64,000 bases of DNA from Alphaproteobacteria bacterium 65-37 (GTDB taxonomy: Bacteria > Pseudomonadota > Alphaproteobacteria > Reyranellales > Reyranellaceae). The stretch is from positions 47,804 through 111,803 of the forward strand of contig MKRV01000265.1 of the NCBI GenBank assembly GCA_001897995.1. Direction: 5' to 3'. The notes beneath the pieces are model-generated. The model saw nothing but the letters and a program-made list of their open reading frames with translations, made no database searches and was not told where the DNA came from. Positions within the stretch are counted from its first letter, which is position 1. Every line of letters begins with the position of its first letter. A program made the translations under genes and the position numbers. This document shows, piece after piece, positions 1 through 64,000 of this stretch.

Positions 1-1
1 G

Positions 2-1318
2 GAAACGCGCCACCAGCGTCAGGTCGAGCACAAGGTGAAGGACGCGATGCGCAACGATCGCGCCCGCATCCAGATCGGCCGCATCTCCGCCTTCGGCCTG
101 CTCGAGATGTCCCGCCAGCGGCTGCGGCCCAGCCTGCTCGAGCACTCCACCGAGATCTGCCCGCACTGCGCCGGCACCGGCCGCGTCCGCTCGATCGAAT
201 CCGCCGCCCTGCATGCGCTGCGGGCCATCGAGGAGGAAGGCGTGCGTCGGCGCGCCAGCGAGATCGTGGTCAGCGTGCCGCCGAACGTGGCGCTCTACCT
301 GCTCAATCAGAAGCGCCACACCCTCACCGAAATCGAAAGCCGCTACAGCTTCCACGTCACCGTCGAAGCCGACGACGAGCTCCATGCCGCGGACTGCGAG
401 ATCGAGCGCGTGCGGTCGCGCCGCGACGATCGCGGCGAACAACGCCCGAACCAGGAAACGGCCCGCGCCACTTACGAAGAGGTCTCCGCCGAAGCGGCGC
501 AGGCCGATCAGGACGAAGAAACGGAAAGCCGTGCCGATGGCGAGGACCGCAGCGAAGAGCGCGGCTCCGACGAGGACGGCGGTCGCGGCCGCCGTCGGCG
601 CCGGCGGCGGCGGCGTAGCCGTCGCGACGGCGAGGGCGAAGGCGAAGAGACCGACCGGCCACGCCTTGCAGACGGAGAAGGCGCTGTCGAGGAGTCGCGT
701 GGCGAGGCGGCCAATGACAGCGACGACGCCGATGCACCGGAAGGCGACGCCGATCAGGTCGATGCCGATCAGGCCGACGGCGAAAGCAACGGCGAGGCGC
801 ATGCCGATGATCGCGGCGCCGACGATCGGGGTGACGAGCGCGGCGACCGCCGCCGTCGTCGCGGCCGCCGCGGCGGCCGCCGCCGCCGTCGCGAGAACGG
901 CGAAGGCGAGCCGGGCGACTTCCCCGCCCACGAAGAGCAGGTCGGGGAGCAGGTCGGGCAACAGGCCACCGAAGGCGACGACGTTCCGCGACAGAACGAA
1001 GCCCCGGCGGAGTTCACGTCGGCCACTGCGCCGCACGAAGAGACCCACTTCGACCACGCGCACTTTGAGCGGCCTCACATCGAACGGGCCCCTATCGATC
1101 ATGCCCCGGTGGAACACACGCCCTACGACCCGGGTCCGCCGGTAAACCTCGAAGCTGCGGAACCGCCGCCGCCGCCGCCTCCTCCGCCCCCGGCGATCGA
1201 GCCGGTCGCCGCCGCCGCCGTCGTTGCGATCGCGCCGCAACCGGAGCCGGCACCGCCAGCGGTACCGTCGATCGAGGCATCGCCGGAGAAGCCCAAGCGT
1301 GGCTGGTGGCGCCGCTGA
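2..1318 (+). CDS. rne: Ribonuclease E, C-terminal part (5' end outside window)
   Basis: The reading frame is open from base 2, so this is the 3' portion of a longer gene. The first residues match the end of the RNase E/G catalytic core (NDRARIQIGRIS, FGLLEMSRQRLRPSL). The CPHC zinc-link that joins the enzyme's dimers is at nt 158-169. The rest is the disordered degradosome scaffold: acidic stretches, two arginine blocks (about nt 583-630 and 838-900) that should bind RNA, a pentapeptide repeat (nt 1046-1135), a ten-proline run (about nt 1163-1192), and the alphaproteobacterial-type end KRGWWRR. RNase E begins mRNA decay and processes rRNA and tRNA precursors at the inner membrane. The identification rests on the catalytic fragment and the C-terminal motif. 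Confidence 0.95.
   Translation, partial: ETRHQRQVEHKVKDAMRNDRARIQIGRISAFGLLEMSRQRLRPSLLEHSTEICPHCAGTGRVRSIESAALHALRAIEEEGVRRRASEIVVSVPPNVALYLLNQKRHTLTEIESRYSFHVTVEADDELHAADCEIERVRSRRDDRGEQRPNQETARATYEEVSAEAAQADQDEETESRADGEDRSEERGSDEDGGRGRRRRRRRRRSRRDGEGEGEETDRPRLADGEGAVEESRGEAANDSDDADAPEGDADQVDADQADGESNGEAHADDRGADDRGDERGDRRRRRGRRGGRRRRRENGEGEPGDFPAHEEQVGEQVGQQATEGDDVPRQNEAPAEFTSATAPHEETHFDHAHFERPHIERAPIDHAPVEHTPYDPGPPVNLEAAEPPPPPPPPPPAIEPVAAAAVVAIAPQPEPAPPAVPSIEASPEKPKRGWWRR
1046..1135 (+). repeat. Six-copy pentapeptide repeat within rne
   Basis: Six consecutive 15-nt units encode HFDHA, HFERP, HIERA, PIDHA, PVEHT and PYDPG. The pattern is [H/P]-[F/I/V/Y]-[D/E]-[H/R/P]-x. The DNA units differ at silent positions, so the repeat is kept at the protein level and is not a recent slippage product. 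It lies in the non-catalytic scaffold between the second arginine block and the polyproline run. Confidence 0.75.
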
Positions 1319-1396
1319 AGCGGCGCCATCGACAGAACGCCCGCACTGAGAAACGTCCCGCTGGAGTTGCCGGCATGAGGCGACGACAATCTTCGG

Positions 1397-2362
1397 ATGA
1401 TCGATCGTCGCCGTCTTCTCCTTGCCAGTGTGGCCGCATTGCCGTTCGGCAGCGCGGCGAAGGCCGATAATTTTCCCAGCGGACCATTCCGGATCCTCGT
1501 GCCTTTCGGCCCAGGGTCGGCAACCGACCAGAGCGCACGCAACATCGCCGAGGGGCTCAATCGTACGTTCGGTGTAGCCGCCGTCGTCGAAAACAAGCCC
1601 GGCGCCAACGGCGCGATCGCCGCCGAGGTTGCAGCGAAGGCCAAACCCGACGGGCAGACGATTTTCGTCTGCTCCAACACCGCGGCGGCTTCCAACGTCG
1701 CGATGATGAAGTCCCTGCCCTACGATCCGCTGAAGGATTTCGAGGCCGTCACTTTGATTGGCCGCGCACCCGTCTTCATGATCGTGAACGATAAGGTCGA
1801 GGCCCGTACTGCGGCGGAGTTCGTGGCGCTTTGCAAGCGCCAACCGGGCAAGATCAATTTCGGCTCGGGAAGCGCCTCGACACGCATCTCCGGTGAGCTC
1901 CTGAAGGCTAAGGCCGGCATCGACATGATGCACGTCCCGTACAAGAGCACACCCGCTGCGCTGCAGGACCTGATGGCTGGGCATGTGCAGATGTGTTTCG
2001 CCGATCCGGTGACCAGCCTGCCGCAGGTCAAGGCCGGCACTGTCCGCTGTCTCGGCGTCGGCAGCCGTGGACGCTACAAGCTCACCCCCGACATCCCGAC
2101 CTTGATCGAACAAGGCATCCCGGATTTCGAGTTGATGACCTGGACCGGCGTGTTGCTCCCCCGAGGTGTGCCGGCGCCCGTCCGGGCAAAGCTGCGCGAC
2201 GCCGTGCTCAAGACCATCACGGATCCGGTCTATGTCGAACGCCAGGCGCAGGGCGGCTCGGAAATCTCCCCGTCGAGCCCCGAGGAGATGCAGCAGATCA
2301 TGGTGGCCGAGATCGCGCTCTATCGGGAGATGATGCGGATTGCGGGGATCGAGCCGGAGTAG
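1397..2362 (+). CDS. Tripartite tricarboxylate transporter (Bug/TctC family) substrate-binding protein
   Basis: A 321-residue secreted protein. It has an N-terminal signal (MIDRRRLLLASVAALPFGSAAKA) and then the family's opening strand (FRILVPFGPGSATDQSAR), a VENKPGANG motif, and a C-terminal lobe with the conserved pattern around PDIPTLIEQGIPDFEL. Bug proteins are periplasmic receptors that bind carboxylates or other small acids, usually for TctAB permeases. No tctA or tctB lies nearby, which is common because alpha- and betaproteobacteria carry many orphan Bug genes. The ligand cannot be told from sequence. The gene stands alone between rne and the sensor kinase. Confidence 0.9.
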   Translation: MIDRRRLLLASVAALPFGSAAKADNFPSGPFRILVPFGPGSATDQSARNIAEGLNRTFGVAAVVENKPGANGAIAAEVAAKAKPDGQTIFVCSNTAAASNVAMMKSLPYDPLKDFEAVTLIGRAPVFMIVNDKVEARTAAEFVALCKRQPGKINFGSGSASTRISGELLKAKAGIDMMHVPYKSTPAALQDLMAGHVQMCFADPVTSLPQVKAGTVRCLGVGSRGRYKLTPDIPTLIEQGIPDFELMTWTGVLLPRGVPAPVRAKLRDAVLKTITDPVYVERQAQGGSEISPSSPEEMQQIMVAEIALYREMMRIAGIEPE

Positions 2363-2532
2363 GCCCGGCGCGAAGGCGGTGCAGGAAAGAGCAAGCTGGG
2401 TCGTCCAGTTGAAGCCCGTTGCAAGCCCATACCGCCGGTTGCCGGTGGATTGCCTCTCCCGACAGGGCGTTCGCTCCAGAACGGATCAATCGCCCGCTGG
2501 CGGCGGGTTTTGTACCTGATAGGCAATAGCGC

Positions 2533-5500
2533 ATGACGACCGCTCCTCCGCCGTGCCATGCGTGGCCTGAGGTCGCCCGACTGGCGGCGCTGCGGCAGTA
2601 CGAAATTCTCGATACCCCGGCGGAAGCGACATTCGATGCCCTGGCCCGCCTCGCGGCCGGTATCTGCGGCACACCCATGGCGGCATTTGGCCTGGTGGAT
2701 CGCGAGCGCATTTGGTTCAAGGCAGAGGTCGGTCTCGGCATCACGGAGACGCCGCGCGCGTCCTCGTTCTGCGAGCGGACACTCGACGCTGGCGGGCTCC
2801 TGGTCGTGCGTGACGCCAGCCAGGATCCGTCGCTGCGCGATGATCCCCTGGTCGTCGGCCCCCAGCGCGTGCGGTTCTATGCCGGCATTCCCGTGCGCTG
2901 TGGGGACGGGTTGCCGATCGGTACCCTCTCGGTTTTCGACCATGGCCCGCGCACCCTCGAGCCCTTCCAGGCCGAAGCCTTGGCCGACCTCGCTCGACAG
3001 ATCACCGAGCTGCTGAAGCTTGCGCTGATCCGCCATGGACTTCGCGCAATGCGCGATCCTCCCGCGACGGGCGTGCTGACCGTGGACAGTAACCTCCGTC
3101 TGACCTTCATCAACAGCGGCGCTTCCCACCTACTGGCCGGTATTCGAGATACTCTTGCCGACACGACGCTTGCCGACGGCCTCTGCAAAGCGCTGTCGGG
3201 GGAGACCCTTCATCGCTTCGAAGTCTTCCACGAACCGGGCGACTGCTGGCTCGATGTCGCGGCCGAGCCGTCGGGCGACGGACTTACCGTTCAGATCGCC
3301 GATATCACTGACCGCAAACGCGAGGAATTGCTGCAGCGAACGACCGATCGGGTGCTGCGACTGATAGCACTCGGCGGTGCGCTGAATACGATCCTTCGCG
3401 CCTGTGCCCGATCCATCAGCGACGTCTCGCCTGGCCTGCGCGCCTCGATCCTGCTGGCCTCCGACGACAATGCCCGGCTGACCCTCGCCGCCGCCCCCTA
3501 TCTACCGCTGTCGTTCATATCGGCGCTCGACGGGCTCATCATCGGGCCGGAGTCCGCCTGCTGCGGTGTCGCCGCGCATCGCCGCGAGCTCACAGTCGCG
3601 TCCGATATCGGCACGAGCCCGCTTTGGGCATCTCTGTGCGACGTCGCAGAGCGTCACGGCCTTCGGGCCTGCTGGTCGCTTCCGCTTCGGCGTTCCGATG
3701 GTACCGTGGCGGCGACCTTTGCCGTGTATCGCGGAACGGCCAAGGGCCCCTCGGAAGCGGATCTCTCGCTGCTGGGCCATTTCGCCAAGCTTGCAGCGCT
3801 CGGCATCGAGCATGTTCGGCGGGAGGACGCGCTCCGCGAAAGCGAACGGCGCGCCCTGCAGCTTGCGGAGAATGTCGACGAGATCTTCTGGATCGCCAAC
3901 GTAGCCGACGGCCGCGTCCTCTACGTCAATGCCGCCTACGAAAAGATCACCGGCAGAAAGCGAGAGGATCTCTACCGCGACACGCACGCGTTGCTCGAGG
4001 CCGTGCATCCCGAGGATCGCGGCAAGGTCACGATAACGCCGACGCACTTTGTCGATGGCTCCCATCTCGACGAATACCGCATGCAACGGCCGGACGGCAC
4101 GGTGCGCTGGATCGAGGATCGCAGCTTCCCCGTCCATGACGGCGAGGGTCGCCTCATCAGGGTGGTCGGCGTCGCCAAGGACGTGACGGCTGCCAAGGAG
4201 GCCGAATTCAGGCTACGCGAAAGCGAAGAGCGTTTTCGTATCGTCGCGCAAACGACCACCGACGTCGTCTGGGACTGGAACCTGCGCGACGATACGATCC
4301 GTTGGAACGACGGGTTGAAGCTGCGTTTCGGCCACGAATTCGGGCCGGTGACGACATCGGCGATGTGGAGCGACCACATCCATATCGACGATCGGGAACG
4401 TGTCGTTGCCGGGATCCATGCCGTCATCGACGGCAAGACCAACGACTGGCAGGACGAGTATCGCTTCACGTGCGGCGACGGCTCCTCGGCGACGGTGATC
4501 GACCGCGGACGCGTCATTCGCGACGACGCCGGCCTGCCGCTGCGCATGGTCGGTGCGATGATCGACATCACCCAGCAGCGGCACCTCGAGGAACAGCTTC
4601 AGCAGTCGCAGCGGCTCGATGCAATCGGCAAGCTGACCGGCGGTGTCGCGCACGATTTCAACAACATCCTGATGATCATTGCCGCCAACGTCGAAGCCAT
4701 GCAGGAAGAGGTCGTCGACCGTGCCGCGGCCGAGCGCCTGGAACGCATCGGCGATGCCGCCCGTCGTGCCGCCGATCTCACCCGGCAGTTGCTCGCTTTC
4801 TCGCGTCGCCAGACGCTACGGCCGCAGATCACCGACCTGAACGAACTGATCTCCGTCACCGGCAGTCTCCTGCATCGCGCGCTCGGCGGCGAGATCGACA
4901 TCGACCTGAGACTGGCCGAGGGATTGGGCCGCACCAGCATCGATCGCAGCCAGTTCGAGACCGCGCTGGTCAATCTCTGCATCAATGCCCGTGACGCCAT
5001 GCCGGCCGGCGGACGCCTGGTGATCAAGACCGGCAATGTCACCCTCCCACAAGCAGAAGGCGAGATTGCCGCCGGCGACTATGTGATGCTGAGCGTGATC
5101 GACAGCGGCATCGGCATGGCCGCCGAGGTCGCATCGCGCGCCTTCGACCCCTTCTTCACCACCAAGGATGTCGGCAAAGGCAGTGGCCTCGGCCTCTCGA
5201 TGGTGCACGGCTTCGTCCATCAATCGAAAGGCCATGTCGATATCGAGTCGCAGGTCGGCTGGGGCACGACGGTCCGCATCTACTTCCCGCGTGTCGAGGG
5301 CGAGCCGGACAAGCTCGCAACCCTCGTCCAGGCCGCCCCCCGTGGCCGGGAACGCATCCTTTTGGTCGAAGACAACGAAGAGGTGCGCGAGCACGTCTCG
5401 GCGATGCTCTCCGGCCTTGGCTACGACGTTCTCTGTGCCTCAGGCGGCCAGGAAGCCCTGGAGCTGCTGGACCGTGCGGGCGAGATCGACCTTCTGTTCA

Positions 5501-5784
5501 CCGACGTAATGATGCCGGGCGGCATGAACGGCCGGGAAGTCGCGGTGGCCGCCCGCCGCACGCGGCCCGGTCTCAAGGTGCTGTTCACGTCCGGCTATGC
5601 CGAGGGCGCGTTGCAGCGCGACGGGCGGCTCGAACCGGGCGTGCTGCTGCTGGCCAAGCCGTTCCGCAAACGCGACCTCGCCCAGAAGGTCCGCGAGGCG
5701 CTGGCGACAGCCTCTCCTCAAACAGGCCTCCCCGCGCCAAGCCAGGAACCCGACGGGCGATCGCCGGCTGGCCAACCGGTGTGA
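2533..5784 (+). CDS. Hybrid sensor histidine kinase with GAF/PAS sensors and C-terminal receiver
   Basis: A 1083-residue soluble kinase with no membrane segment. Domains in order: GAF (about 20-165), a short PAS (about 175-265), a second GAF (about 275-430), two further PAS domains (about 435-560 and 565-690), HisKA with the phospho-acceptor His707 in GGVAHDFNN, HATPase with N-box NLCINARDAM, DSGIGM and GSGLGLSMVHG, and a receiver with phospho-acceptor Asp991 in LFTDVMMPGG. The first GAF has the AALRQYEILDTP opening common in phosphorelay kinases. No separate response regulator is adjacent. The gene ends 4 bp before the operator of the ArsR gene, so the two are neighbours but probably separate units. 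The signal is unknown. Confidence 0.93.
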   Translation: MTTAPPPCHAWPEVARLAALRQYEILDTPAEATFDALARLAAGICGTPMAAFGLVDRERIWFKAEVGLGITETPRASSFCERTLDAGGLLVVRDASQDPSLRDDPLVVGPQRVRFYAGIPVRCGDGLPIGTLSVFDHGPRTLEPFQAEALADLARQITELLKLALIRHGLRAMRDPPATGVLTVDSNLRLTFINSGASHLLAGIRDTLADTTLADGLCKALSGETLHRFEVFHEPGDCWLDVAAEPSGDGLTVQIADITDRKREELLQRTTDRVLRLIALGGALNTILRACARSISDVSPGLRASILLASDDNARLTLAAAPYLPLSFISALDGLIIGPESACCGVAAHRRELTVASDIGTSPLWASLCDVAERHGLRACWSLPLRRSDGTVAATFAVYRGTAKGPSEADLSLLGHFAKLAALGIEHVRREDALRESERRALQLAENVDEIFWIANVADGRVLYVNAAYEKITGRKREDLYRDTHALLEAVHPEDRGKVTITPTHFVDGSHLDEYRMQRPDGTVRWIEDRSFPVHDGEGRLIRVVGVAKDVTAAKEAEFRLRESEERFRIVAQTTTDVVWDWNLRDDTIRWNDGLKLRFGHEFGPVTTSAMWSDHIHIDDRERVVAGIHAVIDGKTNDWQDEYRFTCGDGSSATVIDRGRVIRDDAGLPLRMVGAMIDITQQRHLEEQLQQSQRLDAIGKLTGGVAHDFNNILMIIAANVEAMQEEVVDRAAAERLERIGDAARRAADLTRQLLAFSRRQTLRPQITDLNELISVTGSLLHRALGGEIDIDLRLAEGLGRTSIDRSQFETALVNLCINARDAMPAGGRLVIKTGNVTLPQAEGEIAAGDYVMLSVIDSGIGMAAEVASRAFDPFFTTKDVGKGSGLGLSMVHGFVHQSKGHVDIESQVGWGTTVRIYFPRVEGEPDKLATLVQAAPRGRERILLVEDNEEVREHVSAMLSGLGYDVLCASGGQEALELLDRAGEIDLLFTDVMMPGGMNGREVAVAARRTRPGLKVLFTSGYAEGALQRDGRLEPGVLLLAKPFRKRDLAQKVREALATASPQTGLPAPSQEPDGRSPAGQPV

Positions 5785-5788
5785 TAGG

Positions 5789-5812
5789 CGTTATATCTTT
5801 ATGAGAATAACG
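5789..5812. promoter_or_regulatory. 24-bp palindromic operator, site A (upstream of arsR)
   Basis: Half-sites CGTTATATC and AGAATAACG are separated by six bases. The site ends 23 bp before the TTG start of the ArsR gene, so autoregulation is expected. It shares sequence and exact 9-6-9 geometry with five other sites in the next 14 kb. Regulator assignment is inferred from proximity. Confidence 0.75.
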
Positions 5813-5835
5813 ATCGGCCGTTCCTCGAGGCGACA

Positions 5836-6117
5836 TTGGATATCGCGACCGCCGCCGGACATTTGCAGGCACTTGGAAACCCAACCCGCCTGAGGATCTA
5901 CGAGATCCTGCTCCGCGCTGGAGAAGACGGCCTGACGGTCGGCCGCGTGCAGTCGATCCTGAAGATAAATGCGTCGACCCTCTCGCATCACCTCAAGACA
6001 TTGATCGCCGTCGGCCTCGTCACGCAGACACGCGATGCCACCAAGCTGATCTGTCGCGTCAACAACGAGGCCATGCAGGGCCTCCTCCATCGTCTGACGC
6101 GGCGGTTGGCCGCCTGA
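5836..6117 (+). CDS. ArsR-family winged-helix transcriptional regulator
   Basis: A 93-residue protein that is one ArsR/SmtB domain. ALGNPTRLRIYEILL is the first helix pair and NASTLSHHLKTLIAVGLV is the recognition helix and its wing junction. It lacks the ELCVCDL metal-site motif of arsenic sensors and has a single cysteine (in ICRVN), so it probably senses something other than arsenite. The TTG start at 5836 is chosen because GAGG lies five bases upstream and no better in-frame start exists. A 24-bp palindrome sits just upstream and is repeated before five other transcription units nearby. This protein is the best candidate for the regulator that binds them. Confidence 0.88.
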   Translation: MDIATAAGHLQALGNPTRLRIYEILLRAGEDGLTVGRVQSILKINASTLSHHLKTLIAVGLVTQTRDATKLICRVNNEAMQGLLHRLTRRLAA

Positions 6118-6130
6118 AGCGGCTCCCGCT

Positions 6131-6544
6131 CTAATTGGCGACGGGAGCGCCCACCGCCGAAGCCCCCGTCAGTGTAAGGATGGTGCGACCCATTTCGGCC
6201 AGCGAGCTGCGCGGCAAGGAAAAGGACAGGATCGCGGCGCCGACCTCGATTGTCAGCACGCCTTGGGTCTCGTTCTCGACGCCCAGCGAGACGCCATGCA
6301 AAGGCAGCGGTTGGGTCTGGAAGGTTTCGCTGAAAGCGGCGAACCGCCCGTTGACCGCCGCTTTGCCGCCCAGCATCAGCAACAGCGTCACGAAATGCTG
6401 CAGGTCGACCGTCGGGAAGGACAGATCTATCGGCCCGTCCCCTTCCGTTTCGACGCGGAGAAGCACGGCACTGCCATCGGCAGTGACGTCGCCCGTGACA
6501 TAGGAAACCTGCCGCAACTCGCGAATCCCGACGGTTTTCGGCAT
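6131..6544 (-). CDS. Small conserved protein of unknown function, paralog 1
   Basis: A 137-residue cytosolic protein that I do not recognise. It shares a layout with the products at 13096-13476 and 13487-13885: an N-terminal strand, an L-x-[FIL]-P-x-x-x-L-x-x-[FL]-[VL] helix segment (here LSFPTVDLQHFVTLLLMLG), a variable middle, and a closing L-[TA]-[IVM]-x-V-G...SF[SA][LM]-P segment (VGAAILSFSLP) followed by a G-R-[TS]-[IL]-L helix. The start is the ATG at 6544, giving MPKTVGIREL; longer frames read through the operator. Operator site B lies 29 bp upstream and is shared with the divergent aldehyde dehydrogenase. Product confirmed only as an ORF with paralogs. Confidence 0.75.
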   Translation of the reverse strand: MPKTVGIRELRQVSYVTGDVTADGSAVLLRVETEGDGPIDLSFPTVDLQHFVTLLLMLGGKAAVNGRFAAFSETFQTQPLPLHGVSLGVENETQGVLTIEVGAAILSFSLPRSSLAEMGRTILTLTGASAVGAPVAN

Positions 6545-6573
6545 CGATGCGCCTCGATCTGCTGGTTTTCCAA

Positions 6574-6597
6574 CGTTATATCCATATATATACAACG
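6574..6597. promoter_or_regulatory. 24-bp palindromic operator, site B (divergent promoter)
   Basis: Half-sites CGTTATATC and TATACAACG with six bases between, extending to a 28-bp AACG...CGTT palindrome. It lies 29 bp before the ATG of the minus-strand small protein (6544) and 36 bp before the ATG of the plus-strand aldehyde dehydrogenase (6634). One bound repressor could therefore control both directions. Confidence 0.78.
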
Positions 6598-6633
6598 TTG
6601 AAGCAGAACCGCACCAGCTTTCCCGGAGGACCC

Positions 6634-8064
6634 ATGGCACACGAAAAACAGTTCTATATCGATGGCAGCTGGGTCGATCCGGTGGCACCGGCCTTTCTCG
6701 ACGTCATAGATCCCTCGACCGAAGAAGCTTACACGCAGATCGCGATCGGCGGTTCCGCCGACGTGGATCGCGCCGTCGCGGCTGCCCGCCGTGCCTTCGC
6801 CTCCTACGCCCGCACCTCGCGCAAGGAGCGGCTGGACCTGCTCCGCGCCGTCCTGGCGGAATACAACAAGCGGCGCAGCGACGTGGGCGACGCGATCTCC
6901 CGCGAGATGGGCGCCCCACTGCAGTTCGCCCGCGACATCCAGGCCGGCCGCGGCACGGCCCATCTCGAACGCATGATCTCGGTCCTCGAAACCTATCCGT
7001 TCGAGGCGGTCGAGGGCACGACCCTGATCGCTCGTGAGCCGATTGGCGTCTGCGGACTGATCACGCCCTGGAACTGGCCGACCAACCAGATCGCCTGCAA
7101 GGTCCTCCCTGCCCTGGCCGCCGGTTGCACCATGGTGCTGAAGCCGTCCGAGGAAGCGCCGATCGACGCCGTCATCTGGACCGAGATCATGCATGCCGCC
7201 GGCGTGCCCAAGGGCGTCTACAACATGATCCAGGGCACCGGTGCGGCGGTCGGCGAGGCCATGTCCTCCCACCCCGACATCGACATGATGTCCTTTACAG
7301 GCTCGACCCGGGCCGGCATCCGCGTGGCGCAGGCCGCCGCGCAGACGGTGAAGCGCGTCGCCCAGGAGCTGGGCGGCAAGTCGGCCAACATCCTGCTGCC
7401 GGACGTCGATTTCCAGACCGCCGTCACCAAGGGCATCAACAGCATGATGGTGAATTCGGGCCAGTCCTGCACCGCGCCCAGCCGCATGTTCGTGCCGCAG
7501 GACCGCCATGAGGAAGTGAAGAAGATCGCCAAGGCGGCGGCCGAGCGGTTCGTGGTCGGTGATCCACGCAATCCGGAGACCAGGCTGGGCCCGGTCGTGA
7601 ACAGCGCGCAGTTCGAGAAGATCCAGAAGCTGATCCAGGCCGGCATCGACGAAGGCGCCGAACTGGTGACGGGCGGTCCCGGTCGCCCTGAGCATCTGAA
7701 CAGAGGCTTCTACGTGCGGCCGACCGTGTTCGCCAACGTCACCAACGACATGACGATCGCCCGCGAGGAGATCTTCGGGCCGGTGATCACGATCCTGCCC
7801 TACAAGAGCGAAGAGGAAGTCATCCGCCTCGCCAACGATACGATCTACGGGCTTGCCGCCTATGTGCAAGGATCGGACCTCGACCGGGCCCGCAAGGTCG
7901 CCTCGCAGATGCGCGCCGGCAACGTCCACCTGAACTATCCGCTGGGCGACACCGCCGCGCCGTTCGGCGGCTACAAGCAGTCGGGCAACGGCCGCGAATA
8001 CGGCAAGTGGGGTCTCGAGGAGTTCCTCGAGACCAAGGCTGTGATCGGCTATCAGGCCGCCTGA
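6634..8064 (+). CDS. NAD(P)+-dependent aldehyde dehydrogenase (first of three)
   Basis: A 476-residue member of the ALDH superfamily, oxidising an aldehyde to its acid in the cytosol. Visible motifs are PWNWPTNQIACKVLPALAAGCT (cofactor pocket), the general base Glu245 in QELGGK, and the nucleophile Cys279 in NSGQSC. The C-terminal EEIFGPV and PFGGYKQSGNGRE are also present. The ATG at 6634 is preferred to the upstream in-frame ATG because GGAGGA lies four bases before it and the longer frame crosses operator B. This enzyme resembles the ALDHs often labelled betaine- or gamma-aminobutyraldehyde-like, but the substrate is not readable. It is only distantly similar to the other two ALDHs in this block. 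Confidence 0.93.
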   Translation: MAHEKQFYIDGSWVDPVAPAFLDVIDPSTEEAYTQIAIGGSADVDRAVAAARRAFASYARTSRKERLDLLRAVLAEYNKRRSDVGDAISREMGAPLQFARDIQAGRGTAHLERMISVLETYPFEAVEGTTLIAREPIGVCGLITPWNWPTNQIACKVLPALAAGCTMVLKPSEEAPIDAVIWTEIMHAAGVPKGVYNMIQGTGAAVGEAMSSHPDIDMMSFTGSTRAGIRVAQAAAQTVKRVAQELGGKSANILLPDVDFQTAVTKGINSMMVNSGQSCTAPSRMFVPQDRHEEVKKIAKAAAERFVVGDPRNPETRLGPVVNSAQFEKIQKLIQAGIDEGAELVTGGPGRPEHLNRGFYVRPTVFANVTNDMTIAREEIFGPVITILPYKSEEEVIRLANDTIYGLAAYVQGSDLDRARKVASQMRAGNVHLNYPLGDTAAPFGGYKQSGNGREYGKWGLEEFLETKAVIGYQAA

Positions 8065-8099
8065 CGGTCTCGCCGCATCGACGACTGGCTGGCTCGGTC

Positions 8100-9281
8100 C
8101 TACTTGACCGGGCCAGCCTGCCAGGCCGCCAGCACGCGCAACGAATCGATGATGTGATAGAACGAGCTCGCCGGCGCGGGCTCGTCGATCCAGGTCCCCT
8201 CGCCGGTCAGCTTGTCGCGCCACAGGCCGGCCACCGGCATCTCGAAGAAGCGGAGCAGCGAACGGGCGCCCGCCGCCGCATCGGCGACATAGGCCTGCCG
8301 TACCGCTTCGTCCTTCTCCGATCGCGCCAGGATGATCGCGGCCTTCAGCCATTCGGCCTGCGCCCAGAGCCGCGCCTTGGAGTCGTTCACCGCCATCTCG
8401 TCGGTCAGCTCGAAAAGCGCGACGCCGCGTGTCGTGTCGATGCCGTGATCCGCGCCGATGCGATACAGACGGCGGGCGACCTTGCGCACGTCCTCGCGAC
8501 CGCGCTTCAGCGCCCAGCGCTCGAGCAGGCCCGCCCATTCGAACTGATGCCCCGGCCAGACCAGAGCCCCCATCGCACCGGCGGCCGGTGCCCAGGTGGC
8601 ATCGAAGTATTCCAGGAGGATGCCGCGGTCGCGGGTGATGAAACGGGCCAGGCATAGTTCCGCCACTTCGTCGGCCAGGCGCGCCCAATGTGGATCGGAA
8701 GACACCTCCTCCCAAGCCATCGCCGCCTCGAAGAGATGCATGTGCGGATCGGATTGATAGACCGCATCATCGACAAAGCCGGTGAAGCCGCCCGCCTGCC
8801 CGCGCCGTTCGGCGAGCAGCCGCTCGTGCAGCTGGTTCGCGATCGGCACCAGCTCGGGCGCCTGCTTCTTGGCCCCGTGCGCCGTCGCCATGGCCAGCAG
8901 GGCAAATGCCTGCTCGTAGAGATAGGGTGCGACGGGGAATGGCTTACCGTCGACGGCGAGGCCGTTGCTGAAGAAACCATCGGGCCGACGGTAACGCCCC
9001 AGGAAGTAATCCAGGCCATGTTGCATGGCCTGCTGCGACGGACCGGCCCAGCCCAGATCGCGCGCGACAGCATAGGTGAAGATCTGCCGAGCCTGCACCC
9101 GCGCCCGACGATCGGCGACGACCGGCTGGCCGGCGTGATCGAGCGCTTCGTGGAAACCGCCCCCCGCTTTGTCTGCGCCGACATCCCACCAGATCGGCAG
9201 CGCGTCCTTCATCAGCCAGTTGAGGAGGCGCTCCCGGAGGAGGCTGAGATCACCATCGACGTCGTTCATTCGCCCATCCAT
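8100..9281 (-). CDS. AGE-family (N-acylglucosamine 2-epimerase / mannose isomerase) protein
   Basis: A 393-residue (alpha/alpha)6-barrel protein of the AGE family, which contains N-acylglucosamine 2-epimerases and aldose-ketose isomerases acting on mannose or related sugars. Family hallmarks are the early ARVQARQIFTYAVARD, the DPHMHLFEAAMAWEE segment, the catalytic-loop PGHQFEWAGLL, and the C-terminal ASSFYHII that carries the second catalytic histidine. No sugar kinase or transporter is adjacent, so the true substrate is open. It is convergent with the upstream ALDH gene (36-bp gap). The start could be the ATG at 9281 or at 9269; neither has a clear ribosome-binding site. No copy of the 24-bp operator precedes it. 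Confidence 0.85.
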   Translation of the reverse strand: MDGRMNDVDGDLSLLRERLLNWLMKDALPIWWDVGADKAGGGFHEALDHAGQPVVADRRARVQARQIFTYAVARDLGWAGPSQQAMQHGLDYFLGRYRRPDGFFSNGLAVDGKPFPVAPYLYEQAFALLAMATAHGAKKQAPELVPIANQLHERLLAERRGQAGGFTGFVDDAVYQSDPHMHLFEAAMAWEEVSSDPHWARLADEVAELCLARFITRDRGILLEYFDATWAPAAGAMGALVWPGHQFEWAGLLERWALKRGREDVRKVARRLYRIGADHGIDTTRGVALFELTDEMAVNDSKARLWAQAEWLKAAIILARSEKDEAVRQAYVADAAAGARSLLRFFEMPVAGLWRDKLTGEGTWIDEPAPASSFYHIIDSLRVLAAWQAGPVK

Positions 9282-9434
9282 TTGCAGCCCAATGCTGCCA
9301 GCAGGACGGACTATGCCTCATGCCGATGACGATTGCAGGTTCGTGCTGCGCGTGATTTCACCACTGCTGCATGCTGCCTGCCGATTGGCAAGGGCGGGTG
9401 CCGCCCTCGCCTGTCGATCCTGAACCTGCCGCCT

Positions 9435-10937
9435 TCAGGCTGTCTTGATCCAGACGGCCTTGACGTTGAGGTACTCCTCGAGGTGCTGCTTGCCGCTTTC
9501 GCGACCATAGCCGCTCATCTTGTAGCCTCCGAAGGGAACCGCCGGATCCATCGCCTGGTAGCAGTTGATCCAGACCGAACCGGCACGGATCGCCTTGGCC
9601 AGCCGATGGGCCTTGCTGACGTCACGTGTCCACACGCCGCTGCCGAGGCCGAAGGTGGTCGCGTTGCCGCGCTGGATGACTTCGTCGATGTCGGTGAACG
9701 GGATCGCCGAGATCACCGGCCCGAAGATTTCCTCCTGGGCGATGCGCATGTCGTCACGGACGTCGGCGAAGACCGTCGGCGGCACGAAGTACCCCTTCTG
9801 GTAATCCCCGTCCGTCAGCCGCTCACCGCCACTCAGGCGCTTGGCGCCCTCCTGCCGGCCGATGCTGAGATAATCAGTGACGCGGTCGAGTTGCTCCGAG
9901 GAAACGAGCGGTCCCACCTGTGTCTCCGGATTCACGCCGTTGCCGACCTTCAGGTTCTTGGCGAAGCGCGCCACCTTGTCGGTAAACTCCTCGTAGACCT
10001 TCTTCTCCACGAAGAGCCGCGTGCCGGCACTGCAGATCTGCCCGGAATTGGCGAACACCGCCATGCTGGCTCCCGGCACGGCGGCATCGAGATCGGCATC
10101 GGCGAACACGATATCCGGCGACTTGCCGCCCAGCTCCAACGACACCCGCTTCAGGTTGCCCGCCGAAGCCTGGACGATCTTCTGGCCCGTGAGGTGAGAT
10201 CCCGTGAAAGCCACCTTGTCGACGTCGGGATGCGACGAGAGTGCAGCACCGGCCGTGTCGCCATAGCCCGGCACCACATTGACCACGCCCGGCGGCACCC
10301 CGGCTTCCAGACAGAGTTCGCCCAGCCTCAGCGAGGTCAATGGCGCCTCCTCGGCCGGCTTCAGGACCACGGTGCAGCCCGTGGCGAGGGCCGGCCCGAT
10401 CTTCCAGATGGTCGCGGTCAGCGGGCCATTCCAGGGAATGATGGCGCCGACCACGCCGACCGGCTCCTTCAAGGTGTAGGAGAAGATCTCGCCTCCCAGC
10501 GAGTTCTCGATCGTTTCACCGTGCAGGGATGTCGCCATGCCGGCGTAGTAGCGCAGCATGCCGACGGCCCGCTGCCGATTGTTGCGCGTTCGGCTGATGG
10601 GCGCTCCCATGTCGAACGTATCGAGGGCCGCCAGCTCCTCGATGTGCCGCTCCACGAGGTCGGCCAGCTTGAGCAACAACAGCTGCCGCTCCGCTGGCTT
10701 CCACTTGCTCCAGGGTCCGGTGAAGGCCTTGCGTGCGGCCGCCACGGCGCGATCGATATCCTCGCGATCGCCCTCCGCCACCTGCGCCAGCAGTTCGCCG
10801 GTCGCGGGATTGCGGCTTTCGAAGGTCTTGCCCGACGCGGCCGGCACCCAGCGGCCATCGATCAGCATCAGCTTGATCTTGCCATCGATGTAGGCCGGAC
10901 GCTGCGCTACGCCTTTCTCTACGACTGTCATCTTCAT
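9435..10937 (-). CDS. Aldehyde dehydrogenase (second of three), downstream in two-gene operon
   Basis: A 500-residue ALDH with nucleophile Cys302 (NSGQIC), general base Glu268 (LELGGK), PWNGPLTATIWKIGPALATGC for the cofactor pocket, and EEIFGPVISAIPF. It starts 7 bp after the stop of the next ALDH gene, so the two are cotranscribed from operator site C. Two ATGs (10937 and 10931) are possible; GAGAGGAGA fits the second slightly better. PALAT-GCTVVLKPAEEAPL and the aromatic-aldehyde-like spacing resemble betaine and aromatic aldehyde dehydrogenases, but the substrate is unknown. Having two different ALDHs in one operon suggests two aldehydes, or a hetero-assembly, in one pathway (inference). 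Confidence 0.93.
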   Translation of the reverse strand: MKMTVVEKGVAQRPAYIDGKIKLMLIDGRWVPAASGKTFESRNPATGELLAQVAEGDREDIDRAVAAARKAFTGPWSKWKPAERQLLLLKLADLVERHIEELAALDTFDMGAPISRTRNNRQRAVGMLRYYAGMATSLHGETIENSLGGEIFSYTLKEPVGVVGAIIPWNGPLTATIWKIGPALATGCTVVLKPAEEAPLTSLRLGELCLEAGVPPGVVNVVPGYGDTAGAALSSHPDVDKVAFTGSHLTGQKIVQASAGNLKRVSLELGGKSPDIVFADADLDAAVPGASMAVFANSGQICSAGTRLFVEKKVYEEFTDKVARFAKNLKVGNGVNPETQVGPLVSSEQLDRVTDYLSIGRQEGAKRLSGGERLTDGDYQKGYFVPPTVFADVRDDMRIAQEEIFGPVISAIPFTDIDEVIQRGNATTFGLGSGVWTRDVSKAHRLAKAIRAGSVWINCYQAMDPAVPFGGYKMSGYGRESGKQHLEEYLNVKAVWIKTA

Positions 10938-10944
10938 TCTCCTC

Positions 10945-12441
10945 TCAGAGCATCGCGGCGACGGCTTTCACTTCGGTGTAGAGCTCGATCGCCTCGTAAC
11001 CCATTTCGCGGCCCCAGCCGGACTGCTTGTAACCACCGAACGGCAGGGCCACGTCGTTGAAGTTGTGAACGTTGATCCAGACCGAGCCGGCCTTGAGCCG
11101 ACGCGCGAGCTTGTGTGCAACGCCGATGTCGCGGGTCCAGATGCTCGCCGCCAAGCCATACTCGGTGGCATTGCCTTGGCGTGCGATCCGTTCGAGATCG
11201 TCGTCGTTGAACGGCATGGCGCAGACCACCGGCCCGAAGATCTCCTCGCGCACGACCTTCATGGCCGGCGTGGTCTTGGTCAGGACAGTCGGCTCGATGA
11301 AGTAGCCTTCGTTGCCGTGTCGCCGTCCACCGGTGATGGCCTCGGCGCCCTCGTCCTTGCCCGCGGTGAGGTAACCGGTCACGCGCTGGAACTGCTCCTC
11401 CGACACCAGCGGCCCGACGCGCGTGGTCGGATCGAGGCCCGGTCCGATCTTGAGCTTCTGCGCCTCGTCGGACAGCCCCGCCATCATCTTGTCGAACAGG
11501 CGCTCGTGCACGAAAAGGCGCGACCCCGCCGTGCAGCACTGCCCCATGTTGAAGAAGATGCCGGTGGCAGCGCCCGGGATGGCGACCGACAGGTCGGCAT
11601 CGGGGAAGACGAAGGACGGCGACTTGCCGCCGAGCTCCAGGCTCACTTTCTTGAGGTTTCCTGCCGCCGCCTGGACGATCAGCTTGCCGACTTCGGTCGA
11701 GCCGGTGAACGCCACCTTGTCGACGTCGGGATGAGCCGCTAGCGCCGCCCCGGGGGCACCATCGCCCGTCACGATGTTCACGACGCCCGGCGGAAAGCCC
11801 GCCTCCATGATCAGTTCACCGAGGCGAAGCGCAGACAGCGGCGTCTGCTCGGCCGGCTTCAGCACGATCGTGCAGCCTGCCGCCAGGGCCGGGGCGATCT
11901 TCCACACCGCCATCATCAAGGGAAAATTCCAGGGAATGATCTGACCGACCACGCCCACCGGCTCACGCGTCGAATAGGCATGCCATTCGCCGGGAGCCGA
12001 CAGCGGAATGCTCTGGCCGGTGATCTTGGTGGCCCAGCCGGCCATGTAGCGCAGCAATTCACAGGAGAACGGCAGGTCCACCATCTTGGCGTCGCTGATC
12101 GGCTTGCCGTTGTCGATGCTCTCGATCTCGGCCAGTTCGGTGGCGTGCTTCTCGAGGAGATCCGCCAGGCGCCAGACGATCTTGCCCCGCTCGGTCGGCT
12201 TGACCTTGCCCCAGGGCCCGTCTTCGAACGCCTTGCGCGCCGCCTTCACCGCAAGATCGATATCGGCGGCACCGCCTTCGGCGACGGCGGCGATCTGGCC
12301 ACCTGTGGCCGGGTCGAACACGGCAAAGGTCTTGCCGCTCTGCGGCGCGACCCATTTTCCGTCGATCAAGAGCTTATGCGGCTTGGAGATGAAGGCGGAA
12401 GCGGCGGCGCCCAGGCGCCCGACATTGACCGAAACGTCCAT
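10945..12441 (-). CDS. Aldehyde dehydrogenase (third), phenylacetaldehyde-dehydrogenase-like
   Basis: A 498-residue ALDH with nucleophile Cys303 (NMGQCC), general base Glu269 (LELGGK), PWNFPLMMAVWKIAPALAAGC, and the C-terminal PFGGYKQSGWGREMG. The NMGQCCTAGSR signature and IESIDNGKP segment are typical of the ALDH1/2-like group that includes phenylacetaldehyde dehydrogenases. The ATG at 12441 is preceded by AGGAGG at ideal spacing; the open frame continues upstream but lacks another good start. Operator site C lies 30 bp upstream. It is the first gene of the operon with the ALDH at 9435-10937. The substrate is inferred only by family. Confidence 0.94.
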   Translation of the reverse strand: MDVSVNVGRLGAAASAFISKPHKLLIDGKWVAPQSGKTFAVFDPATGGQIAAVAEGGAADIDLAVKAARKAFEDGPWGKVKPTERGKIVWRLADLLEKHATELAEIESIDNGKPISDAKMVDLPFSCELLRYMAGWATKITGQSIPLSAPGEWHAYSTREPVGVVGQIIPWNFPLMMAVWKIAPALAAGCTIVLKPAEQTPLSALRLGELIMEAGFPPGVVNIVTGDGAPGAALAAHPDVDKVAFTGSTEVGKLIVQAAAGNLKKVSLELGGKSPSFVFPDADLSVAIPGAATGIFFNMGQCCTAGSRLFVHERLFDKMMAGLSDEAQKLKIGPGLDPTTRVGPLVSEEQFQRVTGYLTAGKDEGAEAITGGRRHGNEGYFIEPTVLTKTTPAMKVVREEIFGPVVCAMPFNDDDLERIARQGNATEYGLAASIWTRDIGVAHKLARRLKAGSVWINVHNFNDVALPFGGYKQSGWGREMGYEAIELYTEVKAVAAML

Positions 12442-12471
12442 GATTTCCTCCTGATTCGAGCAACTTGTCTT

Positions 12472-12495
12472 CGTTATATTTAATAGAATATAACG
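12472..12495. promoter_or_regulatory. 24-bp palindromic operator, site C (best match)
   Basis: Half-sites CGTTATATT and AATATAACG are perfect inverted repeats around six bases. This is the most symmetrical of the six copies. It lies 30 bp before the ATG of the minus-strand ALDH operon and 108 bp before the plus-strand ModE-like gene. Confidence 0.8.
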
Positions 12496-12603
12496 AGGCA
12501 GCTGACCTGCGTCACGAGCCAACTGGCCGGCCGCCCCGGCGGCCCGACCGCTGTCCACTTCGGCCATCTGGCCTCGCTCGCTGGCCTGTCGCATAATCGC
12601 GAC

Positions 12604-13002
12604 ATGGGACGCACGCCGACCAAGCCAGCCACCAAACCTGTCGACAAGACATCCCTGCACCTGCGCGTCGATTTCGGGGGCGAGCGGTCGATCGGGCCGG
12701 GCAAGATTCGCCTCCTCGAGCTGATCAACGAAACCGGCTCGATCTCTGCGGCCGGACGATCGCTGGCCATGTCCTACCGGCAGGCTTGGCTCCTCATCGA
12801 CGAACTCAACAAGATGTTCCGCGAGCCGGTCGTGGTCGCCCAGACCGGCGGCGGCGGCGGCGGCGGCGCCGTTGTCACGGAGACCGGCAACGATATCGTC
12901 CGCCTCTATCGGGAGATGGAGCGCCGCGCCTACGGCGTCTCGACCCCGGAAATGCGCTCCCTTGCCCGCCTGCTGACGCCGCCCGCGGAAAAACTCCACT
13001 GA
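12604..13002 (+). CDS. ModE-type N-terminal DNA-binding protein (no Mop domains)
   Basis: A 132-residue protein matching the winged helix-turn-helix half of ModE. It shows GPGKIRLLELINETGSISAAGRSLAMSYRQAWLLIDELN, followed by a wing with a seven-glycine run (nt 12848-12868) and AVVTETGNDIVRLYREMERR. ModE represses molybdate uptake genes and activates molybdoenzyme genes. The C-terminal Mop (molybdate-binding) domains are absent here, while a free-standing Mop protein is encoded at 14831-15037. A CATAAT -10-like box lies six bases before the ATG (12592-12597), so the mRNA may be leaderless. It diverges from the ALDH operon across operator C. Confidence 0.85.
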   Translation: MGRTPTKPATKPVDKTSLHLRVDFGGERSIGPGKIRLLELINETGSISAAGRSLAMSYRQAWLLIDELNKMFREPVVVAQTGGGGGGGAVVTETGNDIVRLYREMERRAYGVSTPEMRSLARLLTPPAEKLH

Positions 13003-13044
13003 CGTCGGGTTCGGCCGCCTTCCTCAGGCGCTTGCGTCGCCTTC

Positions 13045-13068
13045 CGTTATATCTTACTGAACATAGCG
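13045..13068. promoter_or_regulatory. 24-bp palindromic operator, site D
   Basis: Half-sites CGTTATATC and AACATAGCG flank six bases. The site ends 27 bp before the ATG of the two-gene unit encoding small paralogs 2 and 3. It lies 42 bp after the stop of the ModE-like gene, so that pair has its own regulated promoter. Confidence 0.75.
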
Positions 13069-13095
13069 AGTTTCACCGATTGCAGGTGTCGTACC

Positions 13096-13476
13096 ATGGA
13101 AATCGTCGGCAAGGCCCTGACCACCTGCCAGATCGACCCCACCGGCGACTCGTTCCGCATCATCATGGAAGATGCCGAGGGCCGTCCCGCGTCGGTCGTG
13201 TTGCCGACGGAATGCCTTCGTTCCCTTCTGATGACCCTGCCGAACGTGATCGAGCAGGCCCTGAAGGCACGATATCGCGACGATACCTTGAAGGTCGTCT
13301 ATCCGATGGGGGGCTACACCCTGCACGCCGCGGCGGGCAGCGACAGCCGGATCCTGACGATGACGACGCCGGACGGTTTCAAGGTCTCCTTCGCCCTGTC
13401 GCCCGAGGATGCCGGCGGACTGGCCCTGTCCCTGGTCGATGTCGATGTCGACCAGCCTCGCGCCGCCTTCAACTAG
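13096..13476 (+). CDS. Small conserved protein of unknown function, paralog 2
   Basis: A 126-residue protein without signal peptide or membrane segment. It is the most diverged of three paralogs in this block. The shared pattern is still visible: ASVVLPTECLRSLLMTLPN matches the LxxP...L..LL segment, and DGFKVSFALSPEDAGGLALSL matches the closing SF[SA][LM] segment plus helix. The middle differs (YPMGGYTLHAAAG). It is followed after 10 bp by paralog 3, forming a bicistron under operator D. No enzyme motif is visible. A ligand-binding or structural role is possible but unproven. Confidence 0.78.
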   Translation: MEIVGKALTTCQIDPTGDSFRIIMEDAEGRPASVVLPTECLRSLLMTLPNVIEQALKARYRDDTLKVVYPMGGYTLHAAAGSDSRILTMTTPDGFKVSFALSPEDAGGLALSLVDVDVDQPRAAFN

Positions 13477-13486
13477 GCGTTCTTGC

Positions 13487-13885
13487 ATGGATGGCAGCGA
13501 GCAGCGGATCGATCTCGGCGACGCCGTCGAGGTCAGCGGAGAACTGCTGCCGCAGGCCAATGCCGTGCAGCTTTCGGTCGTACGGCGGAGTGGCGAACGG
13601 ACGACCCTCACCATCCCGGCGGCCGATCTGCAGCGTCTGGTCCCGCTCCTGCTCCTGCTGGGACGCGCCCTGCCTCAGGGTGGGTCCGATGCAAGCACCC
13701 AACTTTCGCTGGTGCCGACGGACTCTCTCAGCGTCGGCGAACTGCCGGGCGGCGAGACCTTGCTCGCCGTTGCCGTAGGCCCGGCAACGGTCGGTTTCTC
13801 CATGCCGGCCGCTGCCGCCGAGAAGCTGGGGCGGTCCCTGCTCCTGGCCGGCAGCGAACCGTCGACCGTCACTTCAGTACAGTGA
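13487..13885 (+). CDS. Small conserved protein of unknown function, paralog 3
   Basis: A 132-residue protein, closest in pattern to paralog 1. LTIPAADLQRLVPLLLLLGRAL aligns with the LSFPTVDLQHFVTLLLMLGGKA segment, and VGPATVGFSMP...EKLGRSLLLAG aligns with its C terminus. The ATG at 13487 follows the paralog 2 stop by 10 bp with no strong ribosome-binding site, so translation may be coupled. Its last 17 bp overlap the 3' end of the convergent modA gene. Function is unknown. Confidence 0.78.
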   Translation: MDGSEQRIDLGDAVEVSGELLPQANAVQLSVVRRSGERTTLTIPAADLQRLVPLLLLLGRALPQGGSDASTQLSLVPTDSLSVGELPGGETLLAVAVGPATVGFSMPAAAAEKLGRSLLLAGSEPSTVTSVQ

Positions 13886-14660
13886 AGCCCTGCTTGTCGA
13901 AGAACGGCTTGGCGGCCGGCGACTTGAGATAGTCGACAAAGGCCAGCGCGTCCGGGTTGGTCGACGTGGCAAGCAGCGCCATCGGATAGACGATCGGCGG
14001 ATGGCTGCCGTCCGGGAAGGCGCCGACGATGCGGACATTGGGATCGGACGCCGCGTCGGTCTTGTAGACGATGCCGAGGGGCGCCTCGCCGCGAGACACC
14101 AGCGTCAGCGCCATGCGCACATTCTCCGCCTGCGCCACCCGGTCGGCCACCGACGGCCACACGCCGAGCGATTCGAGGGCGGCTTTACCGTATTTGCCGG
14201 CCGGAACGGCGTCCACATTGCCCATGGCGAGGCGGCCGTCATTGCCCAACGCCGCCCGCAGGTTGAAGCCCTTCTCGACCTTGAGGTCGAGCTTGAAGTC
14301 CTTGGCGGCGATCAGCACGATCTGGTTGCCGAGGAAGTCGACGCGGCTCGGTGCCTTGATCAGCTTGCGCTCGGCGACGTAATCCATCCACGGAATGTCT
14401 GCTGAGATGAAGATGTCGGCGGGAATTCCGCTCTCGATCTGCTTGGCCAGCACCGAACTGGAGGCATAGGAGATCTTGGTCGACTTGCCGGTCTGCTTGT
14501 TCCAGGCAGCCGAGGCATCGTCGAGCGCGTTTTTCAGGCTGGCAGCCGCCAGAATGACGACGTCCTTGCTCTGGGCGTCGGCTGGACGCGTGCCGCTTAG
14601 CGCCATCACCAGTGCGGCCGCGGCCAGTGCCGCCCCGAAAACCCGACGAGATGCCCGCAT
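13869..14660 (-). CDS. modA: Molybdate ABC transporter periplasmic binding protein, ModA-like (orphan)
   Basis: A 263-residue secreted protein with signal MRASRRVFGAALAAAALVMALS...ADAQ. It has the ModA signature ILAAASLKNALDD, then SYASSSVLAKQIESGIPADIFISAD, VLIAA, and a C-terminal GIVYKTDA and YPMALL. ModA captures molybdate or tungstate for the ModBC permease. No modB or modC lies anywhere in the window, although a different three-gene ABC importer follows 880 bp away. The ATG at 14660 has GGGAGG six bases upstream. Operator site E lies 24 bp upstream, tying modA to the same regulator as the aldehyde dehydrogenases. Confidence 0.9.
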   Translation of the reverse strand: MRASRRVFGAALAAAALVMALSGTRPADAQSKDVVILAAASLKNALDDASAAWNKQTGKSTKISYASSSVLAKQIESGIPADIFISADIPWMDYVAERKLIKAPSRVDFLGNQIVLIAAKDFKLDLKVEKGFNLRAALGNDGRLAMGNVDAVPAGKYGKAALESLGVWPSVADRVAQAENVRMALTLVSRGEAPLGIVYKTDAASDPNVRIVGAFPDGSHPPIVYPMALLATSTNPDALAFVDYLKSPAAKPFFDKQGFTVLK

Positions 14661-14684
14661 GAAAACCTCCCACGTTCGCCTGGT

Positions 14685-14708
14685 CGATATATCAATTTGA
14701 ACATATCG
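14685..14708. promoter_or_regulatory. 24-bp palindromic operator, site E (upstream of modA)
   Basis: Half-sites CGATATATC and AACATATCG flank six bases. The third position of each arm differs from sites A-D in a compensated way (CGAT/ATCG instead of CGTT/AACG), which keeps the symmetry. It is 24 bp before the modA ATG on the minus strand. Confidence 0.75.
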
Positions 14709-14830
14709 ATAGCCAGAGGAATCGCAGATATTCTGCATTTTCCCTGCGCCGATTTCCGATGCGTTATCCCTCAATGGATATGCAACGATGGCCACCCTAT
14801 ACTCCCGGCCGTCAATCCAATGGAGGATTC

Positions 14831-15037
14831 ATGCGGATCAGCGCCAGAAACCGGTTGAAAGGCAAGATCGTCGAAGTGAAGAAGGGCCAGACGACCGCCC
14901 ATGTCCGGATCGACGTGAACGGCATCGTCGTGACCGCCGCCATCACCAACGATGCCGTCGACGAGCTTGCCCTCAAGGTCGGGCAGGATGCCTATGCGGT
15001 GATCAAGGCCTCCGACGTCATGGTCGGCCTGGACTGA
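14831..15037 (+). CDS. Single-domain molybdenum-pterin/molybdate-binding protein (Mop, TOBE domain)
   Basis: A 68-residue protein that is one complete Mop/TOBE domain. It opens with MRISARNRLKGKIVEV, has the VKKGQTTAHVRIDV and VVTAAITNDAVDEL strands, and ends in the family's YAVIKASDVMVG. Proteins of this type form oligomers that bind molybdate or tungstate and act as cytosolic stores (molbindin). The ATG at 14831 is preceded by GGAGGA five bases before; upstream in-frame ATGs lack such a site. It leads a run of closely spaced plus-strand genes (TrmO-like, binding protein, permease, ATPase), which supports molybdate as that importer's cargo. Confidence 0.9.
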   Translation: MRISARNRLKGKIVEVKKGQTTAHVRIDVNGIVVTAAITNDAVDELALKVGQDAYAVIKASDVMVGLD

Positions 15038-15046
15038 TCGCCCTCG

Positions 15047-15544
15047 ATGGTCCGGCTGAACGAGATCCGCCAGGGTGAACGCGCGGCCGATCTGCCGGAC
15101 CGCGACGACGCCTCGTTGCTGTTCATCGGGCGGATCCGGACCCCCTGGACCTCCCGCCTGGAGACGCCGCGGCAGGGCCGCCTCGACGGGCCGACCTGCC
15201 GTCTCGAACTGGAGGCTCCGTGGGACGAAGGCCTGCTGGGCATTGCCGAGTTCGAGCGGCTGGAGGTTCTCTACTGGCTGCATGAGTCGCGCCGCGACCT
15301 GGTGCATCAGAGCCCGCGCAACGACGGGCAGGCGCGCGGTGTCTTCTCCTTGCGCACACCGGTCCGCCCCAATCCGATCGGAACCTCGATCGTCCGGCTC
15401 GTGAAGATCGAGGGATCGGTGCTGTTCGTCCGCGGCATGGACTGCCTCGACGGTACCCCCCTGCTCGATGTGAAACCCGATCGAACCCTGTTCGAGCCGC
15501 TGGCGCCCGCCCAGGCAGGTGACTTCCAGGTCGGAGATCAGTGA
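15047..15544 (+). CDS. TrmO-like (TsaA/YaeB family) methyltransferase
   Basis: A 165-residue protein of the TsaA domain family. It shows FIGRIRTPW, the WLHESRRDLV segment, and the S-adenosylmethionine site pattern RGVFSLRTPVRPNPIGTSIVRL. TrmO N6-methylates t6A37 in tRNA-Thr. Short single-domain members also occur in metal-uptake operons, where their role is unclear. Here it starts 9 bp after the Mop gene and overlaps the next gene by the 4-bp GTGA, so it belongs to the transporter operon. The context could mean a local role in molybdenum or tungsten metabolism rather than tRNA modification (inference). Confidence 0.85.
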   Translation: MVRLNEIRQGERAADLPDRDDASLLFIGRIRTPWTSRLETPRQGRLDGPTCRLELEAPWDEGLLGIAEFERLEVLYWLHESRRDLVHQSPRNDGQARGVFSLRTPVRPNPIGTSIVRLVKIEGSVLFVRGMDCLDGTPLLDVKPDRTLFEPLAPAQAGDFQVGDQ

Positions 15545-16575
15545 AGCGCCGCGCTGCCCTTGCACTGCTCGGTGCCGGCCTGGTCGCCCGTCCGGCGCTT
15601 TCACAAGACAGGACCCTCGTCGACTCGGCGGGGCGAAAGATCGTCCTGCGGGCATCGATCCAGCGCCTGTTCGTCGCCGGTCCGCCGGCCTCGGTGCTGG
15701 CCTATGTGCTCGACCGCGACGCCATGGTGGGCTGGGTCCGCACACCGTCGCCCGCCGAAAAGGCATTTCTCACCGGCCCGGCGCGCGACCTGCCAGAAAC
15801 CGGCCGGCTGACCGGCCGCGGCGATACCGTCAGCCTGGAGCGCCTGATCGCTGCCAAGCCCGACCTGGTCCTCGACTTCGGGTCGGTGGCGCCGACCTAC
15901 GTTTCCCTGGCCGATCGGGTGCAAAGCCAGACCGGCATTCCCTATGTCCTGATCGATGGTCGGTTCGCCTCGACGGCGACGTCGTTGAAGCTGGCGGGCG
16001 ATGTGCTGGGCCGCGCCGAACGCGCTGCGGACCTTGCCGCCTATGCCGAGGCGAGCTTCGCCATGGTCGATGGCGTGCTGGCTCGTGTCCCGGCAGACAG
16101 GCGCCCCCGCGCCTACCTGGCGCGCGGACCGGAGGGGCTGGAAACCGGCAGCCGCGGCTCGATCAACACGGAGATCATCGAGCGCGTCGGGGCGGTCAAC
16201 GTGGCCGAAGGTGTCGCAGGCAGCGGCAACATGGCCAATGTCTCCCTGGAGCAGATCATCGCCTGGCAGCCAGACGTCATCGTCACCCTCGACCGGACCT
16301 TCTTCACCACCGTGAAAAGCAAACCCGGCTGGTCTCAGGTCCGCGCCGTCGCCGACAACCGCGTCTATCTCGCGCCCAGCCTGCCCTGGGGCTGGATCGA
16401 CGCACCGCCGTCGCTCAACCGGCTGATCGGCTTGCGCTGGCTGCTGTCCGTTTTCCATCCGGCCGAGGCCCGCATCGACCTGCGCAGCGAGACCCGCGAG
16501 TTCTACCGGTTGTTCTACGGTGTCGACCCGACCGACGATCAGCTGGCGCAATTGCTGGGCGGCGCGGCAAACTGA
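15541..16575 (+). CDS. ABC transporter periplasmic binding protein (FecB/MolA-type, TroA-like)
   Basis: A 344-residue protein with signal MKRRAALALLGAGLVARPALS and a two-lobe helical-backbone receptor fold. Visible features are VDSAGRKIVL at the start, the lobe pattern VSLERLIAAKPDLVLDF and VSLEQIIAWQPDVIVTL, and the C-terminal WGWIDAPPSLNRLIGLRWLL. It delivers cargo to a FecCD-type permease. The family covers Fe-siderophores, heme, B12 and, in MolBCA systems, molybdate or tungstate. The neighbours (Mop, ModA, ModE-like) make molybdate/tungstate the likelier cargo (inference). It starts with GTG overlapping the upstream stop by 4 bp. Confidence 0.88.
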   Translation: MKRRAALALLGAGLVARPALSQDRTLVDSAGRKIVLRASIQRLFVAGPPASVLAYVLDRDAMVGWVRTPSPAEKAFLTGPARDLPETGRLTGRGDTVSLERLIAAKPDLVLDFGSVAPTYVSLADRVQSQTGIPYVLIDGRFASTATSLKLAGDVLGRAERAADLAAYAEASFAMVDGVLARVPADRRPRAYLARGPEGLETGSRGSINTEIIERVGAVNVAEGVAGSGNMANVSLEQIIAWQPDVIVTLDRTFFTTVKSKPGWSQVRAVADNRVYLAPSLPWGWIDAPPSLNRLIGLRWLLSVFHPAEARIDLRSETREFYRLFYGVDPTDDQLAQLLGGAAN

Positions 16576-16582
16576 CGGCGCC

Positions 16583-17584
16583 ATGCGCGCCATCACCACC
16601 AATGGTCTTCTCGCCTTGGGCCTGCTGGCCGCCATGTTGCTCGGCTGCATGCTCGGCCCCTATCCGATTCCGGCGGACGAGGTCCTTCGTGCGCTCCTCG
16701 CTCGGCTGCAAGGCGAGGGCTATTCCCCGCAAATCGACACTGTCCTTTTCCAGATCCGCTGGCCTCGTGTTCTGTCGGCGGCCCTGGTCGGGGCCGCGCT
16801 GGCGGCAGCCGGCGCCAGTTTCCAGACATTGTTCCGCAATCCGCTGGTGTCGCCCGACATACTGGGCGTCTCTGCGGGGGCCGGGTTCGGCGCCGTCCTC
16901 GGCATCCTGCTTGCTCTGCCTGTTATCGCCATACAGGGCTTAGGTTTCGCGACGGGTCTCGCCACCGTCGCCATCGTCTACGCATTGGCGCGGGCACTGC
17001 GCAGCCAGAACGAGATCCTGGTCCTGGTGCTGGCCGGCATCGTCGTCGGTGCGCTCGCCGGCGCCGGAATTTCGCTGGTGAAGATTCTGGCCGATCCATA
17101 CAACCAGCTTCCCGCGATCACCTTCTGGCTGCTGGGAAGCCTGTCGGGCATCAAGGCCAGCGATGTCTGGAATATCGCCCCTGCCGTGGTCGTCGGACTC
17201 CTGCCTCTGATTTTGTTGCGCTGGCCGATCGGCGTCCTGTCGCTCGGCGACGACGAGGCTCGTTCGCTGGGCGTCAATGTCGCCTTCGTGCGCGGCGTCG
17301 TCATTGCGGCGGCAACCCTCGTCACGGCCGCTGCGGTTTCGGCCTCGGGCGTGATCGGCTGGGTGGGCCTCATGATCCCCCACATGGCACGCCCCTTGGT
17401 GGGGCCACGCTTCGATCGCCTGTTGCCGGCTTCGATTCTGATGGGTGCGGCATTCCTGGTGCTGGTCGATACGCTGGCTCGCACGGCTGCGCGCATCGAG
17501 ATCCCACTCGGCCTGCTGACCGCGCTGATCGGTGCGCCGATCTTCGTTTGGCTGCTGGCGCGTGGCCGACGAGTATGGAGCTAG
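16583..17584 (+). CDS. ABC transporter permease, FecCD/BtuC/MolB family
   Basis: A 333-residue polytopic inner-membrane protein of the type II importer class, with roughly ten hydrophobic segments. Family marks are IRWPRVLSAALVGAALAAAG near residue 45, FRNPLVSPDILGVSAGAGFG, and the coupling region GWVGLMIPHMARPLVGPRFDRLLPAS. It should dimerise and pair with the ATPase encoded directly downstream. The ATG at 16583 begins 7 bp after the binding protein stop, and its stop lies just before the ATPase start, so the three genes form one operon. Confidence 0.92.
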   Translation: MRAITTNGLLALGLLAAMLLGCMLGPYPIPADEVLRALLARLQGEGYSPQIDTVLFQIRWPRVLSAALVGAALAAAGASFQTLFRNPLVSPDILGVSAGAGFGAVLGILLALPVIAIQGLGFATGLATVAIVYALARALRSQNEILVLVLAGIVVGALAGAGISLVKILADPYNQLPAITFWLLGSLSGIKASDVWNIAPAVVVGLLPLILLRWPIGVLSLGDDEARSLGVNVAFVRGVVIAAATLVTAAAVSASGVIGWVGLMIPHMARPLVGPRFDRLLPASILMGAAFLVLVDTLARTAARIEIPLGLLTALIGAPIFVWLLARGRRVWS

Positions 17585-17589
17585 TAGGG

Positions 17590-18357
17590 ATGCTCGAAAC
17601 CCGTCATCTGGCCATTGGCTACAGCGGCAAGCCTGTCGCAAGCGGGATAGACCTCGCCGTTGGCCGCGGCGAAGTGCTCTGCCTGCTGGGCCCCAACGGC
17701 GCCGGCAAGACGACGCTCTTCAAGACGCTGCTTGGTCTCATTCCGGTACTGGACGGCAGCGTGGCGATCGACGGCAAGCCCGTAGCCGGGCTTTCGCGGC
17801 GATCGCTCGCCCGCGCCATCGGCTACGTCCCCCAGGCGCAGACGATGGAGTTCGCCTACACGGTTTTCGACCTGGTGCTGATGGGGCGCACCGCCCATCT
17901 TGGCCCATTCGCCGCCCCGCGCGCGGCGGATCGCGAGCGGGCGTCGGCGGCGCTCGCCGATCTCGGCATCCTCGACCTCGCCGACCGTGAAGCCAATCGC
18001 CTGTCCGGTGGGCAGCGCCAGCTCTGTCTTGTCGCTCGGGCGCTGGCGCAGGATACCCCGCTGCTAGTGATGGACGAGCCGACCGCGAGCCTCGATCTCG
18101 GCAATCGCTTTCTGGTGCTCGACCAGGTCCGCGCCCTGCGCGATCGCGGCTTCGGCGTGATCTTCTCGACCCACGATCCCGATCAGGCCCGCGATCTTGC
18201 GACCCGGGTCGCCGTGATTTCCAACGGTGGCCTTGCCGCTTACGGCGCGCCCGACGAAACCCTGACCGCATCGGTGCTGAGCACGGTCTATGGCGTGCCC
18301 ATCGCGATCGAACGCACCGACAGCGGCCGGTCTGTCGTCACCTTCGCGCGAAGTTAA
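17590..18357 (+). CDS. ABC transporter ATP-binding protein, FecE/MolC-like
   Basis: A 255-residue ABC ATPase with Walker A GPNGAGKTT, a Q-loop in GYVPQAQTMEF, signature LSGGQRQL, Walker B LLVMDEPTASLD, and the switch histidine in STHDPDQ. The ATG at 17590 is chosen because GGAG lies nine bases upstream; a second in-frame ATG at 17575 would overlap the permease. It energises import through the adjacent permease. Its last 4 bp overlap the 3' end of the convergent FAD-protein gene. Confidence 0.92.
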   Translation: MLETRHLAIGYSGKPVASGIDLAVGRGEVLCLLGPNGAGKTTLFKTLLGLIPVLDGSVAIDGKPVAGLSRRSLARAIGYVPQAQTMEFAYTVFDLVLMGRTAHLGPFAAPRAADRERASAALADLGILDLADREANRLSGGQRQLCLVARALAQDTPLLVMDEPTASLDLGNRFLVLDQVRALRDRGFGVIFSTHDPDQARDLATRVAVISNGGLAAYGAPDETLTASVLSTVYGVPIAIERTDSGRSVVTFARS

Positions 18358-19703
18358 GCGGCCGCCAATGTCTTCGCCAGAGCGATGCACTGGCGGCGGA
18401 TGTCGGGTACGGCCGTCGTCTCCCAGAGCACGCCGCGGATGACCGGCCCGATGGCGAAAAGGCGAGCCGATGCCGCGCCGGCGCGGTCGATCACCCGGTA
18501 GTCATCGTCGACGTCGAGCCCGAGACAAAGCGGCCCTGGACGCACATGCCCGCCGGCAAAGAGCGACACCAGAAGCGGGTCGTCGATGCGGTTGTAGTCG
18601 AGCGCCGGCCCCGAGCAATTGACGACCCACCCACCGTCGACGATTTCGCGTGCAGCACTCCGCCGCCGGGCAATGCTCACGCGAACGCCTCCGGCATGCG
18701 CGGTAATATCATGGACCCTTCCCGCGACGACTTCCAACCGGCCAGCGCGCTGCAGCTCGGTCAGTTGCTCGGCCACCTGCGGCGCCAGCCTGTGGCGATG
18801 GATATCCCAGTAGGGCCTGACGTGGCGCATGAAACGACCACGTTCGGCGGTCGGCAGGCGCTTCCAGAGGGCCTGCGTATGCGGGCGAAGCGAATCGACG
18901 ATCGTCCGCCAGTCGCCGCCGCGGCTCTGCTCCTCGTCCGCGGCTGCGCGCAACACCCGGACCAGATTGGCCATGTCATTCGGCAGATGCTCGAGCGTGA
19001 ACGGTGCTCGAGCCGGTTGCGCCTTCTGGTGCGCCGACGGCAGCAAGCCTCGTCGCGACACGGCGACCACACGGCCCTGGTGACCTTTGGCGACAAGTTC
19101 GAGCACGACGTCGACCATGGTGAGGCTTGTGCCGATCAACACGACGGTGTCGTCGGGCTCCACCTCGGACAGCCTGCTCGAATGCCAGGGATCGGCGACA
19201 TAGTGGTCGATGCAGTGTTCGTCGATATGGTCGTCGACGGGCGATACCGGCGGGAAGTTGCCCATACAAAGCACGGCCTGGTCGACTTCCAGACTGCGCC
19301 CATCCGAAAGAGCCAGTGTAACGCCCGCGTCACCGAGCCCCAGGCCGCGGACATCGGCAGACACCGTCGAAACGTCGGGCGAGCGGCCGAGGATCTCCCG
19401 CAAATAGGCGCCATAAAGGCCTCGCGGCAGGAAGGCACTCTCCTCGACCTGCCTACCCTTCTCTTGCAACCATCCGAGGAAGTGCGCCGGCTCCTCGGCA
19501 TGGGCGCTCATGCTTGCAGCCGGTACGTTCAGCAGGTGACCGTCGATCTCGGTCGCATAAGCGACGCCTGTGCCGAAGGCCTTGTTGCGGTCGAGCAAAT
19601 AAATATCGATCGGACGCGGCGACTGCCGGGAAAGCCCAGCGGCCAGCATCGTTCCCGAGAAACCTGCTCCGACGATTCCAATGCGTTTGCGACGAGCGAT
19701 CAG
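18354..19703 (-). CDS. FAD/NAD(P)-binding oxidoreductase (NAD_binding_9, COG4529-like)
   Basis: A protein of about 450 residues with a dinucleotide-binding fold at the N terminus (RIGIVGAGFSGTMLAAGL), LLDRNKAFGTGVAYATE, LLNVPAASMSAHAEEP, and a second nucleotide-binding stretch (DDTVVLIGTSLTMVDVVLEL). It ends with a flavoprotein-type RLFAIGPVIRG. The family is annotated as hydroxyacylglutathione hydrolase-like or as monooxygenase; the true substrate is unknown. The start is uncertain: TTG at 19763 would place operator site F inside the gene. A CTG at 19703 has AGGGAG seven bases upstream and puts the operator at the same 20-30 bp distance as in the other units, so I prefer it. Confidence 0.85.
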   Translation of the reverse strand: MIARRKRIGIVGAGFSGTMLAAGLSRQSPRPIDIYLLDRNKAFGTGVAYATEIDGHLLNVPAASMSAHAEEPAHFLGWLQEKGRQVEESAFLPRGLYGAYLREILGRSPDVSTVSADVRGLGLGDAGVTLALSDGRSLEVDQAVLCMGNFPPVSPVDDHIDEHCIDHYVADPWHSSRLSEVEPDDTVVLIGTSLTMVDVVLELVAKGHQGRVVAVSRRGLLPSAHQKAQPARAPFTLEHLPNDMANLVRVLRAAADEEQSRGGDWRTIVDSLRPHTQALWKRLPTAERGRFMRHVRPYWDIHRHRLAPQVAEQLTELQRAGRLEVVAGRVHDITAHAGGVRVSIARRRSAAREIVDGGWVVNCSGPALDYNRIDDPLLVSLFAGGHVRPGPLCLGLDVDDDYRVIDRAGAASARLFAIGPVIRGVLWETTAVPDIRRQCIALAKTLAAA

Positions 19704-19723
19704 CGGCGGGCTCCCTGGACCGT

Positions 19724-19747
19724 CGATGTATCCCGGACGACATATCG
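19724..19747. promoter_or_regulatory. 24-bp palindromic operator, site F (upstream of the FAD protein)
   Basis: Half-sites CGATGTATC and GACATATCG flank six bases and match site E most closely. It lies 20 bp before the proposed CTG start of the minus-strand FAD protein. This is the weakest of the six copies, but its symmetry and spacing are kept. Confidence 0.65.
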
Positions 19748-19780
19748 CCAGAGAAACCGCCAATACGCAAACGCCGCCCG

Positions 19781-20017
19781 TCAGCGCCGACGGGCGCCTC
19801 CGCGAGCTGGAACATTACGTTTCCGTTGCCGTGGCGACTTCGCTCCACTTTCGGAAGCCGCCTGGTCTCGATCGAAGCCAGGCTCTTCGCCGGCACGGGC
19901 GCCATACACGCCGTGAGAGCGTTGCTCGTCACGGCGTCGGTCATCTCCTTGATCGGTTCCGCTGTAGCGCCCGTAGGCGTTTCCGGACGGCTGCTGCGTC
20001 TTCGCCCTGCGCGGCAT
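19781..20017 (-). CDS. Hypothetical small basic protein
   Basis: A possible 78-residue, highly charged and probably disordered protein starting MPRRAKTQQPSGNAYGRY and ending in a run of Arg, Gly and Ala. Support is a GGAGG five bases before the ATG at 20017 and the lack of any other gene in this 320-bp gap. No domain is recognised. The composition could also arise by chance in GC-rich DNA, so this is a tentative call. The span includes the upstream flank of the FAD gene. Confidence 0.35.
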   Translation of the reverse strand: MPRRAKTQQPSGNAYGRYSGTDQGDDRRRDEQRSHGVYGARAGEEPGFDRDQAASESGAKSPRQRKRNVPARGGARRR

Positions 20018-20085
20018 CTGGTCCTCCATTGCTCTCATCTGCAATGGAGGAAATGGCTGGCCAGAAGCTTGGTTCCCGCCTCAGG

Positions 20086-21147
20086 TCAGGCGGCGTAACG
20101 GCTTTCCGTCAGTGCCGGCCACATGGCATCGCCGCCCGCCTTGGCAAAGGCATGGCCGATCTTTTCGCCCCAGAAGGCCTCACTGCCGAAGTCGCGACGC
20201 CAAACCCAGAGACGGCGGGTGTAGTGGTGCAGGATGTGCTCGTGGGTGAAGCCCATCGCCCCCATCGACTGATGCGAGATGGCCGCGACCCGATGGGCAA
20301 AATCGGAGCACTGGGTCTTGGCCGCAGCGATCGAGAAGCTTCCGCCATTCTCGAGGCCGCCCTCGTCGGCATCGCGCGACGCCGTTTCGGCGGAAGCGAT
20401 CATCGCCGCGACGCAACTCGCCAGTTCCGCCAGCATGTGCTGGATGGCCTGGAAGTTCGAGATCGGGCGACCGAACTGGACCCTTTGCTTGCAATATTCG
20501 ACGGCCGTCGCCAGCACCTTGTCGGCCGCACCCGCCATCTGCATGGTGCGCATCAGTGCCGCAAGCTCGAGCGCCCGATCGGCGCTTACGGCTGACGGCG
20601 TTGCGAACTCGACGGGCGTGCCGTCGAAGATCACCGTGCCATGGGGCTCACCGGCGTGGCTTGGGTCCTCCTCGACCGACGCTTCATCCCGCGCGACCAC
20701 CACCAAGGTGGACTTTCCGGAAGCGGTCACTACGGCGACGAAACGATCGGCGACACTCGCGAATGGCACACGTGAAACCCTGCCCGTCAGGCGATTGCCC
20801 TGCAGGGACAGGCTGTCACCGCCCAGCGCGAGCGTCGAGGGACCGGACGCAGGCTTGCCGCCGGATGCGGCGATCAGCAGATTCGCGAGGGCCGTTTCGG
20901 CGAGCGGCGTCGGCACGGCGTGCTCGCCAGCCACCCGCAGGAGCGCCATCAGATCGGCCAAGGTCCCGCCGACGCCCTCCTGTGCTTCGGGCACGGCGAT
21001 CAGCGGCAGGCCCATCTCCTCGATCGCCTTCCACAGATCGGCCGGCCATACGCCCTTTTCCACGCCGTTGACGACTTCCTTGCCGCTGCGCTCGGTGAAA
21101 AAGCGGCCTGCGGTTTCCAGCAGCATATCGCGGGTTTCGCGGTCCAT
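20086..21147 (-). CDS. Acyl-CoA dehydrogenase family protein (second of pair)
   Basis: A 353-residue flavoprotein of the acyl-CoA dehydrogenase fold. The N-terminal helical domain (ETRDMLLETAGRFFTER) and the C-terminal helices (AADKVLATAVEYCKQRVQFGRPISNFQAIQHMLAELA, GAMGFTHEHILHHYTRRLW) are clear. The middle beta domain is short, as in the second subunit of heteromeric ACADs used for steroid, bile-acid or branched-chain CoA esters. It begins 11 bp after the partner ACAD's stop. The ATG at 21147 has GAGGAG upstream. The pair probably forms an alpha2beta2-type enzyme (inference from context). Confidence 0.88.
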   Translation of the reverse strand: MDRETRDMLLETAGRFFTERSGKEVVNGVEKGVWPADLWKAIEEMGLPLIAVPEAQEGVGGTLADLMALLRVAGEHAVPTPLAETALANLLIAASGGKPASGPSTLALGGDSLSLQGNRLTGRVSRVPFASVADRFVAVVTASGKSTLVVVARDEASVEEDPSHAGEPHGTVIFDGTPVEFATPSAVSADRALELAALMRTMQMAGAADKVLATAVEYCKQRVQFGRPISNFQAIQHMLAELASCVAAMIASAETASRDADEGGLENGGSFSIAAAKTQCSDFAHRVAAISHQSMGAMGFTHEHILHHYTRRLWVWRRDFGSEAFWGEKIGHAFAKAGGDAMWPALTESRYAA

Positions 21148-21158
21148 CGTCGTTCTCC

Positions 21159-22322
21159 TCAACGCAGTCCGAGGCCGCGGGCAACGATGCCGCGCAGGAC
21201 CTGAGTGGTACCGCCCTGGATGGTGTAGCTGGGGGCCATCATGGTGGCGTACTGGGCGATATCGAGGAAGTCAGCGAGATCGTCCTCCGTCGTGGCATCG
21301 GATTCGGCCAGCGTCCGCGCGATCTCCGGCAAATCCTGCTCGTAGATCGTTCCGAGGTCCTTCACCAGGGACGCCTCGATCGCCGGCGACTTGCCGCCCT
21401 GCATCATCCCGGCCACGGCGGTCGACATCTGCCGCAAGGTCCACAGGCGCGCGATCAACCGGCCGACGATGGCGCTGGTCCGCTTGGCCGGTTGGCGGCC
21501 AAGAACGCGGATCAGCTCGCGCAGGACATAGACGTTCTGCATGAAGCGCTCAGGGCCCGAACGCTCGAAAGCGAGTTCGCTGGTCACCTGGAGCCAGCCG
21601 TCCCCCTCGTTGCCGATCAGGCAATCCTCGGGAACGAAAGCGTCCGAGAAGGTCACTTCGTTCCAGTCGTGGCGGCCGGCAAGATTGATGATCGGGCGGA
21701 TCGTCACGCCTGGCGTCTTGAGATCGACCAGAAGCTGGCTGAGCCCCTTATGGCGATCGCCATGCTGTCCCGACGTACGCACCAGGGTGATGCAGTAATG
21801 GTTGCGATGCGCGCCCGACGTCCACACCTTGGTCCCGTTGACGCGGAAGCCACCCGGCACCGGCTCGGCGCGGGTCCGCACCGAAGCGAGGTCGGAACCG
21901 GAGTCCGGCTCGCTCATGCCGATGCTGAAATAGCATTCGCCGCGGGTGATGCGCGGCAGGATCGCCTGTCGTTGCGCTTCGCTGCCGAACTTCAACAGCA
22001 ACGGGCCCGACTGCCGATCGGCCACCCAGTGTGACCCCGCCGGCGCACTGTTGCCGAGCAGTTCCTCGGTCACGACGTAGCGGTCGAGGAACGTGCGCTC
22101 GCCGCCACCGTACTTCTTCGGCCAGGTGATGCCGAGCCAGCCTTTGGCGCCCAGCGCCCGGCTGAATTCCGGCGAAGGTGTATTCCAGCTCGCAAAACGG
22201 TCTTCCGTTTTGAGGCCGGGCAGAATGCCCTTGAGGAAGGCGCGGACTTCGCCTCGCAGTGCCTCGGCCTCGTCAGGCAGATGGAATGGCGGAAATTCGA
22301 GCTTGGGGATCGACATTGTCAT
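21159..22322 (-). CDS. Acyl-CoA dehydrogenase (first of pair)
   Basis: A 387-residue acyl-CoA dehydrogenase catalysing alpha,beta-desaturation of a CoA thioester with FAD. Family features are WPKKYGGGERTFLDRYVVTEELL, YFSIGMSEPDSGSDLASVRTRA (flavin contact), VNGTKVWTSGAHRNHYCITLVRT, and the C-terminal IQGGTTQVLRGIVARGLGLR. The start could be the ATG at 22322 or at 22316; no strong ribosome-binding site is visible. It is the first gene of a two-gene unit with the shorter ACAD and diverges from the SnoaL-like gene over a 70-bp gap. The acyl substrate is not evident. Confidence 0.92.
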   Translation of the reverse strand: MTMSIPKLEFPPFHLPDEAEALRGEVRAFLKGILPGLKTEDRFASWNTPSPEFSRALGAKGWLGITWPKKYGGGERTFLDRYVVTEELLGNSAPAGSHWVADRQSGPLLLKFGSEAQRQAILPRITRGECYFSIGMSEPDSGSDLASVRTRAEPVPGGFRVNGTKVWTSGAHRNHYCITLVRTSGQHGDRHKGLSQLLVDLKTPGVTIRPIINLAGRHDWNEVTFSDAFVPEDCLIGNEGDGWLQVTSELAFERSGPERFMQNVYVLRELIRVLGRQPAKRTSAIVGRLIARLWTLRQMSTAVAGMMQGGKSPAIEASLVKDLGTIYEQDLPEIARTLAESDATTEDDLADFLDIAQYATMMAPSYTIQGGTTQVLRGIVARGLGLR

Positions 22323-22392
22323 CTCGGCGGTTGGATCGCTCTTCTCTGTCGGCTAATCCTGTGCGGCGCAACCCGGGAGTTTCGAGGGTCGA

Positions 22393-22869
22393 ATGCCTCG
22401 CCGTCCACCTCGCCTGCCGCCGTTCCTGGCGGAATTCGACGATGACGAACGCGACGCCGTCCTGGCGGCCAACCGGGCCTTCTATCGTGCCTTCAATGAT
22501 CGCGACGCCCAGGCCATGGACCAGATCTGGGCGCCGACAGGATCGGTGATCTGCCTTCATCCCGGACAGGCCGCCCTGCATGTCCGCGCAGAGATCATGG
22601 CGAGCTGGCGCGCCATCATGAAGCACCCGGAAGCGCCACGCGTCCGCTGCGCCGAGGAATGGGTGGTCGGCCGCCCGGGCCTCGCCCTTGTGATCTGCCG
22701 CGAAATCCTGCCCAACGGCCAACTCATGGCGAGCAACCTCTATGCGCGCAGCAACGATGGCTGGCACATGGTGAGCCATCATTCCGCGCCCGTTCCGCCG
22801 GTGGCCACCGAACGAGCTGCCGCCGCCAACGCGCCTGCCACTGCCCGGGACAAGCGCAAGCTGCACTGA
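22393..22869 (+). CDS. SnoaL/NTF2-like protein
   Basis: A 158-residue protein with the cone-shaped NTF2-like fold: a helical opening (DDDERDAVLAANRAFYRAFNDRDAQAMDQIWAP), VICLHPG, the strand VRCAEEWVVGRPGLALVICREIL, and a closing DGWHMVSHHSAP. Members include ketosteroid-isomerase-like and DUF4440 proteins; some are enzymes and many are uncharacterised. A basic, Ala-rich tail follows the fold. It diverges from the acyl-CoA dehydrogenase pair and may share its promoter region, but no direct link is visible. Confidence 0.8.
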   Translation: MPRRPPRLPPFLAEFDDDERDAVLAANRAFYRAFNDRDAQAMDQIWAPTGSVICLHPGQAALHVRAEIMASWRAIMKHPEAPRVRCAEEWVVGRPGLALVICREILPNGQLMASNLYARSNDGWHMVSHHSAPVPPVATERAAAANAPATARDKRKLH

Positions 22870-22876
22870 AAGCGAA

Positions 22877-23869
22877 TCAGAAGGCGAGTGGCGCGTCCGC
22901 CCGCAGATGCCGTCGCAGGCGTGCGTAGGGAATTTCGACGGTATACGGGCCAGCCGCGTAGGGGCCGACTTCATAGGCGTTGAAGTAGAGCTCGAGCTTG
23001 CCGGCCTGCCAGCAGTAGTGGCCGTTCTCGCGGAGCAACTTGGTGAGGCTCGCGGGCTTCAAAGCGTCGTCGAAGCCGGGGTTCTCGACGAACTGCTTCT
23101 TGAGATCGGCCGCCGTCAGGTTCACGAGTTCCCTCAGCCAATGTTCGTCGGCGAAGAGATGCTCGGGCGTGAGTGCCTTGCCGGTGCGCAGATCGACCAG
23201 CCTGCAGGTAACGGCTCCGTAGCCGTGGGCGCCGCCGGTGTAGCTCCAGAAATTCGAGGCAACGGTGACGGCGTCTGGTCCGGGTCGATAGAGCGTGTAA
23301 CTCCCCATGCCGGACCATTCCTGCTTGCGGTCGAGGCCCGCATCCGTCGTCGGTGTCGCTTCCCCAGCCGCCTTGGCCGCCGTCTCGGCATAGGACCGGT
23401 TGATCGCGCGGAAGTCCGCCGTGGTACCGACAAAGCGCGGATAGAGGATGTCGATCGAATAGCTGACCTTGCCGAGCGTGCCCTTCTTCTCGATCGTCTG
23501 CGCCTCGACAAAGGGATAGGGACCGCTGCCGGAGGCCTTGAGGTCGGCAATCCGCTCCTCGTATCGCTTCTTGAGACAATACGATGCCGCATCCGGTTCG
23601 CTGGCGCCGCAACTGCGGTTGCGGCTCACGATCCAGCTCAATTGGTTCTTTTCCAGATTCTCCTTGGCCGCCCCGTTCAGCCGACCGAGCAACGCCGCAT
23701 AGAGGCTCGCCATCTCGCGATCGACCTTGGCAAGCTCCGGCGTCTTGCAAATCGTACGCTCGATGGCGTTGGAGGCCTTGGCACAGTCGAAACTCGGTCC
23801 GCTCTGTGCCTGGGCACCGGCGGCCGCGGCCAGGGCACAGGCGAGAGAAATGGCAAAAAGGAGCTTCAT
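22877..23869 (-). CDS. Secreted protein with LprI-like N-terminal and DUF3298/RsiV-like C-terminal domains
   Basis: A 330-residue exported protein with signal MKLLFAISLACALAAAAGAQAQS. The next about 80 residues match the lysozyme-inhibitor LprI type domain (FDCAKASNAIERTICKTPELAKVDREM...LYAALL, with four cysteines). The C-terminal part carries the RsiV/DUF3298 pattern (SYTGGAHGYGAVTCRLVDLRTGKALTPEHLF and YEVGPYAAGPYTVEIPYARL). Both domain types are linked to lysozyme binding or envelope defence in other bacteria, so a periplasmic lysozyme-related role is possible but unproven. The ATG at 23869 follows GGGAGGAG. Confidence 0.8.
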   Translation of the reverse strand: MKLLFAISLACALAAAAGAQAQSGPSFDCAKASNAIERTICKTPELAKVDREMASLYAALLGRLNGAAKENLEKNQLSWIVSRNRSCGASEPDAASYCLKKRYEERIADLKASGSGPYPFVEAQTIEKKGTLGKVSYSIDILYPRFVGTTADFRAINRSYAETAAKAAGEATPTTDAGLDRKQEWSGMGSYTLYRPGPDAVTVASNFWSYTGGAHGYGAVTCRLVDLRTGKALTPEHLFADEHWLRELVNLTAADLKKQFVENPGFDDALKPASLTKLLRENGHYCWQAGKLELYFNAYEVGPYAAGPYTVEIPYARLRRHLRADAPLAF

Positions 23870-23922
23870 CACACTCTCCTCCCCAAGGGGAACCGCTGCC
23901 GACGAACGAGCGGCCTTTTACT

Positions 23923-25074
23923 TCACGCGCGGCGCCACGCCTTGAGCCGGCGTACCGCGTCCTCCATCTCGGCCATCGAGCCGGCGAAAGAGATGCGCAG
24001 TGTCCCCGCTCCCCGGGCCCGGTCGAAATCGACACCGGGCGTCGTGGCCACGCCCGCCTCGCGCAGCATGCGTCGGCAAAACTCGCGGCTGTCGTTGGTC
24101 AAGTGGGAGACGTCGGCGTAGAGGTAGAAGGCGCCCTGCGCCGGCGTCAGCCGATCGAGCCCGGCCGACGGCAGACCGGCCATCAGAAGATCGCGGTTGG
24201 CACGGTAACGGCGGACATGACCGTCGAGCTCATCGCGGCATTCGAAGGAAGCGAGCGCAGCATACTGGCTGAGCGTCGGCACCGAGATGAAGAAATTCTG
24301 GGTGAGCCGCTCGATCGGGCGGACCAGATCGGGCGGCACGACCAGCCAGCCGACACGCCAGCCGGTCATGGAAAAGTACTTGGAGAAGCTGTTCACGACG
24401 ATCGCATTGTCAGTGACTCCGACGGCCGATGCCGTTTCTCCCTCGTAGACGATGCCGTGATAGATCTCGTCCGAAATCAATCGCACGCCGCGACGATTGC
24501 ACCAATCAGCCAGGCTCCGGAGCTCGTCGTGACTGACCATGGTACCGGTCGGGTTGGACGGACTGGCGACGATCAACCCGTCGATCCGCCCTGCCTTTTC
24601 CAGCGCCTCGACCGTCGGCTGATAGCGGTCGGCCGCCGACGTCGGCAGGTCGACAGCCTCGAGATTCAACGCCGCCAGGATGTTGCGATAGGCAGGATAG
24701 CCTGGCGCCGCGAGCGCCACGCGGTCCCCGACATCGAAGCTCGCCAGGAAGGCCAGCGGAAAGCCGCCCGACGAGCCGGTCGTGACGACCACGCGGTCGG
24801 GCGAAACTTCGGTGCCGTAGGTTTCGCGATAGTGCTGCGCAATGCGCTCGCGCAGCGCCGGCACGCCGAGCGCCGCCGCGTAGCCGATGCGATCGGTGTC
24901 GAGTGCCGCGTGCGCCGCCGCCAGAGCGCCCTTGGGTGCCGGTGTGCTGGGCTGGCCGACTTCGAGATGGATAACCGTGTCGCCCGCGGCCTCCTTCTCA
25001 GCCGCCGCCGCCATCACGTCCATGACAATGAAAGGATCGACACCGCTCGCACGGCGCGACAGCTTGCCCGACAT
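23923..25074 (-). CDS. Class I/II pyridoxal-phosphate aminotransferase
   Basis: A 383-residue fold-type I aminotransferase. Marks are LEVGQPSTPAPKGALAAAH, the NPTG loop (SPSNPTGTMVSHDEL), LISDEIYHGIVYEGE, the Schiff-base lysine in VNSFSKYFSMTGWRVGWLV, and the C-terminal arginine in GTLRISFAGS. It transfers an amino group between an amino acid and a 2-oxo acid in the cytosol. The group includes aspartate, tyrosine and alanine aminotransferases, and specificity cannot be assigned. It is followed, 53 bp on, by the secreted LprI-like gene on the same strand and preceded by the GGT-like lipoprotein gene (12-bp gap). Confidence 0.92.
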   Translation of the reverse strand: MSGKLSRRASGVDPFIVMDVMAAAAEKEAAGDTVIHLEVGQPSTPAPKGALAAAHAALDTDRIGYAAALGVPALRERIAQHYRETYGTEVSPDRVVVTTGSSGGFPLAFLASFDVGDRVALAAPGYPAYRNILAALNLEAVDLPTSAADRYQPTVEALEKAGRIDGLIVASPSNPTGTMVSHDELRSLADWCNRRGVRLISDEIYHGIVYEGETASAVGVTDNAIVVNSFSKYFSMTGWRVGWLVVPPDLVRPIERLTQNFFISVPTLSQYAALASFECRDELDGHVRRYRANRDLLMAGLPSAGLDRLTPAQGAFYLYADVSHLTNDSREFCRRMLREAGVATTPGVDFDRARGAGTLRISFAGSMAEMEDAVRRLKAWRRA

Positions 25075-25086
25075 GAAAATCCCCGC

Positions 25087-26475
25087 CTACTGCGCGAATG
25101 AGGCGAGACCGGCACCGGCCGGGTCGGCAGCAGCCCGGCACTTGTCCGCACTGGCACGCAGCCCGGAGGGACAGGCGATCGCATTCACGAAGCCGCCGCG
25201 TCCACCTTGCTGCACCAGGACCGATGCCAGGGGTCTGTCGTCGTCGATGGTGCCGCGCGCGACGAAGCCAAGCGCCTGGGCGGCCGTGGCGGCCCCACCG
25301 CCGGCACCGGCGAAGGTGAACTCGCCGTTGCCTGGATTGGCGATGATCAGCGGACTGACCGAAGCAGCGTCGGCGGTCGGCGCCCCCAGCAGGATACCGG
25401 TATTGGGGACCATGACCCGGGAGCCAAGAAGCTGGCCCATCGAAAGCGCACAGGCCACCGCCCCGCCTTTGGAGTCGACGGCCGCCAGGCCCGCGAAGCC
25501 ACCCGAGTCGACCGGCACGCCACCGGCCGGGGCACTGCCCCGCCAGCCGGCAAGCGCTGCTGCACCGGCCATCGGCGAGGGTGCCACATAGACGCGGCTA
25601 CGATAGTGCGTCTCCATCATCGGCGCACTGGCCTGCGGTACGGCGTTGCGCAGAACATCGACCGGCATGCTGCCGCCTGCCGACGAAATCTGTTCGGAGA
25701 TCGTTCGCGCGAGCTGGCCCTGGAAGAATTCGCCGCCGCCGCGTTGCCTGATCGCGCCGAGCGTCGCGGCAAGCTCCGACTGGACCAGCGTGCTCCCCTC
25801 GCGGGCATTGCCCAGGATGCGACGGGCGTCGCCGTCCGCCAGCATGCCGGCGCCGGCCTGCATGTCGCGCGAGAGTGCTCGCGACACCGGAACACCGAAG
25901 CGCGCCAGCCGTTCGGCCGGCGCAACCACCTGCTCCCAACGCGACGCGCCGTGCCGGACGTGCATCAAGGTGATGGCTCGAACCCCGTTGGGTACGGAGA
26001 AAGATGAGCCCTTGATCGGTCCCGGCGCGGCGATCGGCGCGAAAACAAATGCCTCTGCCTGCTTGGTCTTGTCGTCGTGGACGATGCAGGCGCCGGAAGC
26101 GCCGAGGCTGGCGGCCGAAGGCAAGGTTACGGACAGTGCAAAATACATTGCCGCGGCGGCGTCCGTGGCATTGCCGCCATTGGCGAGGATGTCGCGGCCG
26201 ATTTCGGTCGCACGGCTTTCGTCGGACGTCGCTGCAGCGAAGCTCGACGTCGCCGTTACACGCGACAGTGGCGCCCGATTGGGCGGCATTCCGGCGGGAT
26301 TCGCTGCATTTGCCGCCCGATCCATCTCGCGGCTCGTCTCATTTGTGCCACAAGCCGACAGCAAGAAGGCGGCAGCCGTTGCCGCCGCGACGCTGTATAA
26401 TTGACGCGACCGCTGACCGTTTCTAGCCTTCCGCAGACCCGTGCCGCCCGTGTTCAGACGCATCATTACCCTCAT
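25087..26475 (-). CDS. Gamma-glutamyltransferase-like lipoprotein, probable pseudoenzyme
   Basis: A protein of up to 462 residues with a lipoprotein signal ending FLLSAC. The body resembles the Ntn-hydrolase gamma-glutamyltransferase family: RDILANGGNATDAAAAMYFALSVTLP, ASGACIVHDD, and NTGILLGAP. In active enzymes a TTH motif precedes VVDKDGNAV and its first Thr is the autocleavage nucleophile. Here the aligned stretch is GGFAGLAAVDSKGGAVA with no threonine, so self-processing and catalysis are unlikely. It is shorter than the usual 550-580 residues. The start is unclear: ATGs at 26475, 26466 and 26463 all overlap the divergent M48 gene. Confidence 0.75.
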   Translation of the reverse strand: MRVMMRLNTGGTGLRKARNGQRSRQLYSVAAATAAAFLLSACGTNETSREMDRAANAANPAGMPPNRAPLSRVTATSSFAAATSDESRATEIGRDILANGGNATDAAAAMYFALSVTLPSAASLGASGACIVHDDKTKQAEAFVFAPIAAPGPIKGSSFSVPNGVRAITLMHVRHGASRWEQVVAPAERLARFGVPVSRALSRDMQAGAGMLADGDARRILGNAREGSTLVQSELAATLGAIRQRGGGEFFQGQLARTISEQISSAGGSMPVDVLRNAVPQASAPMMETHYRSRVYVAPSPMAGAAALAGWRGSAPAGGVPVDSGGFAGLAAVDSKGGAVACALSMGQLLGSRVMVPNTGILLGAPTADAASVSPLIIANPGNGEFTFAGAGGGAATAAQALGFVARGTIDDDRPLASVLVQQGGRGGFVNAIACPSGLRASADKCRAAADPAGAGLASFAQ

Positions 26476-27829
26476 CTGTCTCGCGCTTGTGACGCTCGCG
26501 CCTTTTCGTGCCGCGACGGCACAGCAAGGTCAACGCCTCAATCTCATCCGTGACGCCGAGATCGAGTCCACGATTCGCACGTTCACGATACCGATCTGGC
26601 GAGCAGCCGGCCTCGACCCCAATGGCGTCGAGATCATGCTCGTCCAGGACAATTCGCTCAACGCCTTCGTTGCCGGCGGCCAGCGCATCTTCATCAATAC
26701 CGGCCTGATCATGCGAACGGAACGGCCGAACCAGCTGATCGGTGTCATGGCGCATGAAAGCGGCCATATCGCCGGCGGTCATCTGGCGCGCATGCAGGAG
26801 GAGTTGCGCAGCCTGTCGACCCTGCAGATCCTGGAGACCATCCTGGCCGGCGGTGCCATGGCGGGCGGTGCCCTGGGCGGTGGTAGCGGCGGCGTCGGAG
26901 GTCCGGCTGGATCCGGCGGCATGGGCGGCCGGACCGGTGCACCGGGGTCGCTGATGTCGTTTCTCAAATACACGCAGACCCAGGAGAGCGCCGCCGACCA
27001 GGCCGCCATCAGCTACCTGCAGCGGACCGGCCAATCGCCCTCCGGCACCGTCGAGTTCCTGCGGATTCTGCAGCGCGAAGAAAAGCTCGCCATCAACCGG
27101 CGTGACCCCTACCTCTCGACCCACCCGCTGACGCCCGAGCGCATCGCCGCCTTCGAGGAAGCCGCCCGGAATTCGCCGTACCTCAAGACGCCCGACACGC
27201 CACAGGCGCTGATGCTGCATCAGCGGATGGTGGCGAAGCTCTACGGCTTCGTCGCGCCTGATGTGGCGCTCTCGCGCTATGCCGAGGGCGATCGCAGCGT
27301 ACCGGCGCGCTACGCCCGGGCCATCGCGCTCTATCGCAAGGGCGCCCTGGGATCGGCACTGCTGACCATCGACGGGCTCCTGAAGGAGTACCCGAACGAC
27401 GGCTACTTCCACGAAGTCAAAGGGCAGATGCTCTACGAGAACGGCCGTGCCGGGGAATCGATCGCCTCGTACAAGCGTGCGGTACAGCTCCTGCCGTCGG
27501 CCGATATCATCAAGGTCGACTATGCCCGCGCTCTGCTCGACACCAACAATCCGGACAACGACCGCGAAGCGGTGCGCAATCTGGAGCTCGCCCGGCTTCA
27601 GGAATCGGGCAGCTTCGAATTGTGGCGCCTTACGGCCTCCGCCTATTCCAAGCTCAACAATCCGGGCATGACGTCGCTCGCTCGCGCCGAGATGGCGGCC
27701 CTTCGCGGCCAGCGTGCCGAAGCGCAGAGCCACGCTGAGGCGGCCGCTCGGCAGCTTCAGGCCGGGACACCCGCCTGGCAGCGCGCACAGGATCTCAAGG
27801 CATACATCAACAGTCGGCCGCGCCGATAG
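26441..27829 (+). CDS. M48-family metalloprotease with TPR repeats (BepA/YfgC-like)
   Basis: A 462-residue periplasmic zinc protease. The N terminus is a signal peptide (IITLICLALVTLAPFRAATA). The zinc site is HESGH at residues 105-109 with the downstream glutamate in QESAADQAA. A Gly-rich insert of about 30 residues separates the two. The C-terminal half is TPR helices (AIALYRKGALGSALLTIDGLLKEYPNDGYFHEVKGQMLYENG). BepA-type proteins act in outer-membrane protein quality control. Start is GTG at 26441 or 26450; both overlap the divergent GGT-like gene. The DsbA-like gene follows after 22 bp. Confidence 0.9.
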   Translation: MPPVFRRIITLICLALVTLAPFRAATAQQGQRLNLIRDAEIESTIRTFTIPIWRAAGLDPNGVEIMLVQDNSLNAFVAGGQRIFINTGLIMRTERPNQLIGVMAHESGHIAGGHLARMQEELRSLSTLQILETILAGGAMAGGALGGGSGGVGGPAGSGGMGGRTGAPGSLMSFLKYTQTQESAADQAAISYLQRTGQSPSGTVEFLRILQREEKLAINRRDPYLSTHPLTPERIAAFEEAARNSPYLKTPDTPQALMLHQRMVAKLYGFVAPDVALSRYAEGDRSVPARYARAIALYRKGALGSALLTIDGLLKEYPNDGYFHEVKGQMLYENGRAGESIASYKRAVQLLPSADIIKVDYARALLDTNNPDNDREAVRNLELARLQESGSFELWRLTASAYSKLNNPGMTSLARAEMAALRGQRAEAQSHAEAAARQLQAGTPAWQRAQDLKAYINSRPRR

Positions 27830-27851
27830 CGCCGCCCCGGGAGACAAAGAA

Positions 27852-28631
27852 ATGCGTTCGTTCCTCCTCGCCCTCTCTCTCGGCCTGATCGCCGTCGGCG
27901 CATTGGTCGCTGGCCGCACCATCGCGCCCGGCCGCGAGGTCTCGCCTGCCGGCAGTGCCGCCAACATGTCGACGGTTCCTGCCGACCTTGGGCAAAACAT
28001 CCGAAACTACCTGCTGGCCAATCCTGAAGTCCTGGTCGAAGCCATGCAGGAACTCGAGCGGCGGCAGGACAACCAGCGCGACGCCGTGGCTCAGCAGGGG
28101 ATCACCCAGCATGACGCGACGTTGTTCGGCGATGGCGATAGCCCGATCGGCGGCAATCCGGGTGGCGATGTCGTGATGGTCGAGTTCAACGACTATCAAT
28201 GCCCCTACTGCAAACGTGCCCACCAGGCCGTGAAGTCGGTCACCGCGGCCGATGGCAAGGTCAAGATCATCTACAAGGACCTGCCGATCCTGGGCGAAGC
28301 GTCGCGTATCGCCGCACTGGCCGCCCTCGCCTCCGTCAAGCAGGGCAAGCATACGCAGCTGCACAACGCGCTCATGGAATACAACGGCAAGCTCGATCGC
28401 GACCGCATCATGGAGATCGCGGCGTCGACCGGCCTCGACGTCGCCCAGCTCCAGAAGGACATGGAAGATCCCAAGCTGAAGGAGATCATCGACCGCAACA
28501 TCGCGCTGGCCAATGCGCTGGGCGTCCGCGGCACGCCGGCGTTCGTCGTCGGCAAGCAGTTCGTGCCCGGTGCCATCGACGCGGCCACGCTCAAGCAGCT
28601 CATCGCAGACGCCCGCAAGAGCAAGAGCTAG
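27852..28631 (+). CDS. DsbA-family thiol-disulfide oxidoreductase
   Basis: A 259-residue exported protein with an N-terminal signal or anchor (FLLALSLGLIAVGALVAG). A helical segment with NYLLANPEVLVEAMQEL follows, and then a thioredoxin fold with redox pair Cys117-Pro-Tyr-Cys120 and the cis-Pro loop GVRGTPAFVVG. The layout resembles the BdbD/ScsC-like DsbA group with the COG1651 N-terminal helix. It should form or shuffle disulfides in the periplasm. It is 22 bp downstream of the M48 protease, so an envelope-quality-control operon is likely. Confidence 0.92.
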   Translation: MRSFLLALSLGLIAVGALVAGRTIAPGREVSPAGSAANMSTVPADLGQNIRNYLLANPEVLVEAMQELERRQDNQRDAVAQQGITQHDATLFGDGDSPIGGNPGGDVVMVEFNDYQCPYCKRAHQAVKSVTAADGKVKIIYKDLPILGEASRIAALAALASVKQGKHTQLHNALMEYNGKLDRDRIMEIAASTGLDVAQLQKDMEDPKLKEIIDRNIALANALGVRGTPAFVVGKQFVPGAIDAATLKQLIADARKSKS

Positions 28632-28635
28632 TGCT

Positions 28636-30108
28636 TTAGCGCGACAGCGTCGCCGTCAGCCCGAGCGCGTTGACGAGGTCGGCACCAGGCCGTCCAAGAT
28701 ATTCGAGCTTGTCCAGGCCAAGGGCAGGCTGAGGCGCAGCGTCGAGCGTCAAGGTACCTCCCTGCTCGACGAAGCGCGCGACGGTGTCGAGCAGCTTGGT
28801 CATGTCCTGGGTAATCAGCACGTCATGTGGCTGATGGCGCCGGATCTCCCCGGCCAGGTCGGCCCTTTCCTCGGCCGGCGACTTGCCGCCGAGCTTCGAT
28901 TTGGCCTGCAGGCTGCGGAGCAGCAGGCCCTTGTCGCCAACGACGAGCCTGGCCGCTGCAAGAGCTGCCTTGGAGCCGAGCAAGGCGTCGATATCGCCGA
29001 AATCGATCGCGTCCCAGAACTCCTCGTCCGTGTCCACGAACGTGGCAGTGAAGGACAGGTCGGCAAGATCCGGTGCCTTCAGCCGGCAATCCTCCACCCT
29101 CACCTCGTGGCGACCACGATCATCGACACCACTGCAGTCGAAATCGACACGCACCGCCTCGAGATTCATGGCTTGCAGGACAGCGCGTGTCGCCATGGCT
29201 TCGATGCTGCGCGTCGAAGGCGCCAGCACGAAACCCTCGACGCGCAACCTTGAGCGGCTGATGTCCCTGCTTTCCGACACGGTCTCCGTGGAAATCCTGT
29301 CGAGCGACAGGCCGTACTGAGTCATGAGACTTCCGCCAAAGCCCGAAACCTGTCCGGAAGCGACCGGAATGCGACCCACTGGAGCGCCGGGCTCCCAGTC
29401 GGCCGACGAAGTGAGATCGAGAGCACGCCGCAAATCGATCCCCGAGCCCCTGAGATCGCTCACCGTCAATTCCGGCCCCTGCTGCCGCCGACCGCCGGCC
29501 TTGATGTCTTCGGCTTCGAGCTTGCCGATCAGCCCCTGAGCATAGTCGGAAATAACCACCTTTCGGACCGACAGCAGCGTTTCCTCGAGGGTCGTGCGTA
29601 TGAATTCGGTCTGCTCAACCCGCTTGGCAGACAGTGCGCGCAACAACCGGGCCGTCAGCACTTCACCAGGAAACGACCCCTCATAGGTTGGATCGTAGCG
29701 CGGCAGGTCGATCTCCTCGGCGGTGACCTCCTTGATCGTCCAGGAGCCGTCTTCGTCCGGGTCGGAAACACTCACGTCCTCGAGATGGATGCGCGTGGCC
29801 TTGAGGGGCATTCCCCATCCAATTCCCGTGAACGGCAGACGCCCCTGCCTCAATTCGTCGAACGGCCACGCCAGCCCCTCGACCTTCCACGAACCAACCT
29901 TCACGTCGCCATTGGCGCTCGTCACCTTGTCGAGGGCGACGCTGCGCGCGAACAGGCTGACAGCGACCCTTTCGGCGCCGATACCGCCCTGCGCCAGCGA
30001 ATCCTTGATCTGACGGGCAAAGTACTTCTCGGCAAAAGGCATGCCGGCCAGCCCAACGACCAGCAGAACCGCAAGGAATGCTGCAACGACGACAACGGCT
30101 TTTTTCAC
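28636..30108 (-). CDS. Membrane-anchored protein of unknown function
   Basis: A 490-residue protein with one N-terminal membrane segment (AVVVVAAFLAVLLVVGLAGM) and then a long mostly beta-strand periplasmic region. Repeated pattern elements such as VRKVVISDYAQGLIGKLEAEDIKAG, LRVEGFVLAPS and VEDCRLKAPDLADLSFTATF suggest an AsmA- or DUF945-like layered beta structure, but I cannot assign a family. The GTG at 30108 is chosen because it overlaps the maleylacetoacetate isomerase stop by the 4-bp GTGA; the frame upstream reads through that gene. It is therefore coupled to the tyrosine-catabolism gene, perhaps only by position. Confidence 0.7.
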   Translation of the reverse strand: MKKAVVVVAAFLAVLLVVGLAGMPFAEKYFARQIKDSLAQGGIGAERVAVSLFARSVALDKVTSANGDVKVGSWKVEGLAWPFDELRQGRLPFTGIGWGMPLKATRIHLEDVSVSDPDEDGSWTIKEVTAEEIDLPRYDPTYEGSFPGEVLTARLLRALSAKRVEQTEFIRTTLEETLLSVRKVVISDYAQGLIGKLEAEDIKAGGRRQQGPELTVSDLRGSGIDLRRALDLTSSADWEPGAPVGRIPVASGQVSGFGGSLMTQYGLSLDRISTETVSESRDISRSRLRVEGFVLAPSTRSIEAMATRAVLQAMNLEAVRVDFDCSGVDDRGRHEVRVEDCRLKAPDLADLSFTATFVDTDEEFWDAIDFGDIDALLGSKAALAAARLVVGDKGLLLRSLQAKSKLGGKSPAEERADLAGEIRRHQPHDVLITQDMTKLLDTVARFVEQGGTLTLDAAPQPALGLDKLEYLGRPGADLVNALGLTATLSR

Positions 30109-30749
30109 GGTTCGGCATCCGGCTGCTTGGACGGTTGGGCGGCATCGAAGGCCGGATGTTTCATGCAGCCATCGTAGATTCGCTGAATGGTCGGGTAGCG
30201 CGCCATATCGACCTTGAAGCGGGCGGCGTTGAAGACCTGCGGCACCAGACACATGTCGGCCATGCTCGGCACGTTGCCATGGCTGAAGGCCCCGGTTCCC
30301 CGGTCCTTGGTCAGCATGGCTTCATAGGATTCGAATCCGGTTTCGATCCAATGGCGCGACCAGGCGAAGGCACTCTCTTCGGTCTGGCCGAACTTCGTGC
30401 GCAGGTACCCCATGACCCGGAGATTCTGGATGGGATGGACGTCAGCGCTAACGATCAATGACAGGGCCCGCACCCTCGCCCGCCCCACGGCATCGCGCGG
30501 CAGGATCGCAGGCTCGGGATGAGTCTCCTCGAGGTACTCCAGGATGGCCAACGATTGCGTGAGCACCGTACCGTCGTCGAGCACCAATGCCGGCACGAGT
30601 TTCTGCGGGTTCAAGGCAGCATAGTCGGGTGACGACTGCTCTCCTTTGCGCAGGTGCCGCGACGCATGTTCGACCTCGATGCCTTTGAGGTTGAGCGCAA
30701 TGCGAACGCGAAACGCCGCCGACGACCGGAAATAGCCGATAAGCTTCAT
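30105..30749 (-). CDS. maiA: Maleylacetoacetate isomerase (zeta-class GST)
   Basis: A 214-residue glutathione transferase. The zeta-class active-site motif is present as SSAAFRVRIALNLKG (usually SSCSWRVRIAL), with LNPQKLVPALVLDDG and QSLAILEYLEE in the glutathione site and ADMCLVPQVFNAARF in the C-terminal domain. It converts maleylacetoacetate to fumarylacetoacetate, the fifth step of tyrosine breakdown. HPPD is encoded 80 bp upstream on the same strand; homogentisate dioxygenase and fumarylacetoacetase are not in the window. Replacement of the SCSW core by SAAF is worth noting, since the serine and cysteine help bind glutathione. Confidence 0.88.
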   Translation of the reverse strand: MKLIGYFRSSAAFRVRIALNLKGIEVEHASRHLRKGEQSSPDYAALNPQKLVPALVLDDGTVLTQSLAILEYLEETHPEPAILPRDAVGRARVRALSLIVSADVHPIQNLRVMGYLRTKFGQTEESAFAWSRHWIETGFESYEAMLTKDRGTGAFSHGNVPSMADMCLVPQVFNAARFKVDMARYPTIQRIYDGCMKHPAFDAAQPSKQPDAEP

Positions 30750-30829
30750 GACTGCCTCCAGCAGTCACTCTAGCACGGCCCTGCCGGCCGACAGCCAGTA
30801 CGCAACTTTCCGATTGGAAAAGAGCCGTC

Positions 30830-31921
30830 CTAGGCCTTCAGGACACCGCGGCGAATCTGATCGAGCTCGATCGATTCGAAAAGGGCGCGGAAGTTGCCTT
30901 CGCCGAAACCTTCGTTGCCGCGGCGCTGGATGATCTCGAAGAAGATCGGCCCGATGACGGTCTGGGTGAAGATCTGCAGCAGAAGTCCGCCGCCTTCGGT
31001 CGGGGCACCATCGATCAGGATGCGATTGCGTGCCAGGCGGTCGAGGTCCTCGCCGTGGCCAGGCAGTCGCTTGTCGATCTGCTCGTAGTAGGTGTCCGGC
31101 ACGGTCTGGAATGGCACCCCCTTCGTCCGCAGCGTCTCGACAGCCTCGTAAATTTCGTGGGTGCCGAGCGCGATGTGCTGGATGCCTTCGCCGTGATAGG
31201 CCGAGAGATATTCCTGGATCTGCGACTTGTCGTCGGTGCTCTCGTTGATCGGGATGCGGATCTTGCCGCAGGGGCTGGTCATTGCCTTGGACTTCAGTCC
31301 GGTCAGCTTGCCTTCGATATCGAAGTAACGGATCTCGCGGAAATTGAAGAGCCGTTGGTAGAAATCGGCCCACTCGTCCATTCGTCCGCGATGGACGTTG
31401 TGCGTCAGGTGATCGATGTAGGAGAGACCAACGCCCTTGGGGTTTCGGTCGACGCCAGGGAGATACTCGAAATCGACGTCGTAGATCGAGCCGCGTTCAC
31501 CGTAGCGGTCCACGAGGTAGAGCAGCGAATCGCCGATGCCCTTGATGGCGGGGATATTGAGCTCCATCGGGCCAACCTTGCCCTCGACCCCCCAGGCGCC
31601 GAGCGACAGTGCCCGCTTGTAGGCGAAGGCGGCATTCTTCACGCGCAGCGCGATGGCGCAGACGCTGGGCCCATGCACCCGCGCAAAGCCCTGGGCAAAG
31701 CTCTCCTTCTCCGCGTTGACGATGAAATTCACGTCACCCTGGCGGTACAGCGAGACGTCCTTCGAGCGGTGGCGCGCCACGCGTGTGAAGCCCATGCTTT
31801 CGAACAGGGCGCCCAGCGCCGCAGGATCGGGTGCGGTGTACTCGACGAACTCGAAGCCGTCCGTCCCCATCGGATTGACTTCATCGATCTCCAGGACGTT
31901 GCGATCGTCGATGCTCGCCAT
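30830..31921 (-). CDS. hppD: 4-hydroxyphenylpyruvate dioxygenase
   Basis: A 363-residue Fe(II) dioxygenase converting 4-hydroxyphenylpyruvate to homogentisate in tyrosine catabolism. The iron ligands are visible as His171 (IDHLTHNV), His249 (GIQHIAL) and Glu329 (FFEIIQRRG), along with the C-terminal FGEGNFRALFESIE. The ATG at 31921 follows GGGAGG; an upstream in-frame ATG is inside the operator region. It diverges from a MarR gene over a 53-bp gap that holds a 16-bp palindrome, so it is probably repressed by that regulator. The isomerase gene lies downstream on the same strand. Confidence 0.96.
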   Translation of the reverse strand: MASIDDRNVLEIDEVNPMGTDGFEFVEYTAPDPAALGALFESMGFTRVARHRSKDVSLYRQGDVNFIVNAEKESFAQGFARVHGPSVCAIALRVKNAAFAYKRALSLGAWGVEGKVGPMELNIPAIKGIGDSLLYLVDRYGERGSIYDVDFEYLPGVDRNPKGVGLSYIDHLTHNVHRGRMDEWADFYQRLFNFREIRYFDIEGKLTGLKSKAMTSPCGKIRIPINESTDDKSQIQEYLSAYHGEGIQHIALGTHEIYEAVETLRTKGVPFQTVPDTYYEQIDKRLPGHGEDLDRLARNRILIDGAPTEGGGLLLQIFTQTVIGPIFFEIIQRRGNEGFGEGNFRALFESIELDQIRRGVLKA

Positions 31922-31955
31922 GATGACCTCCCGAGATTGACCGGTGTCGCAAATT

Positions 31956-31971
31956 AGTTTCAAATGTAACT
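31956..31971. promoter_or_regulatory. 16-bp palindrome in the HPPD-MarR divergent region
   Basis: The pattern AGTT-N-CA-NN-TG-N-AACT is a perfect 16-bp inverted repeat apart from the unspecified positions. It ends 3 bp before the MarR ATG at 31975 and lies 34 bp from the HPPD ATG. This is the size and symmetry expected of a MarR-family operator, giving joint autoregulation and control of HPPD. Confidence 0.7.
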
Positions 31972-31974
31972 ATT

Positions 31975-32436
31975 ATGCAGAACGCTTTGCAAGCCCTCGA
32001 TCTGGAGAAATTTCTCCCCTACCGCCTGTCCGTCCTGGCCCAGCTTGTGAGTGAATCCCTGCACGACCTTTACGCCGGGCCGTTCGGGTTGACCGTCACG
32101 CAGTGGCGGGTGATGGCCGCTCTCGGCCGCTTCGCCCCTCTCACTGCTTCTGAGGTGGGCCAGCGGATCGTCATGGACAAGGTGGCTGTCAGCCGGGCCG
32201 TCTCGGGGCTCATGAAGCGCGGGCTGGTGGAGCGCGCCGCTGATCCTTCCGACCGCCGCCGGGCTTCCCTGCGGCTAAGCGGCAAGGGCTTGACCATGCA
32301 TGATCGGATCGTCCCGATCGCCCTGAAGTACCAGGCTGACCTCTACGAAGCCCTGGCCCCGGCGGAACGGGAGACCCTCAACGGCTTGTGTGACCGGCTG
32401 TTCGCCCACGCCAAACTGTTGAGAAAGACGGCCTGA
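31975..32436 (+). CDS. MarR-family transcriptional regulator
   Basis: A 153-residue winged-helix regulator. The opening [46 protein letters not shown] is typical, with the helix-turn-helix [41 protein letters not shown]. MarR proteins dissociate from DNA on binding phenolic ligands. Its divergent position beside HPPD with a shared palindrome argues that it regulates tyrosine or homogentisate catabolism. The ATG sits almost on the operator, so the message may be leaderless. Confidence 0.92.
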
Positions 32437-32443
32437 GGCCGCC

Positions 32444-32471
32444 TTGTCGGCCCTATCGCCCATGCTATAAC
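32444..32471 (+). promoter_or_regulatory. Predicted sigma-70 promoter for aroQ-accB-accC
   Basis: -35 TTGTCG (32444-32449) and -10 TATAAC (32466-32471) are separated by 16 bp. The promoter lies 28 bp before the aroQ TTG start, with the GGGAGG ribosome-binding site between them. Confidence 0.6.
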
Positions 32472-32498
32472 GCCGCCTCTTCTATCTGGGAGGCAGGT

Positions 32499-32969
32499 TT
32501 GGCCGCTAAGGCCGCCCGGCGCCCGCCGGCCGCCAAGCCGGTGCTGGTGCTCAACGGGCCCAATCTCAACATGCTGGGCAAGCGGCAGCCGGAAATCTAC
32601 GGCCGCGAGACGCTGGCCGACGTGGAAACGGCGTGCCGGGCCGAGGCGGAGCGGCTTGGCCTAGAGGTGGAATTTGCGCAGAGCAACCATGAAGGCGTGC
32701 TGGTCGATCTCATTCAGGCCGCGCGCGAAAAGAATGGCGGCATCGTCATCAATGCCGGCGCCTACACCCACACCTCGGTCGCCCTGCTCGACGCGCTGAA
32801 CGCCGCCGAACTGCCGGCCGTCGAGGTCCATCTGTCCAACATCTACAAGCGTGAGAGCTTCCGCCACCGTTCCTACATCAGCCCGGCTGCAGTCGGCGTG
32901 ATCGCGGGACTGGGCACTCAGGGGTATCTTCTCGCCCTCCAGGCGCTGGCGCGTCTGCTGTCACGCTGA
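32499..32969 (+). CDS. aroQ: Type II 3-dehydroquinate dehydratase
   Basis: A 156-residue enzyme of the shikimate pathway that dehydrates 3-dehydroquinate. Motifs are [19 protein letters not shown] with the catalytic tyrosine, [28 protein letters not shown], and the closing [22 protein letters not shown] with the catalytic histidine pair. The start is a TTG at 32499, supported by GGGAGG five bases upstream and by a promoter; no ATG precedes the conserved part. It heads a unit with accB and accC, a common order in alphaproteobacteria. Confidence 0.95.
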
Positions 32970-32991
32970 CCAACATCGGGAGCGCTTCTCC

Positions 32992-33453
32992 ATGGCAAAA
33001 TTCGAGATGGATACCGAGTTCGTCCGCAAGCTGGCGGAGATCCTGGAGGAGACCCATCTCGGTGAGATCGAGCTGGCCGACGGCGAGCGCCGGATCCGCG
33101 TTGCGCGGCCGACCGTGACCGTCGCCGCGGCTGCCGCTCCTGTCTCGATGGCGGCGCCCCTGCCCACGCCCGCGGCCTCCCCGGCCGGGCCGGCTGCCGG
33201 CGGCGATCTCGCCAAGCATCCCGGCGCCGTGAAATCGCCGATGGTCGGGACCGCCTACCTGGCGCCGGAACCCGGCAAGCCGAACTTCATCGCCGTCGGC
33301 GACAAAGTGGCCGTCGGTCAGACTCTCCTGATCATCGAAGCCATGAAGACCTTCAATCCGATCAAGGCGCCCAAGGCCGGCACCGTCACGCAGATCCTGG
33401 TCGAGAACGCCCAGCCGGTGGAGTTCGGCGAACCGCTGGCGATCGTCGAGTAA
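32992..33453 (+). CDS. accB: Acetyl-CoA carboxylase biotin carboxyl carrier protein
   Basis: A 153-residue carrier. After an N-terminal helical region there is a Pro/Ala-rich linker of about 45 residues, and then the biotinyl domain with [14 protein letters not shown] and the biotin-accepting Lys119 in EAMKTF. It carries carboxybiotin between AccC and the carboxyltransferase at the first step of fatty acid synthesis. accC follows 14 bp later. The AccAD subunits are not in the window. Confidence 0.96.
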
Positions 33454-33467
33454 GGACGCCCCGGCGG

Positions 33468-34811
33468 ATGTTCGACAAGGTTCTAATCGCCAATCGCGGC
33501 GAGATCGCGCTCCGCATCCATCGCGCCTGCCGCGAGATGGGGATCCAGACGGTCGCCGTGCATTCGACGGCCGACAGCGACGCCATGCACGTCCGCCTGG
33601 CCGACGAGTCCGTCTGCATCGGCCCACCGCCTGCCCGGGAAAGCTATCTGAATATCCCGCAGATCCTGTCTGCCGCGACCATCGCCGGGGTCGATGCCAT
33701 TCATCCGGGCTACGGCTTCCTGTCGGAGAATGCCCGCTTTGCCGAAGCTGTCGAGGCGCACGGCTTCACCTTCATCGGCCCGACGCCCGAACATATCAGC
33801 ATGATGGGCGACAAGATCGTGGCCAAGCAGACGGCCAAGGATCTCGGCCTGCCGCTGGTGCCGGGCTCGCCCGGCCCGGTCGAGACGATCGAAGAGGTCG
33901 TGGAACTCGGCGAAAAGATCGGTTGGCCGGTCCTGATCAAGGCGGTGGCGGGCGGCGGCGGTCGCGGCATGAAGGTGGTCGACGGCCCCGAAGCCGCCGC
34001 GGAAGCTTTCTCGCTGGCGCGCGCCGAAGCCAAGGCAGCCTTCAACAATGATGCCGTCTACGTCGAGAAGTATCTCGGCCGTCCGCGTCACATCGAGATC
34101 CAGGTGCTGGGCGACGGCCTCGGCGCCGGCGTGCATCTCGGCGAGCGCGATTGCTCGCTGCAGCGCCGCCATCAGAAAGTCCTCGAAGAAGCCCCCTCCC
34201 CGGCGCTCAACGCCGAGCAGCGCAACCGGATCGGCGAGCTCGCCGCCGCCGCCGTGCGCAAGCTCAAGTATCGCGGCGCCGGGACGATGGAGTTTCTCTT
34301 CCAGGACGGCGAATTCTACTTCATCGAGATGAACACCCGACTGCAGGTCGAACATCCGATCACTGAGGCGGTGACCGGCATCGACCTGGTGCGCGAGCAG
34401 ATTCGCATCGCCGCCGGCGCACCGCTCGGCATGACCCAGAAGGACATCGTCTTTCAGGGCCACGCCATCGAGTGCCGGATCAATGCCGAGCATCCCGAGA
34501 CCTTCATTCCCTGTCCCGGCAGGATCGTCGACTACCACCCTCCCGGCGGGCTCGGCGTGCGCGTCGATTCCGGCCTCTATACCGGCTACGTCATGCCGCC
34601 TTACTACGATTCGATGGTGGCGAAGTTGATCGTCAACGGGGCCTCACGCAACGAATGCCTGATGCGCCTGCGTCGGTCGCTCGAGGAGTTCGTGATCGGC
34701 GGCATCGACACCACGATCCCGCTGCATCGCCGTATCATCAGCGAGCAGGCCTTCATCGACGGCGACTACGACATCCACTGGCTGGAGAAGCTGGTCGGCC
34801 TGAAGAAATAG
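33468..34811 (+). CDS. accC: Acetyl-CoA carboxylase biotin carboxylase subunit
   Basis: A 447-residue ATP-grasp enzyme that carboxylates the biotin of AccB using bicarbonate and ATP. It opens with FDKVLIANRGEIALRIHRACREMGI and has the glycine-rich ATP lid KAVAGGGGRGMKVV. The catalytic region is EFYFIEMNTRLQVEHPITEAVTGIDLV, and AIECRINAE marks the C-terminal domain. Length and motifs are normal. It follows accB in one operon and is followed by aat after an 8-bp gap. Confidence 0.97.
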   Translation: MFDKVLIANRGEIALRIHRACREMGIQTVAVHSTADSDAMHVRLADESVCIGPPPARESYLNIPQILSAATIAGVDAIHPGYGFLSENARFAEAVEAHGFTFIGPTPEHISMMGDKIVAKQTAKDLGLPLVPGSPGPVETIEEVVELGEKIGWPVLIKAVAGGGGRGMKVVDGPEAAAEAFSLARAEAKAAFNNDAVYVEKYLGRPRHIEIQVLGDGLGAGVHLGERDCSLQRRHQKVLEEAPSPALNAEQRNRIGELAAAAVRKLKYRGAGTMEFLFQDGEFYFIEMNTRLQVEHPITEAVTGIDLVREQIRIAAGAPLGMTQKDIVFQGHAIECRINAEHPETFIPCPGRIVDYHPPGGLGVRVDSGLYTGYVMPPYYDSMVAKLIVNGASRNECLMRLRRSLEEFVIGGIDTTIPLHRRIISEQAFIDGDYDIHWLEKLVGLKK

Positions 34812-34819
34812 GCGCCGGC

Positions 34820-35470
34820 ATGCTGGAGATCACCCCCGACCTCCTGCTCCAGGCCTACCGTATCGGCGTCTTCCCCATGGGCGAGCGCCGGGACGATCCC
34901 AAGCTGTACTGGCTCGACCCGCGGCTGCGCGCTGTGCTGCCGCTCGACGGCTTCCATCTGCCCCATCGCCTCGCGCGCACTGTCCGTGCCGGCCGCTTCG
35001 AGGTCAGCGCAGACACCGCCTTCGCCGAGACGGTGCGGGCCTGTGCCGAGCCTCGCCCTGGCCATCCCGAGAGCTGGATCAACGAGCCGATCGTCGAACT
35101 CTATACCCAGCTTCATCAGCGCGGATACGCCCATAGCGTCGAGTGCCGGGCCGACGGCAAGCTGGTCGGGGGTCTCTACGGCGTCTCGGTGGGAGCGGCA
35201 TTCTTCGGCGAAAGCATGTTCTCCCGCGAGCGCGACGCCTCGAAGGTGGCTCTCGTTCACCTCGTGGCGCGCTTGATCTCGGGCGGTTTCCGGTTGCTCG
35301 ACTGCCAGTTCATGACGGAGCATTTGCGCAGCTTCGGCGCCGTCGAGATCCTGCGCGACGAATTCAAGGCACGGCTCGCCGAGGCGATCGACCAGACGGC
35401 GACCTTTCAGCGCGAGCTGGGAGACGTCGATCCCTGTGCCATCGTGCAGGAAAGGACGCGGACGTCGTAG
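34820..35470 (+). CDS. aat: Leucyl/phenylalanyl-tRNA-protein transferase
   Basis: A 216-residue transferase that adds Leu or Phe to proteins with N-terminal Arg or Lys, marking them for ClpAPS degradation. Motifs are LLLQAYRIGVFPMG, LYWLDPRLRAVLPLDGFH, SWINEPIVELYTQLHQRGYAHSVE, GGLYGVSVGAAFFGESMFSRERDASKVALVHL and LLDCQFMTEHLRSFGA. The ATG at 34820 directly precedes the conserved start. Its functional partners clpA and clpS are at 42.7-45.5 kb. Its last 64 bp overlap the convergent DUF2155 gene. Confidence 0.95.
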   Translation: MLEITPDLLLQAYRIGVFPMGERRDDPKLYWLDPRLRAVLPLDGFHLPHRLARTVRAGRFEVSADTAFAETVRACAEPRPGHPESWINEPIVELYTQLHQRGYAHSVECRADGKLVGGLYGVSVGAAFFGESMFSRERDASKVALVHLVARLISGGFRLLDCQFMTEHLRSFGAVEILRDEFKARLAEAIDQTATFQRELGDVDPCAIVQERTRTS

Positions 35471-35886
35471 ACGCCGTGGTCGAGCGCCGAAAGCGACGGC
35501 GTCGACGCGAACATCCAACCGGCGAACAGCTTCTCCTCCGCCTGCCCCGGCTTGTGGTCGGTGATTGCCAGATAGGCAACGGACTCAGGAGGGGCTTCCG
35601 GCACGTTGACGAGGCAATCCTCGACCTTGATTTCCAGCGTACCGAAGCGCGTCGCCTTGCCGACCGGCGCATAGAAGCGCTGTGTCCGTGCCGTCACCTT
35701 GTCGAGGCCCTGCAGCTCGGCCGAGGGGGTGCCCGGCCCTTCCGGGATCGGCCGCAGATTGGCATTCCCGGGACGTGGAGGCTGCGCTGACGCCGGAATC
35801 TGGCTCTGCTGCGCCAGGGACGCCGAAGCGATCGCCACGAAGGCGGCCGCCACAGCGGTGGCAGCCATGAAACCCCGCCCGCTCAC
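35407..35886 (-). CDS. DUF2155 domain-containing secreted protein
   Basis: A 159-residue protein with an N-terminal signal (FMAATAVAAAFVAIASASLAQ) and a DUF2155 domain: LDKVTARTQRFYAPVGKATRFGTLEIKVEDCLVN, VAYLAITDH, LFAGWMFASTPSLSALDHGVYDVRVLSC. DUF2155 is largely confined to alphaproteobacteria and is of unknown function. The GTG at 35886 overlaps the upstream stop by GTGA and supplies the arginine expected in a signal n-region; an ATG at 35868 is the alternative. It belongs to the NDUFA12-mlaD neighbourhood that is conserved in many alphaproteobacteria. Confidence 0.85.
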   Translation of the reverse strand: MSGRGFMAATAVAAAFVAIASASLAQQSQIPASAQPPRPGNANLRPIPEGPGTPSAELQGLDKVTARTQRFYAPVGKATRFGTLEIKVEDCLVNVPEAPPESVAYLAITDHKPGQAEEKLFAGWMFASTPSLSALDHGVYDVRVLSCTMAQGSTSPSSR

Positions 35887-36113
35887 GCTTTGGCGCGCGG
35901 CGGCACGAGGCTGTCGATCAACTCGTGGAGTGCCTGTTTGATCTGACTGGCGTCGCATCCCATCAAGACTCCGTCCTCCAGCGCGTCGGCGCAGAGGGTT
36001 TCGATCTCCTGGATGTTCTGGTTGAGGACTTTGATCTTTTCGAGGCACGAGACCGGCTTGCCGTCCGGCTGCCGCCATACCGGCGGCACTTTGGGGGCAG
36101 ATGCAGCCATCAT
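35883..36113 (-). CDS. Small conserved hypothetical protein
   Basis: A 76-residue soluble protein with one long central amphipathic helix (CLEKIKVLNQNIQEIETLCADALEDGVLMG) and a second helix (ASQIKQALHELIDSL). I know no function. It is set between mlaD (9-bp gap) and the DUF2155 gene (4-bp overlap) and so is part of that unit. GAGGGAG precedes the ATG at 36113; a second ATG follows at once. Confidence 0.8.
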   Translation of the reverse strand: MMAASAPKVPPVWRQPDGKPVSCLEKIKVLNQNIQEIETLCADALEDGVLMGCDASQIKQALHELIDSLVPPRAKA

Positions 36114-36122
36114 TCGCTCCCT

Positions 36123-36572
36123 CTACTTGCTCCCGGTGCTTCCGAACATGAACTTGGCAATCAGCTCGGTGAGCGGGATCGAATCCTGGGTATGAGCGAT
36201 CTCGCCGCCCGCCTTGATCATATTCCTGTCGCTGCCGGGTTCGAGCACGACGACCATGCCGCCCAGCAGCGATTCACTCAAGATCTTGGCATTGGTGTCG
36301 GCCGGCAGCTCGATGCCGGAGGACACCGCGAGTCGGACCACGGCCTGATAGGTCTTGGGATCGAGATGGAAGCCGGTGACGGTACCGACCTTGACTCCGC
36401 TCAAGGTCACGTCGGTCCCGCGCTTCAAGCCGTCGATGCGGCCGAAGCGCGCCGTGATCTCGTAGCCGTCCGGCCCGGTGCGATCGGATTTGGCAAACGC
36501 GTAGAAAACGAAAACGCCGGCCACCACCAGGACCAGCGCCCCCACGATCGTCTCGACTATGTTGCGCCCCAC
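36123..36572 (-). CDS. mlaD: MlaD-family (MCE domain) phospholipid-transport protein
   Basis: A 149-residue protein with an N-terminal membrane anchor (IVETIVGALVLVVAGVFVFYAFA) and one MCE domain (YEITARFGRIDGLKRGTDVTLSGVKVGTVTGFHLD...KILSESLLGGMVVVLEPGSDRNMIKAGG). MlaD forms a periplasmic hexameric ring bound to MlaFE and handles lipids for outer-membrane asymmetry. The partner genes mlaE and mlaF are not here; in alphaproteobacteria mlaD is often found alone beside NDUFA12. The start is a GTG at 36572 with AAGGAG eight bases upstream. Confidence 0.92.
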   Translation of the reverse strand: MGRNIVETIVGALVLVVAGVFVFYAFAKSDRTGPDGYEITARFGRIDGLKRGTDVTLSGVKVGTVTGFHLDPKTYQAVVRLAVSSGIELPADTNAKILSESLLGGMVVVLEPGSDRNMIKAGGEIAHTQDSIPLTELIAKFMFGSTGSK

Positions 36573-36599
36573 CCCGCGTCTCCTTCGCTGCAGTCTATG

Positions 36600-36950
36600 T
36601 CAGCCCGGGCGCCATGCCTCGTAGGACGGTTTTGGCTTCTCTCCGGTGGAGAGCGTGTGACCGGGCGGGCGGTAGGCGTGATCGGTCCCGGTGAGATTCG
36701 GCTGATGATCCTTCTGCCACGGCTGGCGCGGCAGGCCGCCGGCCGGCGGAATGGTGTCGACCGTATGGTGCAGCCAGCCATGCCAGTCGGCAGGAACGCG
36801 CGACGCTTCGGCGACGCCGTTGTAGATCACCCAGCGCTTGCGTCGCATGCCCGCGATGATGCGCTTGTCCTGGTAGTAGCGATTGCCCTCGCCGTCCGTT
36901 CCGACAAGTTCGCCGCGCATCTTGGTGAAGAGCCAGGTGCCGATCGTCAT
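36600..36950 (-). CDS. NADH:ubiquinone oxidoreductase NDUFA12-type accessory subunit
   Basis: A 116-residue protein matching the B17.2/NDUFA12 family, a supernumerary complex I subunit shared by alphaproteobacteria and mitochondria. It shows GTWLFTKMRGELVGTDGEGNRYYQDKR, RRKRWVIYNG, EASRVPADWHGWLHHTVDTIPP and a proline-rich tail. It probably packs on the peripheral arm of complex I at the inner membrane. It is the first gene of the minus-strand group. Upstream lies a 300-bp region shared with nrdJ. Its presence is strong support for an alphaproteobacterial source. Confidence 0.93.
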   Translation of the reverse strand: MTIGTWLFTKMRGELVGTDGEGNRYYQDKRIIAGMRRKRWVIYNGVAEASRVPADWHGWLHHTVDTIPPAGGLPRQPWQKDHQPNLTGTDHAYRPPGHTLSTGEKPKPSYEAWRPG

Positions 36951-37119
36951 GTATCAACCACGTTGTCGTATGTGACCGCGCCGCTTGTACGCGGGCGATT
37001 GATCGTGCGCAACGCGACGTCAACGGCACGTGATTCACATCGTTCGTCGTCATGCGAATCACGCGATTCGAGCAACTGTTGCGCGCTTGCATCATCTAGT
37101 ACCATCAACATGGTGGTCT

Positions 37120-37150
37120 ACAAAATATAGTTGCGCACACAAGATTTTGT
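37120..37150. promoter_or_regulatory. Two AT-rich palindromes upstream of nrdJ (candidate NrdR boxes)
   Basis: ACAAAATATAGT (37120-37131) fits the symmetric pattern AC-N-A-N-AT-N-T-N-GT. ACAAGATTTTGT (37139-37150) is an imperfect palindrome of the same width. Their centres are 19 bp apart, close to two helical turns. NrdR boxes come in pairs in front of nrd genes, but the match to the known consensus is partial, so this is tentative. Confidence 0.4.
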
Positions 37151-37180
37151 AATTTACTATCAGGACGTGCCCATATGTGC

Positions 37181-37202
37181 GTGTTCGAAAGTGATCGAAC
37201 AC
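37181..37202 (+). other. Hairpin in nrdJ 5' region
   Basis: An exact 8-bp inverted repeat, GTGTTCGA and TCGAACAC, around a six-base loop. It ends 49 bp before the nrdJ ATG. There is no T-tract, so it is not a classic terminator. It may be an operator or a structured leader. Confidence 0.45.
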
Positions 37203-37251
37203 TCCCCGCAAGAGACACGGAAATGACGGGAACGGGCACGGGGGATCGTCG

Positions 37252-40200
37252 ATGCGCTTTGAGCGTCGGTATACGCAAGCAGGAAAATCGCCATTCGAAG
37301 GGGTGGCGTTTCGTGCTGCCGATTCCGAAATCCGTAACCCCGACGGATCGCTCGTCTTCCAGTTGAAGGGTGTGGACGTCCCCGCCGAGTGGTCGCAGGT
37401 CGCCGCCGACGTTCTTGCCCAGAAGTACTTCCGTCGTGCCGGTGTGCCCGCGCGCACGATGCACGTCACCGAATTGGACGTGCCCGACTGGCTGTGGCGT
37501 TCGGTGCCCGACGAAGCCGCCCTCGCCCAATTGCCGGCGGCCGAGCGCTACGGCAGCGAAATGAGCGCGCGGCAAGTTTTCCATCGCATGGCCGGTGCCT
37601 GGACCTATTGGGGGTGGAAGGGCGGCTACTTCGACAGCGAAGCCGATGCGCGTTCGTTCTACGACGAGCATTGCTACATGCTGGCGGCGCAATTCTGCGC
37701 GCCCAATTCGCCGCAGTGGTTCAATACCGGACTGCATTGGGCTTACGGCATCGATGGCCCCGGCCAAGGTCACTGGTACGTCGACCATCGCGACGGCGTG
37801 GCCCGTCGCTCCGACTCCGCCTATGAGCGGCCGCAGCCGCATGCCTGCTTTATCCAGAGCGTCTCCGACGACTTGGTGAGCGACGGCGGGATCATGGACC
37901 TCTGGGTTCGTGAAGCACGCCTCTTCAAGTACGGCTCCGGCACCGGCTCCAACTTCTCCAAGGTGCGCGCGAACGGCGAACGGCTGTCGGGTGGCGGCAA
38001 GTCTTCCGGCTTGATGTCCTTCCTCAAGATCGGCGATCGCGCAGCCGGCGCCATCAAGTCCGGCGGCACCACGCGGCGCGCCGCCAAGATGGTGACGGTC
38101 GATATCGACCATCCCGATATCGAGGAATTCATCGCCTGGAAAATGCTCGAGGAGCAGAAGGTGGCCGCTCTGGTCGCCGGCTCCCGGCTGGCCAATCGGC
38201 ATCTCAATGCGGTCATGAAGGCCTGCCTCGACACCGGCATTGCCGGTGATGGTGCTTTCGACCCGAGGCAGAATGCCAAGCTGCGGCGCGAGATCGTCGC
38301 GGCCCGTCAGGCCGAGCTGCCGGAGAACTACATCCAGCGTGTCATCCAGTTCGCACGCCAAGGCTACCGCCATATCGACTTCCCGACCTTCGACGTCGAC
38401 TGGGAATCGGAGGCCTACACCTCTGTCTCGGGGCAGAACGCCAACAACTCGGTCCGGGTCACCGACGCTTTCCTTCAGGCCGTCGAAGCCGATCGGCAAT
38501 GGGCTCTGACCGAACGCACGACCGGCAAGGTAGCCCGCACTGTCGGTGCCCGCGCCTTGTGGGACCAGATCGCCGAAGCAGCCTGGCACTCCGCCGACCC
38601 CGGTCTGCAGTACGACACCACGATCAACGACTGGCACACCTGCCCCGAGTCGGGCCGCATCAATGCGTCGAATCCCTGCTCCGAGTACATGTTCCTCGAC
38701 GATACGGCGTGCAACCTCGCCTCGCTGAACCTGATGCGGTTCCGCCGGCAGGATGGCTCGATCGATGTCGGCTCTCTGGAGCATGCCAGCCGCCTGTGGA
38801 CGGTCGTGCTCGAGATTTCGGTGATGATGGCGCAGTACCCGTCGCGCCGGATCGCCGAACTCTCCTTCGAATACCGGACCCTGGGCCTGGGCTATGCCAA
38901 TCTCGGCGCCGTTCTGATGGCATCGGGCCTGGGTTACGACAGCGCCAAGGGCCGTGCCATCGCCGCGGCGCTGACGGCCATCATGACGGGGACGGCTTAC
39001 GCCACCTCGGCCGAGATGGCGGCCCTGATGGGCCCCTTCCCCGGCTTCGACGCCAATCGCGAGGCGATGCTGCGCGTCATCCGCAATCATCGCCGGGCGG
39101 CCGACGGCGCCCGCGGCGGTTACGAGAGCCTTTCAACCCTGCCCATCGCCCTGGACGCCGCCAACTGCCCCGACGAGCGCCTGGTCGCGGCCGCCCGCCA
39201 TGCCTGGGATCGCGCCCTGGAACTCGGTGAACGGCACGGTTTCCGCAATGCCCAGGTCTCGGTGATCGCTCCGACCGGCACGATCGGCCTGGTGATGGAC
39301 TGCGACACGACCGGCATCGAGCCGGATTTCTCGCTGGTGAAATTCAAGAAGCTGGCAGGCGGCGGCTATTTCAAGATCATCAATCAGACGGTGCCGCTGG
39401 CCTTGCGTACCCTGGGCTACAGCGACGCAGCCATCGACCGGATCGTCGCCCATGCCGTCGGTCATGGGTCACTGGCGACGGCACCGGGCATCAATCACGC
39501 GACCCTGGCGGCCCGCGGATTCGACGCGGCGGCGTTGCAGCGGGTCGACCAGGCCGTCGCCACTGCCTTCGACATCCGCTTCGCCTTCAACCGCTACACG
39601 CTGGGTGACGCCTTCTGCCGCGACGTCCTCGGCTTCGACGACGCAGCACTGGGCGATGCGAGCCTCGACATCCTCGCAAGCCTCGGCTTCTCCAAGAGCG
39701 ACATCGCTGCCGCCAACATCCACGCATGTGGAACGATGAGCATCGAAGGTGCTCGCGATCTTCGTCGAGAGCATCTCGCGGTGTTCGATTGTGCGAATCC
39801 CTGTGGACGAGATGGCAAGCGCTGCTTGTCTGCGGAGAGTCACATACGCATGATGGCTGCAGCCCAGCCGTTCGTATCGGGCGCCATCTCCAAGACCATC
39901 AACATGCCCAACGCAGCTACGGTCGAGGATTGCCGCAAGGCCTATGAGATGTCGTGGAAGCTTGGACTGAAAGCCAACGCGCTCTATCGCGATGGTTCCA
40001 AGCTCTCGCAGCCGTTGTCCGCCATGCTCCTCGGCGACGACCTTGCCGCCAACGACGATCTCGCCGACATGTCGCCGGCAGCGCGTGCGCCGGTCATCGC
40101 CGAACGGATCGTGGAACGCATCGTCGAGCGTGAAGTCCGCGCCGGCCGCGAGCGCCTGCCGCAGCGCCGCAAGGGCTACACCCAGAAAGCCATCGTCGGC

Positions 40201-40947
40201 GGACACAAGGTCTACCTGCGCACGGGCGAGTACGAGGACGGCCGGGTCGGCGAGATCTTCGTCGACATGCACAAGGAAGGCGCCGCCTTCCGCAGCCTGA
40301 TGAACAACTTCGCCATCGCGATCTCGATCGGCCTGCAGTACGGCGTGCCGCTCGAGGAGTTCGTCGAGGCCTATACTTTCACGCGCTTCGAGCCTTCGGG
40401 ACTGGTCGACGGCAACGACGCGATCAAGATGTCGACCTCGGTGCTCGACTACATCTTCCGCGAGCTCGCCATCTCCTATCTCGGACGCAACGACCTGTCG
40501 CATGTCGAGCAGGCCGACCTTCGGCCCGACGGCGTCGGTCGCGGCGAGGTGCAGGGCGAACTGCCCGCTCCCGGCACGGATGCCGCCGAAGCTGCGGCCG
40601 CCGCGGTGAGCCGCATCGCCAGCGTCGGTTACATGCGCAGCAACCTTTACGTATTGAATGGCCGGACGGCCGGCAATGTCGCGATCGCCAACGAAGCGAT
40701 CGCGGCCGGCCCCCTGCCCAACGGACTGACGGACGGCCCAGCCGTCGCTACGGCGCACATCGCCAAGGCGGCCGTCGTCGGCGTCGCGCGCGGAGAAGCA
40801 TCCTCCTCGCCCTCGGGTCTCGCCTTCGAGGCGAAGCTCAAAGGGTACGAAGGGGATGCCTGTCCGGAATGCGGCAACTTCACGATGGTCCGCAACGGGA
40901 CGTGCCTCAAATGCACGACCTGCGGCGGGACCACCGGATGCAGTTGA
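37252..40947 (+). CDS. nrdJ: Adenosylcobalamin-dependent (class II) ribonucleotide reductase
   Basis: A 1231-residue reductase that makes deoxyribonucleotides using B12, independent of oxygen. Recognisable parts are the N-terminal [55 protein letters not shown], the active-site stretch [53 protein letters not shown], and the C-terminal zinc-ribbon CPECGNF...[14 protein letters not shown]. It has the large single-gene form typical of alphaproteobacteria. No nrdAB is in the window. The ATG at 37252 begins the conserved opening. Confidence 0.97.
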
Positions 40948-41025
40948 GCATGCGTGGCGTAGCGTACCAGCGTACCCCGGGGGCCTCACGGTTGGGGACC
41001 TCATAGCTAACCATAGGAGACAGTT

Positions 41026-41082
41026 ATGGCTGCTAAGAAGAAGGCTGCTAAGAAGAAGGCTGCTAAGAAGAAGAAGCAGTAA
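41026..41082 (+). CDS. 18-residue lysine/alanine-rich micropeptide
   Basis: A 19-codon ORF encoding MAAKKKAAKKKAAKKKKQ. Support is strong for its size: AGGAGA five bases before the ATG, a clean TAA stop, and repeats that preserve frame. All six alanines use GCT and all eleven lysines AAG, unlike the GCC/GCG-rich neighbours. The sequence resembles the tails of histone H1-like or HU-tail proteins, so nucleic-acid binding is plausible (inference). It lies 78 bp after nrdJ and 15 bp before the first of a series of hairpins. It could alternatively be a leader peptide for the RNA that follows. Confidence 0.6.
   Translation: MAAKKKAAKKKAAKKKKQ
41029..41073 (+). repeat. Three exact 15-bp tandem repeats in the micropeptide
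   Basis: The unit GCTGCTAAGAAGAAG occurs three times without a mismatch at 41029-41043, 41044-41058 and 41059-41073. Each unit encodes AAKKK. Exact copies suggest slippage-driven length change that stays in frame. Confidence 0.9.
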
Positions 41083-41097
41083 ATAGGTAAGGGCGTA

Positions 41098-41283
41098 GGC
41101 CAAAGTTTACTTTGGCCCCTCTAACCAACGCCTTTCGGCTTCCGTGTGGGTGCCCCTCTCGGGCCCCACCGGAAGCCACCTTACAGAAGACGAGCAATAA
41201 GCCGATCCGACGCCTTGGTTCGCCGAGGCGGAAAGGCGAAACTAGATAAAGCGTCCGGCGACCCAGGTCTGCCGGACTTTTTT
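41098..41283 (+). ncRNA. Candidate structured RNA downstream of the micropeptide
   Basis: Four stable hairpins in 186 nt. H1 41098-41117 has a perfect 8-bp stem GGCCAAAG/CTTTGGCC with a TTTA loop. H2 41137-41177 has stems of 8, 5 and 4 bp (GGCTTCCG/CGGAAGCC outermost) broken by single U bulges at 41145 and 41151. H3 41211-41230 has an 8-bp stem (one G-U pair) with a UUCG loop. H4 41253-41277 is the terminator stem. The density is far above the rest of the window. No tRNA-like end was found. It may be an independent small RNA or the 3' region of the micropeptide mRNA. No known family is recognised. Confidence 0.5.
41253..41283 (+). terminator. Intrinsic terminator
   Basis: Stem GTCCGGC/GCCGGAC, extended inward by GACC/GGTC around a CA loop with one unpaired T, followed by six T residues (41278-41283) and CTT. 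This is a strong Rho-independent terminator for the micropeptide/structured RNA unit and possibly for nrdJ read-through. Confidence 0.88.
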
Positions 41284-41365
41284 CTTGTGCACTGGATCGC
41301 AGTGCGAGGGAAAACGCCGTCTCTATTCGCCCTTGTCCTGGCATGATTCGCGCTATGCTGTAGCC

Positions 41366-42541
41366 ATGCCGGACGACACCCCGACCATCGGCCTGCGTAT
41401 CATCGAGTCCCTGGCCGCCGTCGACGCCGCGCAGTGGGACGCGTGCGCGCTGGCGCCGGGCTCCGCCGGGAACCCTTTCCTCAGCCACCGCTTCCTGAAA
41501 GCGCTGGAGGATTCCAAGTCGGTTGGCCGGCGTACCGGCTGGCAACCGCAATACCTTCTCGCTGAGTCTGCCGACGGCACGCTGCAGGGCGCGGCCCCTC
41601 TCTACGTGAAGGGGCATTCGCAGGGTGAGTATGTGTTCGACCATGGCTGGGCGCAGGCCTTGGAGCGCGCCGGCGGGCGCTACTACCCCAAGCTTCAGGT
41701 CGCCGTTCCCTTCACGCCGGTTCCCGGCCCGCGGCTGTTTGCCCGACCCGGGCCGCTCGCCGAGGCGGTGCGCGACGCCATGATCGACATGCTGGCCAAG
41801 ATCGCCGGCGACAACAACATCAGCTCTGTCCATGCCACTTTCTGCACCGAAGCCGACTGGCGGCGCTTTGGTGCCCGCGGCTGGCTGCTGCGGCTCGGCC
41901 AGCAATATCACTGGCACAACAACGGCTACCGGACCTTCGACGATTTTCTGGCGGCGCTGGCGTCGCGCAAGCGCAAGGCGATCCGCAAGGAACGCGAGTC
42001 GGTGCGGCGCGACGGGCTGGTCGTGCGGGCCTTCTCCGGCGACGAGATCCGCCCCGAGCATTGGGACGCTTTCTTCGCCTTCTACATGGATACCGGCGGC
42101 CGCAAGTGGGGCTCACCCTATCTCACGCGCGCCTTCTTCGACATTCTGGGTAGCACCATGGCTGAGCAGGTCGTTCTGGTCATGGCAGAATCGGACGGCC
42201 AGGCCGTGGGCGGTGCGCTCAACCTCAAGGGCGACGACACGCTCTACGGTCGCTACTGGGGTTGCCTGGAGAGCCACGCCTTCCTGCATTTCGAGGCCTG
42301 CTACTATCAGGCGATCGACTACGCGATCGCCCATGGCCTCGCTCGCGTGGAAGCCGGCGCCCAAGGGGATCACAAAATCCAGCGCGGCTATCTGCCGGTG
42401 CCGACCTTCTCCGCCCACTGGATCGTCGATCCGGGTTTCCGACGCGCCATCGACGACTACCTGAAGCGCGAGCGCCCCGCCGTCGAGCAGGAGATCGAGG
42501 GTCTGATGCAATACTCGCCGTTCCGGAAGGACGGCGAGTGA
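41366..42541 (+). CDS. GNAT/FemAB-like acyltransferase (DUF482, COG3146)
   Basis: A 391-residue cytosolic protein with two GNAT-like lobes, as in the peptidoglycan-recognition FemAB-like group. Features are NPFLSHRFLKALEDSKSVG, GYRTFDDFLAALASRKRKAIRKERESVRRDGL (basic linker), FYMDTGGRKWGSPYLTRAFFDIL and VEAGAQGDHKIQRGYLPVPTFSAHWIVDPGFRRAI. The GAQGDHK-RGY motif is diagnostic. The biochemical role is not established. The ATG at 41366 starts the conserved part; upstream frame overlaps the terminator region. Confidence 0.88.
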   Translation: MPDDTPTIGLRIIESLAAVDAAQWDACALAPGSAGNPFLSHRFLKALEDSKSVGRRTGWQPQYLLAESADGTLQGAAPLYVKGHSQGEYVFDHGWAQALERAGGRYYPKLQVAVPFTPVPGPRLFARPGPLAEAVRDAMIDMLAKIAGDNNISSVHATFCTEADWRRFGARGWLLRLGQQYHWHNNGYRTFDDFLAALASRKRKAIRKERESVRRDGLVVRAFSGDEIRPEHWDAFFAFYMDTGGRKWGSPYLTRAFFDILGSTMAEQVVLVMAESDGQAVGGALNLKGDDTLYGRYWGCLESHAFLHFEACYYQAIDYAIAHGLARVEAGAQGDHKIQRGYLPVPTFSAHWIVDPGFRRAIDDYLKRERPAVEQEIEGLMQYSPFRKDGE

Positions 42542-42557
42542 CGCCCTCCGCCGACGG

Positions 42558-42733
42558 CTACTTGACCATCAATATCCCGAAAAAGAACACGACGAAGAAG
42601 ACCAGCGGCTCGGTCAGCGACGACAGGCCGTAGGGCACCTGCCAGCCGGTCTTGTCGACGATCGTCAGCAATGCCCAAAACACCGCGGCGGCAATCGCCG
42701 CGGCGCGAAAGGCAATCCAAAGAGGCCGCAACA

Positions 42734-42734
<1 letters not shown>
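42558..42734 (-). CDS. Small membrane protein translationally coupled to clpA
   Basis: A 58-residue protein, MLRPLWIAFRAAAIAAAVFW and on, with two hydrophobic segments (about residues 5-26 and 45-57) around a short polar loop DKTGWQVPYGLSSLTEP. Its ATG shares one base with the clpA stop codon (TAATG), a strong sign of coupled translation. It ends 16 bp before the convergent GNAT gene. No function is known. Similar short two-segment proteins occur behind clpA in related bacteria, to my recollection. Confidence 0.72.
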
Positions 42735-45058
<2,324 letters not shown>

Positions 45059-45097
45059 CGAACCACCTCGACAGAAAAACGAACTACTCTCTGGCCG

Positions 45098-45517
45098 CTA
45101 CTCTTTCTCCAACGTGCACTGGAGAGGGTGCTGATTCTTGCGGGCGTAATCCACCGTCTGAGTCACCTTGGTCTCGGCGATCTCGTAGGTGTAGACGCCG
45201 CATACGCCCACCCCCTTCTGGTGAACGTGAAGCATGATCTGAGTGGCTTCATCCCGGTTCTTCTGAAAAATGTTCTGCAGGACATCGACGACGAACTCCA
45301 TCGGTGTGTAGTCGTCATTCAACATCAAGACCTTGTACATCGACGGCTTCTTGGTGCGCGTACGCGTCAGGGTCAGGGCGCCGGTACGACCTTCGTCGCC
45401 GCCACCTTCCCTGTCTTCCCGGCGCGGCGGTTGTTGGGGCGGCCCCCCAGGTGATCCACCGGGCGGCTCGCTCGGGTCTCCCAGCCGCCATTCGCCGGCA
45501 CTACGCACAAAGTCCAT
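45098..45517 (-). CDS. clpS: ATP-dependent Clp protease adaptor ClpS
   Basis: A 139-residue adaptor that hands N-degron substrates to ClpA. The core is [80 protein letters not shown], with the DD-TPMEFV pocket for destabilising N-terminal residues. The N-terminal extension is about 60 residues, longer than usual and rich in Pro, Gly and Arg. The ATG at 45517 is taken because it is the first in the frame before this extension. Aat, which makes such N-degrons, is encoded at 34.8 kb. Confidence 0.94.
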
Positions 45518-45581
45518 CGTTCCGATCAAACTCCAAATCGAAGCCACACAGTGAATTATATAGGTAGCGCCGTCGTTTCCG

Positions 45582-46301
45582 CTACCTCGGCCGCAATCCG
45601 TCCTTCCCCACCACCAGCATCCAGCGATCTGCACGAGCCCGGCTGATCGGCGCATTCATGTCGCGACGCAATTCGGCGGGTTCCAGTTTGCGGGGCGGAT
45701 TGACCGGTATCGGCACGTTGTCCCACGAGAAAAGCCTCGCGGCGAATTTCACGTTGGCAAAACCGTCCGTCGGGTAATGGTAGGCCTGAAAACCCCAGAC
45801 GCCGTTCCGGCAGGAGGCCACCGTCCACCAGAAGTCGTTATCCGGCAGCCGCAACCCGTCCGGCGGCGGACCAAAGCCGCGGCTCGCCTCGAGCAGCCCA
45901 ACCAGTTCCCGGGTCTCGCCGGCATTCAGCAGCCGCTGCCCCCGCTTCATGCTCCAGGGCCCGAACACATCGGAGGGTTCGGAGATCAGCATGTTGGTGA
46001 TGCCGGTGGTTACCGTCCCCTGCCCGGTCAGGACGCCGATATTCAGACCGGCTGTCCCGTCGGGCTGCAGGTAAATCTCGTAGGCCCGTACCTGTTCTTC
46101 CCACAGGGCGTTGTAGATCAGCCTCAGTCGATTGCGGCCGCCTGGAGTGCACTGCTCCTGAATATCTCTGGCCGCCACGTAGTCGAACCAGTTAAAGCTG
46201 CGGACAATGGGCTTGTCGACATTGCGGTCCGCCCGTTGCGCCCACGCCGACGGCGCTCCAACGAGGGTCAGGGCCGCCAACGCCAACAAAAAAGCCTTCA
46301 T
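45582..46301 (-). CDS. Secreted hypothetical protein
   Basis: A 239-residue protein with signal [21 protein letters not shown] and no domain I recognise. The mature part is rich in Trp, Tyr and Arg ([59 protein letters not shown]) and has a cysteine pair that could form a disulfide. The ATG at 46301 is preceded by AGGAGG. It follows no obvious partner; clpS lies downstream on the same strand. Likely periplasmic, function unknown. Confidence 0.78.
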
Positions 46302-46394
46302 CGTCGCCTCCTGATGCGATTGGGTAGTTTCCGGGGCAACTTTGGCGCCACCGCGGCAGCGGCGGCGTTGCGTAGGCGCCCAATCTTTAGTAAT

Positions 46395-46415
46395 CTTATA
46401 GAAATTGCCTATAAG
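46395..46415. promoter_or_regulatory. Inverted repeat upstream of the DacC-like gene
   Basis: CTTATAG and CTATAAG form a perfect 7-bp inverted repeat around AAATTGC. It lies 48 bp before the ATG at 46464 in the AT-rich gap between the secreted protein and the carboxypeptidase genes. It could be a regulator site overlapping a -10 element. Confidence 0.4.
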
Positions 46416-46463
46416 CTATTGGCCGGGCACACAAATCCAATTTGAGCGTATGGCGTATTCGCG

Positions 46464-47927
46464 ATGACCTTCCCCTTCAGGCAAATCGCGGTCAGCCTCT
46501 CCTGGCTAGCCGTGAGTGTGGTTTTTCTCGGCGCCTCGGTGGCGCCGTTGCCTGTTGAGGCCCAGACGACGTCGGTCAAACGGGCCGGCTCGCCGGTCAA
46601 GGTCAAGTCCCGCGCCAAGAGTCGCGCCGCGCCGGCTGTCTCCTCCTGGGTTCCCAATCCTGCTGTCAGCGGCCGCGATGCCTACCTCATCGTCGATGCG
46701 CAGAGCGGTCGCGAATTGATGGCCGATCGGGCCGACGAACTCCGTCATCCGGCGTCGCTGACCAAGCTGATGACCATCTACCTCACCTTCTCGGCGCTCG
46801 ATTCGGGCCGCCTGTCCTTGGGTGATCAAATTCCCGTGTCGGTCAATGCGCTCAATGCGCCGCCGACCAAGATGGGCATGACACCGGGCGGCAAGATCAA
46901 TGTGCGCGATGCCGTGATGGCACTGGTGACGCGGTCGGCCAACGACGCCGCCGTCCTCCTCGCCGAAGGCATGGCCGGCAGCGAAGAAGCCTTCGCCCAG
47001 GTCATGACCCAGAAAGCCCGCCAGCTCGGCATGACTTCTACGGTATTTCGCAATGCGTCGGGCTTGCCGAACCGTGAGCAGGTCACCACCGCTCGCGATC
47101 TCAGCCGCCTCGCCAACGCACTGCTGCGAGACTATCCGCATTACTATGGGATCTTCTCCGTCCAGAGCTATGCCTACCGCGGTCGATCACTGGAAAACCA
47201 CAACCGCATGCTCGGCTACTACGACGGTGCCGACGGCCTGAAGACCGGCTACACGAACGCGTCGGGCTTCAATCTGGTCATGTCGGCCGTGCGTGACAAT
47301 CGCCGCCTGATCGGCGTGGTGATGGGAGGCGACAGCGCCGGCCAGCGCGACCGGCAGATGGCAGCGCTCATGGATCGCGGCTTCAACATGGCTCAGTCGA
47401 TGCAGCTTTCCGCGTGGACAGCTCAGCGCAAGCCGCCGACTGCGCGTTACTCGGCCGCCCAGTTCGACCCCGGCGCCAGCTTCGCCGAAGCCTACCGGCC
47501 GCCGGCGACAGTCGCCAAGGCCGACGCACCCACCACCCAGAAGCCGGCCGTGACGCCGAAGTATGCGGGCTTCGTTGCCCCCGCACCGGCGACGCCAACG
47601 ACGGTGCCGGCCACTGCCGCCGTGCCGGTTCCCAACGACAATACGCCGAGCCTCGGCACCTGGGTGATCCAGGTCGGCTCGTTCAATGAGCCGCAAGCCG
47701 CGCAGATGGCGCTGCAGCGCGCCTCGTCCGCCCTGCCGGCAACGACATCGAAGTCCGCGTCCGTCACGGTCGACGAAGTGCAGATGGCCAACCGCACCTT
47801 CCACCGCGCCCGGCTGACCAACCTGTCACAAGAGCAGGCGGTCGATGGTTGCAAGCAGCTCGAGAAGAAGAAGATCTACTGCTCGGCGCTGCAGATCACG
47901 TCGTGGAACACGCCAAGCGCTCGTTGA
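46464..47927 (+). CDS. D-alanyl-D-alanine carboxypeptidase (PBP5/6 type) with SPOR domain
   Basis: A 487-residue penicillin-binding protein that trims D-Ala from peptidoglycan stem peptides. It has a signal (SLSWLAVSVVFLGASVAPLPVEA), the nucleophile motif Ser98-Leu-Thr-Lys101, SAN at 158-160 and KTG at 260-262. The final about 80 residues form a SPOR domain (GTWVIQVGSFNEPQAAQMALQRAS...RTFHRARLTNLSQEQAVDGCKQLEKKKIYC) that binds denuded glycan at the septum. A Pro/Ala/Thr linker joins them. It overlaps the 3' end of the convergent cyclotransferase-like gene by 32 bp. Confidence 0.94.
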   Translation: MTFPFRQIAVSLSWLAVSVVFLGASVAPLPVEAQTTSVKRAGSPVKVKSRAKSRAAPAVSSWVPNPAVSGRDAYLIVDAQSGRELMADRADELRHPASLTKLMTIYLTFSALDSGRLSLGDQIPVSVNALNAPPTKMGMTPGGKINVRDAVMALVTRSANDAAVLLAEGMAGSEEAFAQVMTQKARQLGMTSTVFRNASGLPNREQVTTARDLSRLANALLRDYPHYYGIFSVQSYAYRGRSLENHNRMLGYYDGADGLKTGYTNASGFNLVMSAVRDNRRLIGVVMGGDSAGQRDRQMAALMDRGFNMAQSMQLSAWTAQRKPPTARYSAAQFDPGASFAEAYRPPATVAKADAPTTQKPAVTPKYAGFVAPAPATPTTVPATAAVPVPNDNTPSLGTWVIQVGSFNEPQAAQMALQRASSALPATTSKSASVTVDEVQMANRTFHRARLTNLSQEQAVDGCKQLEKKKIYCSALQITSWNTPSAR

Positions 47928-48330
47928 GCGCCTTGCGGAGCCAACCGACGAACGGCCGCTTGTGACGACGCTGCCATAGCGCGAGGTCCCAAGCGTCCTC
48001 GCTGGGCTTCAGCCGCGCCTGGATCGGCTCGAACACCGACACGGTCGTCAGGATGCCGGCGACCTTCACGCGCAACGGCGCGATCCGGTAGCCAGGCCCT
48101 TCGTAACCGGCGAGCCGGGCGACGTCGCGACGGCTGAGGCCGCCGACGATCGCCCCCTCCACCTCCTCACAGGGATCCGGGATGACGACTGGATAGGTCG
48201 CGTCCTTGGCCCTGCGGCGGGCATGCCCCGGCAGGCTCGCCGCCTGATAGGCCTGCGGCGGCAAGCGACGTCCCAGGACGATCGCTGTGACGTCGCGATC
48301 GAGCAAGGTCCCGTAGAAGAAGAAGCGCAT
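47896..48330 (-). CDS. Gamma-glutamylcyclotransferase-like (AIG2/GGCT) protein
   Basis: A 144-residue protein opening with the GGCT strand MRFFFYGTLLDRDVTAIVLGRRL, with VEGAIVGGLSRRDVARLAGYEGPGYRIAPLRVKV as the glutamate-carrying barrel core. The family releases 5-oxoproline or handles gamma-glutamylamines. Its ATG overlaps the upstream phosphomannomutase stop by one base (TGATG), so it is translationally coupled. The substrate is unknown. Confidence 0.82.
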   Translation of the reverse strand: MRFFFYGTLLDRDVTAIVLGRRLPPQAYQAASLPGHARRRAKDATYPVVIPDPCEEVEGAIVGGLSRRDVARLAGYEGPGYRIAPLRVKVAGILTTVSVFEPIQARLKPSEDAWDLALWQRRHKRPFVGWLRKALNERLACSTT

Positions 48331-49739
48331 CAGTGATGCCCGGCACCGGCCTCCACGTCGTCGGGCAGCTCGACGCCGCTGGCCGCCAGGGCGCCCTTCA
48401 GCTCGGCCTTCAGCCGCTCGAGCCCGGCATCGTCTGCTGCCTCGCAGCGTGCCACGAGGACGGGCTGGGTGTTCGAGGCGCGCAGCAGCCACCATCCGTC
48501 CTTGGTGCTGACGCGCACACCGTCGATATCGGAGAATTTGGCCCCTTCCTTCTGCAGACGGGCCTTCACCTTCTCGACGACACCGAACTTCTGGTCGTCG
48601 GGGCAGTCGAAGCGCAGCTCCGGCGTATTGACCGGCTGCGGCAGGCCATCGCGCATCTCGGCCAGGCTCTCCTTGGCGTTGGCCACGACGTTGAGCAGGC
48701 GCAGCGCGCAATAGAGCGCATCGTCGAAGCCGTAGAAGGTATCGGCGAAGAACACATGGCCGCTCATCTCGCCAGCCAGCGGCGAGCCGATCTCCGCCAT
48801 CTTGCTCTTGATCAGCGAATGGCCGGTCTTGAACATCATCGGCACGCCGCCGGCCTTGGCGATCTCGTCGAACAGGACCTGGCTCGCCTTCACGTCGGCG
48901 ATGATCGTGGCCCCCGGCTTGCTCTTCAGCACGTCGCGCGCCCACAGAACCAGCAACTGGTCTCCCCACAGGATGCGGCCCTTGCCGTCGACCGCACCGA
49001 TGCGATCGCCGTCGCCGTCGAAAGCGATGCCGAGGTCGCATCCCCGGGCTTTCACCTCGGCAATGAGCTGTTCGAGATTCTTCGGCACGGTCGGATCGGG
49101 ATGGTGGGCCGGGAAGGTTCCATCGACCTTCTCGTTGAGCACAAAATGCTCGCCCTGCAGCTTGTCGACGACCGCACGGATCGAGACACCGACGGCGCCG
49201 TTGCCGATATCCCAGGCGACCTTGAGCTTGCGCCCGGGCTTCACGTCGCGCACCAGGCGGGCGGCATAGTCCGACAGGATGTCTTTCTTCTCGACCTTGC
49301 CCTGCCCGACCGCCCAGTCGCCCTTGCCGGCCATCGTCCCCAGCGTCTGGATATCGGCGCCGAAGAACGACTTCTTGCCCATCATCATCTTGAAGCCGTT
49401 GTAATCCGGCGGATTGTGCGAACCGGTGATCTGGATGCCGCCGTCGGCTTCCAGGTGATAAACGGCGTAGTAGAGCATCGGCGTCGCGGCGACCCCGATA
49501 TTGACGACGTCGACACCCGAGGCCGTAAGGCCTTCGATGCAGGCCGCAGCCAGTTCCGGCGAGCTCAGGCGGCCGTCGTAGCCGAGTGCCACCCGCTTGC
49601 CGCCCTTGCGCTTGACGATCGTGCCGAAGGTTCGGCCGATCGCACGGGCATCAGCGGCGTGGACCGTCGTGCCGACAACTCCGCGGATATCGTATTCGCG
49701 CAGGATGCTGGGATCGAATTTGTGCGCGGTCTGGCTCAT
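48330..49739 (-). CDS. Phosphomannomutase/phosphoglucomutase
   Basis: A 469-residue alpha-D-phosphohexomutase. Motifs are DPSILREYDIRGVVG, VALGYDGRLSSPELA, the phosphoserine loop at Ser107 in ITGSHNPPDYNG, the magnesium loop FDGDGDRIGAVD, GEMSGHVFF for sugar recognition, and RASNTQPVLVARCEA at the phosphate site. It interconverts hexose 1- and 6-phosphates for nucleotide-sugar and exopolysaccharide synthesis. The ATG at 49739 follows GGAG; the TTG further up lacks one. Next to UDP-glucose dehydrogenase and galU it forms a sugar-nucleotide gene set. Confidence 0.94.
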   Translation of the reverse strand: MSQTAHKFDPSILREYDIRGVVGTTVHAADARAIGRTFGTIVKRKGGKRVALGYDGRLSSPELAAACIEGLTASGVDVVNIGVAATPMLYYAVYHLEADGGIQITGSHNPPDYNGFKMMMGKKSFFGADIQTLGTMAGKGDWAVGQGKVEKKDILSDYAARLVRDVKPGRKLKVAWDIGNGAVGVSIRAVVDKLQGEHFVLNEKVDGTFPAHHPDPTVPKNLEQLIAEVKARGCDLGIAFDGDGDRIGAVDGKGRILWGDQLLVLWARDVLKSKPGATIIADVKASQVLFDEIAKAGGVPMMFKTGHSLIKSKMAEIGSPLAGEMSGHVFFADTFYGFDDALYCALRLLNVVANAKESLAEMRDGLPQPVNTPELRFDCPDDQKFGVVEKVKARLQKEGAKFSDIDGVRVSTKDGWWLLRASNTQPVLVARCEAADDAGLERLKAELKGALAASGVELPDDVEAGAGHH

Positions 49740-49769
49740 GAAAAGCACTCCGGATTGGCTCGTTGACAA

Positions 49770-51086
49770 TCAGCTGCGGGGGCCAGGGCGGCCTACACCT
49801 TCGTAGGCGAAGCCCATGCCCCGCATCTCCTCGGGATCAAAAGCATTGCGCAAATCGACAATACGCGGTTGGCGCATCAGTTCCTTCAGGCGGCGCGGAT
49901 CCAGGCCGCGGAATTCATGCCATTCGGTGATCAGCACCAGGACATCAGCGTCGGCCACCGCGTCGTACGCCGTCTTGGCGAATTCGATGTTCGTGAGCAG
50001 GCGGCCGGCCTCGGCCATGCCCTCGGGGTCGAATGCCACGATCCTGGCGCCAGCCGCCTGCAGCGCCGGGACGATGTCGAGTGACGGCGCATCGCGCATG
50101 TCGTCGGTATTGGGCTTGAAAGTAAGGCCCAGAACGCCGATGCGCAGCCCCTTCACGGAGCCGCCGCAGAAGGCGATGACCTTGTCGGCCATCCGCTTCT
50201 TGCGCGCATCGTTCACGGCGATCACCTGCTCGACGATCGTCTGTGGTGCATCGACCTCGCGTGCGGTGTAGGCGAGCGCCAGCGTATCCTTGGGAAAGCA
50301 CGACCCGCCGAAGCCCGGGCCGGGATGCAAGAACTTCCGGCCGATGCGCCCATCCAGGCCGATTCCCCGGGCAACATCGTGGACGTCCGCGCCGACCTTC
50401 TCGCAAAGATCGGCGATCTCGTTGATGAAGGTGATCTTGGTCGCCAGAAACGCGTTTCCGGCGTACTTCGTGACTTCGGCGGTTTCGATGTTGGTGAAGA
50501 CCATCGGCGTCTGGATCAGGTTCAACGGCCGATAGATGGCGGCCATCACCTCGCGGGCTCGTGTGCTCTCGACGCCGATCACGACGCGGTCGGGCTTCAT
50601 GAAATCCTCGATCGCCGCACCTTCGCGCAGGAACTCGGGATTGGAGGCCACGTCGAATTCGACTCCCGGCCGCGTCTCGCGAATGATACGCGCGACTTCA
50701 CGACCGGTGCCGACCGGCACCGTCGATTTGGTGACGACGACCGTATACTTGTCGAGCGCGCCCGCGACCTCCGCCGCAGCGGCATAAACGTAACTCAGAT
50801 CGGCATGGCCGTCGCCGCGCCGGGTCGGCGTTCCGACGGCGATGAAGACGGCATCGGCGTCGCCGACGGCATCCTGCAGACTGGTTCCAAAGGACAGCCG
50901 GCCGGCTCGCACATTGTCGGCCACCAGCTTGTCGAGACCAGGCTCATAGATCGGAATCTCGCCCTTGCGCAGCCGTTCGATCTTGGCCGCTTCCTTGTCC
51001 ACACAGACGACGTCGTGGCCGAATTGAGCAAAACAGGCGCCTGACACCAGCCCGACATAACCCGACCCGATCATCGCAATGCGCAT
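49770..51086 (-). CDS. ugd: UDP-glucose 6-dehydrogenase
   Basis: A 438-residue NAD+ enzyme that oxidises UDP-glucose to UDP-glucuronate. It opens with RIAMIGSGYVGLVSGACFAQFGHDVVCVD, has KSTVPVGTGREVARII and NPEFLREGAAIEDFMKPDRVVIG, and carries the catalytic cysteine in PGFGGSCFPKDTLALAYTA. Its stop is 30 bp before the mutase gene and its start is 4 bp after the galU stop, indicating one operon, galU-ugd-pgm. The product would feed capsule, exopolysaccharide or lipid A modification. Confidence 0.96.
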   Translation of the reverse strand: MRIAMIGSGYVGLVSGACFAQFGHDVVCVDKEAAKIERLRKGEIPIYEPGLDKLVADNVRAGRLSFGTSLQDAVGDADAVFIAVGTPTRRGDGHADLSYVYAAAAEVAGALDKYTVVVTKSTVPVGTGREVARIIRETRPGVEFDVASNPEFLREGAAIEDFMKPDRVVIGVESTRAREVMAAIYRPLNLIQTPMVFTNIETAEVTKYAGNAFLATKITFINEIADLCEKVGADVHDVARGIGLDGRIGRKFLHPGPGFGGSCFPKDTLALAYTAREVDAPQTIVEQVIAVNDARKKRMADKVIAFCGGSVKGLRIGVLGLTFKPNTDDMRDAPSLDIVPALQAAGARIVAFDPEGMAEAGRLLTNIEFAKTAYDAVADADVLVLITEWHEFRGLDPRRLKELMRQPRIVDLRNAFDPEEMRGMGFAYEGVGRPGPRS

Positions 51087-51090
51087 GGCG

Positions 51091-51966
51091 TCAGCCCTTC
51101 ACCAGGCGTTCAATGAGGGCGCGACTCTCGGCCTTCGTATCTTCGCGGTCGAGGGAGATCGCCACATTGGCTTCGAGGAAGCCGAGACGGTTGCCGCAAT
51201 CGTAGCGCCTGCCGGTGTAGCGCAGCGCATGAAACGGCGTGTCGCCGATCATCTTCGCCATGGCATCGGTAAGCTGGATCTCTCCGCCGGCGCCGGTCTC
51301 GTGCTTGTCGAGATGGTCGAACACTTCCGGCAGCAATACGTAGCGTCCGATCAAGGCCAGAGTTGACGGTGCGTCCTCAGGCTTCGGCTTCTCGACCATT
51401 CCGGTGATCTCGGCGAGCCCGCCCTTCTCGTCCTTCACCGCCGCGATGCCGTAGCTCTTGGTCTGTTCGCGCGGGACATCCATCACCGCGACGACACTGC
51501 CGCCGGTCTTGTCGTGCGCCATGGCGAGCTGACCGATGCAGCTCGGTGTATCGAGTGTCAGCTCATCGGGCAGCAGCACGGCAAAAGGTTCGCGACCAAT
51601 CCAATGCCGGGCGCACCAGACCGCATGTCCGAGGCCGAGCGGCTTTTGCTGGCGTGTGAAGATGGCATTGCCGGGTTTGATGGTGGCAGCCTGCGTCTGC
51701 TTCAGCTCCGGCGCCTTCTTGCGCTGCTCGAGCGTCGCTTCCAGTTCGTAGGCATGGTCGAAATGGTCTTCGAGGGCGCCCTTGTTGCGGCCGGAAACGA
51801 AGACGAACTCGTCGATACCGGCCTGCAGACACTCCTCGACGGCGTACTGGATCAACGGCCGGTCGACCACGGTCAGCATTTCCTTCGGCATGGCCTTGGT
51901 GGCCGGCAGAAATCGGGTTCCCAGACCCGCGACGGGCAGAACGGCTTTACGGACACGCTGAACCAT
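51091..51966 (-). CDS. galU: UTP-glucose-1-phosphate uridylyltransferase
   Basis: A 291-residue nucleotidyltransferase producing UDP-glucose. Motifs are VRKAVLPVAGLGTRFLPATKAMPKEMLTVVDRPLIQYAVEE, GLGHAVWCARHWIGREPFAVLLPDEL, GMVEKPKPEDAPSTLALIGRYVL, and ELQ-type GAGGEIQLTDAM. The ATG at 51966 is chosen with GAGG nine bases upstream; a TTG three codons earlier is possible. A TATAAT box on the minus strand (51993-51998) may be the -10 of this operon. Confidence 0.96.
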   Translation of the reverse strand: MVQRVRKAVLPVAGLGTRFLPATKAMPKEMLTVVDRPLIQYAVEECLQAGIDEFVFVSGRNKGALEDHFDHAYELEATLEQRKKAPELKQTQAATIKPGNAIFTRQQKPLGLGHAVWCARHWIGREPFAVLLPDELTLDTPSCIGQLAMAHDKTGGSVVAVMDVPREQTKSYGIAAVKDEKGGLAEITGMVEKPKPEDAPSTLALIGRYVLLPEVFDHLDKHETGAGGEIQLTDAMAKMIGDTPFHALRYTGRRYDCGNRLGFLEANVAISLDREDTKAESRALIERLVKG

Positions 51967-52098
51967 GCTTACCAACCTCGTTGAACGGGTGGATTATATT
52001 GGCAAATCAATGCTTTGATAGGGATTGCCGAGTGACAATCCGAGGGTCGGACCAAGGGCCGGGCTAGATGCCATGCCCGTGCAGGTCCCGCAAGCCGA

Positions 52099-52818
52099 TC
52101 AACCGCCAAGGAGAACGTCCTTGGCACGGTTGATCCGGGCCGCAAGGTCGGCCGAGCCGCCGACATCGGGATGCATGCGCTGAATGAGGCGGCGATAGGC
52201 GGCGCGAATCTCGTCGGCCGTCGCTCCCTCCTTCAGCCCCAGGACCGCATGCGCTTCCTCGCGCGTCATATCGGTGCGCGGTCCGCGCGGCCCCTGCTGA
52301 TGATACTGCTGTTGCTTGTTTCGCCAATCCGGACCGAGCCGCCGGTCGAGATAGGCCTCCATCACCCGCAACGAATCGGCGTCTGCCGCACATTCACTGC
52401 GCAGTTCCAGAAGATCGACTTCCGACAGCGCGTCGAGCGTACGTCCGGCGAAGCGTCCGGCCAGGACCGTTCCGCCGACGTCGCCACTGCCGTGATCGAT
52501 CCAGGCCTGCAGAAAGCTCGTGCGCACTTCCGTGCGCTGGCCGTGGCCCGGCGAACTGAAGCCACCGGATGGCCGGTGGCGCAAAGCCCGTGCGATCAAA
52601 CCAGTGACCAGCAGACCGGCCAGCCCAAGCAATTCGGGCAACAAGCCCGGAAGGAAGCGAAGGCCAAAGATCAGGAACGCGCCAATGCCCAGCCCTCCCA
52701 TCACGACCAGCGCGATGCGCAGGATCTTGGCCAAGGCCGAGGGCCTGGCCCGTAGTAACCAGGCGATCCCCAGCGCGAAGGCAACGAGTACGACCAGCGC
52801 CAGGAAAACGGCGGGCAT
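52099..52818 (-). CDS. Membrane protein with C-terminal DnaJ domain
   Basis: A 239-residue protein. Two or three N-terminal hydrophobic segments (FLALVVLVAFALGIAWLL, ILRIALVVMGGLGIGAFLIFGL, LLGLAGLLVTGLIA) anchor it. A linker follows, and then a short C-terminal J-domain with MTREEAHAVLGLKEGATADEIRAAYRRLIQRMHPDVGGS, where HPD is the DnaK-activating tripeptide. The layout matches the TIM14/DjlC-like membrane J-proteins common in alphaproteobacteria. It lies 6 bp after the mltG gene on the same strand. Confidence 0.88.
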   Translation of the reverse strand: MPAVFLALVVLVAFALGIAWLLRARPSALAKILRIALVVMGGLGIGAFLIFGLRFLPGLLPELLGLAGLLVTGLIARALRHRPSGGFSSPGHGQRTEVRTSFLQAWIDHGSGDVGGTVLAGRFAGRTLDALSEVDLLELRSECAADADSLRVMEAYLDRRLGPDWRNKQQQYHQQGPRGPRTDMTREEAHAVLGLKEGATADEIRAAYRRLIQRMHPDVGGSADLAARINRAKDVLLGG

Positions 52819-52824
52819 GATGCC

Positions 52825-53883
52825 TTATCGCGCCGGCACCAGCACCGGCGGGATCGGCACCATGGGTGCAGGGCCTGGTGCCGGTGGTGTCTGCCCCTGA
52901 GCCTCTGCCCGTTCGCGCTGGATCTGCCGCCAGCGCTCGACATTGCGCTGATGCTCGTACAGCGTGAGCGCGAAGGCATGCCCTCCCTGCCCGTCCGCTA
53001 CAAAATAGATCGCACGGTCCCGCACCGGATTGGTTGCCGCCACGATGGAGGCTCGCCCAGGATTGCAGATCGGTCCGCGCGGCAGGCCCATGATCACATA
53101 GGTATTATAGGGTGTATTCGAGGTCAGATCGGCCCGCGTCAGCTCGCGATTGAACGGCACCTTGCCCAACGTCAGGCCGTAGATCGTCGTGGGATCGCTA
53201 TCGAGCTTCATGCGCCGGCGCAGTCGGTTGATGAAGACCGCCGCAATCCTGGTGCGCTCGGCTGGCACTGCCGTCTCCTTCTCGATCATCGAGGCGAGGA
53301 TCAGGGCATCGCGCTTGTTGGCGAGTGGCAGGCCGGCGGTCCGCTTCTTCCAGGCCTCGTCCAGCGTCTTCTCCATCGCCTCCTTCATGCGCATCAGCAG
53401 GCCGTCGCGGGTGTCGTCGCGCGAATAGAAGTAGGTTTCAGGCAGAAGGTCGCCTTCCTTGACGTCGATCGTGATCTCGCCCGTGAGGGCCTCCGTCTTG
53501 CGCAGCAGATCGAGCACTTCGGCCGTCGTCATGCCTTCCGGCACCGTCAGCCGGCGCTGCACGACCTTGCCCGACTGCAGCAGCTCGACCAGCGCCTGCA
53601 TGGACGTATGGGCCGGCACTTCGTACTCGCCGGCCTTGATCGGCTTGGGCGACGGATCGATCATCAGGGCGACGCGGAAGAGCCGCGGATGGGAGATGAC
53701 ACCCTCTTCCTGCAGCAGCTTCGACATGGTCGCAGGCCCTGCGCCACGCGGAATCACCACGTTCTTCGTCTTCTCGAGCGGGCCGGCCGCCGTGAGGATC
53801 GTGTGCCCAAGGTAGAGCGCACCGCCCATCAAGGTGACGAGCAGTGCGACGAAGAATAGAACCCAACGAAAATAGCTGAGCAA
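52825..53883 (-). CDS. mltG: Endolytic transglycosylase MltG
   Basis: A 352-residue YceG/MltG protein with an N-terminal membrane segment (WVLFFVALLVTLMGGALYLG), the LysM-like/YceG substrate-binding part (VVIPRGAGPATMSKLLQEEGVISHPRLFRVAL), and the catalytic glutamate in LILASMIEKETAVPAERTRIAAVFINRL. It cleaves nascent peptidoglycan strands at the inner membrane and ends glycan polymerisation. It follows fabF by 16 bp, the usual place in this group. The Pro-rich C-terminal tail has no assigned role. Confidence 0.94.
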   Translation of the reverse strand: MLSYFRWVLFFVALLVTLMGGALYLGHTILTAAGPLEKTKNVVIPRGAGPATMSKLLQEEGVISHPRLFRVALMIDPSPKPIKAGEYEVPAHTSMQALVELLQSGKVVQRRLTVPEGMTTAEVLDLLRKTEALTGEITIDVKEGDLLPETYFYSRDDTRDGLLMRMKEAMEKTLDEAWKKRTAGLPLANKRDALILASMIEKETAVPAERTRIAAVFINRLRRRMKLDSDPTTIYGLTLGKVPFNRELTRADLTSNTPYNTYVIMGLPRGPICNPGRASIVAATNPVRDRAIYFVADGQGGHAFALTLYEHQRNVERWRQIQRERAEAQGQTPPAPGPAPMVPIPPVLVPAR

Positions 53884-53899
53884 ACTCAGCTCCCGGCGG

Positions 53900-55156
53900 T
53901 CAAACGGCGCCGACGATCAGCGAGGCGTTGGTGCCGCCAAATCCGAAAGAGTTGCTGAGCGCATAACGGACTTTGCGCTGCTTGGCTTGCTTGGGCACCA
54001 GGTCGATATCACACCCTTCGTCCGGCTCGTCGAGGTTGAGCGTGGGCGGAACGGCCTGGTCGATGATCGACTTGATCGCGTAGATCGCCTCGATCGCCCC
54101 GGCCGCGCCCAGGAGATGGCCCGTCGCCGACTTAGTCGACGACATGGAAAGCTTATAGGCATCCTGGCCGAATGCCCTCTTCACAGCACCAAGCTCGATG
54201 ACATCGGCCATCGTCGAGGTACCGTGCGCATTCACATAATCGATCTGGTCGGTGCCGAGCTTGGCGCGCTTCAGCGCCGCCTTCATGGCACGCATCGCGC
54301 CGTCGCCATCCTCGGATGGTGCAGTGATGTGGTGGGCATCACCCGACAGGCCGTAACCAATGATCTCAGCGTAGATCTTCGCACCACGCTTCTTGGCGTG
54401 CTCATATTCTTCGAGCACCACGCAGCCCGCACCCTCGCCCATGACGAAGCCGTCGCGCCGCTTGTCCCATGGCCGCGAGGCCAGGGTCGGCGTATCGTTG
54501 AAATCCGTCGATAGCGCCTTGCAGGCATTGAAACCTGCCATGCCGATACGACAGATCGCAGCTTCGGCCCCACCGGCCACCATGACGTCGGCATCCTCGA
54601 GCTGGATCAACCGAGCCGCATCGCCCAAAGCATGGGCGCCGGTGGCGCAAGCCGTGACCACAGAATGGTTCGGCCCCTTGAAGCCGTACTTGATCGAAAC
54701 CTGGCCGGAGACGAGGTTGATCAGTGCGGAAGGAATGAAGAACGGGCTGACGCGCCGCGGTCCACGCTCCTTCAACACCAACGACGTCTCGTAGATCGTC
54801 TGCAAGCCGCCGATGCCGGAGCCGATCATGACGCCGGTTCGGGTCATGCCCTCCTCGTCCTGTGGCTTCCAGCCGGAGTCCTCGACGGCTTGTTCAGCAG
54901 CGGCGAGACCGAAGACGATGAAGCGATCAAGCTTTCGCTGGTCCTTGGGGGCGATATAGGCATCGGCATTGAAATGGCCGTTCGCCTTGTCACCCAGCGG
55001 CACCTCACCCGCGATCTTGGTCGCAAGATCGGAAGTATCAAACGCCTGGATGGCCCGGATGCCGGACTCCGCCGCCATCAGGCGACGCCAGTTGGTGTCG
55101 ACGCCGTCTCCCAACGGCGTCACCATCCCCATCCCCGTTACGACAACTCGCCTCAT
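53900..55156 (-). CDS. fabF: Beta-ketoacyl-ACP synthase II
   Basis: A 418-residue condensing enzyme of fatty acid elongation. It has MRRVVVTGMGMVTPLGDGVDTNWRRLMAAESGI at the start. The nucleophile cysteine is in SVVTACATGAHALGDA, and the two histidines are in YVNAHGTSTMADVIEL and KSATGHLLGAAGAIEA. It ends in ALSNSFGFGGTNASLIVG. The ATG at 55156 follows GGAAGG. acpP is 34 bp upstream, giving the usual fabD-fabG-acpP-fabF order read on the minus strand. Confidence 0.97.
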   Translation of the reverse strand: MRRVVVTGMGMVTPLGDGVDTNWRRLMAAESGIRAIQAFDTSDLATKIAGEVPLGDKANGHFNADAYIAPKDQRKLDRFIVFGLAAAEQAVEDSGWKPQDEEGMTRTGVMIGSGIGGLQTIYETSLVLKERGPRRVSPFFIPSALINLVSGQVSIKYGFKGPNHSVVTACATGAHALGDAARLIQLEDADVMVAGGAEAAICRIGMAGFNACKALSTDFNDTPTLASRPWDKRRDGFVMGEGAGCVVLEEYEHAKKRGAKIYAEIIGYGLSGDAHHITAPSEDGDGAMRAMKAALKRAKLGTDQIDYVNAHGTSTMADVIELGAVKRAFGQDAYKLSMSSTKSATGHLLGAAGAIEAIYAIKSIIDQAVPPTLNLDEPDEGCDIDLVPKQAKQRKVRYALSNSFGFGGTNASLIVGAV

Positions 55157-55190
55157 CTTTCGCCTTCCTAACTGCAGGAACTGGCGAAGA

Positions 55191-55430
55191 TCAGGACTTC
55201 GCGTTGCTCTTGATGAAGCCGATCGCGTCACCGACGGTCTGGATCTTCTCAGCCGCGTCGTCGGGAATCTCGATGCCGAATTCCTCTTCGAACGCCATGA
55301 CCAGCTCGACCGTGTCGAGGCTGTCCGCGCCGAGATCGTCGATGAACTTGGCGTCTTCCTTGACCTGCGCGGCCTCGACGCCGAGATGCTCGACAACGAT
55401 CTTCTTAACGCGCTCGGCAATATCGCTCAT
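55191..55430 (-). CDS. acpP: Acyl carrier protein
   Basis: A 79-residue carrier with the phosphopantetheine serine Ser37 in [25 protein letters not shown]. Length, acidity and motif are those of AcpP. It shuttles acyl chains between the Fab enzymes and lipid A enzymes. It sits between fabG and fabF; the gap to fabG (about 146 bp) is the largest in the cluster and may hold its own promoter. Confidence 0.97.
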
Positions 55431-55576
55431 TTTCTTGTCCTTCCGTCTATTCCCAAAATCCCGGTCGCCGAAGGGGTTGGCGAAGTCCGGGCTCTTAACA
55501 TAGCTCCCCGGCCATTGGCTAGAACCGAAAAGCCCACAGAATCAGGCACTTGAAGGGTCGTGGTGGAGGCCGACCC

Positions 55577-56314
55577 TCAGATCATCGCCATCCCGCCATT
55601 GATGTGCAGGGTCTGGCCGGTCACGTACCCTGCCTCGTCACTGGCGAGATAGACGACACCGGCCGCAATTTCGTCGGGCGTTCCCAGGCGATCGGCCGGC
55701 ACGCGGCCGAGAATCCCCTTCTTCTGGTCGTCGGTCAGCACATCGGTCATCGGCGTCGCGATGAAGCCCGGCGCCAGGCAGTTCACGGTGATCCCGCGCG
55801 ATGCCAGTTCCTGCGCCAGCGACTTGGACATGCCGATCAGGCCCGCCTTGGCCGCCGCGTAGTTCGCCTGGCCCGGATTGCCGGTGACGCCCACGATCGA
55901 GGTGATGTTGATCACGCGCCCGAAGCGGCGCTTCATCATGCCGCGCATGGCAGCGCGGGTCAGCCGGAAGGTGCCGGTGAGGTTCACCTGCAGCACTTTC
56001 TCCCACTCCTCGTCCTTCATGCGCATCGAGATGTTGTCGCGGGTGATCCCGGCATTGTTCACCAGGATGTCGAGCTTGCCCATCGCCGCCTCGGCGTCCT
56101 TGGCCAGCCGGTCGATGTCGGCAGGATCGTCCATCTTCGCCGTCACGACATGCGCGCGCTCGCCCAGTGCCGCCTTGAGCTGCTCCAGGGCCTCGGCCCG
56201 AGTGCCCGACAGGGTGACGGTCGCACCCTGCTTGTGCAGGGCCCGGGCGATCGCCCCACCGATGCCGCCGGACGCGCCGGTGACGAGAGCCGCTTTGCCG
56301 CCGAGATCGAACAT
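55577..56314 (-). CDS. fabG: 3-oxoacyl-ACP reductase
   Basis: A 245-residue short-chain dehydrogenase. It has the NADP fold AALVTGASGGIGGAIARALHKQG, NNAGITRDN, the catalytic ITSIVGVTGNPGQANYAAAKAG (Ser-Tyr-Lys), and a FabG-like end GQTLHINGGMAMI. It reduces 3-oxoacyl-ACP in fatty acid synthesis. The ATG at 56314 is taken because it starts the fold; GAGGAG is ten bases upstream. fabD lies 14 bp upstream. Confidence 0.96.
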   Translation of the reverse strand: MFDLGGKAALVTGASGGIGGAIARALHKQGATVTLSGTRAEALEQLKAALGERAHVVTAKMDDPADIDRLAKDAEAAMGKLDILVNNAGITRDNISMRMKDEEWEKVLQVNLTGTFRLTRAAMRGMMKRRFGRVINITSIVGVTGNPGQANYAAAKAGLIGMSKSLAQELASRGITVNCLAPGFIATPMTDVLTDDQKKGILGRVPADRLGTPDEIAAGVVYLASDEAGYVTGQTLHINGGMAMI

Positions 56315-56328
56315 GATGGGGCTACTCC

Positions 56329-57270
56329 TCAGGCGGTCTTGAGAAAGGCTTCGATGTCGGCCGGCGTGTTCAGCGCGACACCGGTCATTTCCTTGTCGAT
56401 GCGCTTGACCAGGCCCGACAGGACCTTGCCGGAGCCGCACTCGACCAGCGTGCCGACACCGTGCGTCCTCATATACTGCACGCCTTCCCGCCACCGCACC
56501 AAGCCGGTCACCTGCTCCACGAGACGCTGCTTGATCGCGCCCGGGTCGCTGATCTCGGCCGCGAGCACATTGGCCACGAGCGGCACGCGAGGCGGCGCCA
56601 GTGCAACCGCTTCGAGGGCGGCCTGCATCGCATCGGCGGCGGGCTGCATCAACGGGCAATGGAAAGGCGCGCTTACCGGCAGCATCATGCCGCGCTTGCA
56701 GCCCTTGGCTTTGGCGACCTCGATCGCACGCTCCACGGCCTCCTTGTGGCCGCTGACCACGACCTGGCCGCCGCCATTGTCGTTGGCCACGGCGACCACC
56801 TGGCCCTGCGCGGCTTCCTTGCAGGCCTCCTGGGCGGGCTCCAGCTCGATGCCCAGCAGTGCGGCCATGGCGCCGACGCCGACCGGCACGGCCTTTTGCA
56901 TGGACTGCCCCCTGAGCTTCAGAAGACGGGCCGTGTCGGCCAGTTTCAGCGCACCTGCTGCAGCAAGGGCAGAGTACTCACCCAACGAATGACCTGCCAC
57001 GTAGGTGGCCAGTGACGGTAGCGCCTTACCCCCATCCTTCTCCAGGATTCGGACAACTGCGACACTCACGGCCATCAGGGCGGGCTGTGCGTTCTCGGTC
57101 AGGGTGAGATCGCCTTCCGGCCCTTCCCTCATCAGCTTCGACAGATTCTGGCTCAGCGCCTCATCGACTTCGCCGAACACGTCGCGAGCGGTGGCAAAAG
57201 CCCCTGCCAGGTCGACGCCCATGCCCACCGCCTGAGATCCCTGCCCCGGGAAGACGAAAGCCCGACTCAT
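56329..57270 (-). CDS. fabD: Malonyl-CoA-ACP transacylase
   Basis: A 313-residue acyltransferase that loads malonyl groups onto ACP. It opens [17 protein letters not shown], has the nucleophile serine in [17 protein letters not shown], the arginine-like [14 protein letters not shown], and the catalytic histidine in [12 protein letters not shown]. It is the first gene of the minus-strand fab cluster and faces the rpsF promoter region across a 250-bp gap. Confidence 0.96.
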
Positions 57271-57352
57271 ACGCGTTTTCCCCCTTTGTTCGACGCGAAT
57301 TGCGCGCAGTCATACCGGCGCCTTCGACGCAGTCAAGCGACGGCCGGATGGC

Positions 57353-57380
57353 TTGATTTCGGACGGCGGGCCTGTATAAC
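57353..57380 (+). promoter_or_regulatory. Predicted sigma-70 promoter of rpsF operon
   Basis: -35 TTGATT (57353-57358) and -10 TATAAC (57375-57380) with a 16-bp spacer. Transcription from it would give a leader of about 135 nt containing two strong hairpins. Confidence 0.65.
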
Positions 57381-57389
57381 CGCCGCTCT

Positions 57390-57463
57390 TCGGGGCCTAA
57401 ATCGGCCCCGATCTCCTTGCCGGCTCGGGCATCGTACCTTTTTCGGACGATGCGGGAGCCGGC
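57390..57463 (+). promoter_or_regulatory. Structured leader of rpsF-rpsR-rplI mRNA
   Basis: Hairpin 1 (57390-57411) is an exact 8-bp TCGGGGCC/GGCCCCGA stem with a six-base loop. Hairpin 2 (57419-57463) has GCCGGCTC/GAGCCGGC, a symmetric GG/GG internal loop, and GCATCGT/ACGATGC. S6:S18 binding to rpsF leaders is an established mode of r-protein autoregulation in several bacteria. This leader could serve that role, but I cannot confirm the specific S6:S18 motif. Confidence 0.5.
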
Positions 57464-57522
57464 TAGATCCGGCCGGTTCCCTGAACTCCGGGTCGTTAAC
57501 AGCCATAAGGAGCCGAAACGAC

Positions 57523-57972
57523 ATGGCACTTTACGAGAACGTCTTCATTGCGCGTCAGGATGTCCCGACGACGCAGGTGGAGACATTGACGAACCAGTTC
57601 GCGGAGCTGGTCACCAACCTGGGCGGCACCGTCTCCAAGAAGGAGTACTGGGGCCTGCGCTCGTTGACCTACCGCATCAAGAAGAACCGCAAGGGCCACT
57701 ACACCCTGCTCAACATCGACGCCCCGTCGGCGGCGGTGAAGGAGCTGGAGCGCACGATGTCGATCAACGAAGACATCATCCGCTTCATCACGGTTCGCGT
57801 CGACGAGCTCGAGGAAGGTCCCTCGGCCGTCATGCAGCGCAGCGCCGAGAAGTCGGACCGTCCGGGCGGCGATCGTGGCGATCGCTGGGGCGACCGTCCG
57901 CCGCGCCGCGAGCGTCCGCGCTTCGGTGACGAAGGCGCAGCACCCGTCGCCACCCAAGGAGAAGAAGAATGA
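57523..57972 (+). CDS. rpsF: 30S ribosomal protein S6
   Basis: A 149-residue r-protein. The S6 fold is [30 protein letters not shown]...[62 protein letters not shown]. The last about 45 residues are a charged Arg/Asp/Gly-rich tail, common in alphaproteobacteria. AAGGAG is ten bases before the ATG. It overlaps rpsR by the 4-bp ATGA. Confidence 0.97.
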
Positions 57973-58202
57973 GCGCGCAACGCCGCCCCTTCACCCGTCG
58001 CCGCAAGAGCTGCCCGTTCTCGGGAGCCAACGCGCCGAAGATCGACTACAAGGATGTGCGCCTTCTGCAGCGTTTCATCTCCGAACGCGGCAAGATCGTT
58101 CCCAGCCGCATCTCGGCGGTTTCGTCCAAGAAGCAGCGTGAACTCGCTCAGGCGATCAAGCGCGCCCGCTTCCTGGCGCTCCTGCCCTACGTCATCGCCT
58201 AA
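57969..58202 (+). CDS. rpsR: 30S ribosomal protein S18
   Basis: A 77-residue r-protein with [71 protein letters not shown], all typical of S18, which binds next to S6 on the 30S platform. The start overlaps the rpsF stop, so synthesis of the pair is coupled. rplI follows after 15 bp. Confidence 0.97.
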
Positions 58203-58217
58203 CCAGGAGACGCGATC

Positions 58218-58859
58218 ATGCCGATGAACGTCATCCTGCTGGAGCGCGTGCCGAAGCTCGGTCAGATGGGCGATGTTGTGAAGGTGAAGCCCGGCTTCGC
58301 CCGCAACTTCCTCCTGCCGCAGAAGAAGGCCCTGCGCGCCACCAAGGACAACATCACCTACTTCGAATCGCAGCGTAAGACGCTCGAGGCCCAGAACCTG
58401 GAGCGTCGCGGCGAAGCCGAAGCCGTTGGCGCGAAGATCAAGGACTTCAAGGTCACCTTGATCCGCCAGGCCTCGGAAGCCTTGCAGCTCTACGGTTCGG
58501 TCACTTCCCGTGACATCGCCGACGCTGCTGGTGCCGAGGGCGTCAAGCTGCAGCGCAGCCAGATCGAGCTCGACAAGCCGATCAAGACCCTGGGCGCACA
58601 CAAGATCAAGGTGCATCTCCACCCGGAGGTCACGGTCGAGATCGTCGCGATCATCGCCCGCTCGCCGGACGAGGCCGAGTTCTTGGGCAAGGGCGGCACC
58701 CTGGTCGCCGAGACCGAGCGCGCCGCAATGGAAGCGGCCGAAGCCGCTCAGCGGGCGGCCGAGCAGGCCGCTGCGCTGTTCGAAGCCAAGGCCGCTGCCG
58801 AAGGCGAAGCTGCCGAGGTTCCGACCGAGGCCGAGGAAGCGCCGGCCGACCAGAAGTAG
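58218..58859 (+). CDS. rplI: 50S ribosomal protein L9 with long acidic C-terminal extension
   Basis: A 213-residue r-protein. The N-domain (VILLERVPKLGQMGDVVKVKPGFARNFLLPQKKALRA), the connecting helix and the C-domain (LYGSVTSRDIADAA...KVHLHPEVTVEIVAIIARS) are normal. L9 is usually close to 150 residues; here about 45 residues of Ala/Glu-rich sequence follow. It lies at the end of the rpsF operon and is followed by an intrinsic terminator. Confidence 0.96.
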   Translation: MPMNVILLERVPKLGQMGDVVKVKPGFARNFLLPQKKALRATKDNITYFESQRKTLEAQNLERRGEAEAVGAKIKDFKVTLIRQASEALQLYGSVTSRDIADAAGAEGVKLQRSQIELDKPIKTLGAHKIKVHLHPEVTVEIVAIIARSPDEAEFLGKGGTLVAETERAAMEAAEAAQRAAEQAAALFEAKAAAEGEAAEVPTEAEEAPADQK

Positions 58860-58893
58860 CCCGCGTGCCCCCGGGCACCGTGCATGTCTTCGA

Positions 58894-58932
58894 ACGCATG
58901 CCATCGCACCGCGATGGCATGCGTTTTCTTTT
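58894..58932 (+). terminator. Intrinsic terminator after rplI
   Basis: A perfect 14-bp stem, ACGCATGCCATCGC and GCGATGGCATGCGT, with an ACC loop, followed by TTTCTTTTG. It ends the rpsF-rpsR-rplI unit before the iron permease gene. Confidence 0.9.
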
Positions 58933-58959
58933 GTGGCGCCTGAAGATCGGGGTTCTGCC

Positions 58960-60609
58960 GTGATCTGGCGATTGGGCGCCCTCCTCGTCGCGGCCCTCGT
59001 GGCGATGCCCCTGCTCGGCATCGCTTCCAGCTTGTTCACCTGGCAAGGCGATCTCTGGAAGCATCTGGCAGCGACCCAGCTTTCCGACATCATCGGCAAC
59101 ACGATCGTCCTGCTCCTGGGTGTCGGCGTCGGCACCGTTGCCATCGGCACCGGCACGGCCTGGCTCGTCACCATGTGCCGCTTTCCCGGCAGCGCCGTCC
59201 TGCAATGGGCGCTGCTTCTGCCGCTGGTCCTGCCGACCTACATCATCGGCTATGCTTATGCCGACCTGCTCGCCTTTGCCGGTCCGGTGCAGACCGCGCT
59301 CCGTCAAGCGACAGGCTGGGCGCGCGCCGACTACTGGTTCCCCGACCTGGGATCGGCCAGCGGCGTGGCCTTCCTTTTCACGCTGGTCCTCTACCCCTAC
59401 GTCTACCTCGCCGCCCGCACGGCTTTCCTGGCGCAATCGCCGTCGCTCCTCGAGGCAAGCCGCATCCTGGGCCACGGGCCGTGGCGGACCTTCCTGCGCA
59501 TCGGGCTGCCGCTCGCCCGACCTGCGGTGGCGGCCGGAGCTGCACTGGCGCTGCTCGAGGCGCTCGCCGACTTCGGCACGGTTCAGTATTACGGCGTCCA
59601 CACCTTCACGACGGCGATCTATCGGACCTGGTACGGCATGGGCAACCGCGAGGGCGCCGCGCAGATCTCGCTGGCCCTGATCGCCATTGCAGCCTTCCTG
59701 ATCCTGCTCGAGCGCCGCTCGCGGGGCCGGGCGCGCTTCAGCATCGCGTCGAACCTGCGCCATCATGCCGAACCGGCAGTCCTGCCGACCGGTGCCGGCG
59801 TGCTGGCGCTGTTCGCCTGCGCCCTGCCCATCCTTCTCGGCTTCATCCTGCCAACGCTGCATCTCGCGAACCTTGCTCTGGCGTCGGGCGTCACGGTCAC
59901 CGACGCGCGTTTCATCGGTGATGCGATCAACAGCTTCCTGCTGGCCACCCTGGCCGCCGTCATCGTCGTCGGGCTGGCGCTGTTCCTGAGCTATGCCGGC
60001 CGCCTGGTGCGCCGGCGCATGCTCAACCGCACCATCGAGTTCGCCTCGCTGGGCTACGCGATCCCCGGCGCCGTCATCGCCGTCGGCGTGCTGCTGCCGC
60101 TTGCTGCCGCCGATCATGGTATCGACCGCCTGGCACGCAATCTCTTCGGCCTGCCCGTCGGTCTGCTGCTGAGCGGCACGGCATTTGCGCTGCTGACGGC
60201 CTACACCGTGCGTTTCCTCGCGGTCGGCCTCGCCAATGTCGCACCGGGCTTGGCGGCGATCGATCCGGCAATGGATGCCAGCGCCCGCGTGCTCGGTGCC
60301 CGTCCGCGCGAGGTCCTGCGCTTCATTCACATGCCCATGCTGCGCGGACCGCTGCTCACGGCGGCAATTGTCGTTTTCGTCGAGGTCTTGAAGGAACTCC
60401 CGGCAACACTGCTGATCCGGCCGTTCAACTTCGACACCCTGGCGGTCGGTGTCTTCCGATTTGCCTCCGACGAGCGACTGGCTCAGGCGGCGGTCGGCTC
60501 GATCCTGATCGTCACTGTGTCGCTGGTGCCGGTGATCCTGCTCAGCCGCGCCGTCGCGGCCAGCCGATCACCGGCACGGCCGGTTACTTCCAGCCTGCGC
60601 GATCCATGA
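58960..60609 (+). CDS. Iron(III) ABC transporter permease, fused two-domain (FbpB/ThiP-like)
   Basis: A 549-residue inner-membrane protein with two copies of the binding-protein-dependent permease domain, so one chain forms the whole channel. EAA-type coupling loops are EASRILGHGPWRTFLRIGLPLARP in the first half and DASARVLGARPREVLRFIHMPMLRGP in the second. The GTG at 58960 is taken as the start, as the frame upstream lies within rplI and its terminator. Its 3' end overlaps the convergent binding-protein gene by 26 bp. No ATPase gene is adjacent, which is unusual for this family. Confidence 0.9.
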   Translation: MIWRLGALLVAALVAMPLLGIASSLFTWQGDLWKHLAATQLSDIIGNTIVLLLGVGVGTVAIGTGTAWLVTMCRFPGSAVLQWALLLPLVLPTYIIGYAYADLLAFAGPVQTALRQATGWARADYWFPDLGSASGVAFLFTLVLYPYVYLAARTAFLAQSPSLLEASRILGHGPWRTFLRIGLPLARPAVAAGAALALLEALADFGTVQYYGVHTFTTAIYRTWYGMGNREGAAQISLALIAIAAFLILLERRSRGRARFSIASNLRHHAEPAVLPTGAGVLALFACALPILLGFILPTLHLANLALASGVTVTDARFIGDAINSFLLATLAAVIVVGLALFLSYAGRLVRRRMLNRTIEFASLGYAIPGAVIAVGVLLPLAAADHGIDRLARNLFGLPVGLLLSGTAFALLTAYTVRFLAVGLANVAPGLAAIDPAMDASARVLGARPREVLRFIHMPMLRGPLLTAAIVVFVEVLKELPATLLIRPFNFDTLAVGVFRFASDERLAQAAVGSILIVTVSLVPVILLSRAVAASRSPARPVTSSLRDP

Positions 60610-61618
60610 TCTTGAGGGCTTCGGCATTGTTCTGCGCGAAGACGCGGGCGTTGAGCTGGTCTTCCTTGTAGGTGCCCAGCGATTTCAGTTCGGGCGACAG
60701 CTCGACGCCGGCCACCACGGGGTACTCGGAATTGCCCTCGGCGAAATAGCGCTGGGCCTGCGGTGAAACCAGGTATTCCAGGAACTTCACTGCGGCTTCC
60801 TTGTTCGGCGCGTACTTGGCGACGGCGCCGCCGCTGATGTTCACGTGCGTGCCACGGTTCGCCTGATTGGGGAAGACGACCCCGACCTTGGCGGCGATCT
60901 CACGGTCCTCCGGCTTCTTCGAGCGCAGAAGGTTCACATAGTAGTAGGTATTGGCGACCGCGATTTCCGCTTCGCCTGCCGCAACGCCCTTGATCTGGTC
61001 GGTATCGCCGCCGCGCGGCGGCCGGGCCAGATTGGCGGCGACTGCCTTGGCCCAGGCTTCGGTCTTCTCCGCACCGTCGGCAGCGAGGATCGAGCCGACC
61101 AAGGACTGGTTGTAGATGTGGCCAGAGGGGCGGATCAGGATCTTGCCCTTCCACTTGGCGGCCGCGAGATCTTCGTAGGTCTTGGGGGCATCGGCCGCGC
61201 TGACCTTTTCCTTGTTGTAGAAGATCACGCGGGCCCGCTTGGAAAAGCCGAACCAGGAATTGTCCGGGTCGCGCAGATGCGCCGGCACCGCCTTGGCGAG
61301 GACGGCCGAATTCACCGGCTGCAGAAGCCCCATCTCCCGGGCGCGCTCGATCCGGCCGGCATCCGTCGTGATCAGGATATCGCAGGGGCTCTTGTCCCCT
61401 TCGGCCTTGAGGCGCTGCACGAGCGGGTCCGGCTCGGCGTCGACACGGTTGATCTTGATGCCGGTCAGATCTGCAAAATTGCCGTAGAGGGCTTCGTCGG
61501 TGTTGTAGTGACGAGCCGAATAGAGGTTCAGAGTTCCGCTTTGCGCATCGGACCGCCGGGCAACGAGCAGGCCGGCACCCAGGGCAAAACCAGTCTTCAC
61601 CAATGCGCGTCGCTTCAC
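60584..61618 (-). CDS. Iron(III) ABC transporter substrate-binding protein (FbpA-like)
   Basis: A 344-residue exported protein with signal MKRRALVKTGFALGAGLLVARRSDA. It has LNLYSARHYNTDEALYGNF, DILITTDAGRIERAREMGLLQPV, and the iron-binding tyrosine cluster in IAVANTYYYVNLL. FbpA-type receptors bind ferric iron in the periplasm for FbpBC. The start is a GTG with GGAGG seven bases upstream. A 30-bp inverted repeat 14 bp upstream may be its control site. It is convergent with the permease gene, not in an operon with it. Confidence 0.92.
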   Translation of the reverse strand: MKRRALVKTGFALGAGLLVARRSDAQSGTLNLYSARHYNTDEALYGNFADLTGIKINRVDAEPDPLVQRLKAEGDKSPCDILITTDAGRIERAREMGLLQPVNSAVLAKAVPAHLRDPDNSWFGFSKRARVIFYNKEKVSAADAPKTYEDLAAAKWKGKILIRPSGHIYNQSLVGSILAADGAEKTEAWAKAVAANLARPPRGGDTDQIKGVAAGEAEIAVANTYYYVNLLRSKKPEDREIAAKVGVVFPNQANRGTHVNISGGAVAKYAPNKEAAVKFLEYLVSPQAQRYFAEGNSEYPVVAGVELSPELKSLGTYKEDQLNARVFAQNNAEALKIMDRAGWK

Positions 61619-61632
61619 GAATGTCCTCCACT

Positions 61633-61662
61633 GCGAGTGAATATCATTTCGATATCACTCGC
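61633..61662. promoter_or_regulatory. 30-bp inverted repeat upstream of FbpA-like gene
   Basis: GCGAGTG-A-ATATC and GATAT-CACTCGC are arranged around ATTTC, a palindrome broken only by one extra A. It lies 14 bp before the GTG at 61618. It could be the site of an iron-responsive repressor (Fur, Irr or RirA class), but none of those consensus sequences matches exactly. Confidence 0.55.
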
Positions 61663-61835
61663 TGTGCACGACTGCAAATCAATTGCAGGTTAGCCATAGA
61701 GGACCTTGGGGTATTTTTGCATCACCCCCTTTGCCTTGAAAAAGCCATTCGGATTAACATTTCAGCCAACAACAACGTGGAGTTACGGGACGAGCTTGCG
61801 GTCGCCCCACAGCTCGTTGCCCCAGGGGAACGACG

Positions 61836-63074
61836 ATGCTGCTTGCCAGGGTCCTTGCCCGCGTCGTGGGTGAAGGCCAGTTGACCATCATCGATGAGGC
61901 CGGTCGGCCCCATCGCCTCAAGGGGGCAAAACCTGGCCCCTCCGTCACGTTGCGCGTCCACGACCAGTGGACGGGCATCCGCATTGCCCTTCGGCCTCGC
62001 CTTGCGCTGGGCGAAGCCTACATGGATGGTACCCTCACGGTAGAGGAAGGTAGTCTCTACGACCTCTTGGACCTGCTCGGTCGCAACATCGCCTCCCTCG
62101 AAGCGACTCCGATGGTGCGCTGGTCGTACGCCCTGCAACGCTGGCTACGCGCGCTCGAACAGTACAATCCCATCGGCAGGGCGCAGAAGAACGTCGCTCA
62201 TCACTACGATCTCAAGGACGAGCTCTACGACTTCTTCCTCGATCGCGACCGGCAGTATTCCTGCGCCTACTTCAAGACCGGCCGCGAGCCGCTCGAGACG
62301 GCGCAGGCCGACAAGAAGCGGCACATCGCGGCCAAGCTGCTGCTGAAGCCCGGACAGCGCGTGCTCGACATCGGGTCCGGCTGGGGCGGCCTCGGGCTCT
62401 ACCTCGCCGGGGAATACGGCGTCGACGTCACCGGCGTCACCTTGTCGACGGAACAGCACACCGTATCGAGCCGGCGGGCCCTCGAAGGCGGAATAGCCGA
62501 CCGGGTCCGGTTCAAGCTGATCGACTACCGTCAGGAGCCCGACCGATACGACCGCATCGTTTCGGTCGGCATGTTCGAGCATGTCGGCGCCGCGCACTAC
62601 CTCGAATTCTTCGGCAAGATGAAGGAGCTGCTGGCCGACGATGGCGTGATGGTATTGCATTCGATCGGCCGCATGGAGCGGCCGGGCGGTACGAACACCT
62701 GGCTGCGGAAGTACATCTTTCCAGGTGGCTACACGCCGGCGATGTCGGAGGTTCTCGCGGCCATAGAGAAAGTCGGACTCTGGGTCACCGACGTCGAAGT
62801 GCTGCGTCTGCACTATGCGGAAACCCTGCGCCACTGGCGCGAACGGTTCCTCGCCAATCGCGGCCAGATCAAGCAGCTTGCGGGTTACGACGACCGTTTC
62901 TGCCGTATGTGGGAGTTCTATCTGGCCGGCTGCGAAGTGGCTTTCCGCTACATGAACCAGATGGTCTTCCAGATGCAGATCACGCGCCGCCAGGACGCTA
63001 CACCGCTGACGCGCGACTACATGATCGACAACGAACGCGAAGGCGGCCAGGCGCGGTCGATCGCGGCGGAGTAG
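61836..63074 (+). CDS. cfa: Cyclopropane-fatty-acyl-phospholipid synthase
   Basis: A 412-residue SAM-dependent enzyme that converts cis double bonds of membrane phospholipids into cyclopropanes. It has an N-terminal lipid-binding part (RIALRPRLALGEAYMDGTLTVEEGSLYDLLDLL), NVAHHYDLKDELYDFFLD, the SAM loop VLDIGSGWGGLGLYLA, VSVGMFEHVG, and YIFPGGYTPAMSEV. AGGGGA precedes the ATG at 61836. It sits between the iron transporter and dnaB. Confidence 0.95.
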   Translation: MLLARVLARVVGEGQLTIIDEAGRPHRLKGAKPGPSVTLRVHDQWTGIRIALRPRLALGEAYMDGTLTVEEGSLYDLLDLLGRNIASLEATPMVRWSYALQRWLRALEQYNPIGRAQKNVAHHYDLKDELYDFFLDRDRQYSCAYFKTGREPLETAQADKKRHIAAKLLLKPGQRVLDIGSGWGGLGLYLAGEYGVDVTGVTLSTEQHTVSSRRALEGGIADRVRFKLIDYRQEPDRYDRIVSVGMFEHVGAAHYLEFFGKMKELLADDGVMVLHSIGRMERPGGTNTWLRKYIFPGGYTPAMSEVLAAIEKVGLWVTDVEVLRLHYAETLRHWRERFLANRGQIKQLAGYDDRFCRMWEFYLAGCEVAFRYMNQMVFQMQITRRQDATPLTRDYMIDNEREGGQARSIAAE

Positions 63075-63156
63075 CTCGGCGATGTGTCCTCGGCCGACTA
63101 CAGTCGAGGGCACAATGCTCTAGGGTTGTCCCCATCTTTCAGGCTATCCTGATGAG

Positions 63157-63179
63157 GCGACCACATTAGTGGTGGTCGC
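63157..63179 (+). other. Hairpin upstream of dnaB
   Basis: An 8-bp inverted repeat GCGACCAC/GTGGTCGC with a seven-base loop, 32 bp before the dnaB ATG. No T-tract follows, so it is not a convincing terminator. The remaining cfa-dnaB gap (63075-63211) shows nothing else. Confidence 0.35.
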
Positions 63180-63211
63180 TGCCCCCTCTCGTCACTAACA
63201 AAGGCTCTGCC

Positions 63212-64000
63212 ATGGAGCCCCTGAAAGACACCTCGAACGTCACCCGCCTGCCTGGCGCCGAAGACATCCGGCTGCGCGAGCCGCCGCATAACTTCGAAGC
63301 GGAGCAGGCTCTGCTTGGCGCCATTCTGGTCAACAACGCCGCCTATCAGCGCGTTGCGGAGTTCCTGAAACCCGAGCACTTCGCCGACCCGCTGCACGGC
63401 AAGCTGTTCGATTCGCTCTCGCGCCTGATCGAGCGCGGCCAGGTGGTGAGTGCCGTCACGCTCAAGACCTACTTCGAGCAGGACGAGGCGATGAAGGAGG
63501 CTGGCGGCTCGGCCTATCTCGCCCGTCTCGCCGCGGCCTCCGTGCATGTCATCGATGCCGGCGCTTTCGGCCGCGTCGTGCACGACCTCTACCTGCGCCG
63601 GCAGCTCATCGACCTCGGTGAAAGCGTGGTCAACGGTGCCTTCTCCGGCGACGTCGAGGAGACCGCGCTGCAGCAGGTCGAAGCGGCCGAGAAGAAGCTC
63701 TACGACCTCGCGACCAGCGGCCAGACCGAGGGCGGCTTCAAGCCGTTCCGCGTGGCACTGACCGAAGCGACGGTCGCTGCCGAGGCCGCGTACCATCGCG
63801 TCGGCCAGCTCACCGGCGTGGCGACCGGCCTCTTCCAGCTCGACCAACTGCTGGGCGGCCTGCACAAGTCCGACCTGCTCATCCTGGCCGGCCGTCCCTC
63901 CATGGGCAAAACGGCGCTGGCGACCAACATCGCCTTCAACGCCGCCAAGGCCTACCGCGAAGAGATCGTCGACAATGCCCAGAAGGTGGTCGACGGCGCG
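63212..64000 (+). CDS. dnaB: Replicative DNA helicase DnaB, N-terminal part (3' end outside window)
   Basis: The frame is open to the end of the window (263 codons seen). The DnaB N-domain is clear: REPPHNFEAEQALLGAILVNNAAYQRVAEFLKPEHFADPLHGKLFDSL, and ALQQVEAAEKKLYDLATSGQTEGGF. The ATPase domain starts LDQLLGGLHKSDLLILAGRPSMGKTALATNIAFN with Walker A GRPSMGKTA. DnaB unwinds DNA at the replication fork. rpsF-rpsR-rplI-dnaB is a common order; here three unrelated genes lie between rplI and dnaB. Confidence 0.95.
   Translation, partial: MEPLKDTSNVTRLPGAEDIRLREPPHNFEAEQALLGAILVNNAAYQRVAEFLKPEHFADPLHGKLFDSLSRLIERGQVVSAVTLKTYFEQDEAMKEAGGSAYLARLAAASVHVIDAGAFGRVVHDLYLRRQLIDLGESVVNGAFSGDVEETALQQVEAAEKKLYDLATSGQTEGGFKPFRVALTEATVAAEAAYHRVGQLTGVATGLFQLDQLLGGLHKSDLLILAGRPSMGKTALATNIAFNAAKAYREEIVDNAQKVVDGA

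Follow-up and report, generated by a model that had tools for sequence, protein, structure and literature searches.

An 18-codon open reading frame (ORF) behind the ribonucleotide reductase gene nrdJ is, from its pattern of substitutions, almost certainly a translated and selected peptide gene without annotation, and it lies inside a conserved structured RNA unit of about 340 nt. The window, a 64,000-nt stretch of the genome of Alphaproteobacteria bacterium 65-37, comes from the genus Reyranella, a soil and water bacterium. The initial annotation had pointed out the ORF and had overlooked the RNA unit that encloses it. We propose a dual-function transcript that would carry both a polycationic nucleic-acid-binding peptide and a regulatory RNA, and we give this proposal about an even chance of being right. 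The unit begins with a 5' hairpin and the ORF; behind them, covarying hairpins surround a CCCCUCUAAC motif that is nearly invariant, and a terminator closes the unit. The features are the following.

37252-40947, + strand: nrdJ, class II (vitamin B12-dependent) ribonucleotide reductase of 1231 aa, directly upstream of the micropeptide ORF
40979-41002, + strand: 5' hairpin A with invariant CGGUUG in its loop (helix 1; 92.2% of cells paired, 7 pairs varying on one side and 1 on both)
41015-41020, + strand: Shine-Dalgarno sequence AGGAGA, 5 nt upstream of the ATG, within the nearly frozen start region GCUAACCAUAGGAGACAGUY
41026-41082, + strand: micropeptide ORF encoding MAAKKKAAKKKAAKKKKQ and a stop, with third-position bias and intact in the relatives read
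41088-41135, + strand: stem P1 (arms 41088-41096 and 41128-41135; helices 2 and 3), enclosing hairpin P1a and the CCCCUCUAAC segment
41098-41117, + strand: hairpin P1a, GGCCAAAG/CUUUGGCC (helix 4; two-sided changes in 6 of 8 pairs, 97.8% paired)
41116-41126, + strand: conserved CCCCUCUAACC segment, near-invariant in the alignment, its 3' part single-stranded in the model
41137-41177, + strand: hairpin P2, GGCUUCCG...CGGAAGCC (helix 5; two-sided changes in 7 of 17 pairs, 97.5% paired)
41211-41230, + strand: hairpin E (helix 7; two-sided changes in all 8 pairs, 92.2% paired)
41253-41283, + strand: intrinsic terminator GUCCGGC..GCCGGAC UUUUUU (helix 8; 98% paired), with the T-run in the alignment

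The ORF reads ATG GCT GCT AAG AAG AAG ... CAG TAA, from the ATG at 41026 to the end of the TAA at 41082. Its product of 18 residues is composed of Met, Ala, Lys, and Gln only, with 10 Lys. Three exact copies of the 15-bp unit GCTGCTAAGAAGAAG start at 41029, 41044, and 41059, and a search with this unit that allowed up to 3 mismatches gave 7 matches, where 0.72 were expected (0/100 shuffles). The initial annotation was thus right about the three exact AAKKK units, and its likening of this Lys/Ala-rich composition to histone H1 tails is borne out. It had also described the codon choice as unlike that of the neighbors. This holds for Ala, whose codons are all GCT, against 6.5% GCT among the Ala codons of nrdJ, femAB, and clpA (P ~8e-8), and fails for Lys, where AAG-only usage is not unusual against a background of 87% AAG (P 0.24). 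High-expression codon bias was ruled out as the source of the GCT-only Ala codons, as the ribosomal-protein operon of the host genome uses GCT for only 10%. The exactness of the repeat at the DNA level is incidental, because AAA, GCG, GCA, and GTT are found inside the units of relatives. One pattern search of the host genome found no second AAKKK micropeptide.

The locus was present in all 36 other Reyranella genomes sampled with a 412-nt intergenic query, and a pattern scan of named genomes located it in R. massiliensis 521, R. soli, R. aquatilis, and the 'Enhydrobacter aerosaccus' records. A MAAKKKAAKK start occurs in 73/76 genomes of the order and in 51/51 of good quality; this pattern also catches other lysine-rich genes, and therefore the nrdJ-linked ORF was read directly at the retrieved loci. 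All 59 distinct Reyranella sequences have 18 codons, three units, an ATG start, and a TAA or TAG stop. The expected variation in repeat number between strains did not appear within Reyranella; in-frame variation was found between genera only. We rejected an unstable tandem repeat on the constancy of the unit number within the genus. Every genus examined in the order has a peptide of 18-22 aa behind nrdJ. Other genera on the Reyranellaceae side encode MAAKKKAAKKKAAKKKAAKKK, MAAKKKAAKKAVKKKAAKKK, and MAAKKKAAKKAPAKKKAAKKKK, of 20-22 aa with in-frame differences, and another family of the order encodes MAAKKKAAKKKATKKAAKKKKM, which also differs in frame. The M(A/K)n composition is kept across the genera through these length changes, while the codons change.

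The substitutions are concentrated at third codon positions. Among the 59 Reyranella sequences, the variable ORF columns number 1, 3, and 11 at codon positions 1, 2, and 3 (hypergeometric p 2.7e-4). On a tree constructed from the flanking regions of 58 of these sequences, the third codon position took 47 of 56 inferred ORF changes (binomial p 8e-15). The change rate per column was 0.98 in the ORF and 2.7-6.7 in the 5' and 3' flanks. Sixteen consecutive columns of the start region (AACCATAGGAGACAGT, columns A62-T77) had zero inferred changes in the 58-sequence set, so the ribosome-binding site that had been called strong is nearly frozen; a further sequence outside this set, L129, reads ACCACAGGAG there. 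The third-position bias and the near-frozen bases before the ATG are the reasons why we consider the ORF translated. Start, stop, frame, and ribosome-binding site are kept in every intact relative, in agreement with the earlier suggestion of a translated micropeptide missed by gene finders, and no loss of frame or ribosome-binding site was met in close relatives except in one contig. This contig (L037 of genome G033, a draft with 8% contamination) lacks three things together: the last nrdJ codons, the complete ORF, and the 5' portion of the RNA. The gap may be an assembly join, and a true deletion is also possible.

The gene upstream is well identified. The nrdJ product scores 2113.6 bits against NCBIfam NF005736 (cut-off 1737) and contains the Pfam domains PF02867, PF08471, and PF12637. 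Its stop codon is 78 nt from the micropeptide ATG, and a search of this interval for a sigma-70-like promoter found none, a negative of little weight in this bacterial group. There are further signals in and behind nrdJ. In the gene interior, synonymous codons of about 180 nt (window 39772-39951, + strand) are unusually conserved across Reyranella, with an identity of 0.78-0.89 against a typical value of about 0.63, and these codons are not GC-rich. This stretch is possibly an embedded RNA, a promoter, or an overlapping signal; lesser peaks lie at 40252-40371 and 40672-40791. In other alphaproteobacteria (L053-L078), a CCUCCY-type motif, for example UCCUCCCUGUAACU, stands just 5' of the terminator hairpin in the nrdJ 3' region at 15 of 26 loci against 5.4 expected from shuffles, the motif having been chosen post hoc. 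That region may be an sRNA-like 3' UTR.

Nucleotide conservation extends to both sides of the ORF, and the flanks are predicted to be structured. Folded as a single sequence, the 343-nt stretch reaches a higher stability than its shuffled versions (z -5.06). In the 58-sequence alignment, 95.7% of cells are paired under a 59-pair structure, a figure favored by drawing the structure on the single sequence L007 and read over related rows. Two-sided changes occur in 23 pairs (114 cells). The covariation score is 0.160, and 0/500 shuffles reach the score, the pairing, or the two-sided counts; sliding the partners by 1-3 columns lowers the pairing to 34.8-57.3%. The case for the proposed RNA structure depends on helices 4, 5, and 7 and their two-sided changes. 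A UUCG tetraloop is present in the terminator of many relatives, and a consensus terminator scanner with a loop limit of 8 did not report the terminator. Two other interactions were considered by eye. A pseudoknot of the hairpin-A loop GGUU with AACC of CCCCUCUAACC is unsupported across genera, where loop GGUC faces AACU, and a Shine-Dalgarno-sequestering hairpin CCAUA/UAUGG is without covariation and broken in some species.

The structure is kept beyond Reyranella by changes of sequence. In other Reyranellaceae genera, P1 becomes GAUUGGC/GCCAAUC, a wholly different sequence with the pairing retained, and a GCUUCC..GGAAGC hairpin follows P1 there too. A CGGU-loop hairpin resembling hairpin A was also seen by eye in other genera. 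Most species with the altered P1 retain CCCCUCUAAC, two having CCCCUCGAAC and one CCCCUUCUGAC. Peptide and RNA are linked in every Reyranellaceae genus where both were read. In L038, from the order's other family, the peptide persists and the CCCCUCUAAC motif is absent, so that the two are not strictly inseparable. Among 241 alphaproteobacterial genomes, the covariance models R1 and R2 matched strongly only in Reyranellaceae, at the micropeptide locus (R1 once per Reyranella genome), with two borderline matches elsewhere (E 0.03-0.04). A broad spread of the RNA over Alphaproteobacteria is thereby rejected. Rfam gave no match in the window at the gathering score and, at lax thresholds, nothing near that score at the locus; at related loci the only match was a distant tRNA in L154. 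A known RNA family was rejected on this ground.

Micropeptides with conserved flanking elements are not private to Reyranella. Gemmatimonadota, a betaproteobacterial bin, Limisphaera, an Eisenbacteria bin, and other alphaproteobacteria also encode free-standing micropeptides of the M(AAKKK)n type, each preceded by a strong ribosome-binding site. In one alphaproteobacterial family (f6; L212, L213, L217, L219-L224, L226-L231, L041), 15 species have Lys/Ala/Thr micropeptides of the MAAKKKAKKATKKK..KKKK type, 21-27 aa long with in-frame length variation, lying downstream of gatB at those loci whose flank was read. These loci have a common leader GTCGTTCAGACCCGAACAAACGATAGAGGAG and, in the 3' part, two conserved hairpins followed by a GC-rich terminator-like hairpin. 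The 3' hairpins show two-sided changes in 7/28 pairs, and none of the loci had an Rfam match. The Gemmatimonadota micropeptide MAAKKKAAKKKAAKKPAKKAAKKK (L148:4204-4278, and L181 on the - strand) is followed by a terminator hairpin only. Its two species differ by 4 ORF substitutions, all synonymous, with leader and terminator conserved. Since the neighbors differ and the RNAs are dissimilar, we favor independent origins of the nrdJ-linked, gatB-linked, and other micropeptides over homology, while the peptides themselves are too low in complexity to decide between homology and convergence.

Two longer Lys/Ala sequences were also observed. Some Reyranella (L042, L043, L106, L110, L112, L202) encode a second protein of 44-49 aa (MAAKKKVAKKKAVKKAVAKAKTK..SRKRR), which begins with MAAKKKVAKKK, has a ribosome-binding site of its own, and is followed by a conserved hairpin. 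Genus g226 (L085, - strand; G326) carries a tandem duplication of the micropeptide unit, in which the second copy encodes an H1-tail-like ORF of greater length, cut off by the end of the contig. Pfam and NCBIfam had no match for the 44-49-aa protein; for its 44-aa form and for the 21-27-aa micropeptide relatives this held even at E up to 1, in a scan whose minimum of 20 aa exceeds the 18-aa ORF.

Under the dual-function proposal, the 18-aa polycation would be encoded towards the 3' end of the nrdJ transcription unit, or on a separate short transcript, together with a structured RNA that closes with an intrinsic terminator. The peptide would be a free-standing histone H1 tail, either unfolded or an Ala/Lys helix. 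We infer that it binds nucleic acid; such a polycation would neutralize and bridge primarily RNA, including the RNA that encodes it. RNA is the likeliest target because the conserved RNA is the constant companion of the peptide. The RNA part with its exposed CCCCUCUAAC would persist as a terminator-ended regulatory or carrier RNA. It is likely a stable 3' product, released as an sRNA, and co-transcription with nrdJ is presumed.

The best surviving alternative, possible and on the unlikely side, is a detached H1-like tail directed at DNA or the nucleoid, with the structured RNA serving only as a protective or regulatory UTR of its mRNA. The AAKKK composition, the 44-49-aa protein with its MAAKKKVAKKK start, and the duplicate with the longer H1-tail-like ORF are in line with this, as is chlamydial Hc2, a DNA- and RNA-binding protein composed of lysine-rich pentamers (PMC2848022). 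However, covariation in a number of hairpins, together with a nearly constant single-stranded motif, is more than a stabilizing UTR would need.

A leader peptide is doubtful. Ribosome progress over the Lys and Ala codons would then switch the downstream fold and act on the downstream gene or the terminator, and such an arrangement would agree with an ORF that is short, has a strong start, and is trailed by a series of hairpins and a terminator. However, cis-attenuation of this Lys/Ala type is disfavored because the gene past the terminator changes between species, being of TetR type at 37 and FemAB-like at 20 Reyranella loci (the FemAB-like calls are based on homologous DNA, not protein identities; the gene in the window is PF04339). 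The amino acid composition is also kept across genera while the codons change, and the second lineage, at gatB, is in a different neighborhood.

We consider it slightly more doubtful still that the peptide targets another polyanion or a ribonucleoprotein, such as polyphosphate or the ribosome, and that the RNA is an unrelated neighbor. The extreme positive charge of the peptide would suit such targets. Among ribosomal proteins, bTHX and eL41 are very short basic peptides. A link to polyphosphate granules is reported for AlgP, which is histone H1-like (PMC9239181). The linkage of RNA and peptide in every Reyranellaceae genus where both were read argues against an unrelated neighbor. Finally, a purine-rich spacer in a non-coding RNA, unused as protein, would explain why nucleotide conservation runs on past both ORF ends, and it is hardly credible in view of the third-position bias (p ~1e-14), the in-frame length changes between genera, the TAA/TAG exchange at the stop, and the frozen ribosome-binding site.

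The dual-function transcript may have wider relevance. Tentatively, and as an improbable extension, there would be a recurrent unrecognized unit in which a Lys/Ala micropeptide of 16-27 residues is translated from, and acts on, the structured RNA behind it in the same transcript. Such a minimal self-encoded ribonucleoprotein would have been fixed separately behind nrdJ in Reyranellales, behind gatB in the other alphaproteobacterial family, and free-standing in Gemmatimonadota. Because comparable peptide genes recur in unrelated bacteria, the ORF seems to represent a neglected type of very small gene for RNA or DNA binding, and not a repeat of mere curiosity. To our knowledge, its 18 codons would rank it among the shortest conserved bacterial protein genes. 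Purifying selection is visible on this short repeat, and the polycation is tied directly to a conserved RNA. The whole class has likely been missed, as standard pipelines skip such short ORFs and mask them as low complexity. It offers a compact system for asking if a bare polycationic tail does specific work on RNA in the cell.

The conserved micropeptide-RNA unit appears to be undescribed in the databases and papers searched, and none of those papers was found to combine alphaproteobacterial nrdJ with a small RNA behind it. Dual-function sRNAs such as SgrS/SgrT and SR1/SR1P have a short ORF and an RNA element in one transcript. The Reyranella unit shares this pairing, with a putative RNA activity, and differs in that the sequences are unrelated. 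The bacterial H1-like proteins, chlamydial Hc1/Hc2 and Bordetella BpH1, resemble the peptide with its three AAKKK units in their Lys/Ala-rich pentamers. However, these are full proteins with repeat-number polymorphism (PMC2848022), whereas the micropeptides have 16-27 aa and the unit number is fixed within Reyranella (59/59). The micropeptide relatives have no H1-like match in Pfam or NCBIfam, and the 18-aa ORF is too short for the scan.

The CcaF1-CcsR1-4 system, the alphaproteobacterial CIN1 locus, is similar in layout. CcaF1 is a small RNA-binding protein of 71 aa with DUF1127, is co-transcribed with the four CcsR sRNAs behind it, and helps to mature them (PMC10253847). Both loci have a small protein gene and then an RNA ending in an intrinsic terminator as one unit, co-transcription being predicted for Reyranella. 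We rejected membership in the CIN1 locus, as the Reyranella ORF is an 18-aa Lys/Ala repeat behind nrdJ, its 21-27-aa relatives have no DUF1127 match, and its RNA is single-copy, in contrast to the four homologous CcsR sRNAs. The CUCCUCCC motif, characteristic of CcsR RNAs, is also absent from the Reyranella RNA (41083-41286), which has CCCCUCUAACC instead. By analogy, CcaF1-CcsR may serve as the nearest working model for a unit in which a small peptide and the RNA behind it belong together.
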